NCBI GenBank assembly: GCA_026393895.1
Contig: JAPKZG010000092.1
Coordinates: 1-64,000 of the forward strand
Length of the DNA: 64,000 nucleotides
Direction: 5' to 3'
Origin: Candidatus Aminicenantota bacterium
GTDB lineage: Bacteria; Acidobacteriota; Aminicenantia; Aminicenantales; UBA4085
Shown here: piece by piece, positions 1 through 64,000 of the stretch
How the letters are laid out: the number at the start of each line of letters is the position of its first letter
Numbering within the stretch: the stretch's first letter is position 1
Notes under the pieces: generated by a model
The model's database searches: none
Seen by the model: only the letters and a program-made list of their open reading frames with translations
What the model was told of the DNA's origin: nothing
Translations under genes and position numbers: made by a program

Positions 1-1
1 C

Positions 2-358
2 TGGGACGAAGTCAAGGATCGGCTGAAGATCTCCGGACAGAAACTCTCCGGCGGACAGCAGCAGCGGCTGTGCATCGCCCGGACCCTGGCCCTCAAGCCC
101 GAAGTGATCCTCTACGACGAGCCGTGTTCCGGTTTGGATCCGATCTCGACGGCCAAGGTCGAGGAATCGATGCTCGAACTGCGGACGGACCACGCCCTCG
201 TCCTCGTGACGAACAACACCAAGCAGGCGGCCCGCGTCGGGACGCGGACGGCCTTTTTCCTGATGGGCGAAATGATCGAGATCGGGCCGACGGACCGGAT
301 TTTCACGGCTCCGGCGGACAAACGGACGGAAGATTACGTCGTCGGCAGATTCGGATGA
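2..358 (+). CDS. pstB: Phosphate ABC transporter ATP-binding protein PstB (5'-truncated by window edge)
   Basis: Open frame continues to the window start; translation [47 protein letters not shown] has the ABC signature and Walker B; C-terminus [13 protein letters not shown] is PstB-like. H-loop position reads VTNN. Confidence 0.9.
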
Positions 359-362
359 GGCC

Positions 363-1145
363 ATGAAGGAAACCGGACGCCCAAACCCCGACACGCCCGT
401 CATCGAAGTCCGCAGCCTCGACCTCTGGTACGGCGATTTTCAGGCCTTGAAGAACGTTTCCGCCTCCATCCGGCCGCGGATAATCACCGCGCTGATCGGC
501 TCGTCGGGCTGCGGGAAAACCACTCTTCTCCGCTGTCTCAACCGGATGAACGACCGGATCGACGAGGTTCGAATCGAGGGCGAGATTTTCTTTGGCGGCA
601 TGAACATCCGGCAAAAAGACGTGTCGCTGACGACGCTGCGCAAGCGGATCGGGATGGTTTTCCAGCGGCCGAATCCGTTCCCCTTGAGCATTTATGAAAA
701 CATCGCCTTCGGACCGCGCGTCCACCGCCTCGCATCGGGGAGCACGCTGGACGGCATCGTCGAGGAAAGCCTCCGGGCAGTGAATCTCTGGGACGAGCTC
801 AAGGACCGTCTCCGGAAAAACGCCCTCGACCTCTCGCTCGAACAAAAACAGCGGCTCTGCATCGCCCGCCTCGTCGCGGTCAAGGCCGAAGTGCTGCTGA
901 TGGACGAACCCTGCTCGACGCTCGACCCCATGGCCACGATGAAGGTCGAGGAGCTGATGCACCGGCTCAAGGAACGCTACACGATCGTCATCGTGACCCA
1001 CAATATGCAGCAGGCCGCCCGCGTCTCGGACGAAACCGGGTTCATGCTGCTCGGCGAACTGGTCGAATTCGCCCGGACGACGGACATCTTCACCCGCCCG
1101 ATCGACAAGCGGACGGAAGACTACATCACCGGCCGGTTCGGCTGA
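363..1145 (+). CDS. PstB-like phosphate ABC transporter ATP-binding protein, second tandem copy with degenerate signature motif
   Basis: 260 aa; Walker [11 protein letters not shown]-loop FQRPNPFP, Walker [14 protein letters not shown]-loop VTHN; signature reads LSLEQKQR instead of LSGGQQQR; C-terminus [13 protein letters not shown]. Confidence 0.88.
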
Positions 1146-1371
1146 TTTCTACTTTTCGAGCTCGGCCAGCCAGTTTTGGGCGAACGCCAGGATCAAGGCC
1201 GGAGTTTTCATCTTCATCGGATTCCTTCATTCGTATGATAGGACGGACTGACAAAGATAATTCCGGAGAGACGCAAAGGCAAGAATAATCCGCCGTCCGC
1301 CCGGCCGGCCCGGCGTGCGACCAACTCCCTCAAATTTCTGATATACTGATATCCCATAAAAGGAGACGACC

Positions 1372-2931
1372 ATGACCGACAAACGCCGCTATTTTGCCGC
1401 GGGAGCTCTTTTGCTGTTTATCCTGGGAGCCGCCGGGTCGATCGCCGCCCCCGCCCAGCAGCCTCCCCGCCCGCCCGAGTTCAAGGAAATCATGATCGCC
1501 CGCAATATCCCCGACCTCGCCGCCCGCCTGAAGGAATTCGAGCGCATCAAGGCGGCTTATCCCGAAAGCACGATGATGGCCTTGATCGACGACTCCATTC
1601 ACGGTATCAAAATAGAACTATGCTCCTCGCTGGACGACGTTTTGGCTCTGCAAAAAACGGTCGCCGGACAAGGGGAGGGTTTCGAAAAAATCTACTCGTT
1701 GTACGGCGCGGCCATGGAAATCGCCACCCACCGCAATTTGCCCGTTTTCGACAAGGCCGGGGTCGTCAAGGCCGTTCTTTTCTACAAAGATGAAGCCGGC
1801 AAACTCCTCCAGGACCAGGCCTACGTCCAGTCCGTTCCGGAGGATGAACGGCCTTACCTCTCCGAATATGCCCATGAGATTCAAATCGGCGAAGCGATGT
1901 CATATCTCAACGCCGGCGAGCCGGAGAAAGCCATGAACGCCCTGAACGCCTATAAGTCCGCCGGCGGAGCGCCGGAAGGCATGTTCTGGTACACGTTCGC
2001 CGAGGCGGCGGGGAAACTGGGAAAGAACGCCGACGCCCTTTTGGGCTACATGGACGCAGCCATTGAAAATTACGAAGATGCCGAGGCCAAGGCCGGGGAC
2101 ATGTGGATCAAGGTCAACGGCAAAGCCGACGGCTTCGACGCCGCCCTTGAAGCCAAACGGCGGGAACTGCCTTACCACCCGGAGGAGTTCGCGGCCCCGG
2201 CCGACTGGAAGGGCAAGGCCGTCCTGGCCGAGATCTTCACCGGATCGGAATGCCCGCCGTGCGCCGGCGCGGATATCGGATTCGACGGCCTCATCGAATC
2301 CGTTCCCGGAAAATTCCTGGCGATCCTTGAATATCATCTCCCCATTCCCCGTCCCGACCCGATCATCAATCCGGCGACGAAGACCCGCCAGCAGTATTAT
2401 GGGGTCAACAGCACGCCTTCCACCTTTTTCGACGGCGAAGCTAAGGCCGGGGGCGGGGGCGGACGGGCCAACGCGGCCGAAAAATACAAAGAATATCTCG
2501 CCGAAATCAAACCCCGCCTGAGCGCCCTTCCCGAAGCCCGGCTCACGGCCAAAGCAGCCCGGACCGGCGATGAAATCACCGTCGACGTCGCGATCGAAAA
2601 GCCCGTCGAAGGAGCCGAGATTTTCGTCGTTCTCGTCCAAAAAGAAGTTCGTTTCCAAGGAGGCAACGGAATCGTCTTCCATAAGATGGCTGTCCGCGAC
2701 CTCCGGGTCGTTGCGCCGGATGCGCCCCGGGCGGTCTTCGACCTGGCCGCCTCCGAGAAAGCGACGGACGAATACCTGACCGAGTTCGAAAAAACTTACG
2801 ACCGTATCCCGAATTACAAGTTCGCGAAACGGTGTTTTCAAATCGACCGGAACGCGCTCCAGGCCGTTGTTTTCATCCAGGACAAACAGACCAAGAAGGT
2901 TCATAACGCGTTCTCCGTGGACGTGAAGTAA
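1372..2931 (+). CDS. Secreted protein with thioredoxin-like CPPC motif
   Basis: N-terminal signal peptide-like sequence; VLAEIFTGSECPPCAGADIGFDGL followed later by VNSTPSTFFDG (cis-Pro-like segment). Confidence 0.65.
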   Translation: MTDKRRYFAAGALLLFILGAAGSIAAPAQQPPRPPEFKEIMIARNIPDLAARLKEFERIKAAYPESTMMALIDDSIHGIKIELCSSLDDVLALQKTVAGQGEGFEKIYSLYGAAMEIATHRNLPVFDKAGVVKAVLFYKDEAGKLLQDQAYVQSVPEDERPYLSEYAHEIQIGEAMSYLNAGEPEKAMNALNAYKSAGGAPEGMFWYTFAEAAGKLGKNADALLGYMDAAIENYEDAEAKAGDMWIKVNGKADGFDAALEAKRRELPYHPEEFAAPADWKGKAVLAEIFTGSECPPCAGADIGFDGLIESVPGKFLAILEYHLPIPRPDPIINPATKTRQQYYGVNSTPSTFFDGEAKAGGGGGRANAAEKYKEYLAEIKPRLSALPEARLTAKAARTGDEITVDVAIEKPVEGAEIFVVLVQKEVRFQGGNGIVFHKMAVRDLRVVAPDAPRAVFDLAASEKATDEYLTEFEKTYDRIPNYKFAKRCFQIDRNALQAVVFIQDKQTKKVHNAFSVDVK

Positions 2932-2952
2932 GGGGAAAGAGACGGAAACGAG

Positions 2953-5538
2953 ATGGCGGCCGGATCAAAGCCCGAAACGGTGCGCGCGCTGGAATCGGTC
3001 TTTGTTGACCAGAAGGTTCTCCGGCCGTTCCGTCTACGGCGCTACGAACCGGGCGCGGTTCTGGAATTTGAAATCCGCGGGATCTTTCCGGACGGCCGCG
3101 CCCGCGTCCGTCTGGAAATCCTCAAATTCGTAGGCGGGGGTTACGCCGGACAGGTTTACCAGGTCGTTCCGCGGTCGATCGAGCCGGTCGAAGGCCGGGT
3201 GAAAGGCCTGGAAGCCGGCCGGATCTGCGCCCTTAAAATTTTGATCCCGCCGTCGGGATTCGGTTCCCGAATCCGAAATTTATTCTACGGTCTCGGATTT
3301 CAAGCTCCGTTCTCACTCCAATCGCTCGCCACCGCCGGCCGCTCCCAGGCGCTCTGGCAGAAATTCATCCGCCGGGCCGCCCGCGTGGAGTTCGGCCGGG
3401 ACGACGCCGTCGTCGACATCATCGGGACGTTCCGCGACGACCGTCTGGGCAGCTACGGCGAACTCAGTGAATGGGTCGACGGCCGGATGTGGCGGTTCGA
3501 GGTCGACGACGACCTCAACGCCAGGCGGCGCTGGAAACCGGGAGACCCGGAGGGCGGAGCCGGTTCCCCCGAATACCGGACGAAACGCGATTTCATGAAA
3601 CGGCTGGTCGCGCTGCTGCGGAACATGGGCGCCGTCGAGCTCGCCCGCCAGTACGAATGGTGGTCGCTGAAAAGCCAGCCGAACGCCATGAAGCGAACGG
3701 CCGCCGACCCGGACCCGCGGGCCGGCCTGGTCGCCGTCGATTTCCGGGCCGGGATGACCCTGACGCCGTTCAACCCGCAATGTCCGGTCGACTTCAAATT
3801 GATTTTTCAGGGGCTCGGCCGCGGGCGGCTCGTCCAGTTCGACAAGGGCGATTTCCGGAAGCTGGGACGGTATCTGGACGACCACGCCGAAGCGTTCGCC
3901 GACCTCCGGCCCGCCTTCGAGGAGTTGAAGCGGGAGGACGCCGCCTACCGCGACTCCCTCATCGATGTCACCTTTCATCACGTCCGACTGTTTTCCGGCC
4001 GGCTCCGCCGCCGGATCATGGATGGTTTCCGCGAGGGCTGGCGGGTCCGGAACGTCACGGACGACGCGGCCGCCGCCGGCTTGAAAAAAAGCGGGCTGCT
4101 GTCGTTCCTGTTTCTCCTGGCGCCGTGGGCCGCGGTGGCAACGCCCGTTCTTTTTTTCTTTGCCTGGCCGGGGCGGGTTTGGTGGAAATATCCGCTGTGG
4201 TTGCTGCCGCTATTCCTCGCGCCGCTCGTTCGAAAACTGTGGGGCCGGAGAGACCTCCGCCGCCATTTCGGCCGGATGCTCACAAACGTCCGGTATTTCC
4301 TTAGAGCGGGCCGGGCCCGTATCGCGGAAGCGATGGTCCGCTGGGTGCGGAGCGGCCGGGCTTCGGACAAGCGGGCCCTCAAAATCGCGAACGGTCCGTG
4401 GCGGTATTATTTCCAGCTGCCGTTGACCGTCCTTCCGCCGGGATTTCACCGGTTTTTGACCGAGCGGGAGTATTTCCGGGAACGGATCCGGGTGATGTTC
4501 GTTCAACCTGTCCGGCTCCTGGTTCATCCGGCCGAACGCGAACGCTGGATGATCGAAATGATTGAGCAGGGCGAAAAAAACGGTATGCTGACGGCCGCCG
4601 AGGCCGATCGCATCCGCGGCCAGGTCAAGGAACCCTATATCCAGAAATACCTCAAAAGCCTCGCCGTCCACGCCGCGACTCTGTTCGTATCGGAAACGGT
4701 CTTTCTCACGGCTGCATTGGTTTATGTCCTGGCTCATCCGGAATTATCCTGGCAGGCGGCGACGCTCCGGGCAGGGGTTGTCATCGGCGCGCTGAATCTT
4801 CTGCCGATCTCGCCGGGATCCCTGGTCCGGGGATTTTACGTCATCGGCCTGATGATCAAGGAACGGAACTTCAAGGACTACAACATCGCCTTTGGCGTGA
4901 GCTTTTTAAAAGTATTGGGGTATTTGGCCTTCCCGATTCAAATGACCTACCGCTATCCCGACCTGGCCCGGTTCATGGCCGGCCATTGGGCCAATGAAGC
5001 CGTTCATCGCGTGCCGGTCTTCGGCGAAAAAGGCGCCTGGCTCGAGCATTTCGTTTTTGACGCGTTTTACAACTTCCCGCTCACTCTCAGAAGGCGAATC
5101 CGGACGCGAGCGGAACGGCGGGCGGGGGAACGAAAGCGGGGCTGGACCACACCTTTGGTCGTATTAGCCGCGGCGGCGGTCTTAGGAGCGCTGGAAGCGG
5201 GATTCGCGAAAATCGCGGGAGGCGCGCCGTCGTTCGGCCGGATGTGGTGGCTCGCAGTCTGTATTCCGCTCATCGCCGGGGCGGTGATCGCCCGCGCGGC
5301 GTCGGGGCTCCGGATGGGTCAACGCGTCATTCGCGGAATGCTCGGCGGCGCAACCCTCGGGCTGTTCGCCGGAATCGCGCCTTACGCCAAGGCGCTGGGG
5401 CCGTATTTCGGAACGGCCGTTATCGCGGAGAACGTTCCTCTGGGCTTGGCGATCGCCAAGTCGGGAGTCGGCTTATTGCTTTTATTCGGAATCCTCGGCC
5501 TCATCGGCGGAGTGATCGCCGAAACCCGCCGTCCTTGA
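2953..5538 (+). CDS. Kinase-like N-terminal domain fused to polytopic membrane region, function unknown
   Basis: 861 aa; VGGGYAGQVYQV...ICALKIL resembles a kinase Gly-rich loop and VAIK Lys; QPNAMK...GLVAVDFRAG resembles catalytic Asn and DFG; several hydrophobic helices in the C-terminal part. Confidence 0.55.
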   Translation: MAAGSKPETVRALESVFVDQKVLRPFRLRRYEPGAVLEFEIRGIFPDGRARVRLEILKFVGGGYAGQVYQVVPRSIEPVEGRVKGLEAGRICALKILIPPSGFGSRIRNLFYGLGFQAPFSLQSLATAGRSQALWQKFIRRAARVEFGRDDAVVDIIGTFRDDRLGSYGELSEWVDGRMWRFEVDDDLNARRRWKPGDPEGGAGSPEYRTKRDFMKRLVALLRNMGAVELARQYEWWSLKSQPNAMKRTAADPDPRAGLVAVDFRAGMTLTPFNPQCPVDFKLIFQGLGRGRLVQFDKGDFRKLGRYLDDHAEAFADLRPAFEELKREDAAYRDSLIDVTFHHVRLFSGRLRRRIMDGFREGWRVRNVTDDAAAAGLKKSGLLSFLFLLAPWAAVATPVLFFFAWPGRVWWKYPLWLLPLFLAPLVRKLWGRRDLRRHFGRMLTNVRYFLRAGRARIAEAMVRWVRSGRASDKRALKIANGPWRYYFQLPLTVLPPGFHRFLTEREYFRERIRVMFVQPVRLLVHPAERERWMIEMIEQGEKNGMLTAAEADRIRGQVKEPYIQKYLKSLAVHAATLFVSETVFLTAALVYVLAHPELSWQAATLRAGVVIGALNLLPISPGSLVRGFYVIGLMIKERNFKDYNIAFGVSFLKVLGYLAFPIQMTYRYPDLARFMAGHWANEAVHRVPVFGEKGAWLEHFVFDAFYNFPLTLRRRIRTRAERRAGERKRGWTTPLVVLAAAAVLGALEAGFAKIAGGAPSFGRMWWLAVCIPLIAGAVIARAASGLRMGQRVIRGMLGGATLGLFAGIAPYAKALGPYFGTAVIAENVPLGLAIAKSGVGLLLLFGILGLIGGVIAETRRP

Positions 5539-5707
5539 ATTCCCTCGGCTTCAAGCCCGGTTCGCGAAATGAGGGAGTGCCGCACCCCTTAGGAGATTCT
5601 CCGCCGAATTCTCGGATGCTTTTGACAAGCATCACGGCACTCCGTTCGTCTGCGGGAGACATAACGCACATTACAACCGCTGAGCCGGAAACGCGTGAGA
5701 CGCGCAA

Positions 5708-7660
5708 CTAGAAAAGGGACTGCGTCGTCATTTGGAGAATCAGGAGAACCGGACTCGCCAAGGCGAAGAGAAAAACGAGAGCCGGTTCCCATCGGGACGA
5801 AGCGTCCCCGGTTTTGATTTCCAGGACGAATTTCAACAGAACAAGCGCGATCAGGGTCAGGGGGGCGGTGTAGAGGTCGAAATCCCGATAGCCGAGGTCG
5901 AAATTCCAGAAATAAAAAATTACGAGCAGGAAGACTCCGGCCGCCAGTAGAAAACGGTCGATCAGCTCATCCTTGAATTTCCTAAGAGACAATGATGCCC
6001 AGACGAGGAGAGGCAGGGGGACGGCCAGGAGCAAAGCCCAGGCCCGTTCCCAAAGATAGCGCATCTCGAACACCAGGACGCCGTTCGAATTCGTCTGCCG
6101 GCCGGAAAAGAAATCCACGAACATTCCCCGGTCTCCGCCGCCGGTTATGTTCTGAAACGAAATTTTGAAACCGAGAAGCCGAGCGGCCCCGAACGCCGCG
6201 ACAATGACCATGGCCGCGGCCCCTCCGGATAAAGCCCAGCCCTTGACCAGGGTTCCGAAACCGCGCGGCCGTCCATTTTTCCCGGCCCGGAGGATCGGTA
6301 AAAGAAAAACGGCCGGGAGAACGACCCAGGCCGATCCGTGAAATAAACCGGCAACCGCCGCCCAGACGGCCGCGAGTACGAGATCGCGGTTCCGTCCTCC
6401 CTCCGGGCTGAGAAAGCGTCGTGCCGAAATCGCCGCGGCCAGGAGAAACGGGAGCGGAAAATAAGCGAATTCAGGATACCCGATCAAGAAGGCCTGGAAC
6501 CCGAACGTCGAGGCGAGGATCAGGAACAATGCTTTTTTTTCGCGGGAAAAGCGCGTTTCTCCGGAAATGAAAACCGTCAGGGCGATCAGGGTCAGAATTC
6601 CCATGAGCTTCGCCGTCAGGACTTGGGCAAAGGAGGATGTAACGGACGGAACGAAAACCCGGCAAAGATGCAAGATCGCTTTTGTCAGAGGAAAGCTTAA
6701 GAATTCGGCGCCGAATAAAAGCCTCGACTTTAAGTTCAGAATACTCATCCATTGAGACGAGTCGCCGCAAATCGGAACTCGATAATCGGGATAAATCAAT
6801 AATCCCAAAGCCGAGAGAAGAAGGGGCCAGATATAAAGACGAAGACGGTATTTGCGAAAAATCAAATAGACGAGGGTGAGCCCGGCGCCCAAGGCCGCGT
6901 TGAAGGCCAGAATCCGGGGCAGGCGGGCGCCGAGCCCTCCGGCGAATCCAAAAAATGAGCCCGGGTGAAAAACGATCTCGAGAACGGCCGCGGCCGCCGT
7001 TCCCAGGAACCCCGTCGCGATCAGGCGGACGAGCCCGTCGTCGGCCGAGGTCTTCCCCCAGAGCATTCTAAGGATCCAAACCGCCGCCGTTAAAAACAAC
7101 AGGGATATGAAGAAAACGAATAAAACCTTGACGAAAAACACCGAAGGACGAAACACCGGTCGGAAAATCACCTCGACTTTCATGGTCCTGACGCCCGCCC
7201 GGGCGGGCGTCAGGCGGATCGTCCAGTCGGTCAAATCCTCCGCGGCGGGAACCGCGTATCGTTTCGGAGAAATCATCCGAAACCGGGATTTCCGAGGTCC
7301 GACGGAATTCGACGTCGTGGGGACGAGAACTTCGATCCCGGCCAGACGTTCCGACGCGACGAGATGAACGTCGCCTTCGCGGACGACGTTCGGATAAAAT
7401 ATACTCGCGAGGGGAAGGGAAAAACGGCCGTCTTTAGAACTGGATATGCGTTGCGTTTTTGAATACGAGCGATGGAAAAGGAACCACTCATCAGCGGCCA
7501 GAAAAAGACAGGCCAGGACGGCGGCCGAGACGAGAACGCGCTCTTTCAGCGACGGAAGGAAATTTCCTTTTTCCCTCGGCGCAGGAATGACTGCTCCGGC
7601 CGATGAGCCTCCGCGATTTAACACGCCGGGAGTGTACTTCCAGTCGCTCGGGGATGTCAA
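5708..7660 (-). CDS. Polytopic integral membrane protein, function unknown (start uncertain)
   Basis: 650-aa ORF with many hydrophobic segments; the first residues overlap a dispersed repeat (7607-7673), so the true start may be downstream. Confidence 0.6.
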   Translation of the reverse strand: MTSPSDWKYTPGVLNRGGSSAGAVIPAPREKGNFLPSLKERVLVSAAVLACLFLAADEWFLFHRSYSKTQRISSSKDGRFSLPLASIFYPNVVREGDVHLVASERLAGIEVLVPTTSNSVGPRKSRFRMISPKRYAVPAAEDLTDWTIRLTPARAGVRTMKVEVIFRPVFRPSVFFVKVLFVFFISLLFLTAAVWILRMLWGKTSADDGLVRLIATGFLGTAAAAVLEIVFHPGSFFGFAGGLGARLPRILAFNAALGAGLTLVYLIFRKYRLRLYIWPLLLSALGLLIYPDYRVPICGDSSQWMSILNLKSRLLFGAEFLSFPLTKAILHLCRVFVPSVTSSFAQVLTAKLMGILTLIALTVFISGETRFSREKKALFLILASTFGFQAFLIGYPEFAYFPLPFLLAAAISARRFLSPEGGRNRDLVLAAVWAAVAGLFHGSAWVVLPAVFLLPILRAGKNGRPRGFGTLVKGWALSGGAAAMVIVAAFGAARLLGFKISFQNITGGGDRGMFVDFFSGRQTNSNGVLVFEMRYLWERAWALLLAVPLPLLVWASLSLRKFKDELIDRFLLAAGVFLLVIFYFWNFDLGYRDFDLYTAPLTLIALVLLKFVLEIKTGDASSRWEPALVFLFALASPVLLILQMTTQSLF

Positions 7661-7673
7661 TTTCAGCGGAAAC
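7607..7673. repeat. Dispersed ~67-nt repeat, copy 1
   Basis: GCCTCCGCGATTTAACACGCCGGGAGTGTACTTCCAGTCGCTCGGGGATGTCAATTTCAGCGGAAAC; about 60/67 positions match 16770-16835. Confidence 0.8.
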
Positions 7674-8093
7674 CGGGAAAGCGGTCTTGACCTGCCGTCA
7701 CTTAGAGTACCGCCTTTTCAGGCAGAGGAACCCACTTAAAGCCCATCAGGCGATGCTTCTTGCTGCCTCAATCAAATGTTATCCGAATATTCGGGATTTA
7801 AACAGAGGAGCCGTCTCGCCATCACGATGCCCTTAATGGCTCCCCGAGTCCTGATGGTTGCTTCCCTACGAACGTTGGATGGAAAATCGACATTGCGATC
7901 GACGATCGTCTTGCGCTCGCCAATCGGAGGGGCTCCATACCTTTTCTTTCTCTCCAGGAAGTAATATTATTGCCTGTCGGCATTCAAGGCATCACATGGC
8001 GGCAAAGGCGGTCATATGATCGGTTAACAATGCCTTGCCGCGGGAGATGATGGCCGGGACAACCCGCTCCGAGCCGCCGGCGCGCCGCAGACT

Positions 8094-9071
8094 TTACTTC
8101 TTGATCGCGTTGAGAATGTTCTTGGCCAGGGCCGCCCGTTCGCCTTCGGGCTCGAGCGTCAGGAACTTTTCGAACATTTTTGCGGCACTGTCGTTATCGG
8201 CCTTGTTGAGATACACGTAGCCCATCTTGAGGTACGGGTCGGGCCACTCCGGCTTGATCTGAGTCGCCAGCTCGAAATACTTCTGAGCCTCCTCGAGATT
8301 CTGGTTGGAGAAATAGATTTCGCCGACGTTGTAGGCCAGGATTTCATCCTTGGGCGAGCGTTCGATCGATTGCCGGAAATATTCCTGGGCTTCGGCGAGC
8401 TTGTTCTGCTTGAGATAGATGTCGCCGATGCCGGCCAGGGCTTTGCCCGACACGTCCTTGCCCAAGGTCGGGTCGCACGACGAGAGCTCGATGATCTTAT
8501 TGTAGAGTTCCGTCGCTTTATCGAACTCTCCCTTCTCCCGGTAGGCATCGGCTATGTTGAGCTGGACCTGGTAAGCCCGGGGGTTCATCTCCAGGAATAG
8601 CTCGTACTGGGCGATGGCCTCATCGTATTTCCCGTCCTTGTAGAGCTGGTTCCCTAACTCGAGAAAGATGAACGACGATTCGTCCTGGATGATTGCTCCG
8701 CTCGTGTTGTCCGCGCTGACTTTCTTTATCTTGACCCAAACCTTGGGGTTGCGAGCGAGCTGGGTTACCGAGACCGTTTGGGTGTATGGTTCATAGCCCT
8801 TCATGACAACCGCGAGCTCCCATTGACCCGTTCCCAGGCCCAGGAACGACCACTCGCCTTTCTCGTCGGTTTTAGTCTCGTGCTTGACCCCGCCGGCGTC
8901 CTGCGTGTAAGACAGAGTGACCTGGACGCCTTCGAGGGGCTCGCCATTTTGGTCTGTGACGACGCCGTAGAGGTGGGCGGTGCCGCGTCCCGCTTGGGCA
9001 AAAACAAGGCCGGCGGCAATAAATATGACCATGAGACCGAGCAAAAATGCTCGAGGGGTTTTGGTGTTCAT
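8094..9071 (-). CDS. TPR protein with N-terminal carboxypeptidase-regulatory-like domain, secreted
   Basis: MNTKTPRAFLLGLMVIFIAAGLVFA signal; HLYGVVTDQNGEPLEGVQVTLSYT (CarboxypepD_reg-like); TPR-type repeats (DAYREKGEFDKATELYNKIIEL, GDIYLKQNKLAEAQEYFRQSIE). Confidence 0.8.
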   Translation of the reverse strand: MNTKTPRAFLLGLMVIFIAAGLVFAQAGRGTAHLYGVVTDQNGEPLEGVQVTLSYTQDAGGVKHETKTDEKGEWSFLGLGTGQWELAVVMKGYEPYTQTVSVTQLARNPKVWVKIKKVSADNTSGAIIQDESSFIFLELGNQLYKDGKYDEAIAQYELFLEMNPRAYQVQLNIADAYREKGEFDKATELYNKIIELSSCDPTLGKDVSGKALAGIGDIYLKQNKLAEAQEYFRQSIERSPKDEILAYNVGEIYFSNQNLEEAQKYFELATQIKPEWPDPYLKMGYVYLNKADNDSAAKMFEKFLTLEPEGERAALAKNILNAIKK

Positions 9072-9303
9072 TCGTAACCTCCATCCATAATAATATGAGA
9101 GCAAATATCGTGCCATCCTTGTCTTTGGGTCCGTCCAGGAGAGAGAAGCCCCTCTCTATGTTCGGCTCTCTCCTTCAGTTGTCCGGTTCATTGACCTCAA
9201 CAGGGGACATTATATCATTTTTCCGGGATCGAAGGAATAACGCCCGAGCTTAGGCTATCCGATTAAATGAGTTGACAAGTGCTCGCCCCGACAGGGGAAG
9301 CGT

Positions 9304-10212
9304 TTAGATTGAGAGTTTGATCCGCCTGTAGGCTTTGCTTCCGTCATTGGCGTTCTCAAGGGTCAGCCTTAGCCAATAATCGCCCTCTCGCGCCTCGACC
9401 GGAACCTCGATGACATGATTCTTATCCTGGGATTCCCGGAGCTTGTCTTCCGTTATTTCGAGCGGATATTCGGTACGGGATTGACGGATCTCCTTCCCGT
9501 CCGTCTCCATGAGATCGAGGGTCAGGATGAATGTCGCCCGCAGGGTTTTATCCTTGACATCGAACCGGATCGCCCGGAAGGGGATGGCGACCTCGACCAA
9601 AGCCCGGCCGGGTTTGGTTTCCTTAACCTTGACACTGAAGTCGATTTGCTCCTTCTCGGCCGCGATCTGGGGCTGCCATTCCATCTGGGCCCGGTTGAGG
9701 ATCGAGAGCTGTTCGACGCTCACCGGGTCGAGTTTGTAGTTGCCGTTCCACCACTCGTCGGTGAAAACGATCGGGAAGAACCCGTAGTACCAGATCTCGG
9801 TCGGCACGCCGTAGAAGGTGATCCCTCGGGGGTAGGTGATCCGGTTCGTGGGCGGGCCGAGCAGGATATAGACCCGGCCGCGGTCCTGGAGCCAGCCGGG
9901 CTCGGCGGCTTCGGTGAACAGATGGTTCGCTTCGGCGATGCGGGCGAAGTACTGGTCCTTGAATTCGTTGGCGCCGGTTTCCGGCCGGGGGGCACGCTTT
10001 TCCCAGAACTCATCCACAAACGCTTTCCTGTCTCCGGCCGGGATGGCCAGGAAGCGTTCCCGTTCCTGCTTCGTAATGATGTAACGGACCTTGGAAAGGA
10101 AATCCCGGCTCTCATCGTCCAAGCTCTTGACGGCCTGGGACGTGGCGCAGGCGGCAGCCAAGGCGGCCATCGCCAGGACTAAAACGCCGAGATGCCTTCC
10201 CGAAGCTTTCAT
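9304..10212 (-). CDS. GWxTD domain-containing protein
   Basis: DQYFARIAEANHLFTEAAEPGWLQDRGRVYILLGPPTNRITYP; signal/lipobox-like LAAACAT. Confidence 0.8.
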   Translation of the reverse strand: MKASGRHLGVLVLAMAALAAACATSQAVKSLDDESRDFLSKVRYIITKQERERFLAIPAGDRKAFVDEFWEKRAPRPETGANEFKDQYFARIAEANHLFTEAAEPGWLQDRGRVYILLGPPTNRITYPRGITFYGVPTEIWYYGFFPIVFTDEWWNGNYKLDPVSVEQLSILNRAQMEWQPQIAAEKEQIDFSVKVKETKPGRALVEVAIPFRAIRFDVKDKTLRATFILTLDLMETDGKEIRQSRTEYPLEITEDKLRESQDKNHVIEVPVEAREGDYWLRLTLENANDGSKAYRRIKLSI

Positions 10213-12302
10213 TTTTTTTGCTTGAGCTCTTGGACCCTCTCCTTGAGTTTCGGTTGATTCGGTTCGATCCGAAGCGAGTGCTCCCAGGCGGCGAGAGCTT
10301 CCGCGATATTCCCCACCTGGCTATAGCACTCCCCGACGGCATTGAGGACATTCAGGTTGGCCCCGAAATGGGCCAGGTAATCCTTGTAATAAGCAATCGC
10401 CTCCGCGTGCTCGCCAAGGGCCTGACAAGCCCGGCCCGCGGGTTCTAGGAATTCCCACTTCCGGTCGTCGGCGAGGAAGGGCTGGGCGGCGGCCTTCACT
10501 CCCGCATACTCCTTGAGTTCGAGAAGGAGCCGGGCGTAATCGAGGGCGAAGGAGGCCGAGTTCGGGTCGCGCCGGACGGCCGCTTCAAGAAGGGGCCGCG
10601 ACTCGGCGAGGTCCTTCTTATTCATGTACTGAAGCCCGACGATGTTGGAAAACTGAGGCGCGTTCGACGGCGGCAGCGGGATGGACAGGACCCAAGGCCG
10701 CATCAGGCTCGGAAGGGCCGTGATCAGGAAATGCTCTTCTACGGCGATACGCTGGGCACGGGCGGCGTTCTGGACGGAGATGCGGAGGATATAATAGGCG
10801 GGCGACCAGTTCGCCAGGGAGAATTTCTCGAATATATTCGTCCGGTCCGGGTATTCGGCGAGGGTTTTCGTGACGGTTTGAACAGTCTCCGGCCCCTTTT
10901 CAGTTTCCTTAAGGATTGTATACTCGACGACGCCGCCGTTCCGGACATCCTCGGGCGCGTTCTGGAGCTGGAAAAACGTGTAGAGAGTTTCACCGGGGAG
11001 GAAGTCGTTGCGCGGCGATGGGGTCAGCTGAAGGTCACCGAAAAGGAAGGGCTTGGTCTGCCCGCGGTACCGGGAGGCCGTGTCGACCCTATTCGCGAGA
11101 GCGGGCGCGTAAAGAGTGAACGCTCCGGGCGCCGGGATGATAAGGCTGGCCTCGGCGGATGTGAACTCCCGAGAAACGCGGTTTTTGAGAAGGATGTTGA
11201 TTTTGTAGGAGCCGGGGATGAGCGGGAAGACGTCCTGGAAACTAAAGAGCTTGCCGCGGATGGCCGCAAGCTGCGACTCCGTCATATCGAAGGGGACGGA
11301 CCGGTTGAACTGGTAGACGACGACGCCCTGCGGGTCGGTCACGGAGACGTCCGCCTCGAGGTCAGCGTGATAGCGGTCCTCGACGGGCTCGAACGTCAGG
11401 CGCTTGGGCTCGATGAGGTAATGGACGAAGGCGAACCCTCCTGGGTCCTGATAAACCCGAATGAGGGCATCGCTGTCGATGTAGTTGGCCGTATAATCGA
11501 CTTCGATGATGTCCTTGTAGCGCAGGAGCTTTTCGGCGTACTCGTCTTTGACCTTCTCGAACGGGGCGGACGGGATGCGGGTTCCGAGAAGAATCTCCGA
11601 GGACATCGTCGGCCGGGGCGAGAGCAAACTTTCGCCGGGGATGAGGGATAGCGAGACGCTGGCAATCGCCGGCTCGATGTCCATCATCTGGAGGTAGGCG
11701 CTCTCATAATCTATCGGGTCACCCATGTAGTTATTGAGGAGCTTCTGCGGCCCGTCCTTCATCGGGCTGTAAAGGACGTAGTTGCCGGTCCCCTCCGCCT
11801 TGAAAAAGACGACGTTGAAGCTGTTGGGAAGGCCGAGAGAAGCCATTCCGTCATAAAACCAGATGATTGTCGGGAAGACCTGGGTCAGGTTCTCAAAACG
11901 GTCGATCGTCTTGGGTTCTCCGAGGAGGATGTAGATGCGGCCCATGTCGGTCCGCCATCCCGGACCGGGGAAGCCCCTTCCTAACCATTGGTTGGCGAAA
12001 GCGATACGCCGAGAGTGTTCCTCCCGGTACTCGTTCTTGTCCGTATCGGGCGTGGGATCGCGCTGCTTCCAGAACGCCTTGATGAAGACCTCGCGCTCGC
12101 GGTCGCTATCGAGCTGGAGGAAAACGTCGCGTTCCTTCGGGGTGATGATGTAGACGACTTCCTCCTCGAGCCACTTGCGGTACTGTGCCGGAAGATCCTT
12201 GGACGATTTCTTCTGGGCTTGGGCCGAGGCCGGTCCCGACAGGAAGAGGGCAAGGGATAAAACGAGCAAAAGCCCAATGACGAGAATAATCAGACGCTTC
12301 AT
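10209..12302 (-). CDS. GWxTD domain-containing protein with C-terminal TPR region
   Basis: GFPGPGWRTDMGRIYILLGEPKTIDRF; C-terminal TPR-like segments (ECYSQVGNIAEALAAWEHSLRIEP); overlaps the downstream GWxTD gene by 4 nt. Confidence 0.85.
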   Translation of the reverse strand: MKRLIILVIGLLLVLSLALFLSGPASAQAQKKSSKDLPAQYRKWLEEEVVYIITPKERDVFLQLDSDREREVFIKAFWKQRDPTPDTDKNEYREEHSRRIAFANQWLGRGFPGPGWRTDMGRIYILLGEPKTIDRFENLTQVFPTIIWFYDGMASLGLPNSFNVVFFKAEGTGNYVLYSPMKDGPQKLLNNYMGDPIDYESAYLQMMDIEPAIASVSLSLIPGESLLSPRPTMSSEILLGTRIPSAPFEKVKDEYAEKLLRYKDIIEVDYTANYIDSDALIRVYQDPGGFAFVHYLIEPKRLTFEPVEDRYHADLEADVSVTDPQGVVVYQFNRSVPFDMTESQLAAIRGKLFSFQDVFPLIPGSYKINILLKNRVSREFTSAEASLIIPAPGAFTLYAPALANRVDTASRYRGQTKPFLFGDLQLTPSPRNDFLPGETLYTFFQLQNAPEDVRNGGVVEYTILKETEKGPETVQTVTKTLAEYPDRTNIFEKFSLANWSPAYYILRISVQNAARAQRIAVEEHFLITALPSLMRPWVLSIPLPPSNAPQFSNIVGLQYMNKKDLAESRPLLEAAVRRDPNSASFALDYARLLLELKEYAGVKAAAQPFLADDRKWEFLEPAGRACQALGEHAEAIAYYKDYLAHFGANLNVLNAVGECYSQVGNIAEALAAWEHSLRIEPNQPKLKERVQELKQKK

Positions 12303-12766
12303 GATGTTCTCATTTTATCATATCCGAAGGCATCCCGGTATCAACTCTTAATTTCATTAACGCACTTCGCCCCCCGCTCGTTGCAGGGTAAGAGTGGTCG
12401 CTTTCTGCGGCGCCTTAATCCAAATTAATGGATTTGAATACAAAAGAATGGATAAGGCGTAACTTTACAGTCTGAAAAAAATGACCTCCGGAGGCGGATT
12501 TATTTAACTTATTCCCTGTTGATAAGGCAGGAACCTCTGGAATCTCCTCTCCCCCTGAGGATCTCATTAATTGGCACGTTTATTGCTCAATAAACAAATA
12601 TGAAATTTGAAAGGAGGAGACTGAATGACTTGATGGATAAGTGTCGGCTATTGGGTGAGAGAACGCGCCTATCCCGTTGCCCGGGAACGGTTTGTGAGCT
12701 CTCAAGGGAGTATATAGGGATCGTATCATCCTCGGAGAGAAGGATGAACAAAAAAGGAGAGAATTA

Positions 12767-15700
12767 ATGAAAAAGTTGCGAATCGTTTTCCTGCTGGCCA
12801 TAAGCGCGCTGCTTCTCGCCGGCACGCTTTCGGCCCAGCGATCTACTGGACAAATCTTCGGCAAAGTTGCGGACGATCAGGGGGTGCCTCTTCCCGGCGT
12901 CTCCATCACGGCGCAAGGGCCGCGCCTGGTCGGCCAGGCCACCGATATAACAAACGCCCTGGGCGGCTACCGGCTGCTCGCCCTTCCGCCAGGGACCTAT
13001 ACTATTGAGTACACCTTGGCCGGGTTCACGCCGCTCGCCCGGAAAGACGTCGTCGTCGGGGCTGAAATGACCGTAACCCTCGACATCACCTTGACGGCGA
13101 GCACGATCGAGGAGCAGATTACGGTAGTCGGGCAATCCCCGCTCATCGACGTCAAAAGCACGACCCGGGGCGCGGCGATGAACAGGCAAGTGTTCACCCT
13201 GCTGCCCAAGGGACGGAACTTTGACTCGCTTCTGGTCACCGTGCCCGGTGTGACCTACGAGCCCATGCTCGGCGGGACATCCGTCGACGGCGCCTCCGGT
13301 GCCGAGAACATGTGGTATGTCGACGGCATCAGTACTTCCAACCTGATCAACGGCACGAGCGGCCAGGGGGTCAATTTCGATTTCGTCGAGGAAGTCAACT
13401 TCAAGTCATCGGGCTACAACGCCGAATACGGCGGCTCCCTCGGCGGCGTCGTCAGCGTCCTGACCAGGTCGGGTGGGAACGAGTTTCACGGAGAGGTCCT
13501 GGGCTATTACACCGGCGAAGATCTGACGGCCCGCCGCCGTGATATCCTCGAATACAATATGTTCGACGGCTCGCGCGATCAGTCGGCCATGTACTACTCC
13601 TGGGAAGAATACGTGGGCAAGCAGAAGTGGTCCAACATCGAGGGCGGACTGAACCTGGGCGGCTACATCATCAAGGACCGGCTCTGGTTCTTCGCTTCGG
13701 CCATTCCCAACTACAACAATTTCACCCGGACACTTGACTACAGCATCCAGGGCCTCACAGATCCCTCGAGGGATATCAACCAAAAGCAGCTGGACTGGAA
13801 CGCCCAGGTCAAGATCTCGGCCCAGCCGTTCAAGAACCTTCGCGTCAGCGCCGGCTTCATCAATAACATGTCGACGGTGCGCGGTAGCGCCTCCGGTTTT
13901 CCCAGCTCCTACACAGCGAGCACAACCGTCGACTACGACGCCTACGATTTCGACTACCCGAACATGAGCGCCAGCGCCACCGCCGACTGGATCGTCTCCA
14001 GCAACTTCATGGTCAGCGCCCGCGGCGGCTTCTTCAGGACGGACCAGAACAACCAGCAACCCTGGCCGCCAACCACGAGTCCGTACTACGGTTTCCGTAT
14101 GGAACAGCCGTACCAGTATGCCTCGAGCAACAACCTGATGTTCCCGGAGATCCCCGCCGAACTACGGCACGTCCCGGGCTGGCAGAACTTTCCCCGCGCT
14201 AACGTCTTGGGCGTCCTCAAGACTGTCCGTCAGAAGATTAACGCCAACCTCGACCTGTCATACTTCGCAAGCCTCGGAGGCGAACACGCCATCAAGATCG
14301 GTGGCCAGTTTATCCGGCAGGGCGAGAACGTCGATCAGGGTGGTCAACAGCCGGTTGTCTACCTCGCTTGGAACCAAAATCTGACCATGTACGGGGTGGA
14401 CTACGCCCGGGGCTACTACGGTTGGTACGCCGTCCGCGGGAACACGGATTCCGGCCCCTACGGCTCGGTTTACAATGCGTTCAGTAATCAGTGGGCCTTT
14501 TACGCCCAGGACAGTTGGACCATCGGCCAGAGGCTCACGATCAATGCCGGCGTCCGGGCCGAGTCCGAGTACATCCCGAGCTACAGCCAGGATCCGCTCT
14601 ACGCCAGTGTGAAAGCCATCTCATTCCCCTTCGACAAGAAGATTTCGCCGCGGTTCGGCGTCATCTATGATGTCTTCGGCGACTCGAGCCTGAAGGCCTA
14701 TGGCTCGTTTGCCATCTACCAGGACGTCATGAAGCTCGACGTAGCGGCCAACGCCTTCGGCGGATTCAAGTGGAAGAGCGCTTACTACACCCTGGACGAT
14801 TGGGACTACACAAAGATCGGGGTCAACGGCAACTACCCGGGAACGTTATTGGAGGTTCTGGATTTTCGGGCTCCCTCCTTTGGCCAGGTCGACCCCGACA
14901 TAAGACCCTTCACCCAGCGGGAAATCGCCGTCGGCGTGGATAAGAAGCTCACTGAGGATTTCTCGGCCTCCCTTCGCGTCGTGAACAAGTCGGTCCTCTA
15001 CGCCGTCGATGACATGGCCATTGTCATTCCGGGCGTCGGTGAATCATACTTTTACAGCTGGATCGGCTCTCCCTTCATGGCCAAAAAATATGCCGAGGCC
15101 AAGGCGTTGGGCACGATGCCCGAGGGCGTGCCGAATATGCCGAAGGCCAAACGCGAGTACTGGGGCGTGAACCTCAGCTTGGACAAGCGGCTGAGCAACA
15201 ACTGGCTCATGGGCATTTCGGGGACATGGAGCAGCCTGAGGGGCAACTATTCCGGGTTGGCCAATTCCGACGAAAACGGCCGCAATAACCCCAACGGCGA
15301 GCGCTCGTTCGACCTGTGGTATTTCCAGCAAGACTATAACATGAACCCGATCGACGGCCCGCTCGCCACCGACCGGCCGCTCGTCTTCAAGGCGTACGGC
15401 AGCTACGTCTTCCCCATGGGTTTGACGGTCGGCGCGGTCATGCAGGCTATGTCCGGCACGCCGCTGACCACGTCCTGGAACTTCGACGGCCCGGGGTATT
15501 ACCCGTACAACCGCGGCGACCTCGGCCGGACTCCTATGCTTTACTACGCGGATGCCTATATCGAGTACAACTTGCGCCTGGCCGAACGGTACGGTCTCCA
15601 GTTCAGCGTCAACTTGAGCAACGTCTTCAACGTCGAAACTCCTACCTACATCAACACCCTTGTGTACAGGGACAACGTGTCGCACGACGACGCCGCTATC

Positions 15701-15814
15701 TTGACCAAAACATGGGTGCCTGATCCGGAAGCCGCGAAGGACGGCTTTTTCGGCAAAGCCAGCACTTTCTTCGCCCCGTTCCAAGCTCGCCTCGGAGTGA
15801 AATTCAGCTTCTAA
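12767..15814 (+). CDS. TonB-dependent receptor with N-terminal carboxypeptidase-regulatory-like domain
   Basis: 1015 aa; signal MKKLRIVFLLAISALLLAGTLSAQ; GQIFGKVADDQGVPLPGVSITAQG; plug region (NAEYGGSLGGVVSVLTRSGGNEFHGEV); outer-membrane barrel-like C-terminus ending in F. Confidence 0.9.
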   Translation: MKKLRIVFLLAISALLLAGTLSAQRSTGQIFGKVADDQGVPLPGVSITAQGPRLVGQATDITNALGGYRLLALPPGTYTIEYTLAGFTPLARKDVVVGAEMTVTLDITLTASTIEEQITVVGQSPLIDVKSTTRGAAMNRQVFTLLPKGRNFDSLLVTVPGVTYEPMLGGTSVDGASGAENMWYVDGISTSNLINGTSGQGVNFDFVEEVNFKSSGYNAEYGGSLGGVVSVLTRSGGNEFHGEVLGYYTGEDLTARRRDILEYNMFDGSRDQSAMYYSWEEYVGKQKWSNIEGGLNLGGYIIKDRLWFFASAIPNYNNFTRTLDYSIQGLTDPSRDINQKQLDWNAQVKISAQPFKNLRVSAGFINNMSTVRGSASGFPSSYTASTTVDYDAYDFDYPNMSASATADWIVSSNFMVSARGGFFRTDQNNQQPWPPTTSPYYGFRMEQPYQYASSNNLMFPEIPAELRHVPGWQNFPRANVLGVLKTVRQKINANLDLSYFASLGGEHAIKIGGQFIRQGENVDQGGQQPVVYLAWNQNLTMYGVDYARGYYGWYAVRGNTDSGPYGSVYNAFSNQWAFYAQDSWTIGQRLTINAGVRAESEYIPSYSQDPLYASVKAISFPFDKKISPRFGVIYDVFGDSSLKAYGSFAIYQDVMKLDVAANAFGGFKWKSAYYTLDDWDYTKIGVNGNYPGTLLEVLDFRAPSFGQVDPDIRPFTQREIAVGVDKKLTEDFSASLRVVNKSVLYAVDDMAIVIPGVGESYFYSWIGSPFMAKKYAEAKALGTMPEGVPNMPKAKREYWGVNLSLDKRLSNNWLMGISGTWSSLRGNYSGLANSDENGRNNPNGERSFDLWYFQQDYNMNPIDGPLATDRPLVFKAYGSYVFPMGLTVGAVMQAMSGTPLTTSWNFDGPGYYPYNRGDLGRTPMLYYADAYIEYNLRLAERYGLQFSVNLSNVFNVETPTYINTLVYRDNVSHDDAAILTKTWVPDPEAAKDGFFGKASTFFAPFQARLGVKFSF

Positions 15815-15840
15815 CCTGATCAAGCTCCAACTACAACTCA

Positions 15841-15880
15841 AACCCGCCCCGGCTCCGGCCGGGGCGGGTTTTCTTTTTCC
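15841..15880 (+). terminator. Rho-independent terminator downstream of TonB-dependent receptor
   Basis: AACCCGCCCCGG-CTCCGG-CCGGGGCGGGTT stem-loop followed by TTCTTTTTCC. Confidence 0.85.
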
Positions 15881-16026
15881 ATCTCTTTGACTTCCTGCAT
15901 CTCCCTATCCGGCCAGACCTCGCCCCCGTTTATCCTGCCTTGACTCTAACTACGGACGGGAAAGACGGAGAGACAGTCCTCCGCCCGATGGTTGGATAGA
16001 GATTGCCCCTCTTTTATGAACGCTTC

Positions 16027-16683
16027 TTATTTCTTTTTTTCGAGGGCTTCCAGGGCCTCTTTATACGTTTCCGGGTTGAGGGTGCCGAAGGTTACCATTT
16101 TATTGTAATTTTCGAGCGCGCCGATGTACTGATTGCCTTTGACGGCGGCGGGCGACATCTTCCATTCGTTGGGCGCGATAAAAGCAAAGACATACTTGAC
16201 GTACTGTTTTTGGACAGAATACGTCCAGACCTCGGCCCGATAGGCCTGGACGTCTTCATTGCTGCGATCGACCCCACCAGTGGCAGGTTGGCCGAGTTGC
16301 ATGCCCCAGTCCGAGTTCTGATCGATGTCGATGGATGCCGGGGGCCCGTTGAGAATGTAAATCCTGGCCCGGTCGGTGTTCCAAGGCTGGCGGGAATTCT
16401 CTCTCTTGAAGGCGTTCATGATGTAGCTCAGCCTTTCCTGGAATATCGTCCTGGACGCGGGATCTCTGGCGGCCCAGAAGAGATCCTGGAAATCTTTTTT
16501 CCCAGTCTCGGACAGCGTCCGATAGATGGTCTTCTCAAAATCCTGCATGATGGAATAGTGCTGGGTATACCAGACGTCTTTGGTCGGCATCATGTTGAGC
16601 CCGCACGAAGCCAGCAAAACAAGAGCAAGCAATACACCCGCCGCTCCCCGAAGGGATTTTAAAGCGACTCTTAATTGAGTCAT
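16027..16683 (-). CDS. GWxTD domain-like lipoprotein
   Basis: Lipobox-like LVLLASCG; FQDLFWAARDP...RARIYILNGPPASIDI resembles the GWxTD core of the two neighbouring proteins. Confidence 0.7.
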   Translation of the reverse strand: MTQLRVALKSLRGAAGVLLALVLLASCGLNMMPTKDVWYTQHYSIMQDFEKTIYRTLSETGKKDFQDLFWAARDPASRTIFQERLSYIMNAFKRENSRQPWNTDRARIYILNGPPASIDIDQNSDWGMQLGQPATGGVDRSNEDVQAYRAEVWTYSVQKQYVKYVFAFIAPNEWKMSPAAVKGNQYIGALENYNKMVTFGTLNPETYKEALEALEKKK

Positions 16684-16769
16684 GCCTCATCTCCTTTTCT
16701 TCTCATTGTCCTGATAGGTAACAGAATGATGTGATATCCCCTGACAGACTCCCGGTAGGAAGCCGCTAG

Positions 16770-16835
16770 GCCTCCGCGATTTTCCACGCCGGTAATGTAC
16801 TTCCAGTTGCTCGGCGATGTCAATTTCAGCGAAAC
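16770..16835. repeat. Dispersed ~67-nt repeat, copy 2
   Basis: GCCTCCGCGATTTTCCACGCCGGTAATGTACTTCCAGTTGCTCGGCGATGTCAATTTCAGCGAAAC; matches 7607-7673. Confidence 0.8.
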
Positions 16836-16849
16836 TCGCCGTCCCCGAA

Positions 16850-18607
16850 TTACTTCAGCTTCAGCCCCAGCTCGGTCAACTGGCGTTCGTCGACTTCCGA
16901 AGGTGAGTTCGTCATCAAATCCAGGGCGCTTGTCGTTTTCGGGAAGGGAATGACCTCGCGGATGGACTCCTCCCCGGCCAGAATCATGACCAGCCGGTCG
17001 AAACCGAAGGCAATCCCGCCGTGCGGCGGGGCGCCGAAACTCAGGGCTTCGAGGAAGTAGCCGAATTTCTCTTCGGTTTCCTTGTCCGACAAGCCCAGCG
17101 CCTTGAAGATCCGGCGCTGGAGGTCCATGTCATGGATACGGATCGAACCGCCGCCGACTTCGACGCCGTTGAGAATGAGGTCGTAGGCCTTGGCCCGGAC
17201 GGCCGCCGGCTCGGTTTCTAAAAGCGGAACATCCTCATCAACGGGAGAAGTGAACGGATGATGCATGGAGACGTGCCGGCGTTCCTCCTCGCTCCATTCG
17301 AACAATGGAAAGTCCGTCACCCAGGCGAATTTGAGCATTTTCTTTTTAGCCGCTTCGTCCATCGGCCAGGTCCGGCGGATCTCGCCAAGCACTTTAAGGG
17401 CCGCGGCCTTTTTATCGGCCACGAACAAGGCGAGGTCGCCGTCGTCGCCGCCGAGTGAAGCCCAGAGCTTGAGGAAATCGGGCTCGGCCAGTTTCAAGGA
17501 CGACTTCCAGCCGTCCTGCTTCTTGATCCAGAACAGACCCTTGGCCCCGAGCGACTTGGCCTTGTCATTCAATTTATCCAGCTGGCTGCGAGAATAATTT
17601 GCGGCCCCCGGGATGAGCAGGCCTTTCAGCTCCGCGCCCGCGCCCAACGCTCCCCGGATGAGGTCGGAAGCGATGTCGCGCCCCACCGCCGTCAGGTCCT
17701 TCATCTCCAACGGGACCCGGAGGTCGGGCTTGTCCGTTCCATATTTTTCCATCGCTTCGGCATAGGACAGACGCGGAAAGGGGCGGGAGATTTTTTGGCC
17801 GGAAAGGGCGAAAATCGCCTCCATCAATCCTTCGTTGAGCCCGAAAAATTCCTCGCGGTCGATGAAGCTCATCTCGATGTCGATCTGGGTGAATTCGGGC
17901 TGGCGATCGGCCCGGAGATCCTCGTCGCGGAAACAGCGGACGATCTGGAAATAACGGTCGAACCCCGAGATCATCAGCGTCTGCTTGAACTGCTGGGGCG
18001 ATTGGGGAAGCGCGTAAAAACGTCCCTTGTACACCCGGCTCGGGACGAGATAATCGCGAGCGCCCTCGGGCGTGGGGTTGGCCAGAATCGGGGTTTCGAT
18101 TTCGAGGAACCCGTTTCGGCTCATATAATTGCGGACGGCCAGGGCGGCGTCGTGTCGGAGACGGATCTGGCGCTGCATCTTCGGCCGGCGCAGGTCGAGA
18201 TACCGGTACTTGAACCGCAACTCCTCCGACGCCTGCGGCGGATCGGTAATCTGAAACGGCGGGAGCTTGGAAACGGCAAACACGCGAAGGCCGAGGGCTG
18301 CGACCTCGACGTCCCCCGTCGGCATTTCCGGGTTGACGGCCGAGCGGCGCCGGACGCGGCCGCGGACGCCGACGACCGATTCGTTCCGGAGTTTCTTGGC
18401 CTCCTCCATCAATTCGGGTTTATCCGATTGAAAGACGACCTGGGCCAGGCCTTCGCGGTCGCGGATATCGACAAAGACCAGGTGGCCCATGTCCCGGGTT
18501 TTCTGAACCCAGCCGCAAAGGACGACGTCCCGGCCCTCGTCGGCGGGCCGCAGGGCGCCGGCATAATCAGTCCGTTTCCAGGTCGCGCGTTCGGTTTCAT
18601 CGCTCAT
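16850..18607 (-). CDS. aspS: Aspartyl-tRNA synthetase
   Basis: 585 aa; GWVQKTRDMGHLVFVDIRDREGLAQVVF; QSPQQFKQTLMISGFDRYFQIVRCFRDEDLRADRQPEFTQIDIEMSF; GIAFGFDRLVMIL. Confidence 0.97.
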   Translation of the reverse strand: MSDETERATWKRTDYAGALRPADEGRDVVLCGWVQKTRDMGHLVFVDIRDREGLAQVVFQSDKPELMEEAKKLRNESVVGVRGRVRRRSAVNPEMPTGDVEVAALGLRVFAVSKLPPFQITDPPQASEELRFKYRYLDLRRPKMQRQIRLRHDAALAVRNYMSRNGFLEIETPILANPTPEGARDYLVPSRVYKGRFYALPQSPQQFKQTLMISGFDRYFQIVRCFRDEDLRADRQPEFTQIDIEMSFIDREEFFGLNEGLMEAIFALSGQKISRPFPRLSYAEAMEKYGTDKPDLRVPLEMKDLTAVGRDIASDLIRGALGAGAELKGLLIPGAANYSRSQLDKLNDKAKSLGAKGLFWIKKQDGWKSSLKLAEPDFLKLWASLGGDDGDLALFVADKKAAALKVLGEIRRTWPMDEAAKKKMLKFAWVTDFPLFEWSEEERRHVSMHHPFTSPVDEDVPLLETEPAAVRAKAYDLILNGVEVGGGSIRIHDMDLQRRIFKALGLSDKETEEKFGYFLEALSFGAPPHGGIAFGFDRLVMILAGEESIREVIPFPKTTSALDLMTNSPSEVDERQLTELGLKLK

Positions 18608-18701
18608 CGGAATCTCGCTTTTTAGAGGAGTCTGGCCGTTATTCTAGAGGATTTCGAACGGGTTGTCCAAAAGGAGAACAAAAAAGAATCGGCGGCCCGC
18701 G

Positions 18702-19973
18702 TTATCCGACCCGGCCTTGAAGGGCGGCCAGGAGGACCCGGGGCGATCCGGACGTTTGCGTTCCCGTGGCCATGTCCTTGAGAAGAAATTCGCCCTTGGC
18801 CAGCTCATCCTCGCCGATGATCAGGACCCAGGACGCCCCGAGCTTGTCGGCCCGGCCGAATTGGCTTTTAAAACCCCGTCCGGCAAACTCGACGAGGGTC
18901 TCGACCCCGCCGACGCGGAACAGGCGGGCCAGCTCGACGGCCTTGGCTTTCGCCGCATCCCCGGCATGGACGACATAGACGAACTTCCGCGGCTCGGGTT
19001 TGAAGGAAAGCATGGCGATCAGCCGCTCGACGCCGCAGGCGAATCCGATGCCGCAGATGTCCGGCCCGCCGAAGTCCTTCATCATGTCGTCGTAGCGGCC
19101 GCCGCCCAAAACGGCGTTCTGCTGGCCGCCGCCCCGGTTGATCACTTCGAAGGCGGTCTTCGTGTAGTAATCGAGGCCGCGGACGAGGTTCGGCTCGACG
19201 CGGTGAGGAATCCCGGCGAGACCGAGATATTTCCGGACTTCGGCGAAATGATCCCGGCATTCGGAACATAGAAATTCCATGATTTGAGGAAATTCCTTGG
19301 CCAGCGCCCGGCACAACTCGACCTTGCAGTCGAAGATCCGGAGGGGGTTGATGTCGATTTTCCGCCGGCAGTCCTCGCACAGGCCGCCGCGAACTTTTTC
19401 GGCCTGGGCTCGAAGCGCCCGGGAATACCCGGGCCGGCAGGCTTTGCACCCCACGGAATTGACGAGGATTTCGGTTTCGGCGACGCCCAGAACGCGCAAA
19501 AGCGTGTCGGCCATTTCGATGATTTCGGCGTCGACAGCCGGGTCCTTTTCGGCGAATACTTCGACGTCGATCTGATGAAACTGCCGGTAGCGTCCCTTCT
19601 GGGGCTTGTCGTAGTGGAACATCGGGCCGATGTAGTAATACCGCATCGGCGTTCCCAGCAGGTCGAGCCGGTGTTCGACGATGGCCCGGGCCACCGACGG
19701 CGTGTATTCCGGCCGGAGGGTGATCGACCGGCCGCCCTTGTCGACGAAGGTGTACATTTCCTTCGTGACGACGTCGGTCGTCCGGCCCGTTCCCTTCTCG
19801 AAGAGTTCGGTATGTTCGATGATCGGCGCCCGCAATTCGCGGTAGCCGTAGCTTTCAAACAGCCGGGTCGCCGTCGTCTCGACTTTTTGCCAGATTTCCA
19901 CTTCGCCCGGAAGGATGTCGTGGGTGCCTTTGACGGCAGCGAGTTCCTTTTTCGGAGCTTGGTCTGAACTCAC
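18702..19973 (-). CDS. hisS: Histidyl-tRNA synthetase
   Basis: KGTHDILPGEVEIWQ; LRPEYTPSVARAIVEH; RQFHQIDVEVF; RGLDYYTKTAFEV; GIGFACGVERL. Confidence 0.97.
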   Translation of the reverse strand: MSSDQAPKKELAAVKGTHDILPGEVEIWQKVETTATRLFESYGYRELRAPIIEHTELFEKGTGRTTDVVTKEMYTFVDKGGRSITLRPEYTPSVARAIVEHRLDLLGTPMRYYYIGPMFHYDKPQKGRYRQFHQIDVEVFAEKDPAVDAEIIEMADTLLRVLGVAETEILVNSVGCKACRPGYSRALRAQAEKVRGGLCEDCRRKIDINPLRIFDCKVELCRALAKEFPQIMEFLCSECRDHFAEVRKYLGLAGIPHRVEPNLVRGLDYYTKTAFEVINRGGGQQNAVLGGGRYDDMMKDFGGPDICGIGFACGVERLIAMLSFKPEPRKFVYVVHAGDAAKAKAVELARLFRVGGVETLVEFAGRGFKSQFGRADKLGASWVLIIGEDELAKGEFLLKDMATGTQTSGSPRVLLAALQGRVG

Positions 19974-20941
19974 GAGACGACGTAGACCCCCATCTTGCGG
20001 AACTTGGCATAGCGCTCGTCGACGAGATCGTCGGCCGTTTTGGCTTTGAGCTTGGTCAGCGTCTGGTGGACGATTTTATCCGTGTTTTTAAAGGTCGTTT
20101 CGGGATCGATATGCGCGCCGCCCGGCGGCTCGGGGATGATCTTATCGATGACCCCGAGCTTCAGCAAGTCGGCGGCCCGTATATGCAGGTTCTCGGCGGC
20201 TTGCTGGACGGCCGACTGGTCTTTCCAGAGGATGGCCGCGCAGCCTTCGGGAGAGATGACCGAATAATAGGCGTTCTCGAGCATGAGGATCTGGTCCCCG
20301 ACGCCGATCCCCAGCGCGCCGCCGCTTCCGCCTTCACCGATGATGACGCAGACGATCGGGACGCGGAGGCCGGACATGACCTTCAGGTTGAAGGCGATCG
20401 CTTCGGCCTGGCCCCGCTCTTCGGCCCCGATGCCCGGGTACGCGCCTTGCGTGTCGATGAAGGTAATGACCGGGAATCCGAATTTTTCCGCTTCCCGGAA
20501 GACGCGGTAGGCCTTGCGGTACCCTTCGGGGTTCATCTGGCCGAAGTTACGGTCGATGCGTTCGCGGGTCGTCCGGCCTTTCTGATGGCCCATCACGGCG
20601 ACGGTCTGGCCTTTATAGAACGCCAGGCCGGCGACCAGCGCCGGGTCGTCGCCGAACCGGCGGTCGCCGTGCATTTCCATGAAATCGGTCATCAGCGCGT
20701 TGATGTATTCGAGGGTCAGCGGCCGCTTGGGATGACGGGCGACCTGGACGATCTGGCTCGGGATCAGCCGGGGCTGGAGTTTCTGCCATTCGGTTTCGAT
20801 TTCGAGACGGAGGGCGGCGACTTTTTCCTTGAATCCGGGCTCGCCGGCCAGAAGAAGGGCGTCGATCTGCTCCTTCAGGGCGGCGATCGGCTTTTCGAGC
20901 GCGTAAAAATCCTCAGGTTTTGTCATCGAACTCTCTGCCAT
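19970..20941 (-). CDS. accA: Acetyl-CoA carboxylase carboxyltransferase subunit alpha
   Basis: RPLTLEYINALMTDFMEMHGDRRFGDDPALVAG; GHQKGRTTRERIDRNFGQMNPEGYRKA; IGEGGSGGALGIGVGD. Confidence 0.97.
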   Translation of the reverse strand: MAESSMTKPEDFYALEKPIAALKEQIDALLLAGEPGFKEKVAALRLEIETEWQKLQPRLIPSQIVQVARHPKRPLTLEYINALMTDFMEMHGDRRFGDDPALVAGLAFYKGQTVAVMGHQKGRTTRERIDRNFGQMNPEGYRKAYRVFREAEKFGFPVITFIDTQGAYPGIGAEERGQAEAIAFNLKVMSGLRVPIVCVIIGEGGSGGALGIGVGDQILMLENAYYSVISPEGCAAILWKDQSAVQQAAENLHIRAADLLKLGVIDKIIPEPPGGAHIDPETTFKNTDKIVHQTLTKLKAKTADDLVDERYAKFRKMGVYVVS

Positions 20942-21211
20942 GTGGAATGATACCCTGATATTCTATAGGCCGTCCCGAAGTCCTGTCAAGGGAAGGACGA
21001 GGATCCCACTCCGCTCCGGCCCTCATCTCCCTCTCCTCTTTCCCAACAGGCACAAAGGATCTGGGGGAAGGCGCCGCGCTATTGGTTATCGAGCCGGGAG
21101 AAATGATTTAAGAGGAAATCGACCGAAGTAAAAAAGACATTCGTCTAAACATCAAGACAGCACTTCGGAGCAAAGGCGGGAAGGATTCGGCTCAAACGCA
21201 AAGAAAGCGGA

Positions 21212-21427
21212 TCAGGCGGCTGGTTTCGTCTTTTTTTTCGTCGAAATCCGGAACGGCACGTAAAGCGGACAGAACCCGATAAGACTCGTCACGATGAAGA
21301 CGATCGCCAGGACACCCAAAACGATCGCGAGAGTTCCGTTGATCTGTTTGGTTAGGTAGAGGACCGCGATCACGGCGGCGACAATGAGCCGGATGACCCG
21401 GTCGACCGGACCCATGTTGGTTTTCAT
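21212..21427 (-). CDS. DUF2892-type small membrane protein
   Basis: MKTNMGPVDRVIRLIVAAVIAVLYLTKQINGTLAIVLGVLAIVFIVTSLIGFCPLYVPF; preceded by AAGGAGAAAAAG. Confidence 0.75.
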   Translation of the reverse strand: MKTNMGPVDRVIRLIVAAVIAVLYLTKQINGTLAIVLGVLAIVFIVTSLIGFCPLYVPFRISTKKKTKPAA

Positions 21428-21583
21428 CACTTTTTCTCCTTTCCGACGGGCAAACGCCTTGTCTTTGCCTAATAAGTAGTTCTTTAGAGGAAAAACGTCA
21501 AGATGCGGACTTCGTGATGCGGGTCGGATACTCCCCGGATCCCGGGGCAATTCGGGGACAGGTGACTCAAATCCCGAATTCTC

Positions 21584-22075
21584 TCAGGCCAGACGCCGGG
21601 CGAAATCGCGGACGGCCGCTTCGTCAAACTTCGAGACCGAGGCGGAGACCTTCGCGACCTTCCGGACGATGGTCCGTTCGAGGAAGTTCATTTTGTCAAA
21701 ATCGAAGGCGCCCCCGAAATGGGCGACCGCGGCGGCGCCTGAAATCAGGTCGGCCGGAAAAGCCTTTTCGAGCTGCTGGCGGGCTTTTTCGCCCTCCTCC
21801 ATGCAACTGACGAACAGCCCCAGTTTCTTTTGACGCAGGACGTCGCGGTTTTTTTCGCAGAACACTCGGACGGATTTCTGGATCATTCCGGCGTGGATGG
21901 ACCCGCCGACGACGACCGTGTCGTAGGCGTCCAGGCCCGGGGACGGGTCCGTCTTCAACTCGGAAAGGATGGCGCCGGGAAGAAGCGAGGCCAGGATCTC
22001 GGCGTATTTGCGGGTGCAGCCGTGTGTGGTGGCGTAAACGATCAACGTTTTCACGCGAACCTCCTCGATCTTCAT
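21584..22075 (-). CDS. Flavodoxin-domain protein (HemG-like)
   Basis: KTLIVYATTHGCTRKYAEILA FMN-binding-like motif; DAYDTVVVGGSIHAGMIQKSVRVF. Confidence 0.8.
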   Translation of the reverse strand: MKIEEVRVKTLIVYATTHGCTRKYAEILASLLPGAILSELKTDPSPGLDAYDTVVVGGSIHAGMIQKSVRVFCEKNRDVLRQKKLGLFVSCMEEGEKARQQLEKAFPADLISGAAAVAHFGGAFDFDKMNFLERTIVRKVAKVSASVSKFDEAAVRDFARRLA

Positions 22076-22136
22076 CCGAAATCTTATACGGCAACGAAGA
22101 AAATTGGTTTTCCCGTACTATTCCCCGTTTCGATAT

Positions 22137-22868
22137 TCAGCGGCGGGAAGCGGCCGCCCGTTGCCGGACAACTTCAAAGAAAAAAATCGAAGCGGCCGAG
22201 GCGACGTTAAGGGAATTGACCTTGCCCCGCATGGGGATGGAGAGGACCCGGTCGCATTTCTTCCGGATCAGCGGGCGAAGGCCGCTTCCTTCCGAGCCGA
22301 GGACGACAGCCACAGGCTCGGTGTAATCGAACTCAAAGAACAACCCGTCGCCGCCGCTTTCCGCCCCGACGAGCCAAAATCCGCGTTTTTTCAGTAATTC
22401 CATAGTCTGGGCGAGATTGGGGACGCGGGCGATCCGGAGATGTTCGAGGGCCCCGGCGGAAACCTCGAAGACGGTCTCCGTCAGGCCGGCCGAACGGCGT
22501 TCGGGAAGCACCACCCCGTCCGCCCCGGCGCCTTCGGCGCTCCGGAGGATGGCTCCCAGGTTCTGGGGGTCTTCGATCTCGTCAAGAAGGACGAGGAAGG
22601 GGGCGGGGCCGGCGGTAGCGAGAATTTCCTCGAGCGTGACATATTCCTTGGGCGAGAGAAGCGCGACGACGCCCTGGTGGTGGGGCGACATCTTGTCGAG
22701 GGCCTGTTTTGGCAGGAACAGGTAGGGAATATGGTTCGTCTTGGCCAGGCCGATGATCGTCCCGAGCGGCCGATGGCCTTCCTCTTTCTGGAGAAAGAGC
22801 TTGTTGACCCGCTTGGGCGAGGCCTTGAGGATTTCGACGACGGGATTGATGCGGTTGATTTGATCCAT
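22137..22868 (-). CDS. rlmB: 23S rRNA (guanosine-2'-O-)-methyltransferase RlmB-like SpoU family
   Basis: LLDEIEDPQNLGAILRSAEGAGADGVVLPERRSAGLTETVFEVSAGALEHL; VLGSEGSGLRPLIRKKCD; IPMRGKVNSLNVASAASIFFFEVVRQR. Confidence 0.93.
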   Translation of the reverse strand: MDQINRINPVVEILKASPKRVNKLFLQKEEGHRPLGTIIGLAKTNHIPYLFLPKQALDKMSPHHQGVVALLSPKEYVTLEEILATAGPAPFLVLLDEIEDPQNLGAILRSAEGAGADGVVLPERRSAGLTETVFEVSAGALEHLRIARVPNLAQTMELLKKRGFWLVGAESGGDGLFFEFDYTEPVAVVLGSEGSGLRPLIRKKCDRVLSIPMRGKVNSLNVASAASIFFFEVVRQRAAASRR

Positions 22869-22970
22869 GATCGCTCCCCGCGATTATACGCCGTTTCCTC
22901 CCCTTCAAAAATAGTTGTTGAGCGGGACGGCGCTGAATTGTATAATACCGCGAACTTTCGGAGCCCTCCC

Positions 22971-24047
22971 ATGAAAGCGGTCCTCGTTCTTGAAGACGGC
23001 AGCGTCTGGCCGGGCGAAGGTTTCGGATCCTTCGCCAAGGTCTCGGGGGAAGTTGTTTTCAATACCGGGATGGTCGGCTACCCCGAATCCATCACGGACC
23101 CGTCCTATCACGGCCAGATTCTTTGCCAGACTTATCCCCTGATAGGGAATTACGGCGTTTCCTCTAAATCCTTTGAATCCGACAAGCCCAAGATCCAGGG
23201 ATATGTCGTCAGCGAACACTGCGAAGCCCCGTCCCACGCCTCATCGGAAAAGAGCCTTGACGTCTGGTTCAAGGAAAACAGTATCCCCGGGATCGCCGGC
23301 CTCGATACCCGGGCCTTGACCAAGAAGCTCCGCCTCCACGGCGTCATGCTCGGAATCCTCGAGACGTATTACACCAAGGTCGACCTGGCCGCCCTGCGCC
23401 GCGAAGCCCGCTTGATCCCGGACCCGAACAAACGCCACCTCGTCGGAGAAATGACGGTCAAAAAAATCAAAGTCTACAACCGCGACGGGGCCAAAACCGT
23501 CGTCTTGATCGATTGCGGGGCGAAGCTCAATATCCTCCAAAGCCTCCTCCGCCGCGGGTTGAAGGTCGTCCGGGTGCCGGACGACACGCCGGCCGCCAAA
23601 ATCCTCGAATATGCTCCCGACGGCCTCTTCATCTCGAACGGGCCCGGCGATCCAAAAAAATGCGCGGCGACGATCGAAACCCTCCGCTTTTTCCTGCAGG
23701 GCCGGATTCCGATCTTCGGCATCTGTCTCGGCCACCAGTTGCTCTCACTCGCGGCGGGCGCCGACACCTACAAGCTCAAGTTCGGCCACCGGAGCCAGAA
23801 CCAGCCTTGTCTCGAAGAAGGAACGAAGCGCTGCTACATCACCAGCCAGAACCACGGGTATGCGGTGGATGTCCGCGCCCTCCCCAAGGATTGGCATCCC
23901 TGGTTCACCAACGCCAACGACGACACGAACGAGGGCGTCCGCCACATCTCCAAACCGTTTTTCAGCGTTCAATTTCACCCGGAAGCCGCGCCCGGGCCGA
24001 CCGACACGGATTTCCTGTTCGACCGTTTTTGCGGGATGCTCGGATGA
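22971..24047 (+). CDS. carA: Carbamoyl-phosphate synthase small subunit
   Basis: MKAVLVLEDGSVWPGEGFG; TGMVGYPESITDPSYHGQIL; PIFGICLGHQLLSLAAGADTYKLKFGHRSQNQP. Start placed inside ORF 22440-24047. Confidence 0.96.
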   Translation: MKAVLVLEDGSVWPGEGFGSFAKVSGEVVFNTGMVGYPESITDPSYHGQILCQTYPLIGNYGVSSKSFESDKPKIQGYVVSEHCEAPSHASSEKSLDVWFKENSIPGIAGLDTRALTKKLRLHGVMLGILETYYTKVDLAALRREARLIPDPNKRHLVGEMTVKKIKVYNRDGAKTVVLIDCGAKLNILQSLLRRGLKVVRVPDDTPAAKILEYAPDGLFISNGPGDPKKCAATIETLRFFLQGRIPIFGICLGHQLLSLAAGADTYKLKFGHRSQNQPCLEEGTKRCYITSQNHGYAVDVRALPKDWHPWFTNANDDTNEGVRHISKPFFSVQFHPEAAPGPTDTDFLFDRFCGMLG

Positions 24048-27000
24048 AAAAAACAAAAGTCCTGATTTTGGGAAGCGGCGCCCTCAAAATCGGCGAGGCG
24101 GGCGAATTCGATTATTCCGGGAGCCAGGCCATCAAGGCCCTCAAGGAAGAAGGCCTCGAAGTCGTCCTGATTAATCCCAACATCGCCACCATTCAAACTT
24201 CGGAATTCCTGGCTGACAAAATCTACTTCCTGCCCGTGACCCCGGCCTTTGCCGAGAAAGTCATCATCCGCGAGAAGCCGGACGGCATCCTCCTCTCGTT
24301 CGGCGGCCAGACCGCCCTCAACTGCGGCGTCGCCCTGGCCAAATCGGGTGTGCTCGCCCGCCACGGCGTCGAAGTACTCGGAACCCCGGTCCAATCGATC
24401 GAAGACACTGAGGACCGGGAGCGTTTCAACGTCCGCCTGGCCGAAATCGGCCTGAAATCCCCCAAGGGAGTCGCCGCCTCGACGATCGAGGAAGGTCTCC
24501 AAATCGCCCGACGGATCGGATACCCGGTCATGGCCCGCGTCGCCTACGCCCTCGGCGGGCGCGGCAGCGGCCTGTCGCAAAACGAGACCGAACTCCGGGA
24601 AACCTTGAAAAAGGCCTTCGCCGCCGCCCCCCAGGTCCTGATCGAGGAATACCTCGAAGGATGGAAAGAGGTCGAATACGAGGTCGTCCGGGACAGGGAC
24701 GACAATTGTGTCGCCGTCTGCAACATGGAAAATTTCGACCCCATGGGAATCCATACGGGCGAGAGCATCGTCATCGCCCCTTCGCAGACGCTGACCAACA
24801 CCGAATACCATATGCTCAGGGAGATCGCCCTCAAGGCCGTCCGTCACCTGAAAATCGTCGGCGAATGCAACATCCAGTACGCCCTCCACCCGAAAAACGG
24901 CGATTACCGGATCATCGAGGTCAACGCCCGGTTGTCGCGGAGTTCTGCCCTCGCCTCGAAGGCCACCGGATATCCGCTGGCGTCCGTCGCGGCCAAGCTC
25001 GCCCTCGGCCGGTCCCTCCTTTCCCTCCCGAATTCCATCACCCGGAAAACTTCGGCCTGCTTCGAACCCGCCCTGGACTATCTCGTGGTCAAGATCCCGC
25101 GCTGGGACCTCAAGAAGTTCCGCCGTGTCTCTAAAAAGATCGGATCAGAAATGAAATCGGTCGGGGAAGTAATGGCCATCGGCCGGTCGTTCGAGGAAGC
25201 CCTCCAGAAGGCGACCCGGATGCTCCAAATCGGGGTCTACGGCGTCGTCGGCAACGACAGTTATTCGTTCGACGACCTTGAACTCGAACTCCGGCAGCCG
25301 ACCGACGAGCGTCTGTTCGGTCTGGCCGAGGCCCTCAAAAAGGGCTGGGACGTCGACCGCATCCATCAACTGACGAAGATCGACCGCTGGTTCATCACGA
25401 AGATCAAGAACATCGTCGGGGTCGAAGCGCGTCTGCGCGAGCTCGAAAAGGGAGCCGTTCTGCCGAAGGATCTCCTCGGCGAGGCCAAGAAGCGCGGTTT
25501 TTCGGACAAACAGATCGCCATCCTTACCGGGTCCAAAGAAAGCGCCGTCCGGGCGCGACGGGAACGCCTGCGGATCCGCCCGGTCGTCAAACAAATCGAT
25601 ACCTTGGCGGCCGAATATCCGGCCAAAACAAATTATTTGTACGAAACGTACCATGGGACCGAAGACGACGTCGCTTTCGTCCGGAAGAACAACAAGAAGG
25701 TGATGGTCCTCGGCTCGGGCTCCTACAGCATAGGCTCGTCCGTGGAGTTTGACTGGTGCTGCGTGTCGGCGGTCCGGGCGCTGAAAAGACTCGGCTACGA
25801 AACGCTGATGATCAATTACAATCCGGAGACGGTTTCGACGGATTACGACATCTGCGACCGCCTCTACTTCGAGGAACTCAGCTTCGAACGCGTCCTGGAC
25901 ATCTACCGGAGGGAAAATCCCCGCGGGGTCATTCTCTCCATGGGCGGGCAGATTCCTAACAACATCGCCATGAAATGCCACCGGGCCGGCCTGCGCATCC
26001 TCGGCACCTCGCCCGAGTCCATCGATACGGCCGAAAATCGGTTCAAGTTTTCCAAACTGCTGGACGATCTCGGCATCGACCAGCCCGCCTGGCGGGAGCT
26101 TCGGAGCGTGCCGGAGGCCAAGGCCTTCGCCCGGAAGGCCGGGTATCCCGTATTAGTCCGGCCGTCCTACGTCCTGAGCGGGGCGGCCATGAGCGTCGTT
26201 TTCGACGAGAACGACCTTCAGGTCTATCTCCAGAAGGCCTCCCGGGTTTCGCCCGCCTACCCGGTTGTGATCAGCAAGTTCATCCTCAAGGCCAAGGAGA
26301 TCGAATTCGACGCGGTGGCCTGCGACGGAAGGATCGTCGCTTCGGCCGTGATCGAACACGTCGAAAACGCGGGCGTCCATTCGGGCGACGCAACGATGGT
26401 CCTGCCCCCGCAAAAGACGTACATCGCTACCATGCGGAAAGTCCGCGACACCGGCCGCCGGATCGCCGAAGCCCTTAAAATCACCGGACCGTTCAACATC
26501 CAGTTCCTCGCCAAGGATAACGCCATCAAGGTCATCGAATGCAACCTCCGGGCGTCGCGTTCGTTCCCCTTCGTTTCCAAGGTGGCCAAGGTGAATTTCG
26601 TCGACCTGGCGGTCGAAGCGATGATGGGCCGGAATCCTAAAAATAAAACGTCCACCCTCGATCTGAATTACGTCGGAGTGAAAGCGCCGCAGTTTTCCTT
26701 CTCCCGGTTGAAGGGCGCCGATCCGACCTCGGGCGTGGAAATGGCCTCGACCGGGGAAGTCGCCTGCCTCGGCGAAGACGTCCAGGAAGCGTTCCTCAAA
26801 TCGCTGCTCTCGGCCGGATATTCCCTCCCGAAAAGGGGGATTTTGATCAGCATCGGGAGCCGGGCAGACAAGTTGAGGTTTCTCGAGTCCGCCCGGACGC
26901 TCCAGGGAATGAGCCTCCCGATTTTCGCGACCGAACAGACCTCGCGATTATTGGCGGACAACGGGATTCCCAACCTTCTTCTCCACAAGGTTCACGAGAA

Positions 27001-27235
27001 AAAACGCCCCAACATCCGGGATTTCATCGCCGAACGGAAAATCGATTTCGTCATCTCGATCCCCGACCCGGAGCGAAAGGCCGCTTTCGACAGCGATTAC
27101 GAATTGAGGCGGATGGCCGTGGATTTTTCCATTCCCCTTTTGACGAATCTCCAGGTGTCGGAACTGTTCGTCCAGTCCCTTGCGGTAAAAAATCCCGAAG
27201 ACCTCCTCATCAAACACTGGGCGGAATACGAATAA
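24044..27235 (+). CDS. carB: Carbamoyl-phosphate synthase large subunit
   Basis: KVLILGSGALKIGEAGEFDYSGSQAIKALKEEGLEVVLINPNIATIQT; duplicated ATP-grasp halves; ATGA overlap with carA. Start placed inside ORF 23513-27235. Confidence 0.96.
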   Translation: MKKTKVLILGSGALKIGEAGEFDYSGSQAIKALKEEGLEVVLINPNIATIQTSEFLADKIYFLPVTPAFAEKVIIREKPDGILLSFGGQTALNCGVALAKSGVLARHGVEVLGTPVQSIEDTEDRERFNVRLAEIGLKSPKGVAASTIEEGLQIARRIGYPVMARVAYALGGRGSGLSQNETELRETLKKAFAAAPQVLIEEYLEGWKEVEYEVVRDRDDNCVAVCNMENFDPMGIHTGESIVIAPSQTLTNTEYHMLREIALKAVRHLKIVGECNIQYALHPKNGDYRIIEVNARLSRSSALASKATGYPLASVAAKLALGRSLLSLPNSITRKTSACFEPALDYLVVKIPRWDLKKFRRVSKKIGSEMKSVGEVMAIGRSFEEALQKATRMLQIGVYGVVGNDSYSFDDLELELRQPTDERLFGLAEALKKGWDVDRIHQLTKIDRWFITKIKNIVGVEARLRELEKGAVLPKDLLGEAKKRGFSDKQIAILTGSKESAVRARRERLRIRPVVKQIDTLAAEYPAKTNYLYETYHGTEDDVAFVRKNNKKVMVLGSGSYSIGSSVEFDWCCVSAVRALKRLGYETLMINYNPETVSTDYDICDRLYFEELSFERVLDIYRRENPRGVILSMGGQIPNNIAMKCHRAGLRILGTSPESIDTAENRFKFSKLLDDLGIDQPAWRELRSVPEAKAFARKAGYPVLVRPSYVLSGAAMSVVFDENDLQVYLQKASRVSPAYPVVISKFILKAKEIEFDAVACDGRIVASAVIEHVENAGVHSGDATMVLPPQKTYIATMRKVRDTGRRIAEALKITGPFNIQFLAKDNAIKVIECNLRASRSFPFVSKVAKVNFVDLAVEAMMGRNPKNKTSTLDLNYVGVKAPQFSFSRLKGADPTSGVEMASTGEVACLGEDVQEAFLKSLLSAGYSLPKRGILISIGSRADKLRFLESARTLQGMSLPIFATEQTSRLLADNGIPNLLLHKVHEKKRPNIRDFIAERKIDFVISIPDPERKAAFDSDYELRRMAVDFSIPLLTNLQVSELFVQSLAVKNPEDLLIKHWAEYE

Positions 27236-27241
27236 AAAAAA

Positions 27242-27265
27242 GCGCCGGGCCTCCCGGCCCGGCGC
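27242..27265. terminator. Bidirectional rho-independent terminator between carB and the convergent DUF4412-like gene
   Basis: Perfect 10-bp stem GCGCCGGGCC-TCCC-GGCCCGGCGC, A8 tract upstream (T-tract on minus strand) and AT-rich GTATTTATAAT downstream. Confidence 0.85.
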
Positions 27266-27301
27266 GTATTTATAATATCGAAGTAAAAAAGGACGGCCTC
27301 T

Positions 27302-28033
27302 TTATCTCTTCTGCAAATCCCCCATGCCGAGCGTGGCTTTCTTCGTGAAACCGGCGGGAACCGCGTAGGTTCCAGCCGGGGCGTCTTTTTGGGAAATCTC
27401 CACGACTTCGGTCGTCGAGTGAATCTTGGCGCCCATCATCTCGGCGTTCACTTCCGAGGAGATCTGATATCCCTTGATTTTCTTCATCTCTTCGACTGAG
27501 GCGTCATTCAGGCGCATCATCCCCTTGGTCATGGCCGGCATGAATTTTTCGGAGAATTTCACCGTGTCAAAAGGGACTTCGGTCGACGCCCAGATCTTGG
27601 TTTTCATGGGCATGCCCATGACCGTCATCGACATGTCGTAGCCCTGACAGTTCCACTGCCCGATTTTTTTCGTTTCACCGGTCGGAGATACAGTGGCCGA
27701 CATCACGATCATTCCGGCCATCGCCGCCATCTCGGGAGGCAGGAGCTTGGCAAAATCGACCGGAAGAGGCGTTTCGACATAGGACTTATTTTCGAAGCTG
27801 ATCATGCTGAACAAATTCTTGGACAAGTCGATGATGGTGCTGCTGTCCTTGCCGACCATGGCCATCGCGTTGTCGCTGATCCAGAGCTCGGAGATGGAGT
27901 CCGTGGCGGGCGTATTCTGCCCCATCATCGACATGGCGTCCGTATGCGCCTTGCTCTTGATGTAGACGTCCGCGCTCAGGAAGAGAGCGGATGTCGCAAC
28001 GATCATCAATCCCACAAAAAATTTCCTCATCAT
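27302..28033 (-). CDS. Secreted DUF4412-like protein
   Basis: Signal peptide-like N-terminus; KIGQWNCQGYDMSMTVMGMPMKTKIWAST pattern. Confidence 0.6.
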   Translation of the reverse strand: MMRKFFVGLMIVATSALFLSADVYIKSKAHTDAMSMMGQNTPATDSISELWISDNAMAMVGKDSSTIIDLSKNLFSMISFENKSYVETPLPVDFAKLLPPEMAAMAGMIVMSATVSPTGETKKIGQWNCQGYDMSMTVMGMPMKTKIWASTEVPFDTVKFSEKFMPAMTKGMMRLNDASVEEMKKIKGYQISSEVNAEMMGAKIHSTTEVVEISQKDAPAGTYAVPAGFTKKATLGMGDLQKR

Positions 28034-28104
28034 GTTTTCCTTTCCGGCCCGGTCTCGGGCCCGTTTGAAATCGCTTTATTCCTGAAAATATCCGGTCGGT
28101 CGGA

Positions 28105-28632
28105 TTACTTGCTCAGAACGAAGGTCACGCCGATCGCCCCACCGAATCCTGTGTAGCTGCCAACGAGATAACCGTAGAGTTTTAGGCTGGCGGCGATTTT
28201 CGGAGAAAACCAATAACGACCTCCAACAAGCGGATAAAGACTAAGTCCCGAAGCCGCTGCGCTCCCCGATGAATAACCGGTATTGTAGCTTACGGAAACG
28301 ACAGAATACCCGAGCCCCGCTCCGGCATAAAGGTCGACTTTATCCGCGTCAAGTTTAGTGAAGTGATAATTTGCTTCCGCCGCGATCGTGATTAAGCTCA
28401 CTTTCCAAAATTCTTCACTCCAAAATTGGCCCATGACAGATCCGCCGACGCCTATATTTTCTGTTACGCCATATTCTCCACTGACACCAAGGGGGAGGCT
28501 GCCGCCCCAAGATGAAAACCCGATTTGCGGGGTCACGTAGATGCCGCCCTTCCAGAATTCCTTCGTGCCGGCTGCGGCCGTCCCGGCCAAAACCGCCAGC
28601 GCTAAAACCGTCACTAACACTATGCGTTTCAT
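28105..28632 (-). CDS. Outer membrane beta-barrel protein
   Basis: MKRIVLVTVLALAVLAGTAAAGTKEF signal; alternating amphipathic Gly/aromatic strands; start placed inside ORF 28105-28692. Confidence 0.65.
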   Translation of the reverse strand: MKRIVLVTVLALAVLAGTAAAGTKEFWKGGIYVTPQIGFSSWGGSLPLGVSGEYGVTENIGVGGSVMGQFWSEEFWKVSLITIAAEANYHFTKLDADKVDLYAGAGLGYSVVSVSYNTGYSSGSAAASGLSLYPLVGGRYWFSPKIAASLKLYGYLVGSYTGFGGAIGVTFVLSK

Positions 28633-28767
28633 ATTTCCTCCTCTCCGTTTTGGATTGAATTTAATTATACGGGATGCGATCGGAATTGTCAAGGAAATAT
28701 TTATATTATTCCTATGGTTTTAGTGTGTATACGCCTTCCGTTCCAAGGCCCGAGGGGGCGGGAATCA

Positions 28768-29139
28768 CTAGGGACGGCGCAATGCCCTTTTCAGGGCCAG
28801 GCGTACCCGGTCCCGCGTGAATCCTCCCTGGGCATAATCGAATAAAGCATCCACAATTTTCCGCCCGAAAAAATAAGCCCTGTAGAACCGGCTCTTATCC
28901 TGTTTGAACTCGCCGAAGTACGGACAAATCTGGCATTGAAAGGGGATCCCGCCCCGGGCGATCGTCCTTCGGATGCGGCGGGCTTTCCGGCTGTCCCATA
29001 TGTCCTCGAGGCCTTTTCTGGTCAGGTTTCCTATCTTCCCCCCCGGCCGGATGATGAAACAGCAGAAGTAGCAGTCCCCGTTGGCTTCCACGAGGAAGTT
29101 TTCCCAGGGTTTGCGGCATATCTGCCCGGCGGGTTTCAT
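28768..29139 (-). CDS. SPASM-domain-like fragment of a radical SAM protein
   Basis: ICRKPWENFLVEANGDCYFCCFIIRPGGKIGNLTRKGLEDIWDSRKARRIR...CQICPYFGEF: Cys-rich SPASM pattern; start overlaps the stop of the upstream radical SAM ORF. Confidence 0.75.
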   Translation of the reverse strand: MKPAGQICRKPWENFLVEANGDCYFCCFIIRPGGKIGNLTRKGLEDIWDSRKARRIRRTIARGGIPFQCQICPYFGEFKQDKSRFYRAYFFGRKIVDALFDYAQGGFTRDRVRLALKRALRRP

Positions 29140-29918
29140 GTGTAGTATCCCGAAAACTCAGTGACGAGCTCGATGCCGTAGCTTTGAGCCTTGGCTCGCG
29201 CCTCATTGACGGCCGCCCGGAACCCGGGCAACTTCACATCGACCATCTGGTCGTGATAATTGAAAACAAATTCCCCGTTCCGGACCTCGTAGTTCTCCGT
29301 CGGGTTCAGTAAACCCAGGTGAATGATTCCCGCCCCGAGCTCTCTGGCAAGATCGACGAACGCGCCGGTCTCGGACTCGTTTTCTTTCATCAAAGTCATG
29401 TTGACCTTGATGACCGGGCGGTCGACCTCCAGCTCTTGTTTGATCCGGGTCAAGCGCTTGATGTTGCCGACGACTAGGTCGAAATTCGACCTCCTGATCT
29501 TTCGGTACGTTTCGCGTGTCGCCGCATCAAGGGAGAAGTCGATCATGCTGAGCTTCTTCGAAATGAAGGCCCGGCTCATCTCCTCCGTCAGGAGCAGGCC
29601 GTTTGAATTGAACTGGACCCAGGTTTTCTCCCGGTCAATGTTGTCGAGGAGGGCCATAAGCTTCCCCCCGAGCAGCGGTTCGCCGACGCCGTGGAGGGAT
29701 ATGGTCTTGAATCCCCGCAGGAAGGGGACAAGTCTTTCAAAGGCACTGTCGCTGATGTCGTAGCTGATATGTCTTTTATCGAAGATCCGGGGATAGCACA
29801 TGACGCAGGGCGGATGGATGTTGCACCGGGTGGAGGACTCGATCTCCAGAATGGAAGGGAGCGATCCCGCCCAGCCGCGGGCGGCCGATCGATTTCCCCG
29901 GTGTTTTTTCATGAACAT
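29136..29918 (-). CDS. Radical SAM domain protein (N-terminal part of a radical SAM/SPASM protein)
   Basis: LEIESSTRCNIHPPCVMCYPR Cys cluster; FKTISLHGVGEPLLGGKLMALLDNIDREKTWVQFNSNGLLL. Confidence 0.8.
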   Translation of the reverse strand: MFMKKHRGNRSAARGWAGSLPSILEIESSTRCNIHPPCVMCYPRIFDKRHISYDISDSAFERLVPFLRGFKTISLHGVGEPLLGGKLMALLDNIDREKTWVQFNSNGLLLTEEMSRAFISKKLSMIDFSLDAATRETYRKIRRSNFDLVVGNIKRLTRIKQELEVDRPVIKVNMTLMKENESETGAFVDLARELGAGIIHLGLLNPTENYEVRNGEFVFNYHDQMVDVKLPGFRAAVNEARAKAQSYGIELVTEFSGYYT

Positions 29919-30056
29919 TCAACCCTGATTTTAGGCCAATATCTTATTCCAGGCCACCGGAAGATTCAATCCGGAGCCTTCGGGTCCCGGACATTAGAAT
30001 CATTAAGACTATCCCTCCCCCTTCCGTTCGTCCTCCCCTTATGGTAGAAAGAGGCG

Positions 30057-30998
30057 ATGCGCCGGAAGACCCTCTTTTTCCTCCTCCGCCTGGTCCTCGG
30101 CCTGGGCGGCCTGGTCGCCGTTTTCGTCTTTTCCCGAGCGAAGTTTCCCGAAATCGGCCGGGCGCTCCAAGGCGCAAACTGGGCCCTGCTGGTTCTCTCG
30201 TTCTCCCTCCACGCTTTCGGCCTGTTTGCCAGCGCCTACCGCTGGCAAATTCTGGCCAAGGCCCAGGGCGACCGCATCCCGCTCGGCTTTCTGACTAAAT
30301 CTTACCTCATCGGAAAATTTTTCAACACCTTCCTTCCGACCAGTTTCGGGGGCGACGTCGTCCGTATTTGGGACGGGTCGAAATTCTCCTCTTCGATCGT
30401 CAAATCGTCGGCCATCGTCGTCGTCGAGCGGATGACGGGCGTCATCGTCCTTTTCCTCTTCGCCCTCGTCGCCTCGCTCGGCCGTTTGGAAATGGCCGGC
30501 CGGGTGCCGTTCATCGGGGCGGCCATGGCCCTGGGGTTCGTCGGCCTGGCCGGGACCGTCGCGTTTCTCCTGCCGGCCGCCGGCCGGGCGCTTCGCCGGG
30601 GCCCCACCCGCGGATTCATCCGGAAAACCCTCGACAAGATGCTTCTGTTCCGGGAAGCCGTCGTCGCCTACCGGCGTTATCCGAAGCCGTTTTTCCGGGC
30701 GATGCTTTGGGCCGTTCTTCTTCAGCTCAACGTGATTCTCTACTTCATCTTGATCGGAAAAGCCCTCGGTCTTCCGATTCCCGCCTTCGATTATTTCATT
30801 TTCATCCCGCTGGTCCTTCTCGTTCAAATGCTCCCGGTCACCATCAACGGCCTCGGGGTTCGGGAAGGCGCCTACGTGGCGATTTTCGCCTACTACGGGC
30901 TGTCCTCGTCCGCCGCCCTGTCCTATTCGTTCATCGACCTGGCCTACAGCCTGATCATCGGCGCGGTCGGAGCGTTGCTCTATCTGACGCGAAAATGA
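30057..30998 (+). CDS. Lysylphosphatidylglycerol synthase TM-region (UPF0104) family flippase-like protein
   Basis: FLTKSYLIGKFFNTFLPTSFGGDVVRIW; VEGL-like LPVTINGLGVREGAYVAIFAYYGLSSSAALSYSFIDLAYSLI. Confidence 0.85.
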   Translation: MRRKTLFFLLRLVLGLGGLVAVFVFSRAKFPEIGRALQGANWALLVLSFSLHAFGLFASAYRWQILAKAQGDRIPLGFLTKSYLIGKFFNTFLPTSFGGDVVRIWDGSKFSSSIVKSSAIVVVERMTGVIVLFLFALVASLGRLEMAGRVPFIGAAMALGFVGLAGTVAFLLPAAGRALRRGPTRGFIRKTLDKMLLFREAVVAYRRYPKPFFRAMLWAVLLQLNVILYFILIGKALGLPIPAFDYFIFIPLVLLVQMLPVTINGLGVREGAYVAIFAYYGLSSSAALSYSFIDLAYSLIIGAVGALLYLTRK

Positions 30999-32185
30999 AC
31001 CGACGAAGGATCGCCGCGGCCTTGATCGGGGGATGGCTTGTCGTCGCCGCCGGCCCCGTCCGGCCGCTGCGCGGTCAGGCGAAACAGCCGGCCGCCTCCT
31101 CCGGTCAGGCCGCCGAATACGAAAAACGCCTGTCGGAGATCCGGTTCGACATCAACCGGCTCCGGTCGAAACTCGGCGAGGAGGAAAACCGGGAAAAGTC
31201 CGTGCTTTCCCAATTGGACCGGATCGCCGTGAAAAAACGGCTTCTGCGGAGCGAATGGAACCTCCTCCAGGTTCAATTGGCCCAAACCCGGGCCGACCGG
31301 GACGCCGTCGGAAAAAGCATTCCGGAGATGGAAAGCGCCCTGGCCGCCGACCGGGCCCGTCTCGCCCGCGTTCTCGCCGCCCTCTATAAACACGGCCGCT
31401 TCGGCATCGTCCGCTACGCCCTGGAAGCGCGCGACCTGCGGACCTTCGTCGACCAGGTCCGCGCGCTCGAAATCATCGCCGGCTCCCAGGACCGCCTAAT
31501 CACCGATTTTTCAACCCGGTTGACCGAGTTGGGACGGGCCGACCGGGAGCTCCGCGAAAAAGAAGCCGAGATCGCGGCCCTGACGGAACAATCGGCCGCC
31601 AAACGAACGGAGCTCGAGGCCGAGGAACGGAAAGACAAGACCCTCGTCGCCCAGATCAAAACGAACCAGAAAACCTACGAGCAGACGATCAGCGAGCTCA
31701 ACCTACGCGCCCAGGAGCTCGAAAAACTCCTCCGGAAACTGGAATCCCAGCCACACGCGACGGCGTTCCCCGGCCTCCCGTTCGCCGAAACGAAAGGCCG
31801 GCTCGACTGGCCCGTCAACGGGCGGGTCATTCAGGGCTACGGCCTCCAACGGGGCAGTTTCAACACGAAAACCGAAAACAACGGGATCGAGATCGCCCCG
31901 CCGTCGAACGACCTGACGATCCGGGCAATCCACGCCGGGAAAGTGGTTTACGCCGACTTCTTCCCGAGCTACGGCAACCTCCTCATCCTCGAGCACGGTG
32001 GGGGCTACCACTCGCTCTACGGCCACTGCGCCGAGTTTCTCGTCCGCAACGGCGACATTATCGGACCCGGAACGCCCGTGGCCGTCGTCGGCGACACCGC
32101 CTCCCTTTCGGGCGTTTCGCTCTATTTCGAGATCCGTTACCAGACCAAACCCGTCGACCCCTTGCTTTGGCTTCGGCGAAGGTGA
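30995..32185 (+). CDS. EnvC-like murein hydrolase activator with LytM/M23-like domain
   Basis: Coiled-coil N-terminal half; C-terminal GRVIQGYGLQRGSFNTKTENNGIEIAPPSNDLTIRAIHAGKVVYADFFPSYGNLLILEHGGGYHSLYGHCAEFL...SLYFEIRYQTKPVDPLLWL. Start placed inside ORF 30368-32185. Confidence 0.88.
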   Translation: MNRRRIAAALIGGWLVVAAGPVRPLRGQAKQPAASSGQAAEYEKRLSEIRFDINRLRSKLGEEENREKSVLSQLDRIAVKKRLLRSEWNLLQVQLAQTRADRDAVGKSIPEMESALAADRARLARVLAALYKHGRFGIVRYALEARDLRTFVDQVRALEIIAGSQDRLITDFSTRLTELGRADRELREKEAEIAALTEQSAAKRTELEAEERKDKTLVAQIKTNQKTYEQTISELNLRAQELEKLLRKLESQPHATAFPGLPFAETKGRLDWPVNGRVIQGYGLQRGSFNTKTENNGIEIAPPSNDLTIRAIHAGKVVYADFFPSYGNLLILEHGGGYHSLYGHCAEFLVRNGDIIGPGTPVAVVGDTASLSGVSLYFEIRYQTKPVDPLLWLRRR

Positions 32186-32217
32186 TAGGATTCTTTTTTA
32201 CGGAGCCAGAGACCCCG

Positions 32218-33357
32218 ATGAAATCTCCCCGTCCCCGGATCATCATCCCCTATGCCCTGGCGGTTGCGGCCGTCTTCCTGTTCCTGTGGACGCGCCCCCC
32301 TCTTCAGTCCTCTAAATTCCCTCCGGCCGAGGATTCCGACATCCTGGAAAGGGCCGTTCAACACATCCGCGACGATTATGTCGACGAAGCGGACCCGCGC
32401 CGGACGATGGAAGGCGCCTTCCAGGGGCTCATCGGATCACTCGATCCGATGTCGTCCTACTTGAACCACGACCTGATGGCCCGGGCGTCTTCCCCCCGCG
32501 TCGATCAGCTCTATGACGTCGGTTTGGCCGCCTATAAAAGGCCCGGAGCTTTCCCCGTCGTAGTCGGGATCGCCGAGGGGTCGCCGGCCGAAAAAGCCGG
32601 GATTCAAACAGGCGACGCGATCAGCGCGGTCGACGATCGTTCCACCCTCGTCTGGAGCCACAACGAATTCCGATTCGCTCTGAAAGACACGGAAGCGAAA
32701 CCGGTCAAACTCCGCCTGATCCACGAAAACGCGACATCCGAAAAAACGGTCGACCGGGTCGCGCCGTATCCGATCTCCCTCGCCTGGACCGAGGAAAAAG
32801 GAACGTCGGGCATCGTCCGGATTTTTCATCTTTTTTCCGGAACCGGGGCCGAGTTCAAATCCTCCGTCCTCCCGAAAGTCGCGGGGAGGAAAGAAACTCT
32901 CATCCTCGACCTTCGCGGCTGCCGCGAGGGAGAGATCGAGGAAGCAAGAATCCTGGTCAATCTCTTCGTGAAAAACCTTCAGGCCGGGACGATCGAGAAA
33001 AAGGGCGGGGTTAAAACCGCCTGGGCCTGCCCCGCCGAACCCGTTCTCCCCGACGTGCCCCTTGTGGTCTGGGTGGATCCGGCGACGATGGGCCCGTCGG
33101 AAATCGTCGCCGCGGTCCTGCGCGACCTCAAAAGGGCCGCGGTCGTCGGCACGACGACGGCCGGTTTCACGGCCGAGCAAAAGCTTTTTCCGCTCAAGAC
33201 GGGTGATGGGCTGCTCCTGACCGTCGGCGAATTCGTCCTTGCCTCGGGAGAGAAGATTTTTGAAAAAGGCGTCACGCCGGACGTCAAAATCGAGCCCGAC
33301 AAGAGATCCCGGCAGGACTATTTTGAGAAGACGAAGGGTTTGCTCCGTGGCCGCTGA
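32218..33357 (+). CDS. S41 family (C-terminal processing peptidase-like) protein with PDZ domain; catalytic residues appear lost
   Basis: RAVQHIRDDYVDEADPRRTMEGAFQGLIGSLDPMSSYL; PDZ-like GSPAEKAGIQTGDAISAVDD; VWVDPATMGPSEIVAAVLRDLKRAAVVGTTTAGFTAEQ. Confidence 0.85.
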   Translation: MKSPRPRIIIPYALAVAAVFLFLWTRPPLQSSKFPPAEDSDILERAVQHIRDDYVDEADPRRTMEGAFQGLIGSLDPMSSYLNHDLMARASSPRVDQLYDVGLAAYKRPGAFPVVVGIAEGSPAEKAGIQTGDAISAVDDRSTLVWSHNEFRFALKDTEAKPVKLRLIHENATSEKTVDRVAPYPISLAWTEEKGTSGIVRIFHLFSGTGAEFKSSVLPKVAGRKETLILDLRGCREGEIEEARILVNLFVKNLQAGTIEKKGGVKTAWACPAEPVLPDVPLVVWVDPATMGPSEIVAAVLRDLKRAAVVGTTTAGFTAEQKLFPLKTGDGLLLTVGEFVLASGEKIFEKGVTPDVKIEPDKRSRQDYFEKTKGLLRGR

Positions 33358-33360
33358 ACC

Positions 33361-34212
33361 ATGAAACGAAAGCGCAAGCCGCTTTCCTGGCTCATCCCGC
33401 CGGCCGTGGCGATTCTCGCTCTCGTCTTTATCATCATCCTGAGCAAACGGCCGGCCAAAACCGGGGCGAAATCCGGCTCCGCCGACGTCCGGCCTTCCTC
33501 GTCCGCCCCCGGGAAAACGGACGCACGTTCGGTCCCCGCCGCCCCGCCGCCCCGGGCAGCGATCATCATCGACGACATCGGTTACAGTTTGGAAGCGATC
33601 GAAAATGTCTACGCCGTCGGCCGGCCGCTTACCGTCTCCATCCTGCCGTACGCGAACCTGACGGAGGAATCCGCCCGCCTTGCGGCCGCCTGCAACCTGG
33701 AAATCATGCTCCATCTGCCCCTCGAATCCAACGCGGGCAAAAACGGGACGAAGGACGTCGAAGGGACTATTTCGGCGGGGAAAACCGACAGGGAAGTCCG
33801 GACCGGCGTCGAAAAATGCCTCGCCCGGGTTCCGAACGCCCGCGGCGTCAACAACCATGCGGGGTCGGCGACGACGGAAGAGGCGAAGTTGATGCGGCCG
33901 ATTCTCGAAGTCCTCAAGGAGCGCGGGCTGTACTTCATCGACAGCCGGACGACTTCCGCGTCCGTCGCCCGTGAAGAAGCCGCGAAAATGGGCGTCCGGG
34001 CGGCGGCCCGGCAGGTTTTCATCGACGCGGAACCCGGCGAGAAGGCCATCACCGAAAAGCTCCGGGAACTCTTCCGTCTGGCGAAAAAAAACGGCCGGGC
34101 CGTCGGGATCTGCCACCCGAAACGCGAGTCTCTCGCCGCCCTGGCCCGCCACGCCGGCCTGGCCGACGCTTACGGCGTCACTCTCGTCTTCGCCTCCGCC
34201 ATCGTCGAGTGA
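33361..34212 (+). CDS. Divergent polysaccharide deacetylase (YibQ family)
   Basis: AAIIIDDIGYSLEAIENVYAVGRPLTVSILPYANLTEESARLAAACNLEIMLHLPLES; NNHAGSATTEE; LYFIDSRTT. Confidence 0.88.
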   Translation: MKRKRKPLSWLIPPAVAILALVFIIILSKRPAKTGAKSGSADVRPSSSAPGKTDARSVPAAPPPRAAIIIDDIGYSLEAIENVYAVGRPLTVSILPYANLTEESARLAAACNLEIMLHLPLESNAGKNGTKDVEGTISAGKTDREVRTGVEKCLARVPNARGVNNHAGSATTEEAKLMRPILEVLKERGLYFIDSRTTSASVAREEAAKMGVRAAARQVFIDAEPGEKAITEKLRELFRLAKKNGRAVGICHPKRESLAALARHAGLADAYGVTLVFASAIVE

Positions 34213-34324
34213 GGGAGTCCCTCCGGAAATGTTTCGCCCTCCGCCGCAGGCAGACCCCGAAAGGTTCGATTCGCCCGGCGGCTAAAATTTAAAAAGATAT
34301 CGGGTCGAAACAATCCGGTTGATT

Positions 34325-34948
34325 CTAAAACCCAATCCCGGCCAGAAACATGATCGCGCTGTTTTTGATTTTGCTATCGTCGCCGTCTGCCGCCTTCCAA
34401 CAGTTGCCCAGACCGAACGTATAACGGATGTCGAAGGTGAGGACGTTTTTGCCGAACGGCATCTCCAAGCCCCCCCCGAAAGCCAGGCCGAAATCCATCC
34501 CTTTGATATAATCCAGATCTTCCGAATCGGATTCGTCCCCATACTCCCCATAGACGGTCGCCCTGATTTTGAAGGCAAGGGCGGGCCCGGCGAAAACAAA
34601 CACGTTCATGTTCGTGCCCGCGGCGAATGAATATTTGGCCAGAATCGGAATTTCCAGATAGGTCAGCCGAAAACCTTGGGTCCCGCCGCCTTCCGACCAT
34701 TTCGTTCCTTTTTGGACGAGCAACAGTTCCGGCTGAATTGAAAAATCATTCGAGATGTTTAAGGTCAGGTATCCGCCCAGGGCGAAACCGATCTTGGCGT
34801 CGTTTTTTTCGATATCATCGCCGGTCATGGTCGCAATCACGAGGCCGCCCTTGACCCCTTTGGCGGTGATTTGAACCGCCTGGGCAGGCGAAACGGTCAG
34901 CGCCAGGACAAAGAACAACAGGCCGCACACGATCAGACTTTTTTTCAT
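34325..34948 (-). CDS. Outer membrane beta-barrel (PorT-like) protein
   Basis: Signal peptide; KGGLVIATMTGDDIEKNDAKIGFALGGYLTLNISNDFSIQPELLLVQKG and LTYLEIPILAKYSF typical of OmpA/PorT-like barrels. Confidence 0.75.
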   Translation of the reverse strand: MKKSLIVCGLLFFVLALTVSPAQAVQITAKGVKGGLVIATMTGDDIEKNDAKIGFALGGYLTLNISNDFSIQPELLLVQKGTKWSEGGGTQGFRLTYLEIPILAKYSFAAGTNMNVFVFAGPALAFKIRATVYGEYGDESDSEDLDYIKGMDFGLAFGGGLEMPFGKNVLTFDIRYTFGLGNCWKAADGDDSKIKNSAIMFLAGIGF

Positions 34949-35066
34949 TTAACAAATCTCCATTAATAATCGAGTAGCCGATGACTATATCAATCGGATT
35001 ATGGATTGTCAACGAAAACGCCCGGAACACGGGGTGAATCGGGGGATTCTAAGAAATCGGCCGCCC

Positions 35067-36833
35067 CTAGTCCCTCCGGACTTCAAAGAGGACGGTATTT
35101 TCGGCGATCTCCTTCAAACTCCGGCCGGCCGTTCCGCGCGGCAGGATCCAGCAATGGGCTTTTTTCCCCTGGAAATAATCCATGGCGTGGGTGATGACCC
35201 GGTGCAAGGGAACGCTCTCGCGGACGACCAGGTTGGCGACGATCATCAGCCAATTGATCGAATAATGGCTGATGTTCGACCCGCCGCGGAGGAGCTGGGT
35301 CACGGACGGTCCGGCGGTTTTCTTCTTGGCGTGGCCGAAGTCAGGGGCCTCGGGTTTCCCGACTGTCTTGAGTCCGGCCGACCGGGCTGATGCCTTCGCC
35401 CAGGCCGCCACCGCCCCGCAGGACGAGATGCGGTCGAAATCGCAATCGAAAATATCCATGACCAGCTCGAAGGCCGGTGAAAAACCCGTCTCGACCGGGA
35501 GCCGGAACGACGGCTTGAAAACTTCCGACGCTTCGGCCAGGCGGGGACGGAGAACGGCCGAAGCGGGGGCGTCCGCCGCCGCGGCGGCCTCATAAATCCG
35601 GGTGTCGCGGCGCACGTTCCTGATGTCCGAAAAAACCCCCCGCGGCAGATGCCAGCAGACGGCCTTGTCGACGCCGAAATATCCGATCGTGAAGGCCGCC
35701 GCCTTCTCCCGCGGCAGCCGGGCGCAGGTGAAGCAATTGGCCGCGGCCACGTTCCCGAACCGGCGGTAATTGATGGCGCTCGTTTCGATGTACTGGACGA
35801 GCGTATCGCCGTCGCCCATTTCGGGATTCGAAACCATCGGTTCGCCGAAGGGAATCATATCGATCGCCTTGCAGAGATCGCGGCTCCATTTGCCGACCTG
35901 TTTGAGGGAAGGTTTCTTTTTTTCGGGGAGGACGAAGTCCAGGGCGATTTCCTCGCCGTATTTGTCGATCTCGAGCCGCCGTTGAAACTCCGGGTACGGA
36001 ACGGCTGAAATATCGGGCGAATACCAGCTGGTTTTGATCCCAGCGGCCTTGAAATTGCGCCGGGCGTTACGCTCGGCGAACCTGAACGTGCGCCTCCCAC
36101 GCGATCCCGCGGTCAGGCTGAACGGCCCGCCCATGTAGCTGACGTTGGTGAATTGGACGACCCGGACATCGTCAAAAATGCACTCCATCTGCCGCCAGCT
36201 CCCCGGGGCCTCGAAGGGCTGAAGGAGAAGGGCGCCGGTCTGGTGGATGGTGATGCCGCCTTCGCGGAGGGCGGCGTAGACGCTCTCGTAAAAACTGGTG
36301 TCGAACAGGCTCCGGGCCGGGCCGATGGGATCGGTCGAGTCGATGATAATCACGTCGCATTGGCCCTTCATCTTCCGGATAACCTCGGCTCCGTCGCCGA
36401 TGATCAGATGAAAACGGGAGTCGTTCCAGATCCCCCCGGAAATCGCCGGCAGGTGCTCGCGGCAGGTGTCGACGACGACCTGATCGATCTCGGCCATCGT
36501 CACGCTCTTGACACCGGGATGGCGGAGAACCTCCCGGGCCACGCCGCCGTCGCCACCGCCGATAATCAGGACGTTTTCCGGCGTTTTTTCCCGGGCGAAC
36601 AACGGCCAGAGGCCGATCCACTCGTGATAAATGCCCTCGTCCTCCTCGGTCAGCTGGACGATCCCGTCCAGAACGAGGACGCGCCCGAACCTCTCGGTAT
36701 CGAGAATCATCAGCTTCTGAAAACCCGTCGGTTTTTCGGGAACGACGACCCGCTTGACCTTGAACCCGTAGGTCACGTCCGTATAGAGGTCTTCGTAGAA
36801 CCAGAGTTCCTTGCCGCGTTTCACCAGGCCCAT
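35067..36833 (-). CDS. speE: Spermidine synthase fused to a duplicated C-terminal domain (possible AdoMetDC-like)
   Basis: LWFYEDLYTDVTYGFKVKRVV...VLIIGGGDGGVAREVLRHPGVKSVTMAEIDQVVVDTCREHLP...IIIDSTDPIGPARSLFDTSFYESV; C-terminal repeats KAVCWHLPRGVF and KAHCWILPRGTA. Confidence 0.88.
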   Translation of the reverse strand: MGLVKRGKELWFYEDLYTDVTYGFKVKRVVVPEKPTGFQKLMILDTERFGRVLVLDGIVQLTEEDEGIYHEWIGLWPLFAREKTPENVLIIGGGDGGVAREVLRHPGVKSVTMAEIDQVVVDTCREHLPAISGGIWNDSRFHLIIGDGAEVIRKMKGQCDVIIIDSTDPIGPARSLFDTSFYESVYAALREGGITIHQTGALLLQPFEAPGSWRQMECIFDDVRVVQFTNVSYMGGPFSLTAGSRGRRTFRFAERNARRNFKAAGIKTSWYSPDISAVPYPEFQRRLEIDKYGEEIALDFVLPEKKKPSLKQVGKWSRDLCKAIDMIPFGEPMVSNPEMGDGDTLVQYIETSAINYRRFGNVAAANCFTCARLPREKAAAFTIGYFGVDKAVCWHLPRGVFSDIRNVRRDTRIYEAAAAADAPASAVLRPRLAEASEVFKPSFRLPVETGFSPAFELVMDIFDCDFDRISSCGAVAAWAKASARSAGLKTVGKPEAPDFGHAKKKTAGPSVTQLLRGGSNISHYSINWLMIVANLVVRESVPLHRVITHAMDYFQGKKAHCWILPRGTAGRSLKEIAENTVLFEVRRD

Positions 36834-37091
36834 GGCCGTTGTCCTTTCCTTGAAATCCGATGGAGCCACATTATAGCGAAACCCCGCCGGCGCGCAATGC
36901 CCCCACAATTGCCGATAGCGGATATTTCCCCCGGAGATATTCCCGAACGGGATGCAAATCGGAATTCCAGGGACATGAACGAAATCTCTTGATTTCGTAT
37001 CGTGTCCCGGAATTCCTCAACCTGGGCTTTCCCGTCCTTGCTTTCCCGCACTGGTCGCGTTATGATTTTACCGTCCGACAGGAGAAAACCG

Positions 37092-37649
37092 ATGAAACGC
37101 ATCTCCTTTGCTTCCGGGGCCGCTTTTGCGGCGGGCGTGGTCCTGATTTGTCTGGGACAAACGGGCTGCAAGTCCTACAATGACCAGCAAATCAAAGCGT
37201 CCCTCGAAATCGTCGACGTGAACACCAGCTGGACGATGAAGGAATACCGGCAGTGGCCGAATCCCAAACTGACCCTGGTCCCGACCGTGACCTTCCGGCT
37301 CAAGAACAACTCGGCCGAAATCCTCCGCTTCATCAACGTCAACGCCATTTTCAAAGAGTTGAATGCCGTCGAGAATTTGGGCGATTGTTTCAGGGCCGCC
37401 ATCCGGAGCGAAGGCCTTGCCCCGGGCGCGACCAGCCCGCTGATCACCTTGAAATCCAATTTCGGAATCGCCGGGACGAACCTCGAATCCTTTAAAATCA
37501 ACCCCCAATGGCGGACGTATTACGTTAAGCTCTTCATCCAGATGGGAGGCCCGCGTCACGTTCCCATGGGCGAATTCCGCGTCTCCCGGCAGATCGATTT
37601 TCAGGAAGACAAGGCCGTCTACCAGGAGAAGAAACCCGCCGGGAAATGA
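37092..37649 (+). CDS. Hypothetical secreted protein/lipoprotein
   Basis: MKRISFASGAAFAAGVVLICLGQTGCKS lipobox-like N-terminus; start placed inside ORF 37002-37649. Confidence 0.6.
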   Translation: MKRISFASGAAFAAGVVLICLGQTGCKSYNDQQIKASLEIVDVNTSWTMKEYRQWPNPKLTLVPTVTFRLKNNSAEILRFINVNAIFKELNAVENLGDCFRAAIRSEGLAPGATSPLITLKSNFGIAGTNLESFKINPQWRTYYVKLFIQMGGPRHVPMGEFRVSRQIDFQEDKAVYQEKKPAGK

Positions 37650-37664
37650 CGGCCGGACCGGCGG

Positions 37665-38645
37665 TCAGCTTTTGTCTTCGAACGGGTTGGGTTTGAGAAT
37701 CTTGATGTAATTCTTCGTTTTGATTTCGGCCAGGAACTTCTGGACTTCCACGTTCTGTTTTTCTATACCGATTTTTTCGGTGATCGAACCCCGGGCTTCA
37801 TCGAACGGCAGAACGCGACTGTCCTTCCGGTCCTCCACCTGAAGCAAGTACCATCCGTTCTTGTTCTGGACCCAGGACGTCACCTCGCCCTTTTTCAGCG
37901 GTTTGACGGCCGCGAGCAAGGTCTTGTCGAGTTCGTTTTCTTTGAACGTTCCCAGACTGCCCTTGGCCTCCTTGAGGGGTTCGTCGGAATCGGTTTCCGC
38001 AACCGTTTCGAACGGCGTTCCGGACTTGACCTTCGCCTCGATCTCGGCTTTCCGCGCTTCCAGGGCGGCGGCTTCCTTGTTCTCAATCGTCAAATAGACC
38101 GCCCGCAGTTGATATTCGTCCGGAACGACGAATTCGTCCTGGTGTTTCTTGTAATAATCCACGATTTCCGCGTCGTCGATCACGACCTTCCGGCCGACCT
38201 CGTTGCGGAGGACCGCCTCCCGCATGATCCGCTTCTCCATCGTCCCGATCCAATCGTCGTAATTGTAGCCTTGCTGAGACAGGGCTCGTTTGAATTCGTC
38301 GTCGCTTTCGATCTCGTTGGTCTTCTTGATGTTCTCGACGATCATTTTCAACTGGTCCGTAACGTTGATGTTCATCGTTTTGGCCATCTGGAGGAGCAGA
38401 ACGTCCGTGATCATTTCGTCGAGGATGTGGGTCTTGACGAATTCGATCGCCTTGTCCAGGGCTTCTCCCTTGTACTGCGCCTGGGCCGCCTGGAGGCGTT
38501 CATCGTATTCGCGCTTGAACTCCGAAAGGGTGATGGCTTCGTCGTTGACGATCGCGACGATTTCCTCGACGACCTGCTGGGCCGAGCCGAAAACGGCCGC
38601 GCCGAGAAGAAGGATTCCGGCCAGGATGGTTTTACGCTGCAACAT
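37665..38645 (-). CDS. Peptidyl-prolyl cis-trans isomerase (PpiC/SurA-like)
   Basis: SurA-like N-terminus VVEEIVAIVNDEAITLSEFKREYDERL; parvulin core ARKAEIEAKVKSGTPFETVAETDSDEPLKEAKGSLGTFKENELDKTLLAAVKPLKKGEVTSWVQNKNGWYLLQVED. Confidence 0.88.
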   Translation of the reverse strand: MLQRKTILAGILLLGAAVFGSAQQVVEEIVAIVNDEAITLSEFKREYDERLQAAQAQYKGEALDKAIEFVKTHILDEMITDVLLLQMAKTMNINVTDQLKMIVENIKKTNEIESDDEFKRALSQQGYNYDDWIGTMEKRIMREAVLRNEVGRKVVIDDAEIVDYYKKHQDEFVVPDEYQLRAVYLTIENKEAAALEARKAEIEAKVKSGTPFETVAETDSDEPLKEAKGSLGTFKENELDKTLLAAVKPLKKGEVTSWVQNKNGWYLLQVEDRKDSRVLPFDEARGSITEKIGIEKQNVEVQKFLAEIKTKNYIKILKPNPFEDKS

Positions 38646-38655
38646 GATGCCTTCC

Positions 38656-39633
38656 TTATCTGTTTCTTGAGTATACGAACGGAAGATTCTCCGCGGTAAC
38701 CTTCCATAACATCGTTTCTTTAAGGGAAACGATATGGGCGTCGATCGCCGTTTGGTTTCTTTGTTCGATGAGTTTGGCCTCGATGAGAGGGGCGGCCTCG
38801 TCCGGAGGCCTGAGCCGCGGTTCGAATTTTCGGTCAAGCCGGAAAATATGGAACCCGTAAGGCGATTGGACCACCTGGCTGATTTGGCCTTCCTTCAGGG
38901 CGAAAATGACTTTTTCCAGTTCCAGGGGGAGCTGGCCGAGACTGAAGACGCCCATCAAACCGCCGCTTGCCGCCTCGGGGCCCTCCGATTCGGCCCGGGC
39001 GACCTGCCGGAACTCTTCTTCGCCGGCGGACCGGAGTTTTTCAATGACCACGCTCGCTTTGCCTTCCGCCGACAGGAGGATTTGACTGACCTGGAGGCGC
39101 TCCGGTTGAAGGAATTCGTTCTTGTGGGCTTCATAATAAGATGCGACTTCATCCTCGGCGACGACAATGCCCCTGACCTGCAACGTCAGGTATTTTTCGA
39201 CAAGCACGCCTTCCAAAAAATCCTCCGGGTTGGCATCGGTCGCGGGGGCGTTCTCCCCGCCCCGATTCAATCGGAAAGCGTCCAGGGATTTTGATTTTTC
39301 TTCCCCGCTCAAGTCGATCCCCCGGGAAGCGGCCCGGCGGACGATCAGCTTCCGGTCGATAAAATCATCAAACAGCCGGCCGGCCGCCTCGGCCGTCAGG
39401 GCGACCTCGGAGTCGCCGACCGTTAAATAAGCGAACCGGGCGAAATCGGCGTTGGAATAGGAGACGTCTTCAATCGTCAGGACCGGGAGCGCGGCCTTTT
39501 TCGGATCATCCAGGCGGAATCCCTCCGCCAGGGGCGGAGAAACGGCTTTTTCCCCGCAGGCGCCCGTTCCCAGGCAGCAAACGGCCGCCGACGTTAAAAC
39601 GAGCGCGGACAGGACGTTCCGGTGTTTGTTCAT
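38656..39633 (-). CDS. Peptidyl-prolyl cis-trans isomerase (PpiC/SurA-like) lipoprotein
   Basis: Lipobox-like CCLGTGAC; EEFRQVARAESEGPEAASGGLMGVFSLGQLPLELEKVIFALKEGQISQVVQSPYGFHIFRLDRK. Confidence 0.85.
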   Translation of the reverse strand: MNKHRNVLSALVLTSAAVCCLGTGACGEKAVSPPLAEGFRLDDPKKAALPVLTIEDVSYSNADFARFAYLTVGDSEVALTAEAAGRLFDDFIDRKLIVRRAASRGIDLSGEEKSKSLDAFRLNRGGENAPATDANPEDFLEGVLVEKYLTLQVRGIVVAEDEVASYYEAHKNEFLQPERLQVSQILLSAEGKASVVIEKLRSAGEEEFRQVARAESEGPEAASGGLMGVFSLGQLPLELEKVIFALKEGQISQVVQSPYGFHIFRLDRKFEPRLRPPDEAAPLIEAKLIEQRNQTAIDAHIVSLKETMLWKVTAENLPFVYSRNR

Positions 39634-39653
39634 CTGACTCGTAATTTTATATT

Positions 39654-42600
39654 CTATCCCATCCCTATCAACTCCAGCAAGAGCCGGGCGGTTTCACGGA
39701 GGATTTCGGCGTCCTTGGGAGACCGCAACGGCAGGCTCATGACGCCCTGCGGGGTCATCGATCCCCGGGTTTTGTTCAGAACGGCCGAAATCCGGGCCGG
39801 GTCGACATCCGTCGAAGGCTGGAACCTCAAAATGAGCCGGTGGTCGATTCGGTCGACGGCCGCGAGTTTCAGACGCTGGGCCAAGTGCTTGATCCGGCCG
39901 TAATGAAGGAGATGGTCGACGCTTTGCGGCGGAGGGCCGAAACGGTCCCGGATTTCCTCCTCGAGCGCCCGCACCTCGTCCAGGTCGGCGGCTGAGGAAA
40001 TCCGCTTGTACAGGTTGAGCCGGACGTTCATGGCCGGTATATAGGCCTCGGGGATACGGACTTCGACCCGGAGGTTGATTTCGCACCGGGCGTCCTCGAC
40101 CGCTTCGCCCTTGAGTTCCTTGATCGCCTGTCCGAGAAGATGGATGAAATAATCATACCCCACGGCCTCCATCGTCCCGTGTTGCTGTTCGCCGAACAGA
40201 TGCCCGGCCCCCCGGATTTCCAGGTCCTTCATCGCCAGGCGGAACCCGGACCCCAGTTCGCTGAATTCCTTGATGGCCTCAAGCCGCTTCCGGGCGATCG
40301 GAGTGAGTTCCGAAAAGGGAGGCACGAGAAAGTAGGCGAATGCCTGGCGGGAGGAACGGCCGACCCGGCCGCGCAATTGATAGAGCTGGGCCAGGCCGAA
40401 ATGATCGGCCCGGTGGACGAGAAGCGTGTTGACCAGGGGGATGTCTATCCCGTTTTCGATGATCGTCGTCGAAATGAGGACGTCGTGCTTCTGATTAATG
40501 AAATCGATCATCCTCTTCTCGAGTTCGGCCGGGGCCATCTGCCCGTGAACCGTCACAAGGCGCGCCTCCGGGACCCATTCGCGGATTTTCGCCGCCAGCG
40601 TGTCCATCTCCTCGATTTTGTTGAGAATGTAATAGACCTGGCCGCCGCGCGCGAGTTCCTGCTTGATCGCCCCCGTGATCAGCCGCGGGGAGAACGTCGT
40701 CACGACGGTATGGACGGCCAGGCGGTCCTTGGGCGGCGTTTCGATCAGGCTGATGTCGCGGAGGCCGGTCAACGAAAGGTTGAGGGTCCGGGGAATGGGC
40801 GTGGCCGTCAGCGTCAGGACGTCGACGCTGGCCGTCAAGTGCTTGATTTTTTCCTTGTGGGAGACGCCGAAGCGTTGTTCCTCATCGACGATGAGCAGGC
40901 CGAGGTCGCGGAAAGCGACGTCGGCCGAAAGGAGACGATGCGTTCCGACGACGACGTCGACCCGGCTGTTCTTCAGCTCGTCCAAGATTTTTCGCTGCTC
41001 GGCCTTGGACTGGAACCGGGTCAGGGCCGCGATGCGGACGGGAAACAGGACCATCCGCCCGGAAAACGTCTTGAAATGCTGGCTGGCCAGAACGGTCGTC
41101 GGGCAAAGAACGGCGACTTGCTTTCCGTCCATGACCGCTTTGAACGCGGCCCGGATCGCGACCTCGGTTTTGCCGTAGCCGACGTCGCCACAGAGAAGCC
41201 GGTCCATGGGGACGTCGGTTTCCATATCCGTCTTGATATCCCCGATCGAACGGAGCTGGTCCTCGGTTTCCTCGAATTCAAACGTCTTTTCGAATTCCTC
41301 CTGCCAGCTCCCCTCCGGGCTGAAGGCGAATCCCTTGATGGATTTGCGCTGGGCGTAAAGTTCCAGAAGCTCATGGGCCAGTTTTTGAACGGCCTTTTTC
41401 GTCCGTTCCTTGGTTTTCTGCCAGTTGCCGGTGCCGAGTTTGTCGAGGAGGGGAAGCCCGGTTCCGACGGGCGTGTATTTCTGGACGAGGTTTAAATCCT
41501 CGACGGGAACGAACAGGGTGTCGTCGTCCCGGTAGCCGAGTTCCATGAATTCGGCCGGGCGGCCTTCCACGTCCATTTTGACCAACCCCCGGAAAACGCC
41601 CACGCCGTAATCGGCATGGACGATGTAATCGCCGGCCTTGAGGTCCTGGAATTGGGTGATGGTCGGCCGGGCCGCGGGCCGGGCGGCGATGATCCGTTCC
41701 TCGGTGAGGATGTCCTCCTCGGCGTAGAAATACACCTTTTCCCGCGGATAGCCGAACCCGCGCTCGAGATCGCCCAGGCAGAGGCAGATCTCGCCGCTTG
41801 AGGCGGCCACCAGAGGCGAATCCGCCTCGAGCGAGGGAATTTCGCGCGTCGCGAGCAAGGCGCCGATTTTCTTCCGGATCTGGGCGGTGGACAGAAAAAT
41901 CACGCAGCGGTCGCGTTCCTCGTGAACCCGCCGCATCGTCTCGAGAAAGAAAAAGATCTTGTTATCGAACCGCGGCACGGGTTGGAAACCGAAGGCGAAC
42001 TCCCGGCGGTTGTCGGCGGATTCGAGCTCCCCGCAGAAAACGGCTTCGGCCCGGAGCCGCGCGTAGAGAGCGGTTGGATAAATCGCCTCGAGCGGAGGCG
42101 CGTCCGTCCTCGTTTTTCTAACGGCCGTCTCCTGGGCCCGAAGGTCGGTCATCACCTCGTCCCATTCCTTTTCGATTTCCTCCGGATGATCGAAGACGAA
42201 AACCGCGTCCGAAAGATATCGGGAAAACGGGACGGACGATGGGTCCGGGCCTACCGGCGCTTCCGCAAGCGAGGGAACGAGCGTGCTGTCCGTCTGGTGG
42301 ACGGCCCGTTGGGTGGAAGGGTCGAACTCGCGGAGCGAAACGATCCGGTCGCCGCCGAATTCAACCCGAACCGGATTTTTTTGCCAGGGGGAAAAGACGT
42401 CGACGATTCCGCCCCGGAAGGCGTATTCGCCCCGGAACGAGATCAAATCCTCCCGGGCATAGCCGAAAACCGCCAGGCGTTCGATCAAACGGTCCCGGTC
42501 AAAGTCGGCGTTCTTGTTCAAGCGGAGGAAAAGATCCGGCAGGCGCTCCGGGCCCGGAAACGGCCGAAGGAGCCCGAAGAGACTCGTCACGGTCAGGACC

Positions 42601-42995
42601 GGCGGGCGGCTCAACAGGTCGAAAAAATACCTCATCCGGGAAGCGACCGCGTCCAGCGACGGGGCGGCGCCCTGGTAGGGATTTTCAGACAAGGCCGGCA
42701 GGTTCCGGACGATTTTTGTCGAGCCGAGCTGACGGATGAAAAAGCGGGCCCGGTCCTCAAATTCGGCCAAGGGCCGGGAGGCCGGACGGACGAACACGAC
42801 CCGTTTCGGGCCGGAAAGAGCGAGCTGGACGAAAAGATACGGAACGGCCGCCTCCGTCAGTCCGGAAATCGAGAGGCGCGGCCGGTCCTCCGCCGCAAAC
42901 AGCGAGGCCTGCCCGTCCGGGCTTTTCGGAAGAGACGACACCGCCCGGACGAGGTCCTTGAATTCGGCCGTCTCCTTCAGGAAATCTAAACTCAT
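39654..42995 (-). CDS. mfd: Transcription-repair coupling factor
   Basis: 1113 aa; YIVHADYGVGVFRGLVKMDVEGRPAEFMELGY (RID); DRLLCGDVGYGKTEVAIRAAFKAVMDGKQVAVLCPTTVLASQHF helicase motifs. Confidence 0.97.
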   Translation of the reverse strand: MSLDFLKETAEFKDLVRAVSSLPKSPDGQASLFAAEDRPRLSISGLTEAAVPYLFVQLALSGPKRVVFVRPASRPLAEFEDRARFFIRQLGSTKIVRNLPALSENPYQGAAPSLDAVASRMRYFFDLLSRPPVLTVTSLFGLLRPFPGPERLPDLFLRLNKNADFDRDRLIERLAVFGYAREDLISFRGEYAFRGGIVDVFSPWQKNPVRVEFGGDRIVSLREFDPSTQRAVHQTDSTLVPSLAEAPVGPDPSSVPFSRYLSDAVFVFDHPEEIEKEWDEVMTDLRAQETAVRKTRTDAPPLEAIYPTALYARLRAEAVFCGELESADNRREFAFGFQPVPRFDNKIFFFLETMRRVHEERDRCVIFLSTAQIRKKIGALLATREIPSLEADSPLVAASSGEICLCLGDLERGFGYPREKVYFYAEEDILTEERIIAARPAARPTITQFQDLKAGDYIVHADYGVGVFRGLVKMDVEGRPAEFMELGYRDDDTLFVPVEDLNLVQKYTPVGTGLPLLDKLGTGNWQKTKERTKKAVQKLAHELLELYAQRKSIKGFAFSPEGSWQEEFEKTFEFEETEDQLRSIGDIKTDMETDVPMDRLLCGDVGYGKTEVAIRAAFKAVMDGKQVAVLCPTTVLASQHFKTFSGRMVLFPVRIAALTRFQSKAEQRKILDELKNSRVDVVVGTHRLLSADVAFRDLGLLIVDEEQRFGVSHKEKIKHLTASVDVLTLTATPIPRTLNLSLTGLRDISLIETPPKDRLAVHTVVTTFSPRLITGAIKQELARGGQVYYILNKIEEMDTLAAKIREWVPEARLVTVHGQMAPAELEKRMIDFINQKHDVLISTTIIENGIDIPLVNTLLVHRADHFGLAQLYQLRGRVGRSSRQAFAYFLVPPFSELTPIARKRLEAIKEFSELGSGFRLAMKDLEIRGAGHLFGEQQHGTMEAVGYDYFIHLLGQAIKELKGEAVEDARCEINLRVEVRIPEAYIPAMNVRLNLYKRISSAADLDEVRALEEEIRDRFGPPPQSVDHLLHYGRIKHLAQRLKLAAVDRIDHRLILRFQPSTDVDPARISAVLNKTRGSMTPQGVMSLPLRSPKDAEILRETARLLLELIGMG

Positions 42996-43014
42996 GGGAG
43001 CGAACGGACATTAT

Positions 43015-43073
43015 ACGTACGGAGACAGCCAGGAACAACCGCGGCGCGGTTGTTACTGGCTGTCTCCGTACGT
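43015..43073. repeat. Near-perfect 28-bp inverted repeat (REP/MITE-like palindrome)
   Basis: Arms 43015-43042 and 43046-43073 (ACGTACGGAGACAGCCAG[G/T]AACAACCGC), one mismatch, 3-nt loop GGC. Confidence 0.85.
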
Positions 43074-43187
43074 CCTCTATTGTGCCTTGACAATCAGGAC
43101 GAGGGGCGAAGGTGCATGACAATGATAAATTCGGGGCCGCATCACTATGTTCCAAGTAAAAGTAGTTAACTGCCGTGAGGCTCGCCG

Positions 43188-43248
43188 CTATAACGTAGCG
43201 TTTCAGCGGTACCCGCTCGCGGGCGTTCCCTGCAAGCGCTTGTTAGTC
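43188..43248 (-). other. attC-like recombination site of cassette A
   Basis: Minus strand GACTAACAAGCGCTTGCAGGGAACGCCCGCGAGCGGGTACCGCTGAAACGCTACGTTATAG; imperfect palindrome bounded by GACTAAC and GTTATAG. Confidence 0.8.
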
Positions 43249-44423
43249 AGCATGCCATCGATGTACGATCCTTCGCGTGTTATACCGTTTGAAAGTATCT
43301 CATCCAAGTCCTCAGGCCAAAGCATCGCTGGTCGTCCATCGGATCCACGGAAATTAGAACCAAGAGCGAAACCGTACCCAAGAACATTGTAGAGCTTGAT
43401 GGCTTGTGCGAGCGTAGTCGGTTCGGAGATGTGGAGGATTGAGTAGTAGAGCGCCATCTTGACTGAGTTTTGGCCTGCTTCGGCAGGGCTCATGTCTAGC
43501 CAAGGCGACGGCCGATTGCGGTAGACTTCTTCTCCAAGGCGTCCGAGACACCATAGGAAGATCTCGAATGCAGCATCGGCCAGGGCTTCGTGAGACCACC
43601 GCAGCACGATCTTCCACGCATCGGGCCCATTCTCAATAGCGATCGCTGAGGCGGCTGGTCTTGGCGGATTTACAATTAAGACGCGGCGATTTCCTCCTGC
43701 TCGAAAGCGGAAATGTCGCGATAACCGCCAAGACGATGGGATAACGGAGATCTTCAGCGGCTTATCCACCATCCGAACTGAATAACGCACATGCTTTCCA
43801 TCGGAAGACTGTGTCACTATAGTACGAGATACTCGAGATATGTGGTTACCGAGTTGCTTAGTTACTTTCTTCTGTGAGCAAAGGTACGATTTCACCTCTG
43901 CTATGCCAACAAGAATTGCGCGCTCCCGTGTGGAGGAGGTCACCAGCAAATGTACGTCAGCGGCTTTCGCCAGAGTTGTACCGCTCGACTTCGGTGCCAT
44001 GATAGAGTCGCCGACCCAGATCTGTGTAGCTCCAGGTATCCTCCGAGCCGTCTTGAGCTCCCCTGCAAGTTGCACAATCGGTCCCATTGCGAGCAACTCA
44101 GCGAGTGAACCCTGAATCGCAGTAACTACACGCGATACGGCGAACCGAATTGCCCAATAGTAATCCTCGGCACGTGCTGTTCCGGAATATTCTGAATCCG
44201 GGGCATCACAGTCCTTAAGCAAGTTTTTCATTCTCTCCGCATGTTTTCCGATTGCTTCAGACAAAGTACTGCGGAAAATCTCTAGCGGAGTCATTCGACA
44301 TGGAAATACAGCATCAGCCTCAACCGCCTTACCGAGAGCTTGAAGAAGGTCTTTTCGCAAGTGCGGTTCCAGCATACGCATCGTTAATGCGCTTGAGAAA
44401 TCTATTCTCTTTGGCGATCTCAT
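43203..44423 (-). CDS. Cassette A: hypothetical protein, possible PD-(D/E)XK nuclease-like core
   Basis: 406 aa; KAADVHLLVTSSTRERAILVGIAEVKSYLCSQKKVTKQLGNHISR: D...ExK...Q arrangement; SD AAGGAGAG; stop codon lies inside attC. Confidence 0.7.
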   Translation of the reverse strand: MRSPKRIDFSSALTMRMLEPHLRKDLLQALGKAVEADAVFPCRMTPLEIFRSTLSEAIGKHAERMKNLLKDCDAPDSEYSGTARAEDYYWAIRFAVSRVVTAIQGSLAELLAMGPIVQLAGELKTARRIPGATQIWVGDSIMAPKSSGTTLAKAADVHLLVTSSTRERAILVGIAEVKSYLCSQKKVTKQLGNHISRVSRTIVTQSSDGKHVRYSVRMVDKPLKISVIPSSWRLSRHFRFRAGGNRRVLIVNPPRPAASAIAIENGPDAWKIVLRWSHEALADAAFEIFLWCLGRLGEEVYRNRPSPWLDMSPAEAGQNSVKMALYYSILHISEPTTLAQAIKLYNVLGYGFALGSNFRGSDGRPAMLWPEDLDEILSNGITREGSYIDGMLTNKRLQGTPASGYR

Positions 44424-44451
44424 CTAGTCAAACCTGTCTCTCCTTAGATCC

Positions 44452-44526
44452 GACTAACGCCATACACAATCAGCTGACAATAAAGCGCGGCGCAATTGCC
44501 AGTCCGAGTCAATGCGGTTGTTATAC
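44452..44526 (-). other. attC-like recombination site of cassette B
   Basis: Bounded on the minus strand by GTATAAC and GTTAGTC, ~75 nt, with internal partial complementarity. Confidence 0.8.
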
Positions 44527-44532
44527 GAGCTC

Positions 44533-45399
44533 CTATGCTTTTCCCGAAGCAATATCATAAACAAGCGACGCATAACCTACTAAGTATCTCGTTAGCTCGT
44601 CAAACGGGTCAAGCTGGATATCCAATGGAATCTCCGGATGTATTCTTATCTCCAATATTGAAATAACATTTTCATATTCACCCGTACCAAAAAACCTGTA
44701 GATAAAAGCCTCATAGTCCTCGTGATATTTTCCATTATTCCAGAAACCGCACTTTTTTAAAACGCTTTCCAGAAAGGCATCTCGACTGGTTACCAAGCCG
44801 CCTCTATGAACAATGTAATGGCGCAAATGAGCAATCAACTCAATTGCCAGCTTCAAATTTACATCCAATCTGTTTTTTATCTCAAGATCCACGAGCTGCG
44901 GATAGAGCTCACGTAGGCGAGTGAGAATTGATTGCGGAGTGTCTCGTTTGTTCTTGGCTCGATCCAGATACCAAGCGTAGTCCTTACCAACGAGGTCTGC
45001 AATAGAAATATTTCCGAAATCGCTCATTATCCATGACGAAATGTCTTTGTATCCAAGATGCGCGTAGGTAGCTTCTAAATAATCCTCGAATTCTTCATAT
45101 GCTTCAGCTAATAGCCAGCAATATTGCTTGTTCTTCTGAAAAACAACTAGCTTCTCTCGGTCTTCAAGTGAAGACTCACGGAATCCATATTTTTCCCAAG
45201 AACCGGTTTTGGGATCTATATAGTACATCGCATCCAACGATGAACTTGATTCTTTTGGTGCAGGATTTTCTTTCAGCTTTTCAGCGTATTGATTGAGCTG
45301 GAGGAGTTCTTTCTTTGCAGTGGCTTTGGCAGCTCGCTTGTATAGAACAATATCCGCAACTCGCTCACTGAAGATCAAAAAGATTTCTTTAAGTGTCAT
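44533..45399 (-). CDS. Cassette B: hypothetical protein with HEPN-like Rx4H motif
   Basis: 288 aa; NLKLAIELIAHLRHYIVHRGGLVTSRDAFLESVLKKCG contains RHYIVH within a predicted helix. Confidence 0.7.
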   Translation of the reverse strand: MTLKEIFLIFSERVADIVLYKRAAKATAKKELLQLNQYAEKLKENPAPKESSSSLDAMYYIDPKTGSWEKYGFRESSLEDREKLVVFQKNKQYCWLLAEAYEEFEDYLEATYAHLGYKDISSWIMSDFGNISIADLVGKDYAWYLDRAKNKRDTPQSILTRLRELYPQLVDLEIKNRLDVNLKLAIELIAHLRHYIVHRGGLVTSRDAFLESVLKKCGFWNNGKYHEDYEAFIYRFFGTGEYENVISILEIRIHPEIPLDIQLDPFDELTRYLVGYASLVYDIASGKA

Positions 45400-45425
45400 T
45401 GTTCATTACCTGCGAAGGGCCATTC

Positions 45426-45483
45426 GTATAACGCCCGGCTTCAGCGGGAGCCCCCGGCGATCTAATGCATGCCGTCGTTATCC
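45426..45483 (-). other. attC-like recombination site of cassette C
   Basis: Bounded on the minus strand by GGATAAC and GTTATAC, 58 nt, partially self-complementary. Confidence 0.75.
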
Positions 45484-45495
45484 CTCATTATATCT

Positions 45496-46395
45496 CTATG
45501 AGAAGATGGCGATTGGCAGTACCTGAAAGACCGGACCCTTCGCCTCGAGTTCCATGGAGGGGATCTTGAAGCCTTGAGTCTTTAATTGTTCAGACAATCC
45601 TGCGAGAGCATTATTCAGTATTTTCTCCGGCATAGCGCTAAGTGCGGTCTTTCTTATCAGATTGATCGAATCTTTATCGTCATTAATCACGCTTATTATT
45701 TTACCGAGCACATTAAAGTGGCCATCTACAAGATCAGACATAGTTGGGTCATTGAGAAACTCTCGTTCCAACGTTATCACCGCTCTATAACCGCAGGTCA
45801 ATATGTCCGTAATAATATCTACGGTGTCGCCCGCCTTCAGGCTTTCCAAGAATTGTTCCATCTGCGTTTTAATTGCTTTGTTTTTGTCTGGAGTCTGGAA
45901 TTTTTGAATCTTATTCTGTTGCTGAGGAGGGCCTTGAGAAAAAAGAATGGCCATATTCATGATCCCAATAAACGTATCCATGGTCTGGATTAATGGGTTC
46001 TTTCTCAATGGCGCCGTAAATTCTACGATCTGTCGTATCTCTGGTTTGTTATTGTCATCTATGAAACTCAACTTATTATCGGCAACAAGAATCTTTCGAA
46101 GCATTTGAAACATTGATGCCGGCGTGTGAACCTTTTCTTCGTTTATTTGAGTTCCCGAAGAACCATCTTTTTGTTTCTCCCTGTTTCCTGAAACATCTAT
46201 TCGCAGAAGGGCAGACAGGGCTTTATTAAGGCCAAAAGTCGCTCCGTACTGCTGCTTGTCACTGGCCGAAGACGATTCCATGGATGTAACCCTGGTGACT
46301 GTAGCAATCCCGCCTTGAAGCATGGCGATCATATCGAATACTATACGTTGGTTGAGATAGACGGGAATGATCAACTCGTTTTCAATGCTAGACAT
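45496..46395 (-). CDS. Cassette C: hypothetical protein, 299 aa (possibly DUF6414-like)
   Basis: ENELIIPVYLNQRIVFDMIAMLQGGIATVTRVTSMESSSASDKQ...; SD GGGAGG; resemblance to DUF6414 is from memory only. Confidence 0.7.
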   Translation of the reverse strand: MSSIENELIIPVYLNQRIVFDMIAMLQGGIATVTRVTSMESSSASDKQQYGATFGLNKALSALLRIDVSGNREKQKDGSSGTQINEEKVHTPASMFQMLRKILVADNKLSFIDDNNKPEIRQIVEFTAPLRKNPLIQTMDTFIGIMNMAILFSQGPPQQQNKIQKFQTPDKNKAIKTQMEQFLESLKAGDTVDIITDILTCGYRAVITLEREFLNDPTMSDLVDGHFNVLGKIISVINDDKDSINLIRKTALSAMPEKILNNALAGLSEQLKTQGFKIPSMELEAKGPVFQVLPIAIFS

Positions 46396-46422
46396 CTGAA
46401 AGACCTCCCTTCTTTATCGCGG

Positions 46423-46493
46423 GGCTAACGTTCGAGCTAAGCGGCCATTTTGAGCGAAAGCGAAAAATGGTCCGCTTGAGCGAATGGTTAGGC
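46423..46493 (-). other. attC recombination site of cassette D (textbook structure)
   Basis: GGCTAACGTTCGAGCTAAGCGGCCATTTTGAGCGAAAGCGAAAAATGGTCCGCTTGAGCGAATGGTTAGGC: arms CTAACG-TTCGAGCTAAGCGG-CCATTTT and CTAACCATTCGCTC-AAGCGGACCATTTTT pair with extrahelical bases. Confidence 0.9.
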
Positions 46494-46582
46494 GCCAGGC
46501 ATACAACTTTCGAGATGCATAAGACATATTTTCACAATAGTATCTTGGCAGACAGCGTTAAGCACACCATGAAGATCTACAA

Positions 46583-47077
46583 TCATATAATCACGATAAG
46601 ACGTGTAACCACCACAACAAGAAGACAAGACCAAACAAACATAAACAAATAGAAAACTGACAACAGGCCTTTACGGCTAGAATAGTACTTAAGAGGAGGC
46701 TTGTGATTTCTCAATATTTCTAGGAGAGCTTTGTTATGAGCAGAAGGATGATTCCTGAAAATCCATACATCTGGAAGAGCCTTTTCCTCGAATTCAGCTA
46801 ATCTATACTCCCAATAACTTACCCAAAAGTACGCGCCCTTCACTACTCGAAGGGAGAAGACTGACAATAACATTCCTGTAACTGCAAGAGCGAGAGTCAT
46901 CATTGTCTCGTGAAGAGATGCACCACGAGCTACTCCAAGAAAAGCTTGCGTTGAAAAAGCTAGCAGCGCACCTTGAACAAGTACACATATATTGGATCGA
47001 GAGACAAAATGGTTCAACTCCAGTTCTCGACATTTTTGCAGAATCTCGAAAGCCTTATTAACGCTGTCATCATCCAT
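46583..47077 (-). CDS. Cassette D: small membrane protein
   Basis: About 164 aa from MDDDS; two hydrophobic segments near ICVLVQGALLAFSTQAFLGV / TLALAVTGMLLSVFSLRVV and a C-terminal one; SD GGAGG directly after the GTTAGGC core. Confidence 0.7.
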   Translation of the reverse strand: MDDDSVNKAFEILQKCRELELNHFVSRSNICVLVQGALLAFSTQAFLGVARGASLHETMMTLALAVTGMLLSVFSLRVVKGAYFWVSYWEYRLAEFEEKALPDVWIFRNHPSAHNKALLEILRNHKPPLKYYSSRKGLLSVFYLFMFVWSCLLVVVVTRLIVII

Positions 47078-47465
47078 AATGCCCTCCTTCCTGGCGCCTA
47101 ACATCGTTTACATAGATCCATATAAAAACCGAATACCTCATTAAGTGCCGTAAAAGACGCCTGTGAAAGGAGTATCAGACAGGTCATAACCAATGAAATA
47201 TCAGCCGGTTGCGTCATAATGCGATTTTTATCAAGATGATTGATCCGAAATCGACGCGGACGGGACACCAAACAACGGCCGAAATAAACGGATTTTTCCG
47301 CTGCGACAAAACCGACTTCTAGCATTGTCCGCAACCAATTCCCTTGAATATAAATTGAGATTAACACCCTAATTTAAACGATGTCAAATAGATTGCGTAG
47401 AGCGCCGTCATCCCGATATAATGAACCGGTTATTTCCGATGTCCGCCGGCCGCAAGGAGAATCAC

Positions 47466-48626
47466 ATGTCCCTCCGCTTTTCGCCGTCCTCGGCGCTTCC
47501 CGTGCTCGTTCTAATCGCCCTGGCCGTTTTCGGACGGGCGGCCGGAGCCCAATCCCCGGAGCGTTTTTTCGACACGGCGTCCGTCGCTCACGACACGGTC
47601 CGCCTGACGGTCTTTTACCCCTCCGTCAAAACCCTCAAGAACATCTTCGCCCTCAAGGCCCAAGGTTTCATTCCCTACAAAAACCTCGAGATCATCGGCG
47701 TTTATCACGTGAAGGAAAAAACGGACTACCGGGAATCGGTCCGGTATCTTCAGGACGAAAAAATCGAAGGCGTCCGTTTTCACGCGGTTGCCGCGGATTT
47801 GAGCGTCGAAACGCTGTATGGGCCGAACGCGGCCTCGGACGAGTTCCGGAAAATTTTCGACCTCTCCGACGGGATGATCTTCTTCGGCGGCCCCGACATG
47901 CCCCCGGCCGCCTATGGTGAAAAAACGGACTTCCGGACCGTCATCGAGGATCCGTACCGCCATTACCTCGAGTTGTCCATGATCTTCCATCTCCTGGGAG
48001 GCGGGCAAAACGAGGGCTTCAAGGGATTCCTTGAAAACCGGCCCGACTTTCCGATCCTCGGAATCTGCCTCGGGATGCAGAGCCTCAACGTCGGCGCCGG
48101 CGGAACGATGGTCCAGGACCTTTGGAGCGAGATTTACGGCAAAACCACCGTCGAGGAAGCCGTCGCTCTGGACCGGGAGCAATGGCACAAGAACCCTTAT
48201 GCCATGATCCCGCCGCTCGACCGGGATCTCGGCCCTTACATGCTCCATCCGATCAAGCTTTCGGCCGAAGGCCGCACCTGGAAAGCCATGGGGATGACCG
48301 CTGCTGACCGGCCGTATGTCGCGAGTTCCCATCATCAAAGCCTCGAAAAAATCGGGAAAGGCTTCACGGTCGTCGCGACCTCAACGGACGACCGGATCAT
48401 CGAGGCGATCGAACACGAAAAATTCCGAAACGTCCTGGGCGTCCAGTTTCATCCGGAGTTCCGGAAGCTCTGGGACGCGACGCCCGAATATAAAACCACG
48501 CCGGACGACCGCGATCTGTTCGGTTACCGGACGCAGCTCGAGGCCCATCCGCCGAGCTATGAATTTCACAAGCGGCTCTGGATCTGGTTTTTCACCCGGA
48601 TGAAAGCCCCGGGCCGGACGACCTGA
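47466..48626 (+). CDS. Secreted class I glutamine amidotransferase (gamma-glutamyl-GABA hydrolase/peptidase C26-like)
   Basis: Signal MSLRFSPSSALPVLVLIALAVFGRAAGAQS; FPILGICLGMQSLNVGAGGTMVQDL; VQFHPEF. Confidence 0.85.
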   Translation: MSLRFSPSSALPVLVLIALAVFGRAAGAQSPERFFDTASVAHDTVRLTVFYPSVKTLKNIFALKAQGFIPYKNLEIIGVYHVKEKTDYRESVRYLQDEKIEGVRFHAVAADLSVETLYGPNAASDEFRKIFDLSDGMIFFGGPDMPPAAYGEKTDFRTVIEDPYRHYLELSMIFHLLGGGQNEGFKGFLENRPDFPILGICLGMQSLNVGAGGTMVQDLWSEIYGKTTVEEAVALDREQWHKNPYAMIPPLDRDLGPYMLHPIKLSAEGRTWKAMGMTAADRPYVASSHHQSLEKIGKGFTVVATSTDDRIIEAIEHEKFRNVLGVQFHPEFRKLWDATPEYKTTPDDRDLFGYRTQLEAHPPSYEFHKRLWIWFFTRMKAPGRTT

Positions 48627-48658
48627 GCGCTTTTTTCCCGGGGGCCGCCCCGGGGCGT

Positions 48659-49141
48659 TCAACCGCGGGCAAAATTCTTTCGAATTTTCTCGATGATGTT
48701 CGTGCTGGAATGTCCGCGGCGATAGGGGACGCGGTAAACCCGGCCCCCGGCGTATTCGACCTCCGCAGCTCCGACGATTTCGCCCGTGCCCCAATCACCG
48801 CCCTTGACCAAGACGTCGGGAAGCAGCGCGGCGATGATTTTTTGGGGGGTGTCTTCCTCAAACCAGGTGACGTAATCGATATCCGCCAGGGCGGCCAGGA
48901 CTTCCATCCGTTCGGCCAGGGGAAAGACGGGCCGGGCGGGGCCTTTCAGCCGCCGGATCGAAGCGTCGGAGTTTACCGCCACGATCAAGATGTCGCCCTG
49001 GGCCTTCGCCTGCCGGAACAGGTGAATATGCCCGCCGTGGATCAGGTCGAAACACCCGTTGGTGAAGACCACATGCAGGCCTTCGCGGCGCAGCCGGGCC
49101 CGGACGCGTTTCAACCTTTCGAGGGACCGGATTTTATTCAT
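48659..49141 (-). CDS. rfaE2: D-glycero-beta-D-manno-heptose 1-phosphate adenylyltransferase-like nucleotidyltransferase
   Basis: [75 protein letters not shown]. Confidence 0.93.
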
Positions 49142-50576
49142 GTGATTTCGACGGCAGTTTGACCGTAATTTCCGGCGAGAACTCCCAGGCGTGGGCGAGC
49201 CGGGCCACGCCCTCGTCCCGGATCATCGAGGAAACGAGGAACGAATACATGTTCCGGTGGTAATCGTAAGGGTAACCGTCGCGCTTGTGGACGGCGAGGT
49301 CGAGATAGTAGGTCCCGTTGATCAGGGGAAGCGATTCGATCCGGCAGACGACCCGGCCCTCCCCCGAAAGAGCGACGGATTCATATTCCTCCAGGTTCGT
49401 GTTCGTCCCGTAACACATCACGCCCATGGAATTGGAAATGGCAATACCGAAAACGAAATCCTTAACCGGTTCCTTGGCCGCGATGTCCAACTCGATCACC
49501 AGGCTGTCTCCGGGATGGAAAACGTGTTTTTCCTCGCCCTTGGCGTTCCGGAGAACGACCCGCCGGATCTCGACTTCCCGCTTGCCCCACCGCTGTTCCC
49601 GGCGGCCTTCGTCGGATACGGCCGTCGTTTCGGCCGCGGCGGCGGGTGTTTCGACCGGACCGGCGGTTTCCACCGGCGCCGCAACAACGGGTTTATCCAT
49701 CGCCGGCTTGACGTCCGCCGGCAAAGAAACAGGAGCGTTTTCGATCGCCGGGGGAACGGCCGGGGCGGCCGCAGCGACCTCGACGGCCGCCGCCGCTTCT
49801 TCCTTCCGTTCCCGGAATTCGGTCTCTTGTTCCTCGGTGACGTCCTGCATGTAGGCGTCGACGACCCGCTTGGGTTCTCCCAGCATCCGGATTTTCCCGT
49901 CCTTCATCCAGGCGACCTTGTTGCATATTTTAGCCACCGTGGCCAGGTCGTGGCTGACGAAGAGGATGGTCTTTTTCCGCCGGCGGAAATCGTCGATCCG
50001 GTCGAGGCACTTCGGGACGAAGGCCGCGTCTCCGACCGCGAGGACCTCGTCGATGAGCAGAACCTCGGGGTTGACGTTAATGGCGATGGAGAACCCGAGC
50101 CGCATGTACATGCCCGAGGAATACGTCTTGACCGGCGCTTCGATGAACTCCTCGAGTTCGGCGAACCGGACGATTTCGTCGAATTTGCGGGTGATCTCCT
50201 TTTTGGAGAGCCCCAGCATGATGCCGTTGATAAAGACGTTTTCCCGTCCGGAAATCTCCGGATGGAATCCCGCCCCCAGTTCGATCAGGGCGGAGACCTT
50301 GCCCGTCACCGAAATCCGCCCGGAGGTTGGCTTGGCGATCCCGGCGACCAATTTGAGGATGGTGCTTTTGCCGGAGCCGTTTTCCCCGATCAGGCCGAAT
50401 GTCTGCCCTTTTTCGACATGCAAACTGATGTCGTCGACGGCCTTAACGAGTTCGTCCGGCCTGAGCGATCCGAAGAGATCCCCTTTGACGATGGCGCTCT
50501 TGAACGTTTGAAACCGGTGCCGGGACGAGTATTTCTGATAGATCCGGGTGACGTGATCGAGTTCGATGACGGCCAT
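49134..50576 (-). CDS. wzt: Polysaccharide ABC transporter ATP-binding protein with C-terminal Wzt-type domain
   Basis: [69 protein letters not shown]-terminal Wzt-like region after an Ala/Pro-rich linker. Confidence 0.9.
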
Positions 50577-51385
50577 CAGACTTCCTCCGGGAACGAATCG
50601 CGGAGACGGTCGAATACCGCGTACCCGATCAGGAAAAGGACGACCGAAACAGCCAGAGTAACCCCAAGCTTTGTCCAGTCCGGCATCCGGCCGAAGAAGA
50701 GACAGTCATGATATCCCGCGATGATGTGGGTCATGGGGTTGAAATTTAGGACTTTCCGCAGCATCGACGACTCCGGCAGCGCCCCGAGCGAATAAACGAT
50801 GGGTGTGGAGAAAAACCAGAACGTCAGCAGGTTGCCGAGAATATCCTTGATGTCCCGGAAGTGAACGGTCAGGGCGGATAGCAAAAGGGCGAAGCCCAGG
50901 GTGAAGAGATATTGAACGAGCATGACGACGGGCAGCAAGAGAGCGTAAACCGTCGGCGGTTTTCCGAAAACAATCAGGAAAATCAGGAGGATCGGCAGGC
51001 CGAAGAGAAAATTGACGAAATTCGAGGACACCGAGACGATCGGCAGAATTTCGGCTGGAAAAATGATTTTTTTGATGAGGTTGCCGTTGATCATCAAGAC
51101 GTTGGCCGAGTCGTTCGAAGACGACGAAAACCACGTCCAGGGCAGGATCCCGGCAAAGAGGTACAGGGCGTACATCCAGGGTCCCTCCCCGAGGGAGGGA
51201 TCGCGCGGCTTGAGAATGAACCCGAAGACGACGGTGTAAACGATCATCAGGAGGAGCGGGTTGAAAAACGACCAGAAAAAGCCCAAGACCGTCCCCCGGT
51301 ACCGGGCTTTCAGTTCCCGTCCGACCAGGGTACGGATGAGGAGCCGGTGTTTATAGACTTCCCGTAAATTAGCGGCGAGTTTCAT
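50576..51385 (-). CDS. wzm: ABC transporter permease (ABC-2/Wzm type)
   Basis: LLIRTLVGRELKARYRGTVLGFFWSFFNPLLLMIVYTVVFGFIL; overlaps the ATPase gene start. Confidence 0.93.
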   Translation of the reverse strand: MKLAANLREVYKHRLLIRTLVGRELKARYRGTVLGFFWSFFNPLLLMIVYTVVFGFILKPRDPSLGEGPWMYALYLFAGILPWTWFSSSSNDSANVLMINGNLIKKIIFPAEILPIVSVSSNFVNFLFGLPILLIFLIVFGKPPTVYALLLPVVMLVQYLFTLGFALLLSALTVHFRDIKDILGNLLTFWFFSTPIVYSLGALPESSMLRKVLNFNPMTHIIAGYHDCLFFGRMPDWTKLGVTLAVSVVLFLIGYAVFDRLRDSFPEEV

Positions 51386-52124
51386 TCGACGGTCCTTCGA
51401 GCATCGCCGATACCTCCGGCGTGAATCCTCCGCCGCTTTCCGGATGAAGGATGAGCGGCGGAAGCACGGTTTCCTCTCCCGGAAAAGCGGCGGCGAACCG
51501 GAGTTCAGCCAAAAATAGATTCGGCCCTTCGTTTTCGCGCGGATGGATCCGCCGGACGACGGCCGGCCTCAAGCCCCGGCCTTCCGCGGCGCCGCGGAAT
51601 TCCCCTTCCCGGGCGGCCGGATAGACGAAAAAAGCCCGGCCGTCACCTTTCAAGAGTTCGGAAACGGTTCGCATAAGCTCCATAATATCGCACGTTATTT
51701 CGTGTTTTGCAATCGCCTTCTCCCTGTCCGGGCAGGGGGATCCGGCTTTTTTCTCATGGTAAGGCGGGTTGGAAAGCACGACATCGAACCGCCGCCCGGG
51801 CCGGTAGCTCCGCAGGTCGACCTCGACGATCTCGACCCGGCCGGCCAGGCCGTTTCCGGCAACGTTCCGGCGGGCCATGTCGGCCAGTCGCGGCTGGATT
51901 TCCACCGCGGTCAGGCGGCGGAACGGCCGGAAACCCAGCAGGACCGCCACCACCCCGTTTCCCGTCCCCAGCTCGCAGACGTCGTCGCCCGGGCGGATCT
52001 CGACGAACGCCGCAAGCAACGGCGCGTCCGTGGCGAAGCGATATCCTTTTTTCGGCTGGATCAGGCGGACGCGCCCCCGGTAGAAATCATCCAGGGTTTC
52101 ACCGGACCGGAGGGTGTCGTCCAT
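51369..52124 (-). CDS. tRNA1(Val) (adenine-N6)-methyltransferase-like (TrmN6 family)
   Basis: FRGRVRLIQPKKGYRFATDAPLLAAFVEIRPGDDVCELGTGNGVVAVLL; DVVLSNPPYHEK (NPPY motif). Confidence 0.88.
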   Translation of the reverse strand: MDDTLRSGETLDDFYRGRVRLIQPKKGYRFATDAPLLAAFVEIRPGDDVCELGTGNGVVAVLLGFRPFRRLTAVEIQPRLADMARRNVAGNGLAGRVEIVEVDLRSYRPGRRFDVVLSNPPYHEKKAGSPCPDREKAIAKHEITCDIMELMRTVSELLKGDGRAFFVYPAAREGEFRGAAEGRGLRPAVVRRIHPRENEGPNLFLAELRFAAAFPGEETVLPPLILHPESGGGFTPEVSAMLEGPSNETRR

Positions 52125-52136
52125 CGTCCTGTTTCA

Positions 52137-53474
52137 TCATCCGGGAATCGAGGTTTCCGGGGAAACAAGCAGGTTCAGAACTTCCCCGAAAATCGACCGG
52201 GCCGTCGTCTCGAAATTCGACCGGGAAAACAGGCGCGATTTTTTCCACGCCGCCCGCCCCAGCGCTTCGGTTTTCGCCGGGTCTCCGATCAAGGCCAGAG
52301 TACGCTCGAGCAGTTCGGCCGTGGAGCCGACCAGGAAACCGTTGACCCCGTGATCGACGATCTCGGGGAGTCCTCCGCCGTCATAAACGAGCGGGACCAC
52401 GGCGTTTTGCATGGCTTCGACCGTGGTCATGCCGAAATGTTCTGTTTCGCCGGGGTCCTCCCGCTTCACCCCGCACATGTGCCAGAACAGGGCGGCTTCC
52501 CGGTAAAGGGATTTTAATTCGGCGGCCGTGACATTGACTTTCAGTTCGACGCAGCCGCCGGCCTCGCCGGCGATCATGTCCTTCAATCCGGCCAGATACG
52601 GATTTCCGGGCTGGCTTCCGCCGGCCAGAATGAATTTCCAGCCGCCCACGGCCTCCGGCCGTTGCCGGCAAAGTTTCAGGAATGCTCCGATCATTTCCCG
52701 TTGTCTCTTGAATCCCTCCGGCTCGAACCTGGTCGCGGAAAGAATGATTTTTTTCTTGGGAACGTCGATCCCGCCAGCCTCCATGTCGACGGGCGGATAG
52801 AGCAGCCGGTGAGGGGCGAACCCCCATTTTTTCCCGATCCATTCGGCCGTATAGCGGCTGTTGCAGACCACCCGGGTGTATTGATCGGCGTAAAAATAGC
52901 TTCGCGGCCGACGTTCGGGAAAATGGCAGATTAAAACGGAAACGCAGGCCAGGGGAAAGACCATCTCATTCATGCTGTTGTTGACGAACACGTCATAGCG
53001 GCCGCTTTCCCGGCTGATCCGATGAAACGGATTTTCGATGTCGCGGGAAACCAGGGCCGGGTCGAGGTTGACCGCCTTCCGTTCATCGAAATACGGCAGC
53101 GGGATGACCTTGACCGGAATGGAGGACAGGTCCAGGTCGTACCACTCCCGGAACTTCCCATACCCGATGTCCCTGTTGGCCAGGATCGTGATGTCGAACA
53201 GGTCCTTCAAGGCCGAAATCATGGTCAGCCCGTATTTCTGAGCGCCGCCGATGAAATGAAACGCGTGGTCGTAGACGGCCAGGGTCGGTTTCCGAAGGCC
53301 GAGGGCCACCTCCCTTTTCATCAACTCATTGACGGCGGCCTGGATCCCCTTGCGACGCAAAATCTCCCCGACGGCCTCGGCCAACCCGGCGCCGGTCATC
53401 AGAGAGCCGTTTTTCATCTTCATCAAGCGGTCGGCTGATCCTTCTCGACCTCGACGGTCATCGGGGCGGTTCAT
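52137..53474 (-). CDS. Glycosyltransferase (GT4-like)
   Basis: KKIILSATRFEPEGFKRQREMIGAFLKL...LFWHMCGVKREDPGETEHFGMTTVEAMQNAVVPLVYDGGGLPEIVDHGVNGFLVGS. Confidence 0.85.
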   Translation of the reverse strand: MNRPDDRRGREGSADRLMKMKNGSLMTGAGLAEAVGEILRRKGIQAAVNELMKREVALGLRKPTLAVYDHAFHFIGGAQKYGLTMISALKDLFDITILANRDIGYGKFREWYDLDLSSIPVKVIPLPYFDERKAVNLDPALVSRDIENPFHRISRESGRYDVFVNNSMNEMVFPLACVSVLICHFPERRPRSYFYADQYTRVVCNSRYTAEWIGKKWGFAPHRLLYPPVDMEAGGIDVPKKKIILSATRFEPEGFKRQREMIGAFLKLCRQRPEAVGGWKFILAGGSQPGNPYLAGLKDMIAGEAGGCVELKVNVTAAELKSLYREAALFWHMCGVKREDPGETEHFGMTTVEAMQNAVVPLVYDGGGLPEIVDHGVNGFLVGSTAELLERTLALIGDPAKTEALGRAAWKKSRLFSRSNFETTARSIFGEVLNLLVSPETSIPG

Positions 53475-54000
53475 CCGCGGATCCGCCCCGGAGCCGGGCG
53501 GCGGCGTTCAGGCCCTCGAGTTTGTTCCGGAGAAGGGCGAGGTCTTCTTCGTACCCGGCAACCTTCTCCTCAAGCGCTTTCAGGCGTTCGGCCCGGCGGC
53601 CGTCCCGGACATGCAGGGTCCGGAACAGGGCCGCGACCTGACGGTTGAACCGGCTCTGGTCCCGGTTGAACCGGTTCTGGAGGTCCAGAGACGCGTTGAG
53701 CTGGGTGAACGTCGTTTTCAACAAGGCCCGTTTTAAGAACACGACCGGTCTGCCGAGCGTTTTCCGGTGTGACGTAATCGCCCGGATATCGGGCTTGGTT
53801 TCGACGAAGCCGTTGATCAACGGGATCGTATCCCGGAGATAATCGGCCAACTCCTTGTCCGACAATTCCTCCACCGGCGGGGCGAATTCCCGGTCGATTT
53901 CCCGTCCCAGGAGCTTCCTCAAGTCGGAAATCTCCTCCTTTTTCCGGTCCAGTTCTTCCTTCAAATACCGGATTTCCGCTTCAAGTTCATTCATCGGCAA
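53458..54000 (-). CDS. Hypothetical coiled-coil protein
   Basis: 180 aa, heptad-rich N-terminal and C-terminal segments (EAEIRYLKEELDRKKEEISDLRKLLG; RAERLKALEEKVAGYEEDLALLRNKLEGL). Confidence 0.6.
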   Translation of the reverse strand: MPMNELEAEIRYLKEELDRKKEEISDLRKLLGREIDREFAPPVEELSDKELADYLRDTIPLINGFVETKPDIRAITSHRKTLGRPVVFLKRALLKTTFTQLNASLDLQNRFNRDQSRFNRQVAALFRTLHVRDGRRAERLKALEEKVAGYEEDLALLRNKLEGLNAAARLRGGSADEPPR

Positions 54001-54007
54001 TCCACCT

Positions 54008-56593
54008 TTATAAAGGGAATTGAGGCCCGAGCATTTTTTGAAAAGCGTCTTTGACCTGCTCCACGGCGATCCCCCGGATGCAGCGCGCCTCGGAAAACTG
54101 GCAATTGATCGGGCACGGGGCGCACCTCAGGCCCAACTGGACGACCGAGTGGGTTGGTCCCCAGGGTTTGAAACGGTTGTATTCTCCTGCCCCGAACAAG
54201 CCGACCACGGGGACGCCGACGGCGACGGCGACATGCATGGGGCCGGAGTCGATGCCGACAAAGTACCGGCAGGATTTAAGGACGGAGGCCATTTCCCGAA
54301 TCGTGGTTTGCCCGGCGAGATTTACGGTCCGGTCGGAAGGCAGCGCCCGTTCGATTTCCTCCGCCAGCGCCCTTTCGGCTTTCCCGGCCAGGATCAGGAT
54401 CTTAGCGTCATAAGTATCCTGGAGCCACCGGGCCAATTCAACGAAACGGTCCGCCGGCCACCGGCGGAATTCCCAACGCGCACCGGGGGCGAGGGCGATC
54501 AGAAGCTCCCCGGCCGCGATCCGGTGCTTGTCCAGAAGGTCCCGGGCCGTCCGATCGTCTTCGGCCGTCGTCCAGACCTCCAGGGACGTGTCTTCAGCCC
54601 GTCCTCCGAGAAAGCGGAGGAGATCCATTTGGTATTCGACCTCGTGCTTCACGGCGCCCCGCTCCAAGCCGTTGGTGATCAAGCGGTTCACGCCGTCCCG
54701 GCCGAGGGAACGATAAACGTTCGGGGAATTGATGTAAGCCACGCGCCGGGGGGCCCCGCTGGCGGCCATCAGGATGAGGGAAGCCGCTTGCGGGGCGTCA
54801 TCGTTCCAGCGGAGGGAAACGGCCAGGTCGAAACGGTGTTTCGAAAAAACCCGGACCGCCAGAGTGAGCCCTTTCAGCCACCAGCGGATGCTTCCGTAAA
54901 AGGCGTTTTCCCAGCCTGCGATGCTTCGATAATTAAAGGGAACGAATTCATCGACATAGGGACATTTTTCGATGACGTTCATCAGGCCGGGCTGGACGGC
55001 CAGGACGATTTTGGACCGGGGCATGAACATCCGCAAGTTCCGAAGGAACGGCCCGGATAAAACGACGTCGCCGAGGTCGGCCGGTTGGACGACCAGGATT
55101 TCCCGCGGTTGGGCCGATTGGGGAACGGATCGGTCGCGGCCGAGGACCTTGTGAATCGACTTCAGAACCGGCGGAAAGAATAAAAGCGACAGCCGGCAGG
55201 AGATGACCCTCATCCCCGATTTCAACTTGGCGAACAACGATTTCGGCTTGAACAGGTGCCGTATCCGGATGAGAAAACCGCTCCACCGGAGCCATCGATC
55301 CGCGTTAGGGAGAATCCGCGTCGGGCGGCCCAGCCCGTCCCTCCCCGGCGTGGCGGGAAGGTTCGCGAAAACCCGGGCGGTTTGATCGGCCGGGGCATGT
55401 CCGGCGATTTCCGTCAATACGTTTTCGATCGCGTCAACGCTTTGATCGAGCCGGAATCTCTCCATGATCGTGCGCCGGGCTCCGGCGCGGAGCATTTTCT
55501 CAAGTGCCGGATCATTCAAGAACCGACGGAGGTCTTGGGCGCAAAGTTCCGGATTTTCGGGGGGAATCACCAGGGCGTTGACTCCATCCTCGAGGACTTC
55601 GGCGTTCCCGCCGATCGCCGTGGAGATGACGCCCAGGCCGCAGGCCATGGCTTCGAGCAGGGACGGAGTCAGGGATTCCACGCGAGCGGCGGGATAAACG
55701 AAAACATCATGGGCGAGATAAAAATCCGGCGAGGACCGGTCCGGGGAATAATCCACGAACGAAACGTCCCGGAGGACGCCGGCGGAAGCGGCCCGGTTTT
55801 GATAAGAGGCGACGATCTCGGGCAAACCGGGAAAGGGCCCGGCGATCGTCAAGGTCGCGCCGCCGTAACGCGCGTCCTGTTTTAAAATTCCCAAGGCTTG
55901 AATCGCCGTTTCTATTCCGCCTTGCGGCCCGAACGGCCCGAGATAAAGCAGGCGGGCCGGCTCAAACCGGGCCTCTTTCTTGAAGGGGAAACGGCGGATG
56001 TCGACCCCCGGGAAGATGACGGCCGGCTGCGGCGAAGATTTGCTAGCTCGCCCGGTCGCCTCCCGGATGTAACGGCTGGTGAAGATCACCGGCAAGTCGT
56101 AGAGCGGCCGGGGAAAGGCCGCCAAGCCGAATCGGCGCCTCAAATAGCGAAGGGCCCGACGGCCTCTCGCGCCCCGGGGCTGTTCCCGGTACCAGCGGTC
56201 CATTTCCCAGGTGGCCAGCCAATCGCTCCCGACATGCAGGCAGGCGGGAATTCCCAGGTCCCCGGCCAGGAGCGGAAGCGAGGCCGAGACCCGTGACAAA
56301 TCGAAGAAGAGCGCGACCTCCGGCTGAAATTCCCGGGCTAAATCGTGGAGAGCGATTTGATTGACGACTTCTTTTCGGAAAACGTCCTGCCAGTTGGAGA
56401 TGTCGTACCGGTCGCGGATCAGCCGGCGATGGATCAGCCCGGTTTCCGGGGCTTTGCTTTGCCCCGATCCGCCGGTCAGAACCTGGACCCGGTGTCCCCG
56501 CTCGATCAGCCCTTCCACGATATCGCGGCAGCCGAGATCCGCGGCCGCCCGGTCCGCGGGAGGATAGCCGTCGGTCACGACGAGTATGCGCAT
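54008..56593 (-). CDS. Bifunctional GT4-type glycosyltransferase / GT9 heptosyltransferase-like fusion
   Basis: N-terminal GT4 (VTDGYPPADRAAADLGCRDIVEGLIERGH...LTPSLLEAMACGLGVISTAIGGNAEVLEDGVNALVIPPENPE); C-terminal GT9 (EILVVQPADLGDVVLSGPFLRNLRMFMPRSKIVLAVQPG...CRYFVGIDSGPMHVAVAVGVPVVGLFGA). Confidence 0.88.
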   Translation of the reverse strand: MRILVVTDGYPPADRAAADLGCRDIVEGLIERGHRVQVLTGGSGQSKAPETGLIHRRLIRDRYDISNWQDVFRKEVVNQIALHDLAREFQPEVALFFDLSRVSASLPLLAGDLGIPACLHVGSDWLATWEMDRWYREQPRGARGRRALRYLRRRFGLAAFPRPLYDLPVIFTSRYIREATGRASKSSPQPAVIFPGVDIRRFPFKKEARFEPARLLYLGPFGPQGGIETAIQALGILKQDARYGGATLTIAGPFPGLPEIVASYQNRAASAGVLRDVSFVDYSPDRSSPDFYLAHDVFVYPAARVESLTPSLLEAMACGLGVISTAIGGNAEVLEDGVNALVIPPENPELCAQDLRRFLNDPALEKMLRAGARRTIMERFRLDQSVDAIENVLTEIAGHAPADQTARVFANLPATPGRDGLGRPTRILPNADRWLRWSGFLIRIRHLFKPKSLFAKLKSGMRVISCRLSLLFFPPVLKSIHKVLGRDRSVPQSAQPREILVVQPADLGDVVLSGPFLRNLRMFMPRSKIVLAVQPGLMNVIEKCPYVDEFVPFNYRSIAGWENAFYGSIRWWLKGLTLAVRVFSKHRFDLAVSLRWNDDAPQAASLILMAASGAPRRVAYINSPNVYRSLGRDGVNRLITNGLERGAVKHEVEYQMDLLRFLGGRAEDTSLEVWTTAEDDRTARDLLDKHRIAAGELLIALAPGARWEFRRWPADRFVELARWLQDTYDAKILILAGKAERALAEEIERALPSDRTVNLAGQTTIREMASVLKSCRYFVGIDSGPMHVAVAVGVPVVGLFGAGEYNRFKPWGPTHSVVQLGLRCAPCPINCQFSEARCIRGIAVEQVKDAFQKMLGPQFPL

Positions 56594-56634
56594 GAATGCC
56601 TGGCTTTATTCCGAAATATATACCATCATTAAAT

Positions 56635-56714
56635 TAGGTGACACAATACCTATTACCTTATTTCCTGAAATATCAAGGTCCATCGAATTAGGGTAATAGG
56701 TATTGTGTCCCCTA
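56635..56714. repeat. 26-bp inverted repeat with 28-nt loop (REP/MITE-like palindrome)
   Basis: Arms 56635-56660 and 56689-56714 (TAGG[T/G]GACACAATACCTATTACC[T/C]TA), two mismatches. Confidence 0.85.
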
Positions 56715-56716
56715 TT

Positions 56717-59302
<2,586 letters not shown>

Positions 59303-59303
<1 letters not shown>

Positions 59304-60820
59304 CAGACCGACTCCTCGCGGAAGCGCCGGCTGAATTCGGTCAGGGCCGCGGCGATCGCCTGGTCCAGGTTTTTATCGAGCGCTTTCTTTTCTGCGATCT
59401 CGAGAAAAATGTTGGGGTGTTCCCGCTCGATGAAGGCGTACATTTTCTTCTCGTAATCGCGGATTTTGGGGACGGGGATCTCGTCCAAGTAGCCGCGGTT
59501 TCCCGCATAGATGATCAAAACCTGCTTCTCGATCGGGAGGGGTTCGAACTGGTTTTGCTTGAGGATTTCGGTCAACCGGACGCCCCGGTCCAATTGGGCT
59601 TGGGAAATGCGATCGAGTTCCGTCCCGAACTGGGCGAATGTCAGAAGTTCGCGGTATTGTTGGAGGTCGCCGCGAAGTTTACCGGCAACCTGCTTCATGG
59701 CTTTGGTCTGGGCGTTGGCGCCGACGCGGGACACCGAAATGCCGACGTTGATCCCCGGCCGGATGCCGGAGTTGAACAGCTCCGATTCGAGGTAAATCTG
59801 GCCGTCGGTGATCGAGATCACGTTCGTCGGGATGTACCCGGACACGTCGCCCGCCTGGGTTTCGATGATCGGGAGGGCCGTCAACGATCCTTCGCCGAAC
59901 GCCTCGTTCATCTTGGCCGCCCGTTCGAGCAACCGGGAATGGAGATAAAACACATCCCCAGGATAGGCTTCGCGGCCCGGCGGGCGGCGGAGGAGGAGCG
60001 ATATTTCCCGGTAGGCCGCGGCGTGTTTGGAGAGGTCGTCGTAGATGCAGAGCGCGTGCCGGCCGTTGTCCCGGAACCACTCGCCGATGGCGCACCCGCT
60101 GTATGGGGCCAAATACTGAAGAGGCGACGGGTCGGAAGCCGAGGCCACGACGACCGCGGAATACGCCATCGCCCCGTAATCCTCGAGCGTTTTGACGAAA
60201 TGAGCGACGGTCGAATTCTTCTGGCCGATGGCGACGTAAATACAGATGACGCCGGTGTCTTTCTGGTTGATGATCGTATCGAGAACGATCGCGGATTTCC
60301 CGGTCTGCCGGTCGCCGATGATCAGCTCGCGTTGGCCTCGTCCGATCGGAATCATGGAGTCGATCGCCTTGATCCCGGTCTGGAGAGGTTCACGGACGGG
60401 AAGCCGGTCGACCACACCCGGCGCCATCCGTTCGACCGGAAGAAAAATATCGCTCTTAATCGGGCCTTTGCCGTCGAGCGGCCGGCCAAGAGGGTCGACG
60501 ACCCGGCCGACAAGGGAAGGACCACAAGGCACGGAAATGATTCGATGCGTTCGCTTGACGAGATCGCCTTCGACGATCATGTGGCTCTCGCTCAGGAGAA
60601 CCACGCCGACACTGTCTTCTTCGAGGTTCAAGGCGAGGCCCGAGACGTCGTGCGGAAATTCCAAAAGTTCGTTGGACATGACCCGGTCCAGGCCGTGAAC
60701 CCGGGCGATGCCGTCGCCAACGGTGATGACCGTCCCGACTTCGCGGATATCGACCGTTTCCTCGAATCCTTCGATCTGGCGCTGGATGATCTTGCTGATC
60801 TCGTCCGCTTTAATGGCCAT
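59303..60820 (-). CDS. atpA: F1Fo ATP synthase subunit alpha
   Basis: [74 protein letters not shown]. Start placed inside ORF 59303-61213. Confidence 0.97.
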
Positions 60821-61367
60821 GAGGCACCCTTTCGCCGATGATGTCTTTGAGCCGCTCGATCTCGCCCTTGAGCGACGCGTCGTAGACCCGATTTCCTTTT
60901 CGGATGAAAAGCCCGCCGACGAGAGCGGGATCCAGGCTGTAGGAGCAGGACACCGGCGCGTTTTCCAAGCGGGAAAGCTCCGCTTCAAGCCGGCCCTTCT
61001 GCGTTCCGGACATCGGGACGACCGACCGGACCTCGAACGTCCGGATTCCGTGCCGTTCCTTCCATCGCGCGGGAAGATCCCGGACCACATCCGGCAGAAT
61101 TTCCAGGCGCCGGTGCCGAACCAGAAGGAGGAGGAACCGTTTCGTTTTTTCCCGGTACGTCTCCCGATCCAGGATTTCGCCGATGATCGCCGCTTTTTTT
61201 GAGGAGGACACAAACGGACGGAGAAGGACGGCTTGAAGGCGGGAATGGTTTAGGAGCAAATCCGCAAACCCGGAAAGCTCCCGATAGACGGACTGGAATT
61301 CGCCTTCGTCCGGCAGGGCGCCGGCAAGGCCTTCGGTGTATCGTTTAGCGAGCAGCTGATTCTTCAT
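60810..61367 (-). CDS. atpH: F1Fo ATP synthase subunit delta
   Basis: [14 protein letters not shown]...[16 protein letters not shown]-terminal [28 protein letters not shown]. Confidence 0.92.
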
Positions 61368-62241
61368 GGATCGACTTCATTCTTTCGATGGACCGATCGA
61401 TCAGTTCGACCTGATCGGCGCCGGTCAGACGGCTTTTCATCCGGGTCTCGGCGATATCGGCGGCCAGTTCCGCCGTATATTCCTTGAGCTCCCGGATCCC
61501 GGCTTGAAGCCGGACGGCCACTTCCTGGGCCGCCAGCGTCCGGATCCGTTCCGCTTCCTTCGCGGCCAGTTCCTTGATTTTTTCCGTTTCGGCAAGGCCG
61601 TCGGCGGCGGCCCGGGCTTTCAGACGGGCGGCTTCGTTCTCGAGCGCCGCGGCCTGTATCCGGGCCTCGGCCAGCTTGGCTTCCGCCGTCAGCCGCTCCC
61701 GGCGGGCAACGTCGAGAAGATCACGGATCATTTCCGTTTTTTTCGTCAACATCGCCGTGACGGGTTTCCGCAAAAAAAAGATCATCGCGCCGAATAAAAT
61801 GACGAAATTGATGACTTGCCAAATGAACCCGGACCCGCCGGATTCGCGAGATTCGGCGGTTTTCTCGTCGACGGATGCGAACACCAGGAAAGGAACAAGA
61901 AGAAGCACGGCGAGGGCTCGTTTCACGCTCATGACCGGCTCATCAGCTTTTCTTCGATTTTCCGTGATCATCCGGTTCTTTTCCTTGAGGGCCGCAAGCT
62001 CGATCCGGCCGCGGGTTTCCTCGGCTTCCAGGCGGGCCGCCTTGAGTCCGGCCTCGACGTCCCTCAACCGGCGGGCCGATTCGTCCAGGTTCGATTGGGC
62101 CGCGGTCATGTCGTCCTGCAGACGTTTTTCCCGCTCGTCCATCACCTTCCGGAGAGGCTTGAAAAAGACGCGGTTCAGGACAAAAACAAGGATCCAGACC
62201 AGGGCAAAAGTAACGATGACGGTCGCGTCGATTTCAAGCAT
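61345..62241 (-). CDS. atpF: F1Fo ATP synthase b'/b subunits as one continuous ORF (fusion or frameshift)
   Basis: First module MLEIDATVIVTFALVWILVFVLNRVFFKPLRKVMDEREKRL; second module from about 61932 MSVKRALAVLLLVPFLVFAS...GFIWQVINFVILFGAMIFFLRKPVTAMLTKKTEMI. Confidence 0.85.
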   Translation of the reverse strand: MLEIDATVIVTFALVWILVFVLNRVFFKPLRKVMDEREKRLQDDMTAAQSNLDESARRLRDVEAGLKAARLEAEETRGRIELAALKEKNRMITENRRKADEPVMSVKRALAVLLLVPFLVFASVDEKTAESRESGGSGFIWQVINFVILFGAMIFFLRKPVTAMLTKKTEMIRDLLDVARRERLTAEAKLAEARIQAAALENEAARLKARAAADGLAETEKIKELAAKEAERIRTLAAQEVAVRLQAGIRELKEYTAELAADIAETRMKSRLTGADQVELIDRSIERMKSIHEESAAR

Positions 62242-62327
62242 GAGGCTTCAGTCCGGCTGTTTTTCTGAAACCAAGAGTTTATCATACCGATTCGTCAAAA
62301 ACCAAACAAGAGAAGCCCCGGGCCGGT

Positions 62328-63659
62328 TCAGGCGGACGGCCGGATTTTCTTGACTTCGCCGACCAGGAAGAGGCTCCCGGTGACGACGACCGTTCCGGCC
62401 GGGCCGGCGATACGGCGGGCCAGGGAAAGAGCCCGCCGAAGGTCGGGTTCGAGGATGATTTTCGCGGCAAACTCCGGCGCTTTCGCCCGGATTTCAGCGG
62501 GCGCGGCCGCCCGCTTATAAGGGATCGTCGTCAGGATGATCTTGCGGACCCGGGGAAAGAGGATTCGGGCGACGCGGCCGACGGCTTTGTCCTTCATGAT
62601 CGCGAAAACGAGAACGGGCGGCCGGGGACACGTCTTTTCGATGAACGCGGCCACGGCCGCGGCCCCGGCTTCGTTATGGGCGCCGTCGAGATAAACGCGG
62701 GGCCGCCGCCCGATTCGCTCGAGCCGGCCTTCCCATCGCGTCGTTCGAATGCCGTCCTCGATCGCCTTGGCTCCCACCGGGCGCCAAGACCGGTCGAGAA
62801 CCCGCGCGGCCGCCGCGGCCACGGCCGCGTTCCGGCCCTGGTGCTCTCCCGGAAGACCGGGAGAAAGATGATAGACATCGTCTCCGGTCCGGTAATCGAA
62901 GGAAGGCCGTCGGCCTTGGCGTCGCGGTTCAAACGAAGCACCGCGGCCGAAAACTTCGATCAAGGGCGCTTTTTCCTCCCGCGCCCGGCGCCGGATCACG
63001 GCCAGAGCCGGGCCGCGGGAAACGCCGCAAACGACCGGAATTCCGGGTTTGATGATCCCGGCTTTCTCGAAAGCGATCTTCGCCAGGGAATTTCCCAGAT
63101 ATTCCATATGGTCTTTGGACACGGTCGTGATGACCGAAACAAGGGGAATCACCACATTGGTGGCGTCGAATCTTCCCCCCATTCCGACCTCGAGGACCGC
63201 GCAATCGACGTGTTTTTCGCAAAAATGGAGCATGGCCGCGGCGGTCAGGACTTCAAAAAAGGTCGGGGAGGCCTCGAGCGTTTTCGCGGTCCGGAGTTTC
63301 TCGATCTTCGATTTGAGCGTCCCGATATGACGGCGAAGGTCCCGTTCGGGGATCAACCGCCCGTCGACGCGGATCCGCTCTTCGAGGCGGACAAGGTGAG
63401 GCGACGTGTAAAGCCCGACCCGGAGGCCGGCCCGCGACAGAATCTCGGCCAGCATCGCGCAGACCGACCCCTTGCCGTTCGTCCCGGCGACATGAATCGT
63501 GGAAAAGGCCAAGTGCGGATCGCCCAGCGTATCAAGCAGGATCCGCATGTTGCCCAGACCGAGCTTGATGCCGAACCGTTGAAGATCGTGCAAATACGCG
63601 CGCCAGGCGGCGGAGGTCGGTATTCTCGCCTGCGGCGCGGCGTTCCGCGGCGTGTTCAC
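62328..63659 (-). CDS. folC: Folylpolyglutamate synthase / dihydrofolate synthase
   Basis: [93 protein letters not shown]. Confidence 0.95.
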
Positions 63660-64000
63660 GCGGATTTGTTCAGAAAGAGCCGGAGCGCGCGGACCAGATA
63701 CGGCCGGAGGTTTTTCCTCGGGACGACCTCGTCGATCATCCCATGGCTCAGGAGAAATTCGGACCGCTGGAACCCTTTCGGGAGCTTTTCCTTGATGGTC
63801 TGCTCGATCACCCGCGGGCCGGCGAAACCGATGAGGGCGTTCGGTTCGGCGATGTTCAAGTTGCCCAACATGGCAAAACTGGCGGTGACTCCGCCCGTGG
63901 TGGGATCGGCCAGGACGGAAAAGAACGGCAACCCGGCCTTTTCCAGCCGGCCCAGGGCGGCGCTCGTCTTGACCATCTGCATAAGACTGAGGGCGCCTTC
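63656..64000 (-). CDS. accD: Acetyl-CoA carboxylase carboxyltransferase subunit beta (truncated by window edge)
   Basis: [93 protein letters not shown]. Confidence 0.95.

Follow-up and report, generated by a model that had tools for sequence, protein, structure and literature searches.

The window (the whole 64,000-nt stretch of DNA that was analysed) carries four single-gene units in tandem on the minus strand at 43.0–47.4 kb, between mfd and a GATase gene. The GC content of this island is 0.43–0.53 compared to about 0.60 in the flanks, and an attC-like palindrome closes each of the four genes on the minus strand. The four minus-strand ORFs, the GC-poorer island and its neighbours were all present as the initial annotation had described them. 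The palindrome intervals and the matches between the core of each cassette and its own R″ box were also reproduced at the same values, with 7/7 positions in cassettes D, B and A and 6/7 in cassette C. The initial annotation had proposed a comparison of the mfd locus among relatives, and this showed that only about 500 bp separate mfd from the GATase gene in G001, a genome of the same genus, where the island is absent.

The first cassette, D, contains a gene for a 165-aa membrane protein (46583–47080, minus strand; Pfam 8xMP, E 2e-13), followed by the cassette C gene for a 299-aa DUF6414 protein (45496–46395, minus strand; Pfam PF19952, E 1.7e-32), and no DUF6414 gene was found in the 94 other genomes searched in the order. 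The 288-aa product of cassette B (44533–45399, minus strand) is a relative of phrog_35492 (PHROG E 5e-22), and relatives that are about 29% identical are found on Klebsiella and E. coli plasmid records of ~110 kb. The 406-aa product of cassette A (43203–44423, minus strand) belongs to no known family, having no significant match in Pfam, PHROGs, PADLOC or NCBIfam and none among plasmids, and the 3′ end of its gene overlaps its own attC. The cassette genes were also considered as defence genes, but this was rejected since the PADLOC matches were weak only. The earlier view that the cargo is uncharacterised was upheld. A near-perfect inverted repeat (43011–43077), with arms of about 28 nt that are 95% complementary, is found in the gap from the last attC to mfd, immediately 5′ of the mfd −10; no second copy of it was found in the genome.

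attC sites of the array

The attC sites were evaluated with a covariance model, R1, trained on 8 plasmid attC sites only, with the loops entered as N and one extra N in the spacer of four sites. The model was run over the whole 64-kb window with filters off, and hits were reported up to E 10. Six hits were obtained, and four of them (ranks 1, 2, 3 and 6, all on the minus strand) coincided with the palindromes, so that a covariance-model check of the kind proposed in the initial annotation recovered all four intervals at their exact coordinates and strand, with D as the sole site in the window significant alone. The attC of cassette D (46423–46493, GCCTAAC...GTTAGCC) scored 35.8 bits (E 9e-7; z of the single-stranded DNA fold −5.2). 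The other three, at 11–14 bits, were the attC of cassette C (45426–45483, GGATAAC...GTTATAC; E 0.48; z −1.6), the degenerate attC of cassette B (44452–44526, GTATAAC...GTTAGTC; E 0.39; z +1.5) and that of cassette A, the last of the array (43188–43248, GACTAAC...GTTATAG; E 2.3; z −1.9). For comparison, known plasmid attC sites, most of which were training sites, scored 25–57 bits, and the sites of a Kovacikia integron plasmid scored 17–23 bits. The folding check proposed in the initial annotation agreed with R1: as single-stranded DNA, D alone folded like a known attC, A and C folded weakly, and B gave no fold. A cruder test, in which a hand-made palindrome score was compared to shuffled sequences, separated D alone, and Rfam searches at gathering and relaxed thresholds found no attC-like family. 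What supports attC sites A, B and C, each weak singly, is that coordinates, strand, gene boundaries and core matches all coincide. The R1 and folding results thus show a real array in which one attC site is good and three are weakened, and the four genes are integron cassettes.

A putative attI and probable remains of intI precede the first cassette

In cassette sense, the sequence preceding the first cassette ends in ...TATATGGATCTATGTAAACGATGTTAGGC, and sequence of this type also precedes the first cassette of an array elsewhere in the genome, on contig C45, where it comes right after a C-terminal integron integrase fragment. By homology, the region 47096–47243 (minus strand) comprises an intI–attI spacer and attI, with the core GTTAGGC at 47096–47102. 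The region is 79% identical over 149 nt to the platform on C50 of the same genome and 78% identical over 74 nt to the DNA just behind the intact intI of G043, so that a putative attI can be placed beside the first cassette from both sister copies and intact relatives.

Further upstream, a promoter-like sequence, TTGACATC...TTAATCT, forms the platform's left end at 47350–47387 (minus strand), where the homology among platform copies begins, and is 84–87% identical over 38 nt to the copies on C50 and C93. Its −35 (TTGACA) is perfect and its −10 (GTTAAT) lacks the key A. The left-end promoter was absent from the list given by a promoter scan of the window, and expression from it is doubtful because of the poor −10. 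Overlapping the left end is a probable intI 5′ stump (IYIQGNWLRTMLEVGFVAAEKSVYFGR; 47275–47355, minus strand), identified by blastx and blastn. The blastx match was 44% over 27 aa to residues 3–29, in the frame of the intact G019 IntI (E 6e-4). With blastn, 47276–47387 matched the intI promoter and first codons of G019 at 63% over 113 nt, and the same region matched a copy on contig C240 of G007 at 68% over 114 nt (E 7e-9). The first codons of intI thus probably survive in the window and the remainder of the gene was probably deleted, and an 89-aa ORF at 47098–47367 may represent a frame across the deletion scar.

No functional intI is present in the window, only the short 5′ stump. A cluster of attC sites that lacks an integrase is called a CALIN, as the term is used where PMC8618304 and PMC12444791 refer to Cury et al. 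2016. The window has at least two attC sites, as judged by R1, and no proximal intI, as in that definition. The initial annotation had described a horizontally acquired cassette array without a functional intI, and this was borne out; its CALIN label proved correct regarding the missing integrase and incomplete regarding the attI, the left end and the probable intI stump. Since these three elements remain, the array is, as far as homology tells, an integron with an attI that lost its intI by internal deletion, and is more than a CALIN.

Related platforms in the same genome

The host genome is a Candidatus Aminicenantes metagenome-assembled genome (MAG), 93% complete, in 106 contigs, and close relatives of its mfd also come from MAGs of this group. 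Platform copies were counted by sequence searches, not by a full scan. The initial annotation had suggested a search of the rest of the genome for intI and attC, and related platforms with cassettes were found on at least four other contigs (C45, C50, C83 and C93), those on C50, C83 and C93 in DNA searches with the region upstream of the window's first cassette. What remains of intI differs from contig to contig, down to nothing at all, and no intact intI was found. No gene in the genome exceeded the TIGR02249 cut-off; the best integron-integrase match was the fragment on C45, with 80 bits compared to a cut-off of 265. An intact intI could lie in a part of the genome that this MAG does not cover. 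Two full-length recombinases (on C101 and C37) that were found in a search with an IntI1 HMM were XerC/D-like genes and not IntI. On C41, a short tyrosine recombinase adjoins a large serine recombinase (L013:2366-4657).

The platform on C45 has kept attI and cassettes together with a C-terminal IntI fragment, which contains two frameshifts over the RHSF box. IntI residues 118–146 remain on C83, and C50 is without intI, with the promoter-like end joined to the spacer. On C93, only the left end is found, and it runs directly into a truncated cassette that has an attC. The R″ box of the first cassette matched the core of the respective attI at 7/7 positions in the window and on C83 and at 6/7 on C45 and C50, suggesting that attI would have recombined with the attC sites. 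The best attC by R1 had an E-value of 9e-6 on C45, 4e-4 on C83 and 5e-3 on C93, and the attC on C50 was weak (E 5). The C83 platform (L105:8145-11176) sits between leuD and leuB. This gap is 15–252 bp in more distant family members and contains an unrelated rhomboid-like gene in G001, so that no exact empty-site junction could be read. The leuD–leuB spot takes different insertions, an integron copy on C83 and the rhomboid-like gene in G001.

The products of cassettes at other places in the genome include Abi_C, HNH, ASCH and amidohydrolase proteins. The cassettes on C45 encode a protein with an Abi_C (abortive infection) domain (L010:7724-8929) and an HNH endonuclease (L010:6963-7724). The amidohydrolase cassette on C93 (L106:7729-8661) has counterparts in G007 and G019 that are 88–89% identical in nucleotide sequence. 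Since the protein encoded by the chromosomal mfd is only 68% identical to that of G007, this points to cassette transfer within the order.

Intact integrases and platform copies in relatives

Among the 95 genomes of the order, four passed the integron-integrase cut-off, and a stop-free gene was found only in G019 and G043. Both of these have an intact integron integrase (TIGR02249 E 1e-143 in G043 and 1e-147 in G019), with intI upstream of attI and with intI, attI and cassettes all on one strand. The same arrangement of intI, on the cassette strand and upstream of attI, was found for the C45 fragment; the window shows only the stump. Additional platform copies, mostly deleted, were found in G007, G019 and G043, and intact and deleted copies occur together in G019 (94% identity over 146 nt) and G043 (97% over 301 nt). 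The distribution is patchy, since neither platform nor attC was found in the three genomes of the same genus, and relatives have empty or different intergenic sequence at the platform loci. Genomes of families f5 and f1 (L046–L055) contain another set of integron integrases. Almost all of these are truncated or internally deleted, and several are followed by a common motif like AAATATACGACTTGCAATATAACATGGATAAT. A repeat of ~107 nt lies inside the intI–attI spacer on contig C152 of G007 (L108, about 1128–1235). It has many copies with 90–98% identity in several Aminicenantes genomes and is possibly a MITE. A search with a G007 copy of the platform as query mostly matched an unrelated high-copy repeat.

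To examine the left boundary, 11 copies from three genomes were aligned on the TTGAC motif. Upstream of TTGAC, pairwise identity over 40 bases was at the level of chance (0.26), and it rose to 0.61 across the first 37 downstream bases. The latter value is an underestimate owing to a two-base register error in the alignment of one copy. The flanking genes differ between the 11 copies. The abrupt start at TTGAC beside unrelated flanks can therefore be read as a true junction, implying movement of the platform from locus to locus and its dispersal. Other arrays contain or precede some of the copies: one copy begins three bases past an attC (C101 of G019) and another lies about 200 bases past an attC (C177 of G007). 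Insertion of the platform by IntI at G^TT does not hold as a general rule, since the base preceding TTGAC was not consistently G. No terminal inverted repeats were found at the platform copies, and neither a constant right end nor an inverted left-end motif was found in five right flanks, except for one match in the window at the level of chance. Target duplications were not found in a comparison made without close empty sites. Since the promoter and attI formed part of the queries that found most copies, the retention of these parts is partly ascertainment.

Discussion

We consider it very probable that the island is a decayed reverse-orientation chromosomal integron. With its sister copies it makes up a set of five or more related platforms in this genome, in each of which intI was deleted in a different way. 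The ancestral unit would have consisted of the left end with TTGAC and promoter, followed by intI, spacer, attI and cassettes. An IntI that has since been lost here, or that acts in trans, would have put circular cassettes into attI, with each inserted cassette keeping its own core and attC. Most of intI, which we infer was once intact at this locus, would later have been deleted, leaving the promoter-like end, probable first codons, spacer and attI. Such a deletion would have frozen the array, which would now be fixed or mobile only via IntI in trans. Because intI and the cassettes share a strand, the deletion would also have moved the intI promoter beside the cassettes, which may be expressed by read-through from it, and it could hypothetically raise their expression. 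Points against a decayed integron are the three weak attC sites, the shortness of the stump (27 aa, 44% identity), the poor −10 and the fact that the genome is a MAG.

The absence of a functional intI from the window would also be expected if an IntI encoded elsewhere had inserted cassettes off-target at mfd, which would then never have had a platform of its own, and such an origin is possible for CALINs (PMC8618304). However, the first cassette is preceded by an attI-like site and spacer homologous to those of intact integrons, with a probable intI 5′ stump upstream, and the attI homology largely refutes off-target insertion, which we regard as very improbable. It is less probable still, to the point of being hardly credible, that the locus is no integron and merely consists of four genes in conserved synteny, passed on vertically, whose palindromes resemble terminators. 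The weakness of three of the four attC sites when taken singly would fit such genes, but the covariance-model hits together with the core matching, the missing island in G001 of the same genus and the restriction of the DUF6414 gene to this genome among those searched refute this reading.

The sharp left end with unrelated flanks in 11 copies and the coexistence of intact and deleted copies in G019 and G043 could suggest that the platform is a MITE-like non-autonomous element whose mobility is supplied in trans, either from an intact copy or by some unknown enzyme. The deleted copies keep both ends, the TTGAC promoter end and attI, and such mobility would add to the decayed-integron explanation. 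In contrast, no inverted terminal repeat, target duplication or constant right end was found, and the ascertainment described above applies to the retained promoter and attI. We therefore hold a MITE-like element to be possible and rather unlikely. Equally tentatively, the integron platform itself, with left end, intI and attI, might be a dispersing element in the order. Its internally deleted, intI-less copies, which keep a fixed 5′ end and attI, would provide extra cassette landing sites for one IntI in trans. The relation between these copies and a helper IntI might then, by a speculative analogy, resemble that between MITEs and a helper transposon.

Chromosomal integrons are usually viewed as sedentary and confined to a single locus, and the origin of CALINs is debated. 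The genome studied here appears to show a CALIN arising via internal deletion of intI with attI in place, and the sister loci would represent different stages of one decay process. If the platform disperses, one integrase could serve many landing sites per genome, and it would become possible to test how scattered arrays in environmental bacteria originated. The initial annotation had called integrons little described in this lineage, which is right only in part; they have been reported for Acidobacteriota (PMC8618304), and in the literature searched we found no paper describing an integron in Aminicenantes.

Like a CALIN, the locus has an attC array without a functional intI nearby. Unlike a CALIN, it retains attI and a probable intI stump, and an origin by intI deletion is directly readable for that reason. 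In class 1 integrons, the fitness cost of the integrase favours its loss (PMC3510236). The IntI of G043 is about 54% identical to IntI1 of class 1 with full coverage of TIGR02249, but the orientation of intI relative to the cassettes is opposite to that of class 1. Repeated loss of intI is shared with the ilvD integrons of Xanthomonas, in which such loss is common and frameshifts and large deletions have inactivated or removed intI, leaving frozen arrays (PMC12444791). The Xanthomonas platform is found at one locus in nearly all genomes, whereas the platform described here is found at several loci of a single genome. In orientation, the closest likeness is to the reverse-orientation chromosomal integrons of Treponema denticola and T. 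succinifaciens, in which intI is read toward attI on the cassette strand (PMC3607928), as intI, attI and cassettes share one strand in both groups. In T. phagedenis, an attC array persists after the loss of intI (PMC3607928); in contrast to an array of that type, the attI and left end are still recognisable here. In kind, a decayed reverse integron is thus already known. What differs from Treponema is that at least five dispersed platforms with separate internal intI deletions occur in a single genome here, and several dispersed, differently deleted platforms within one and the same genome are new within the literature searched.
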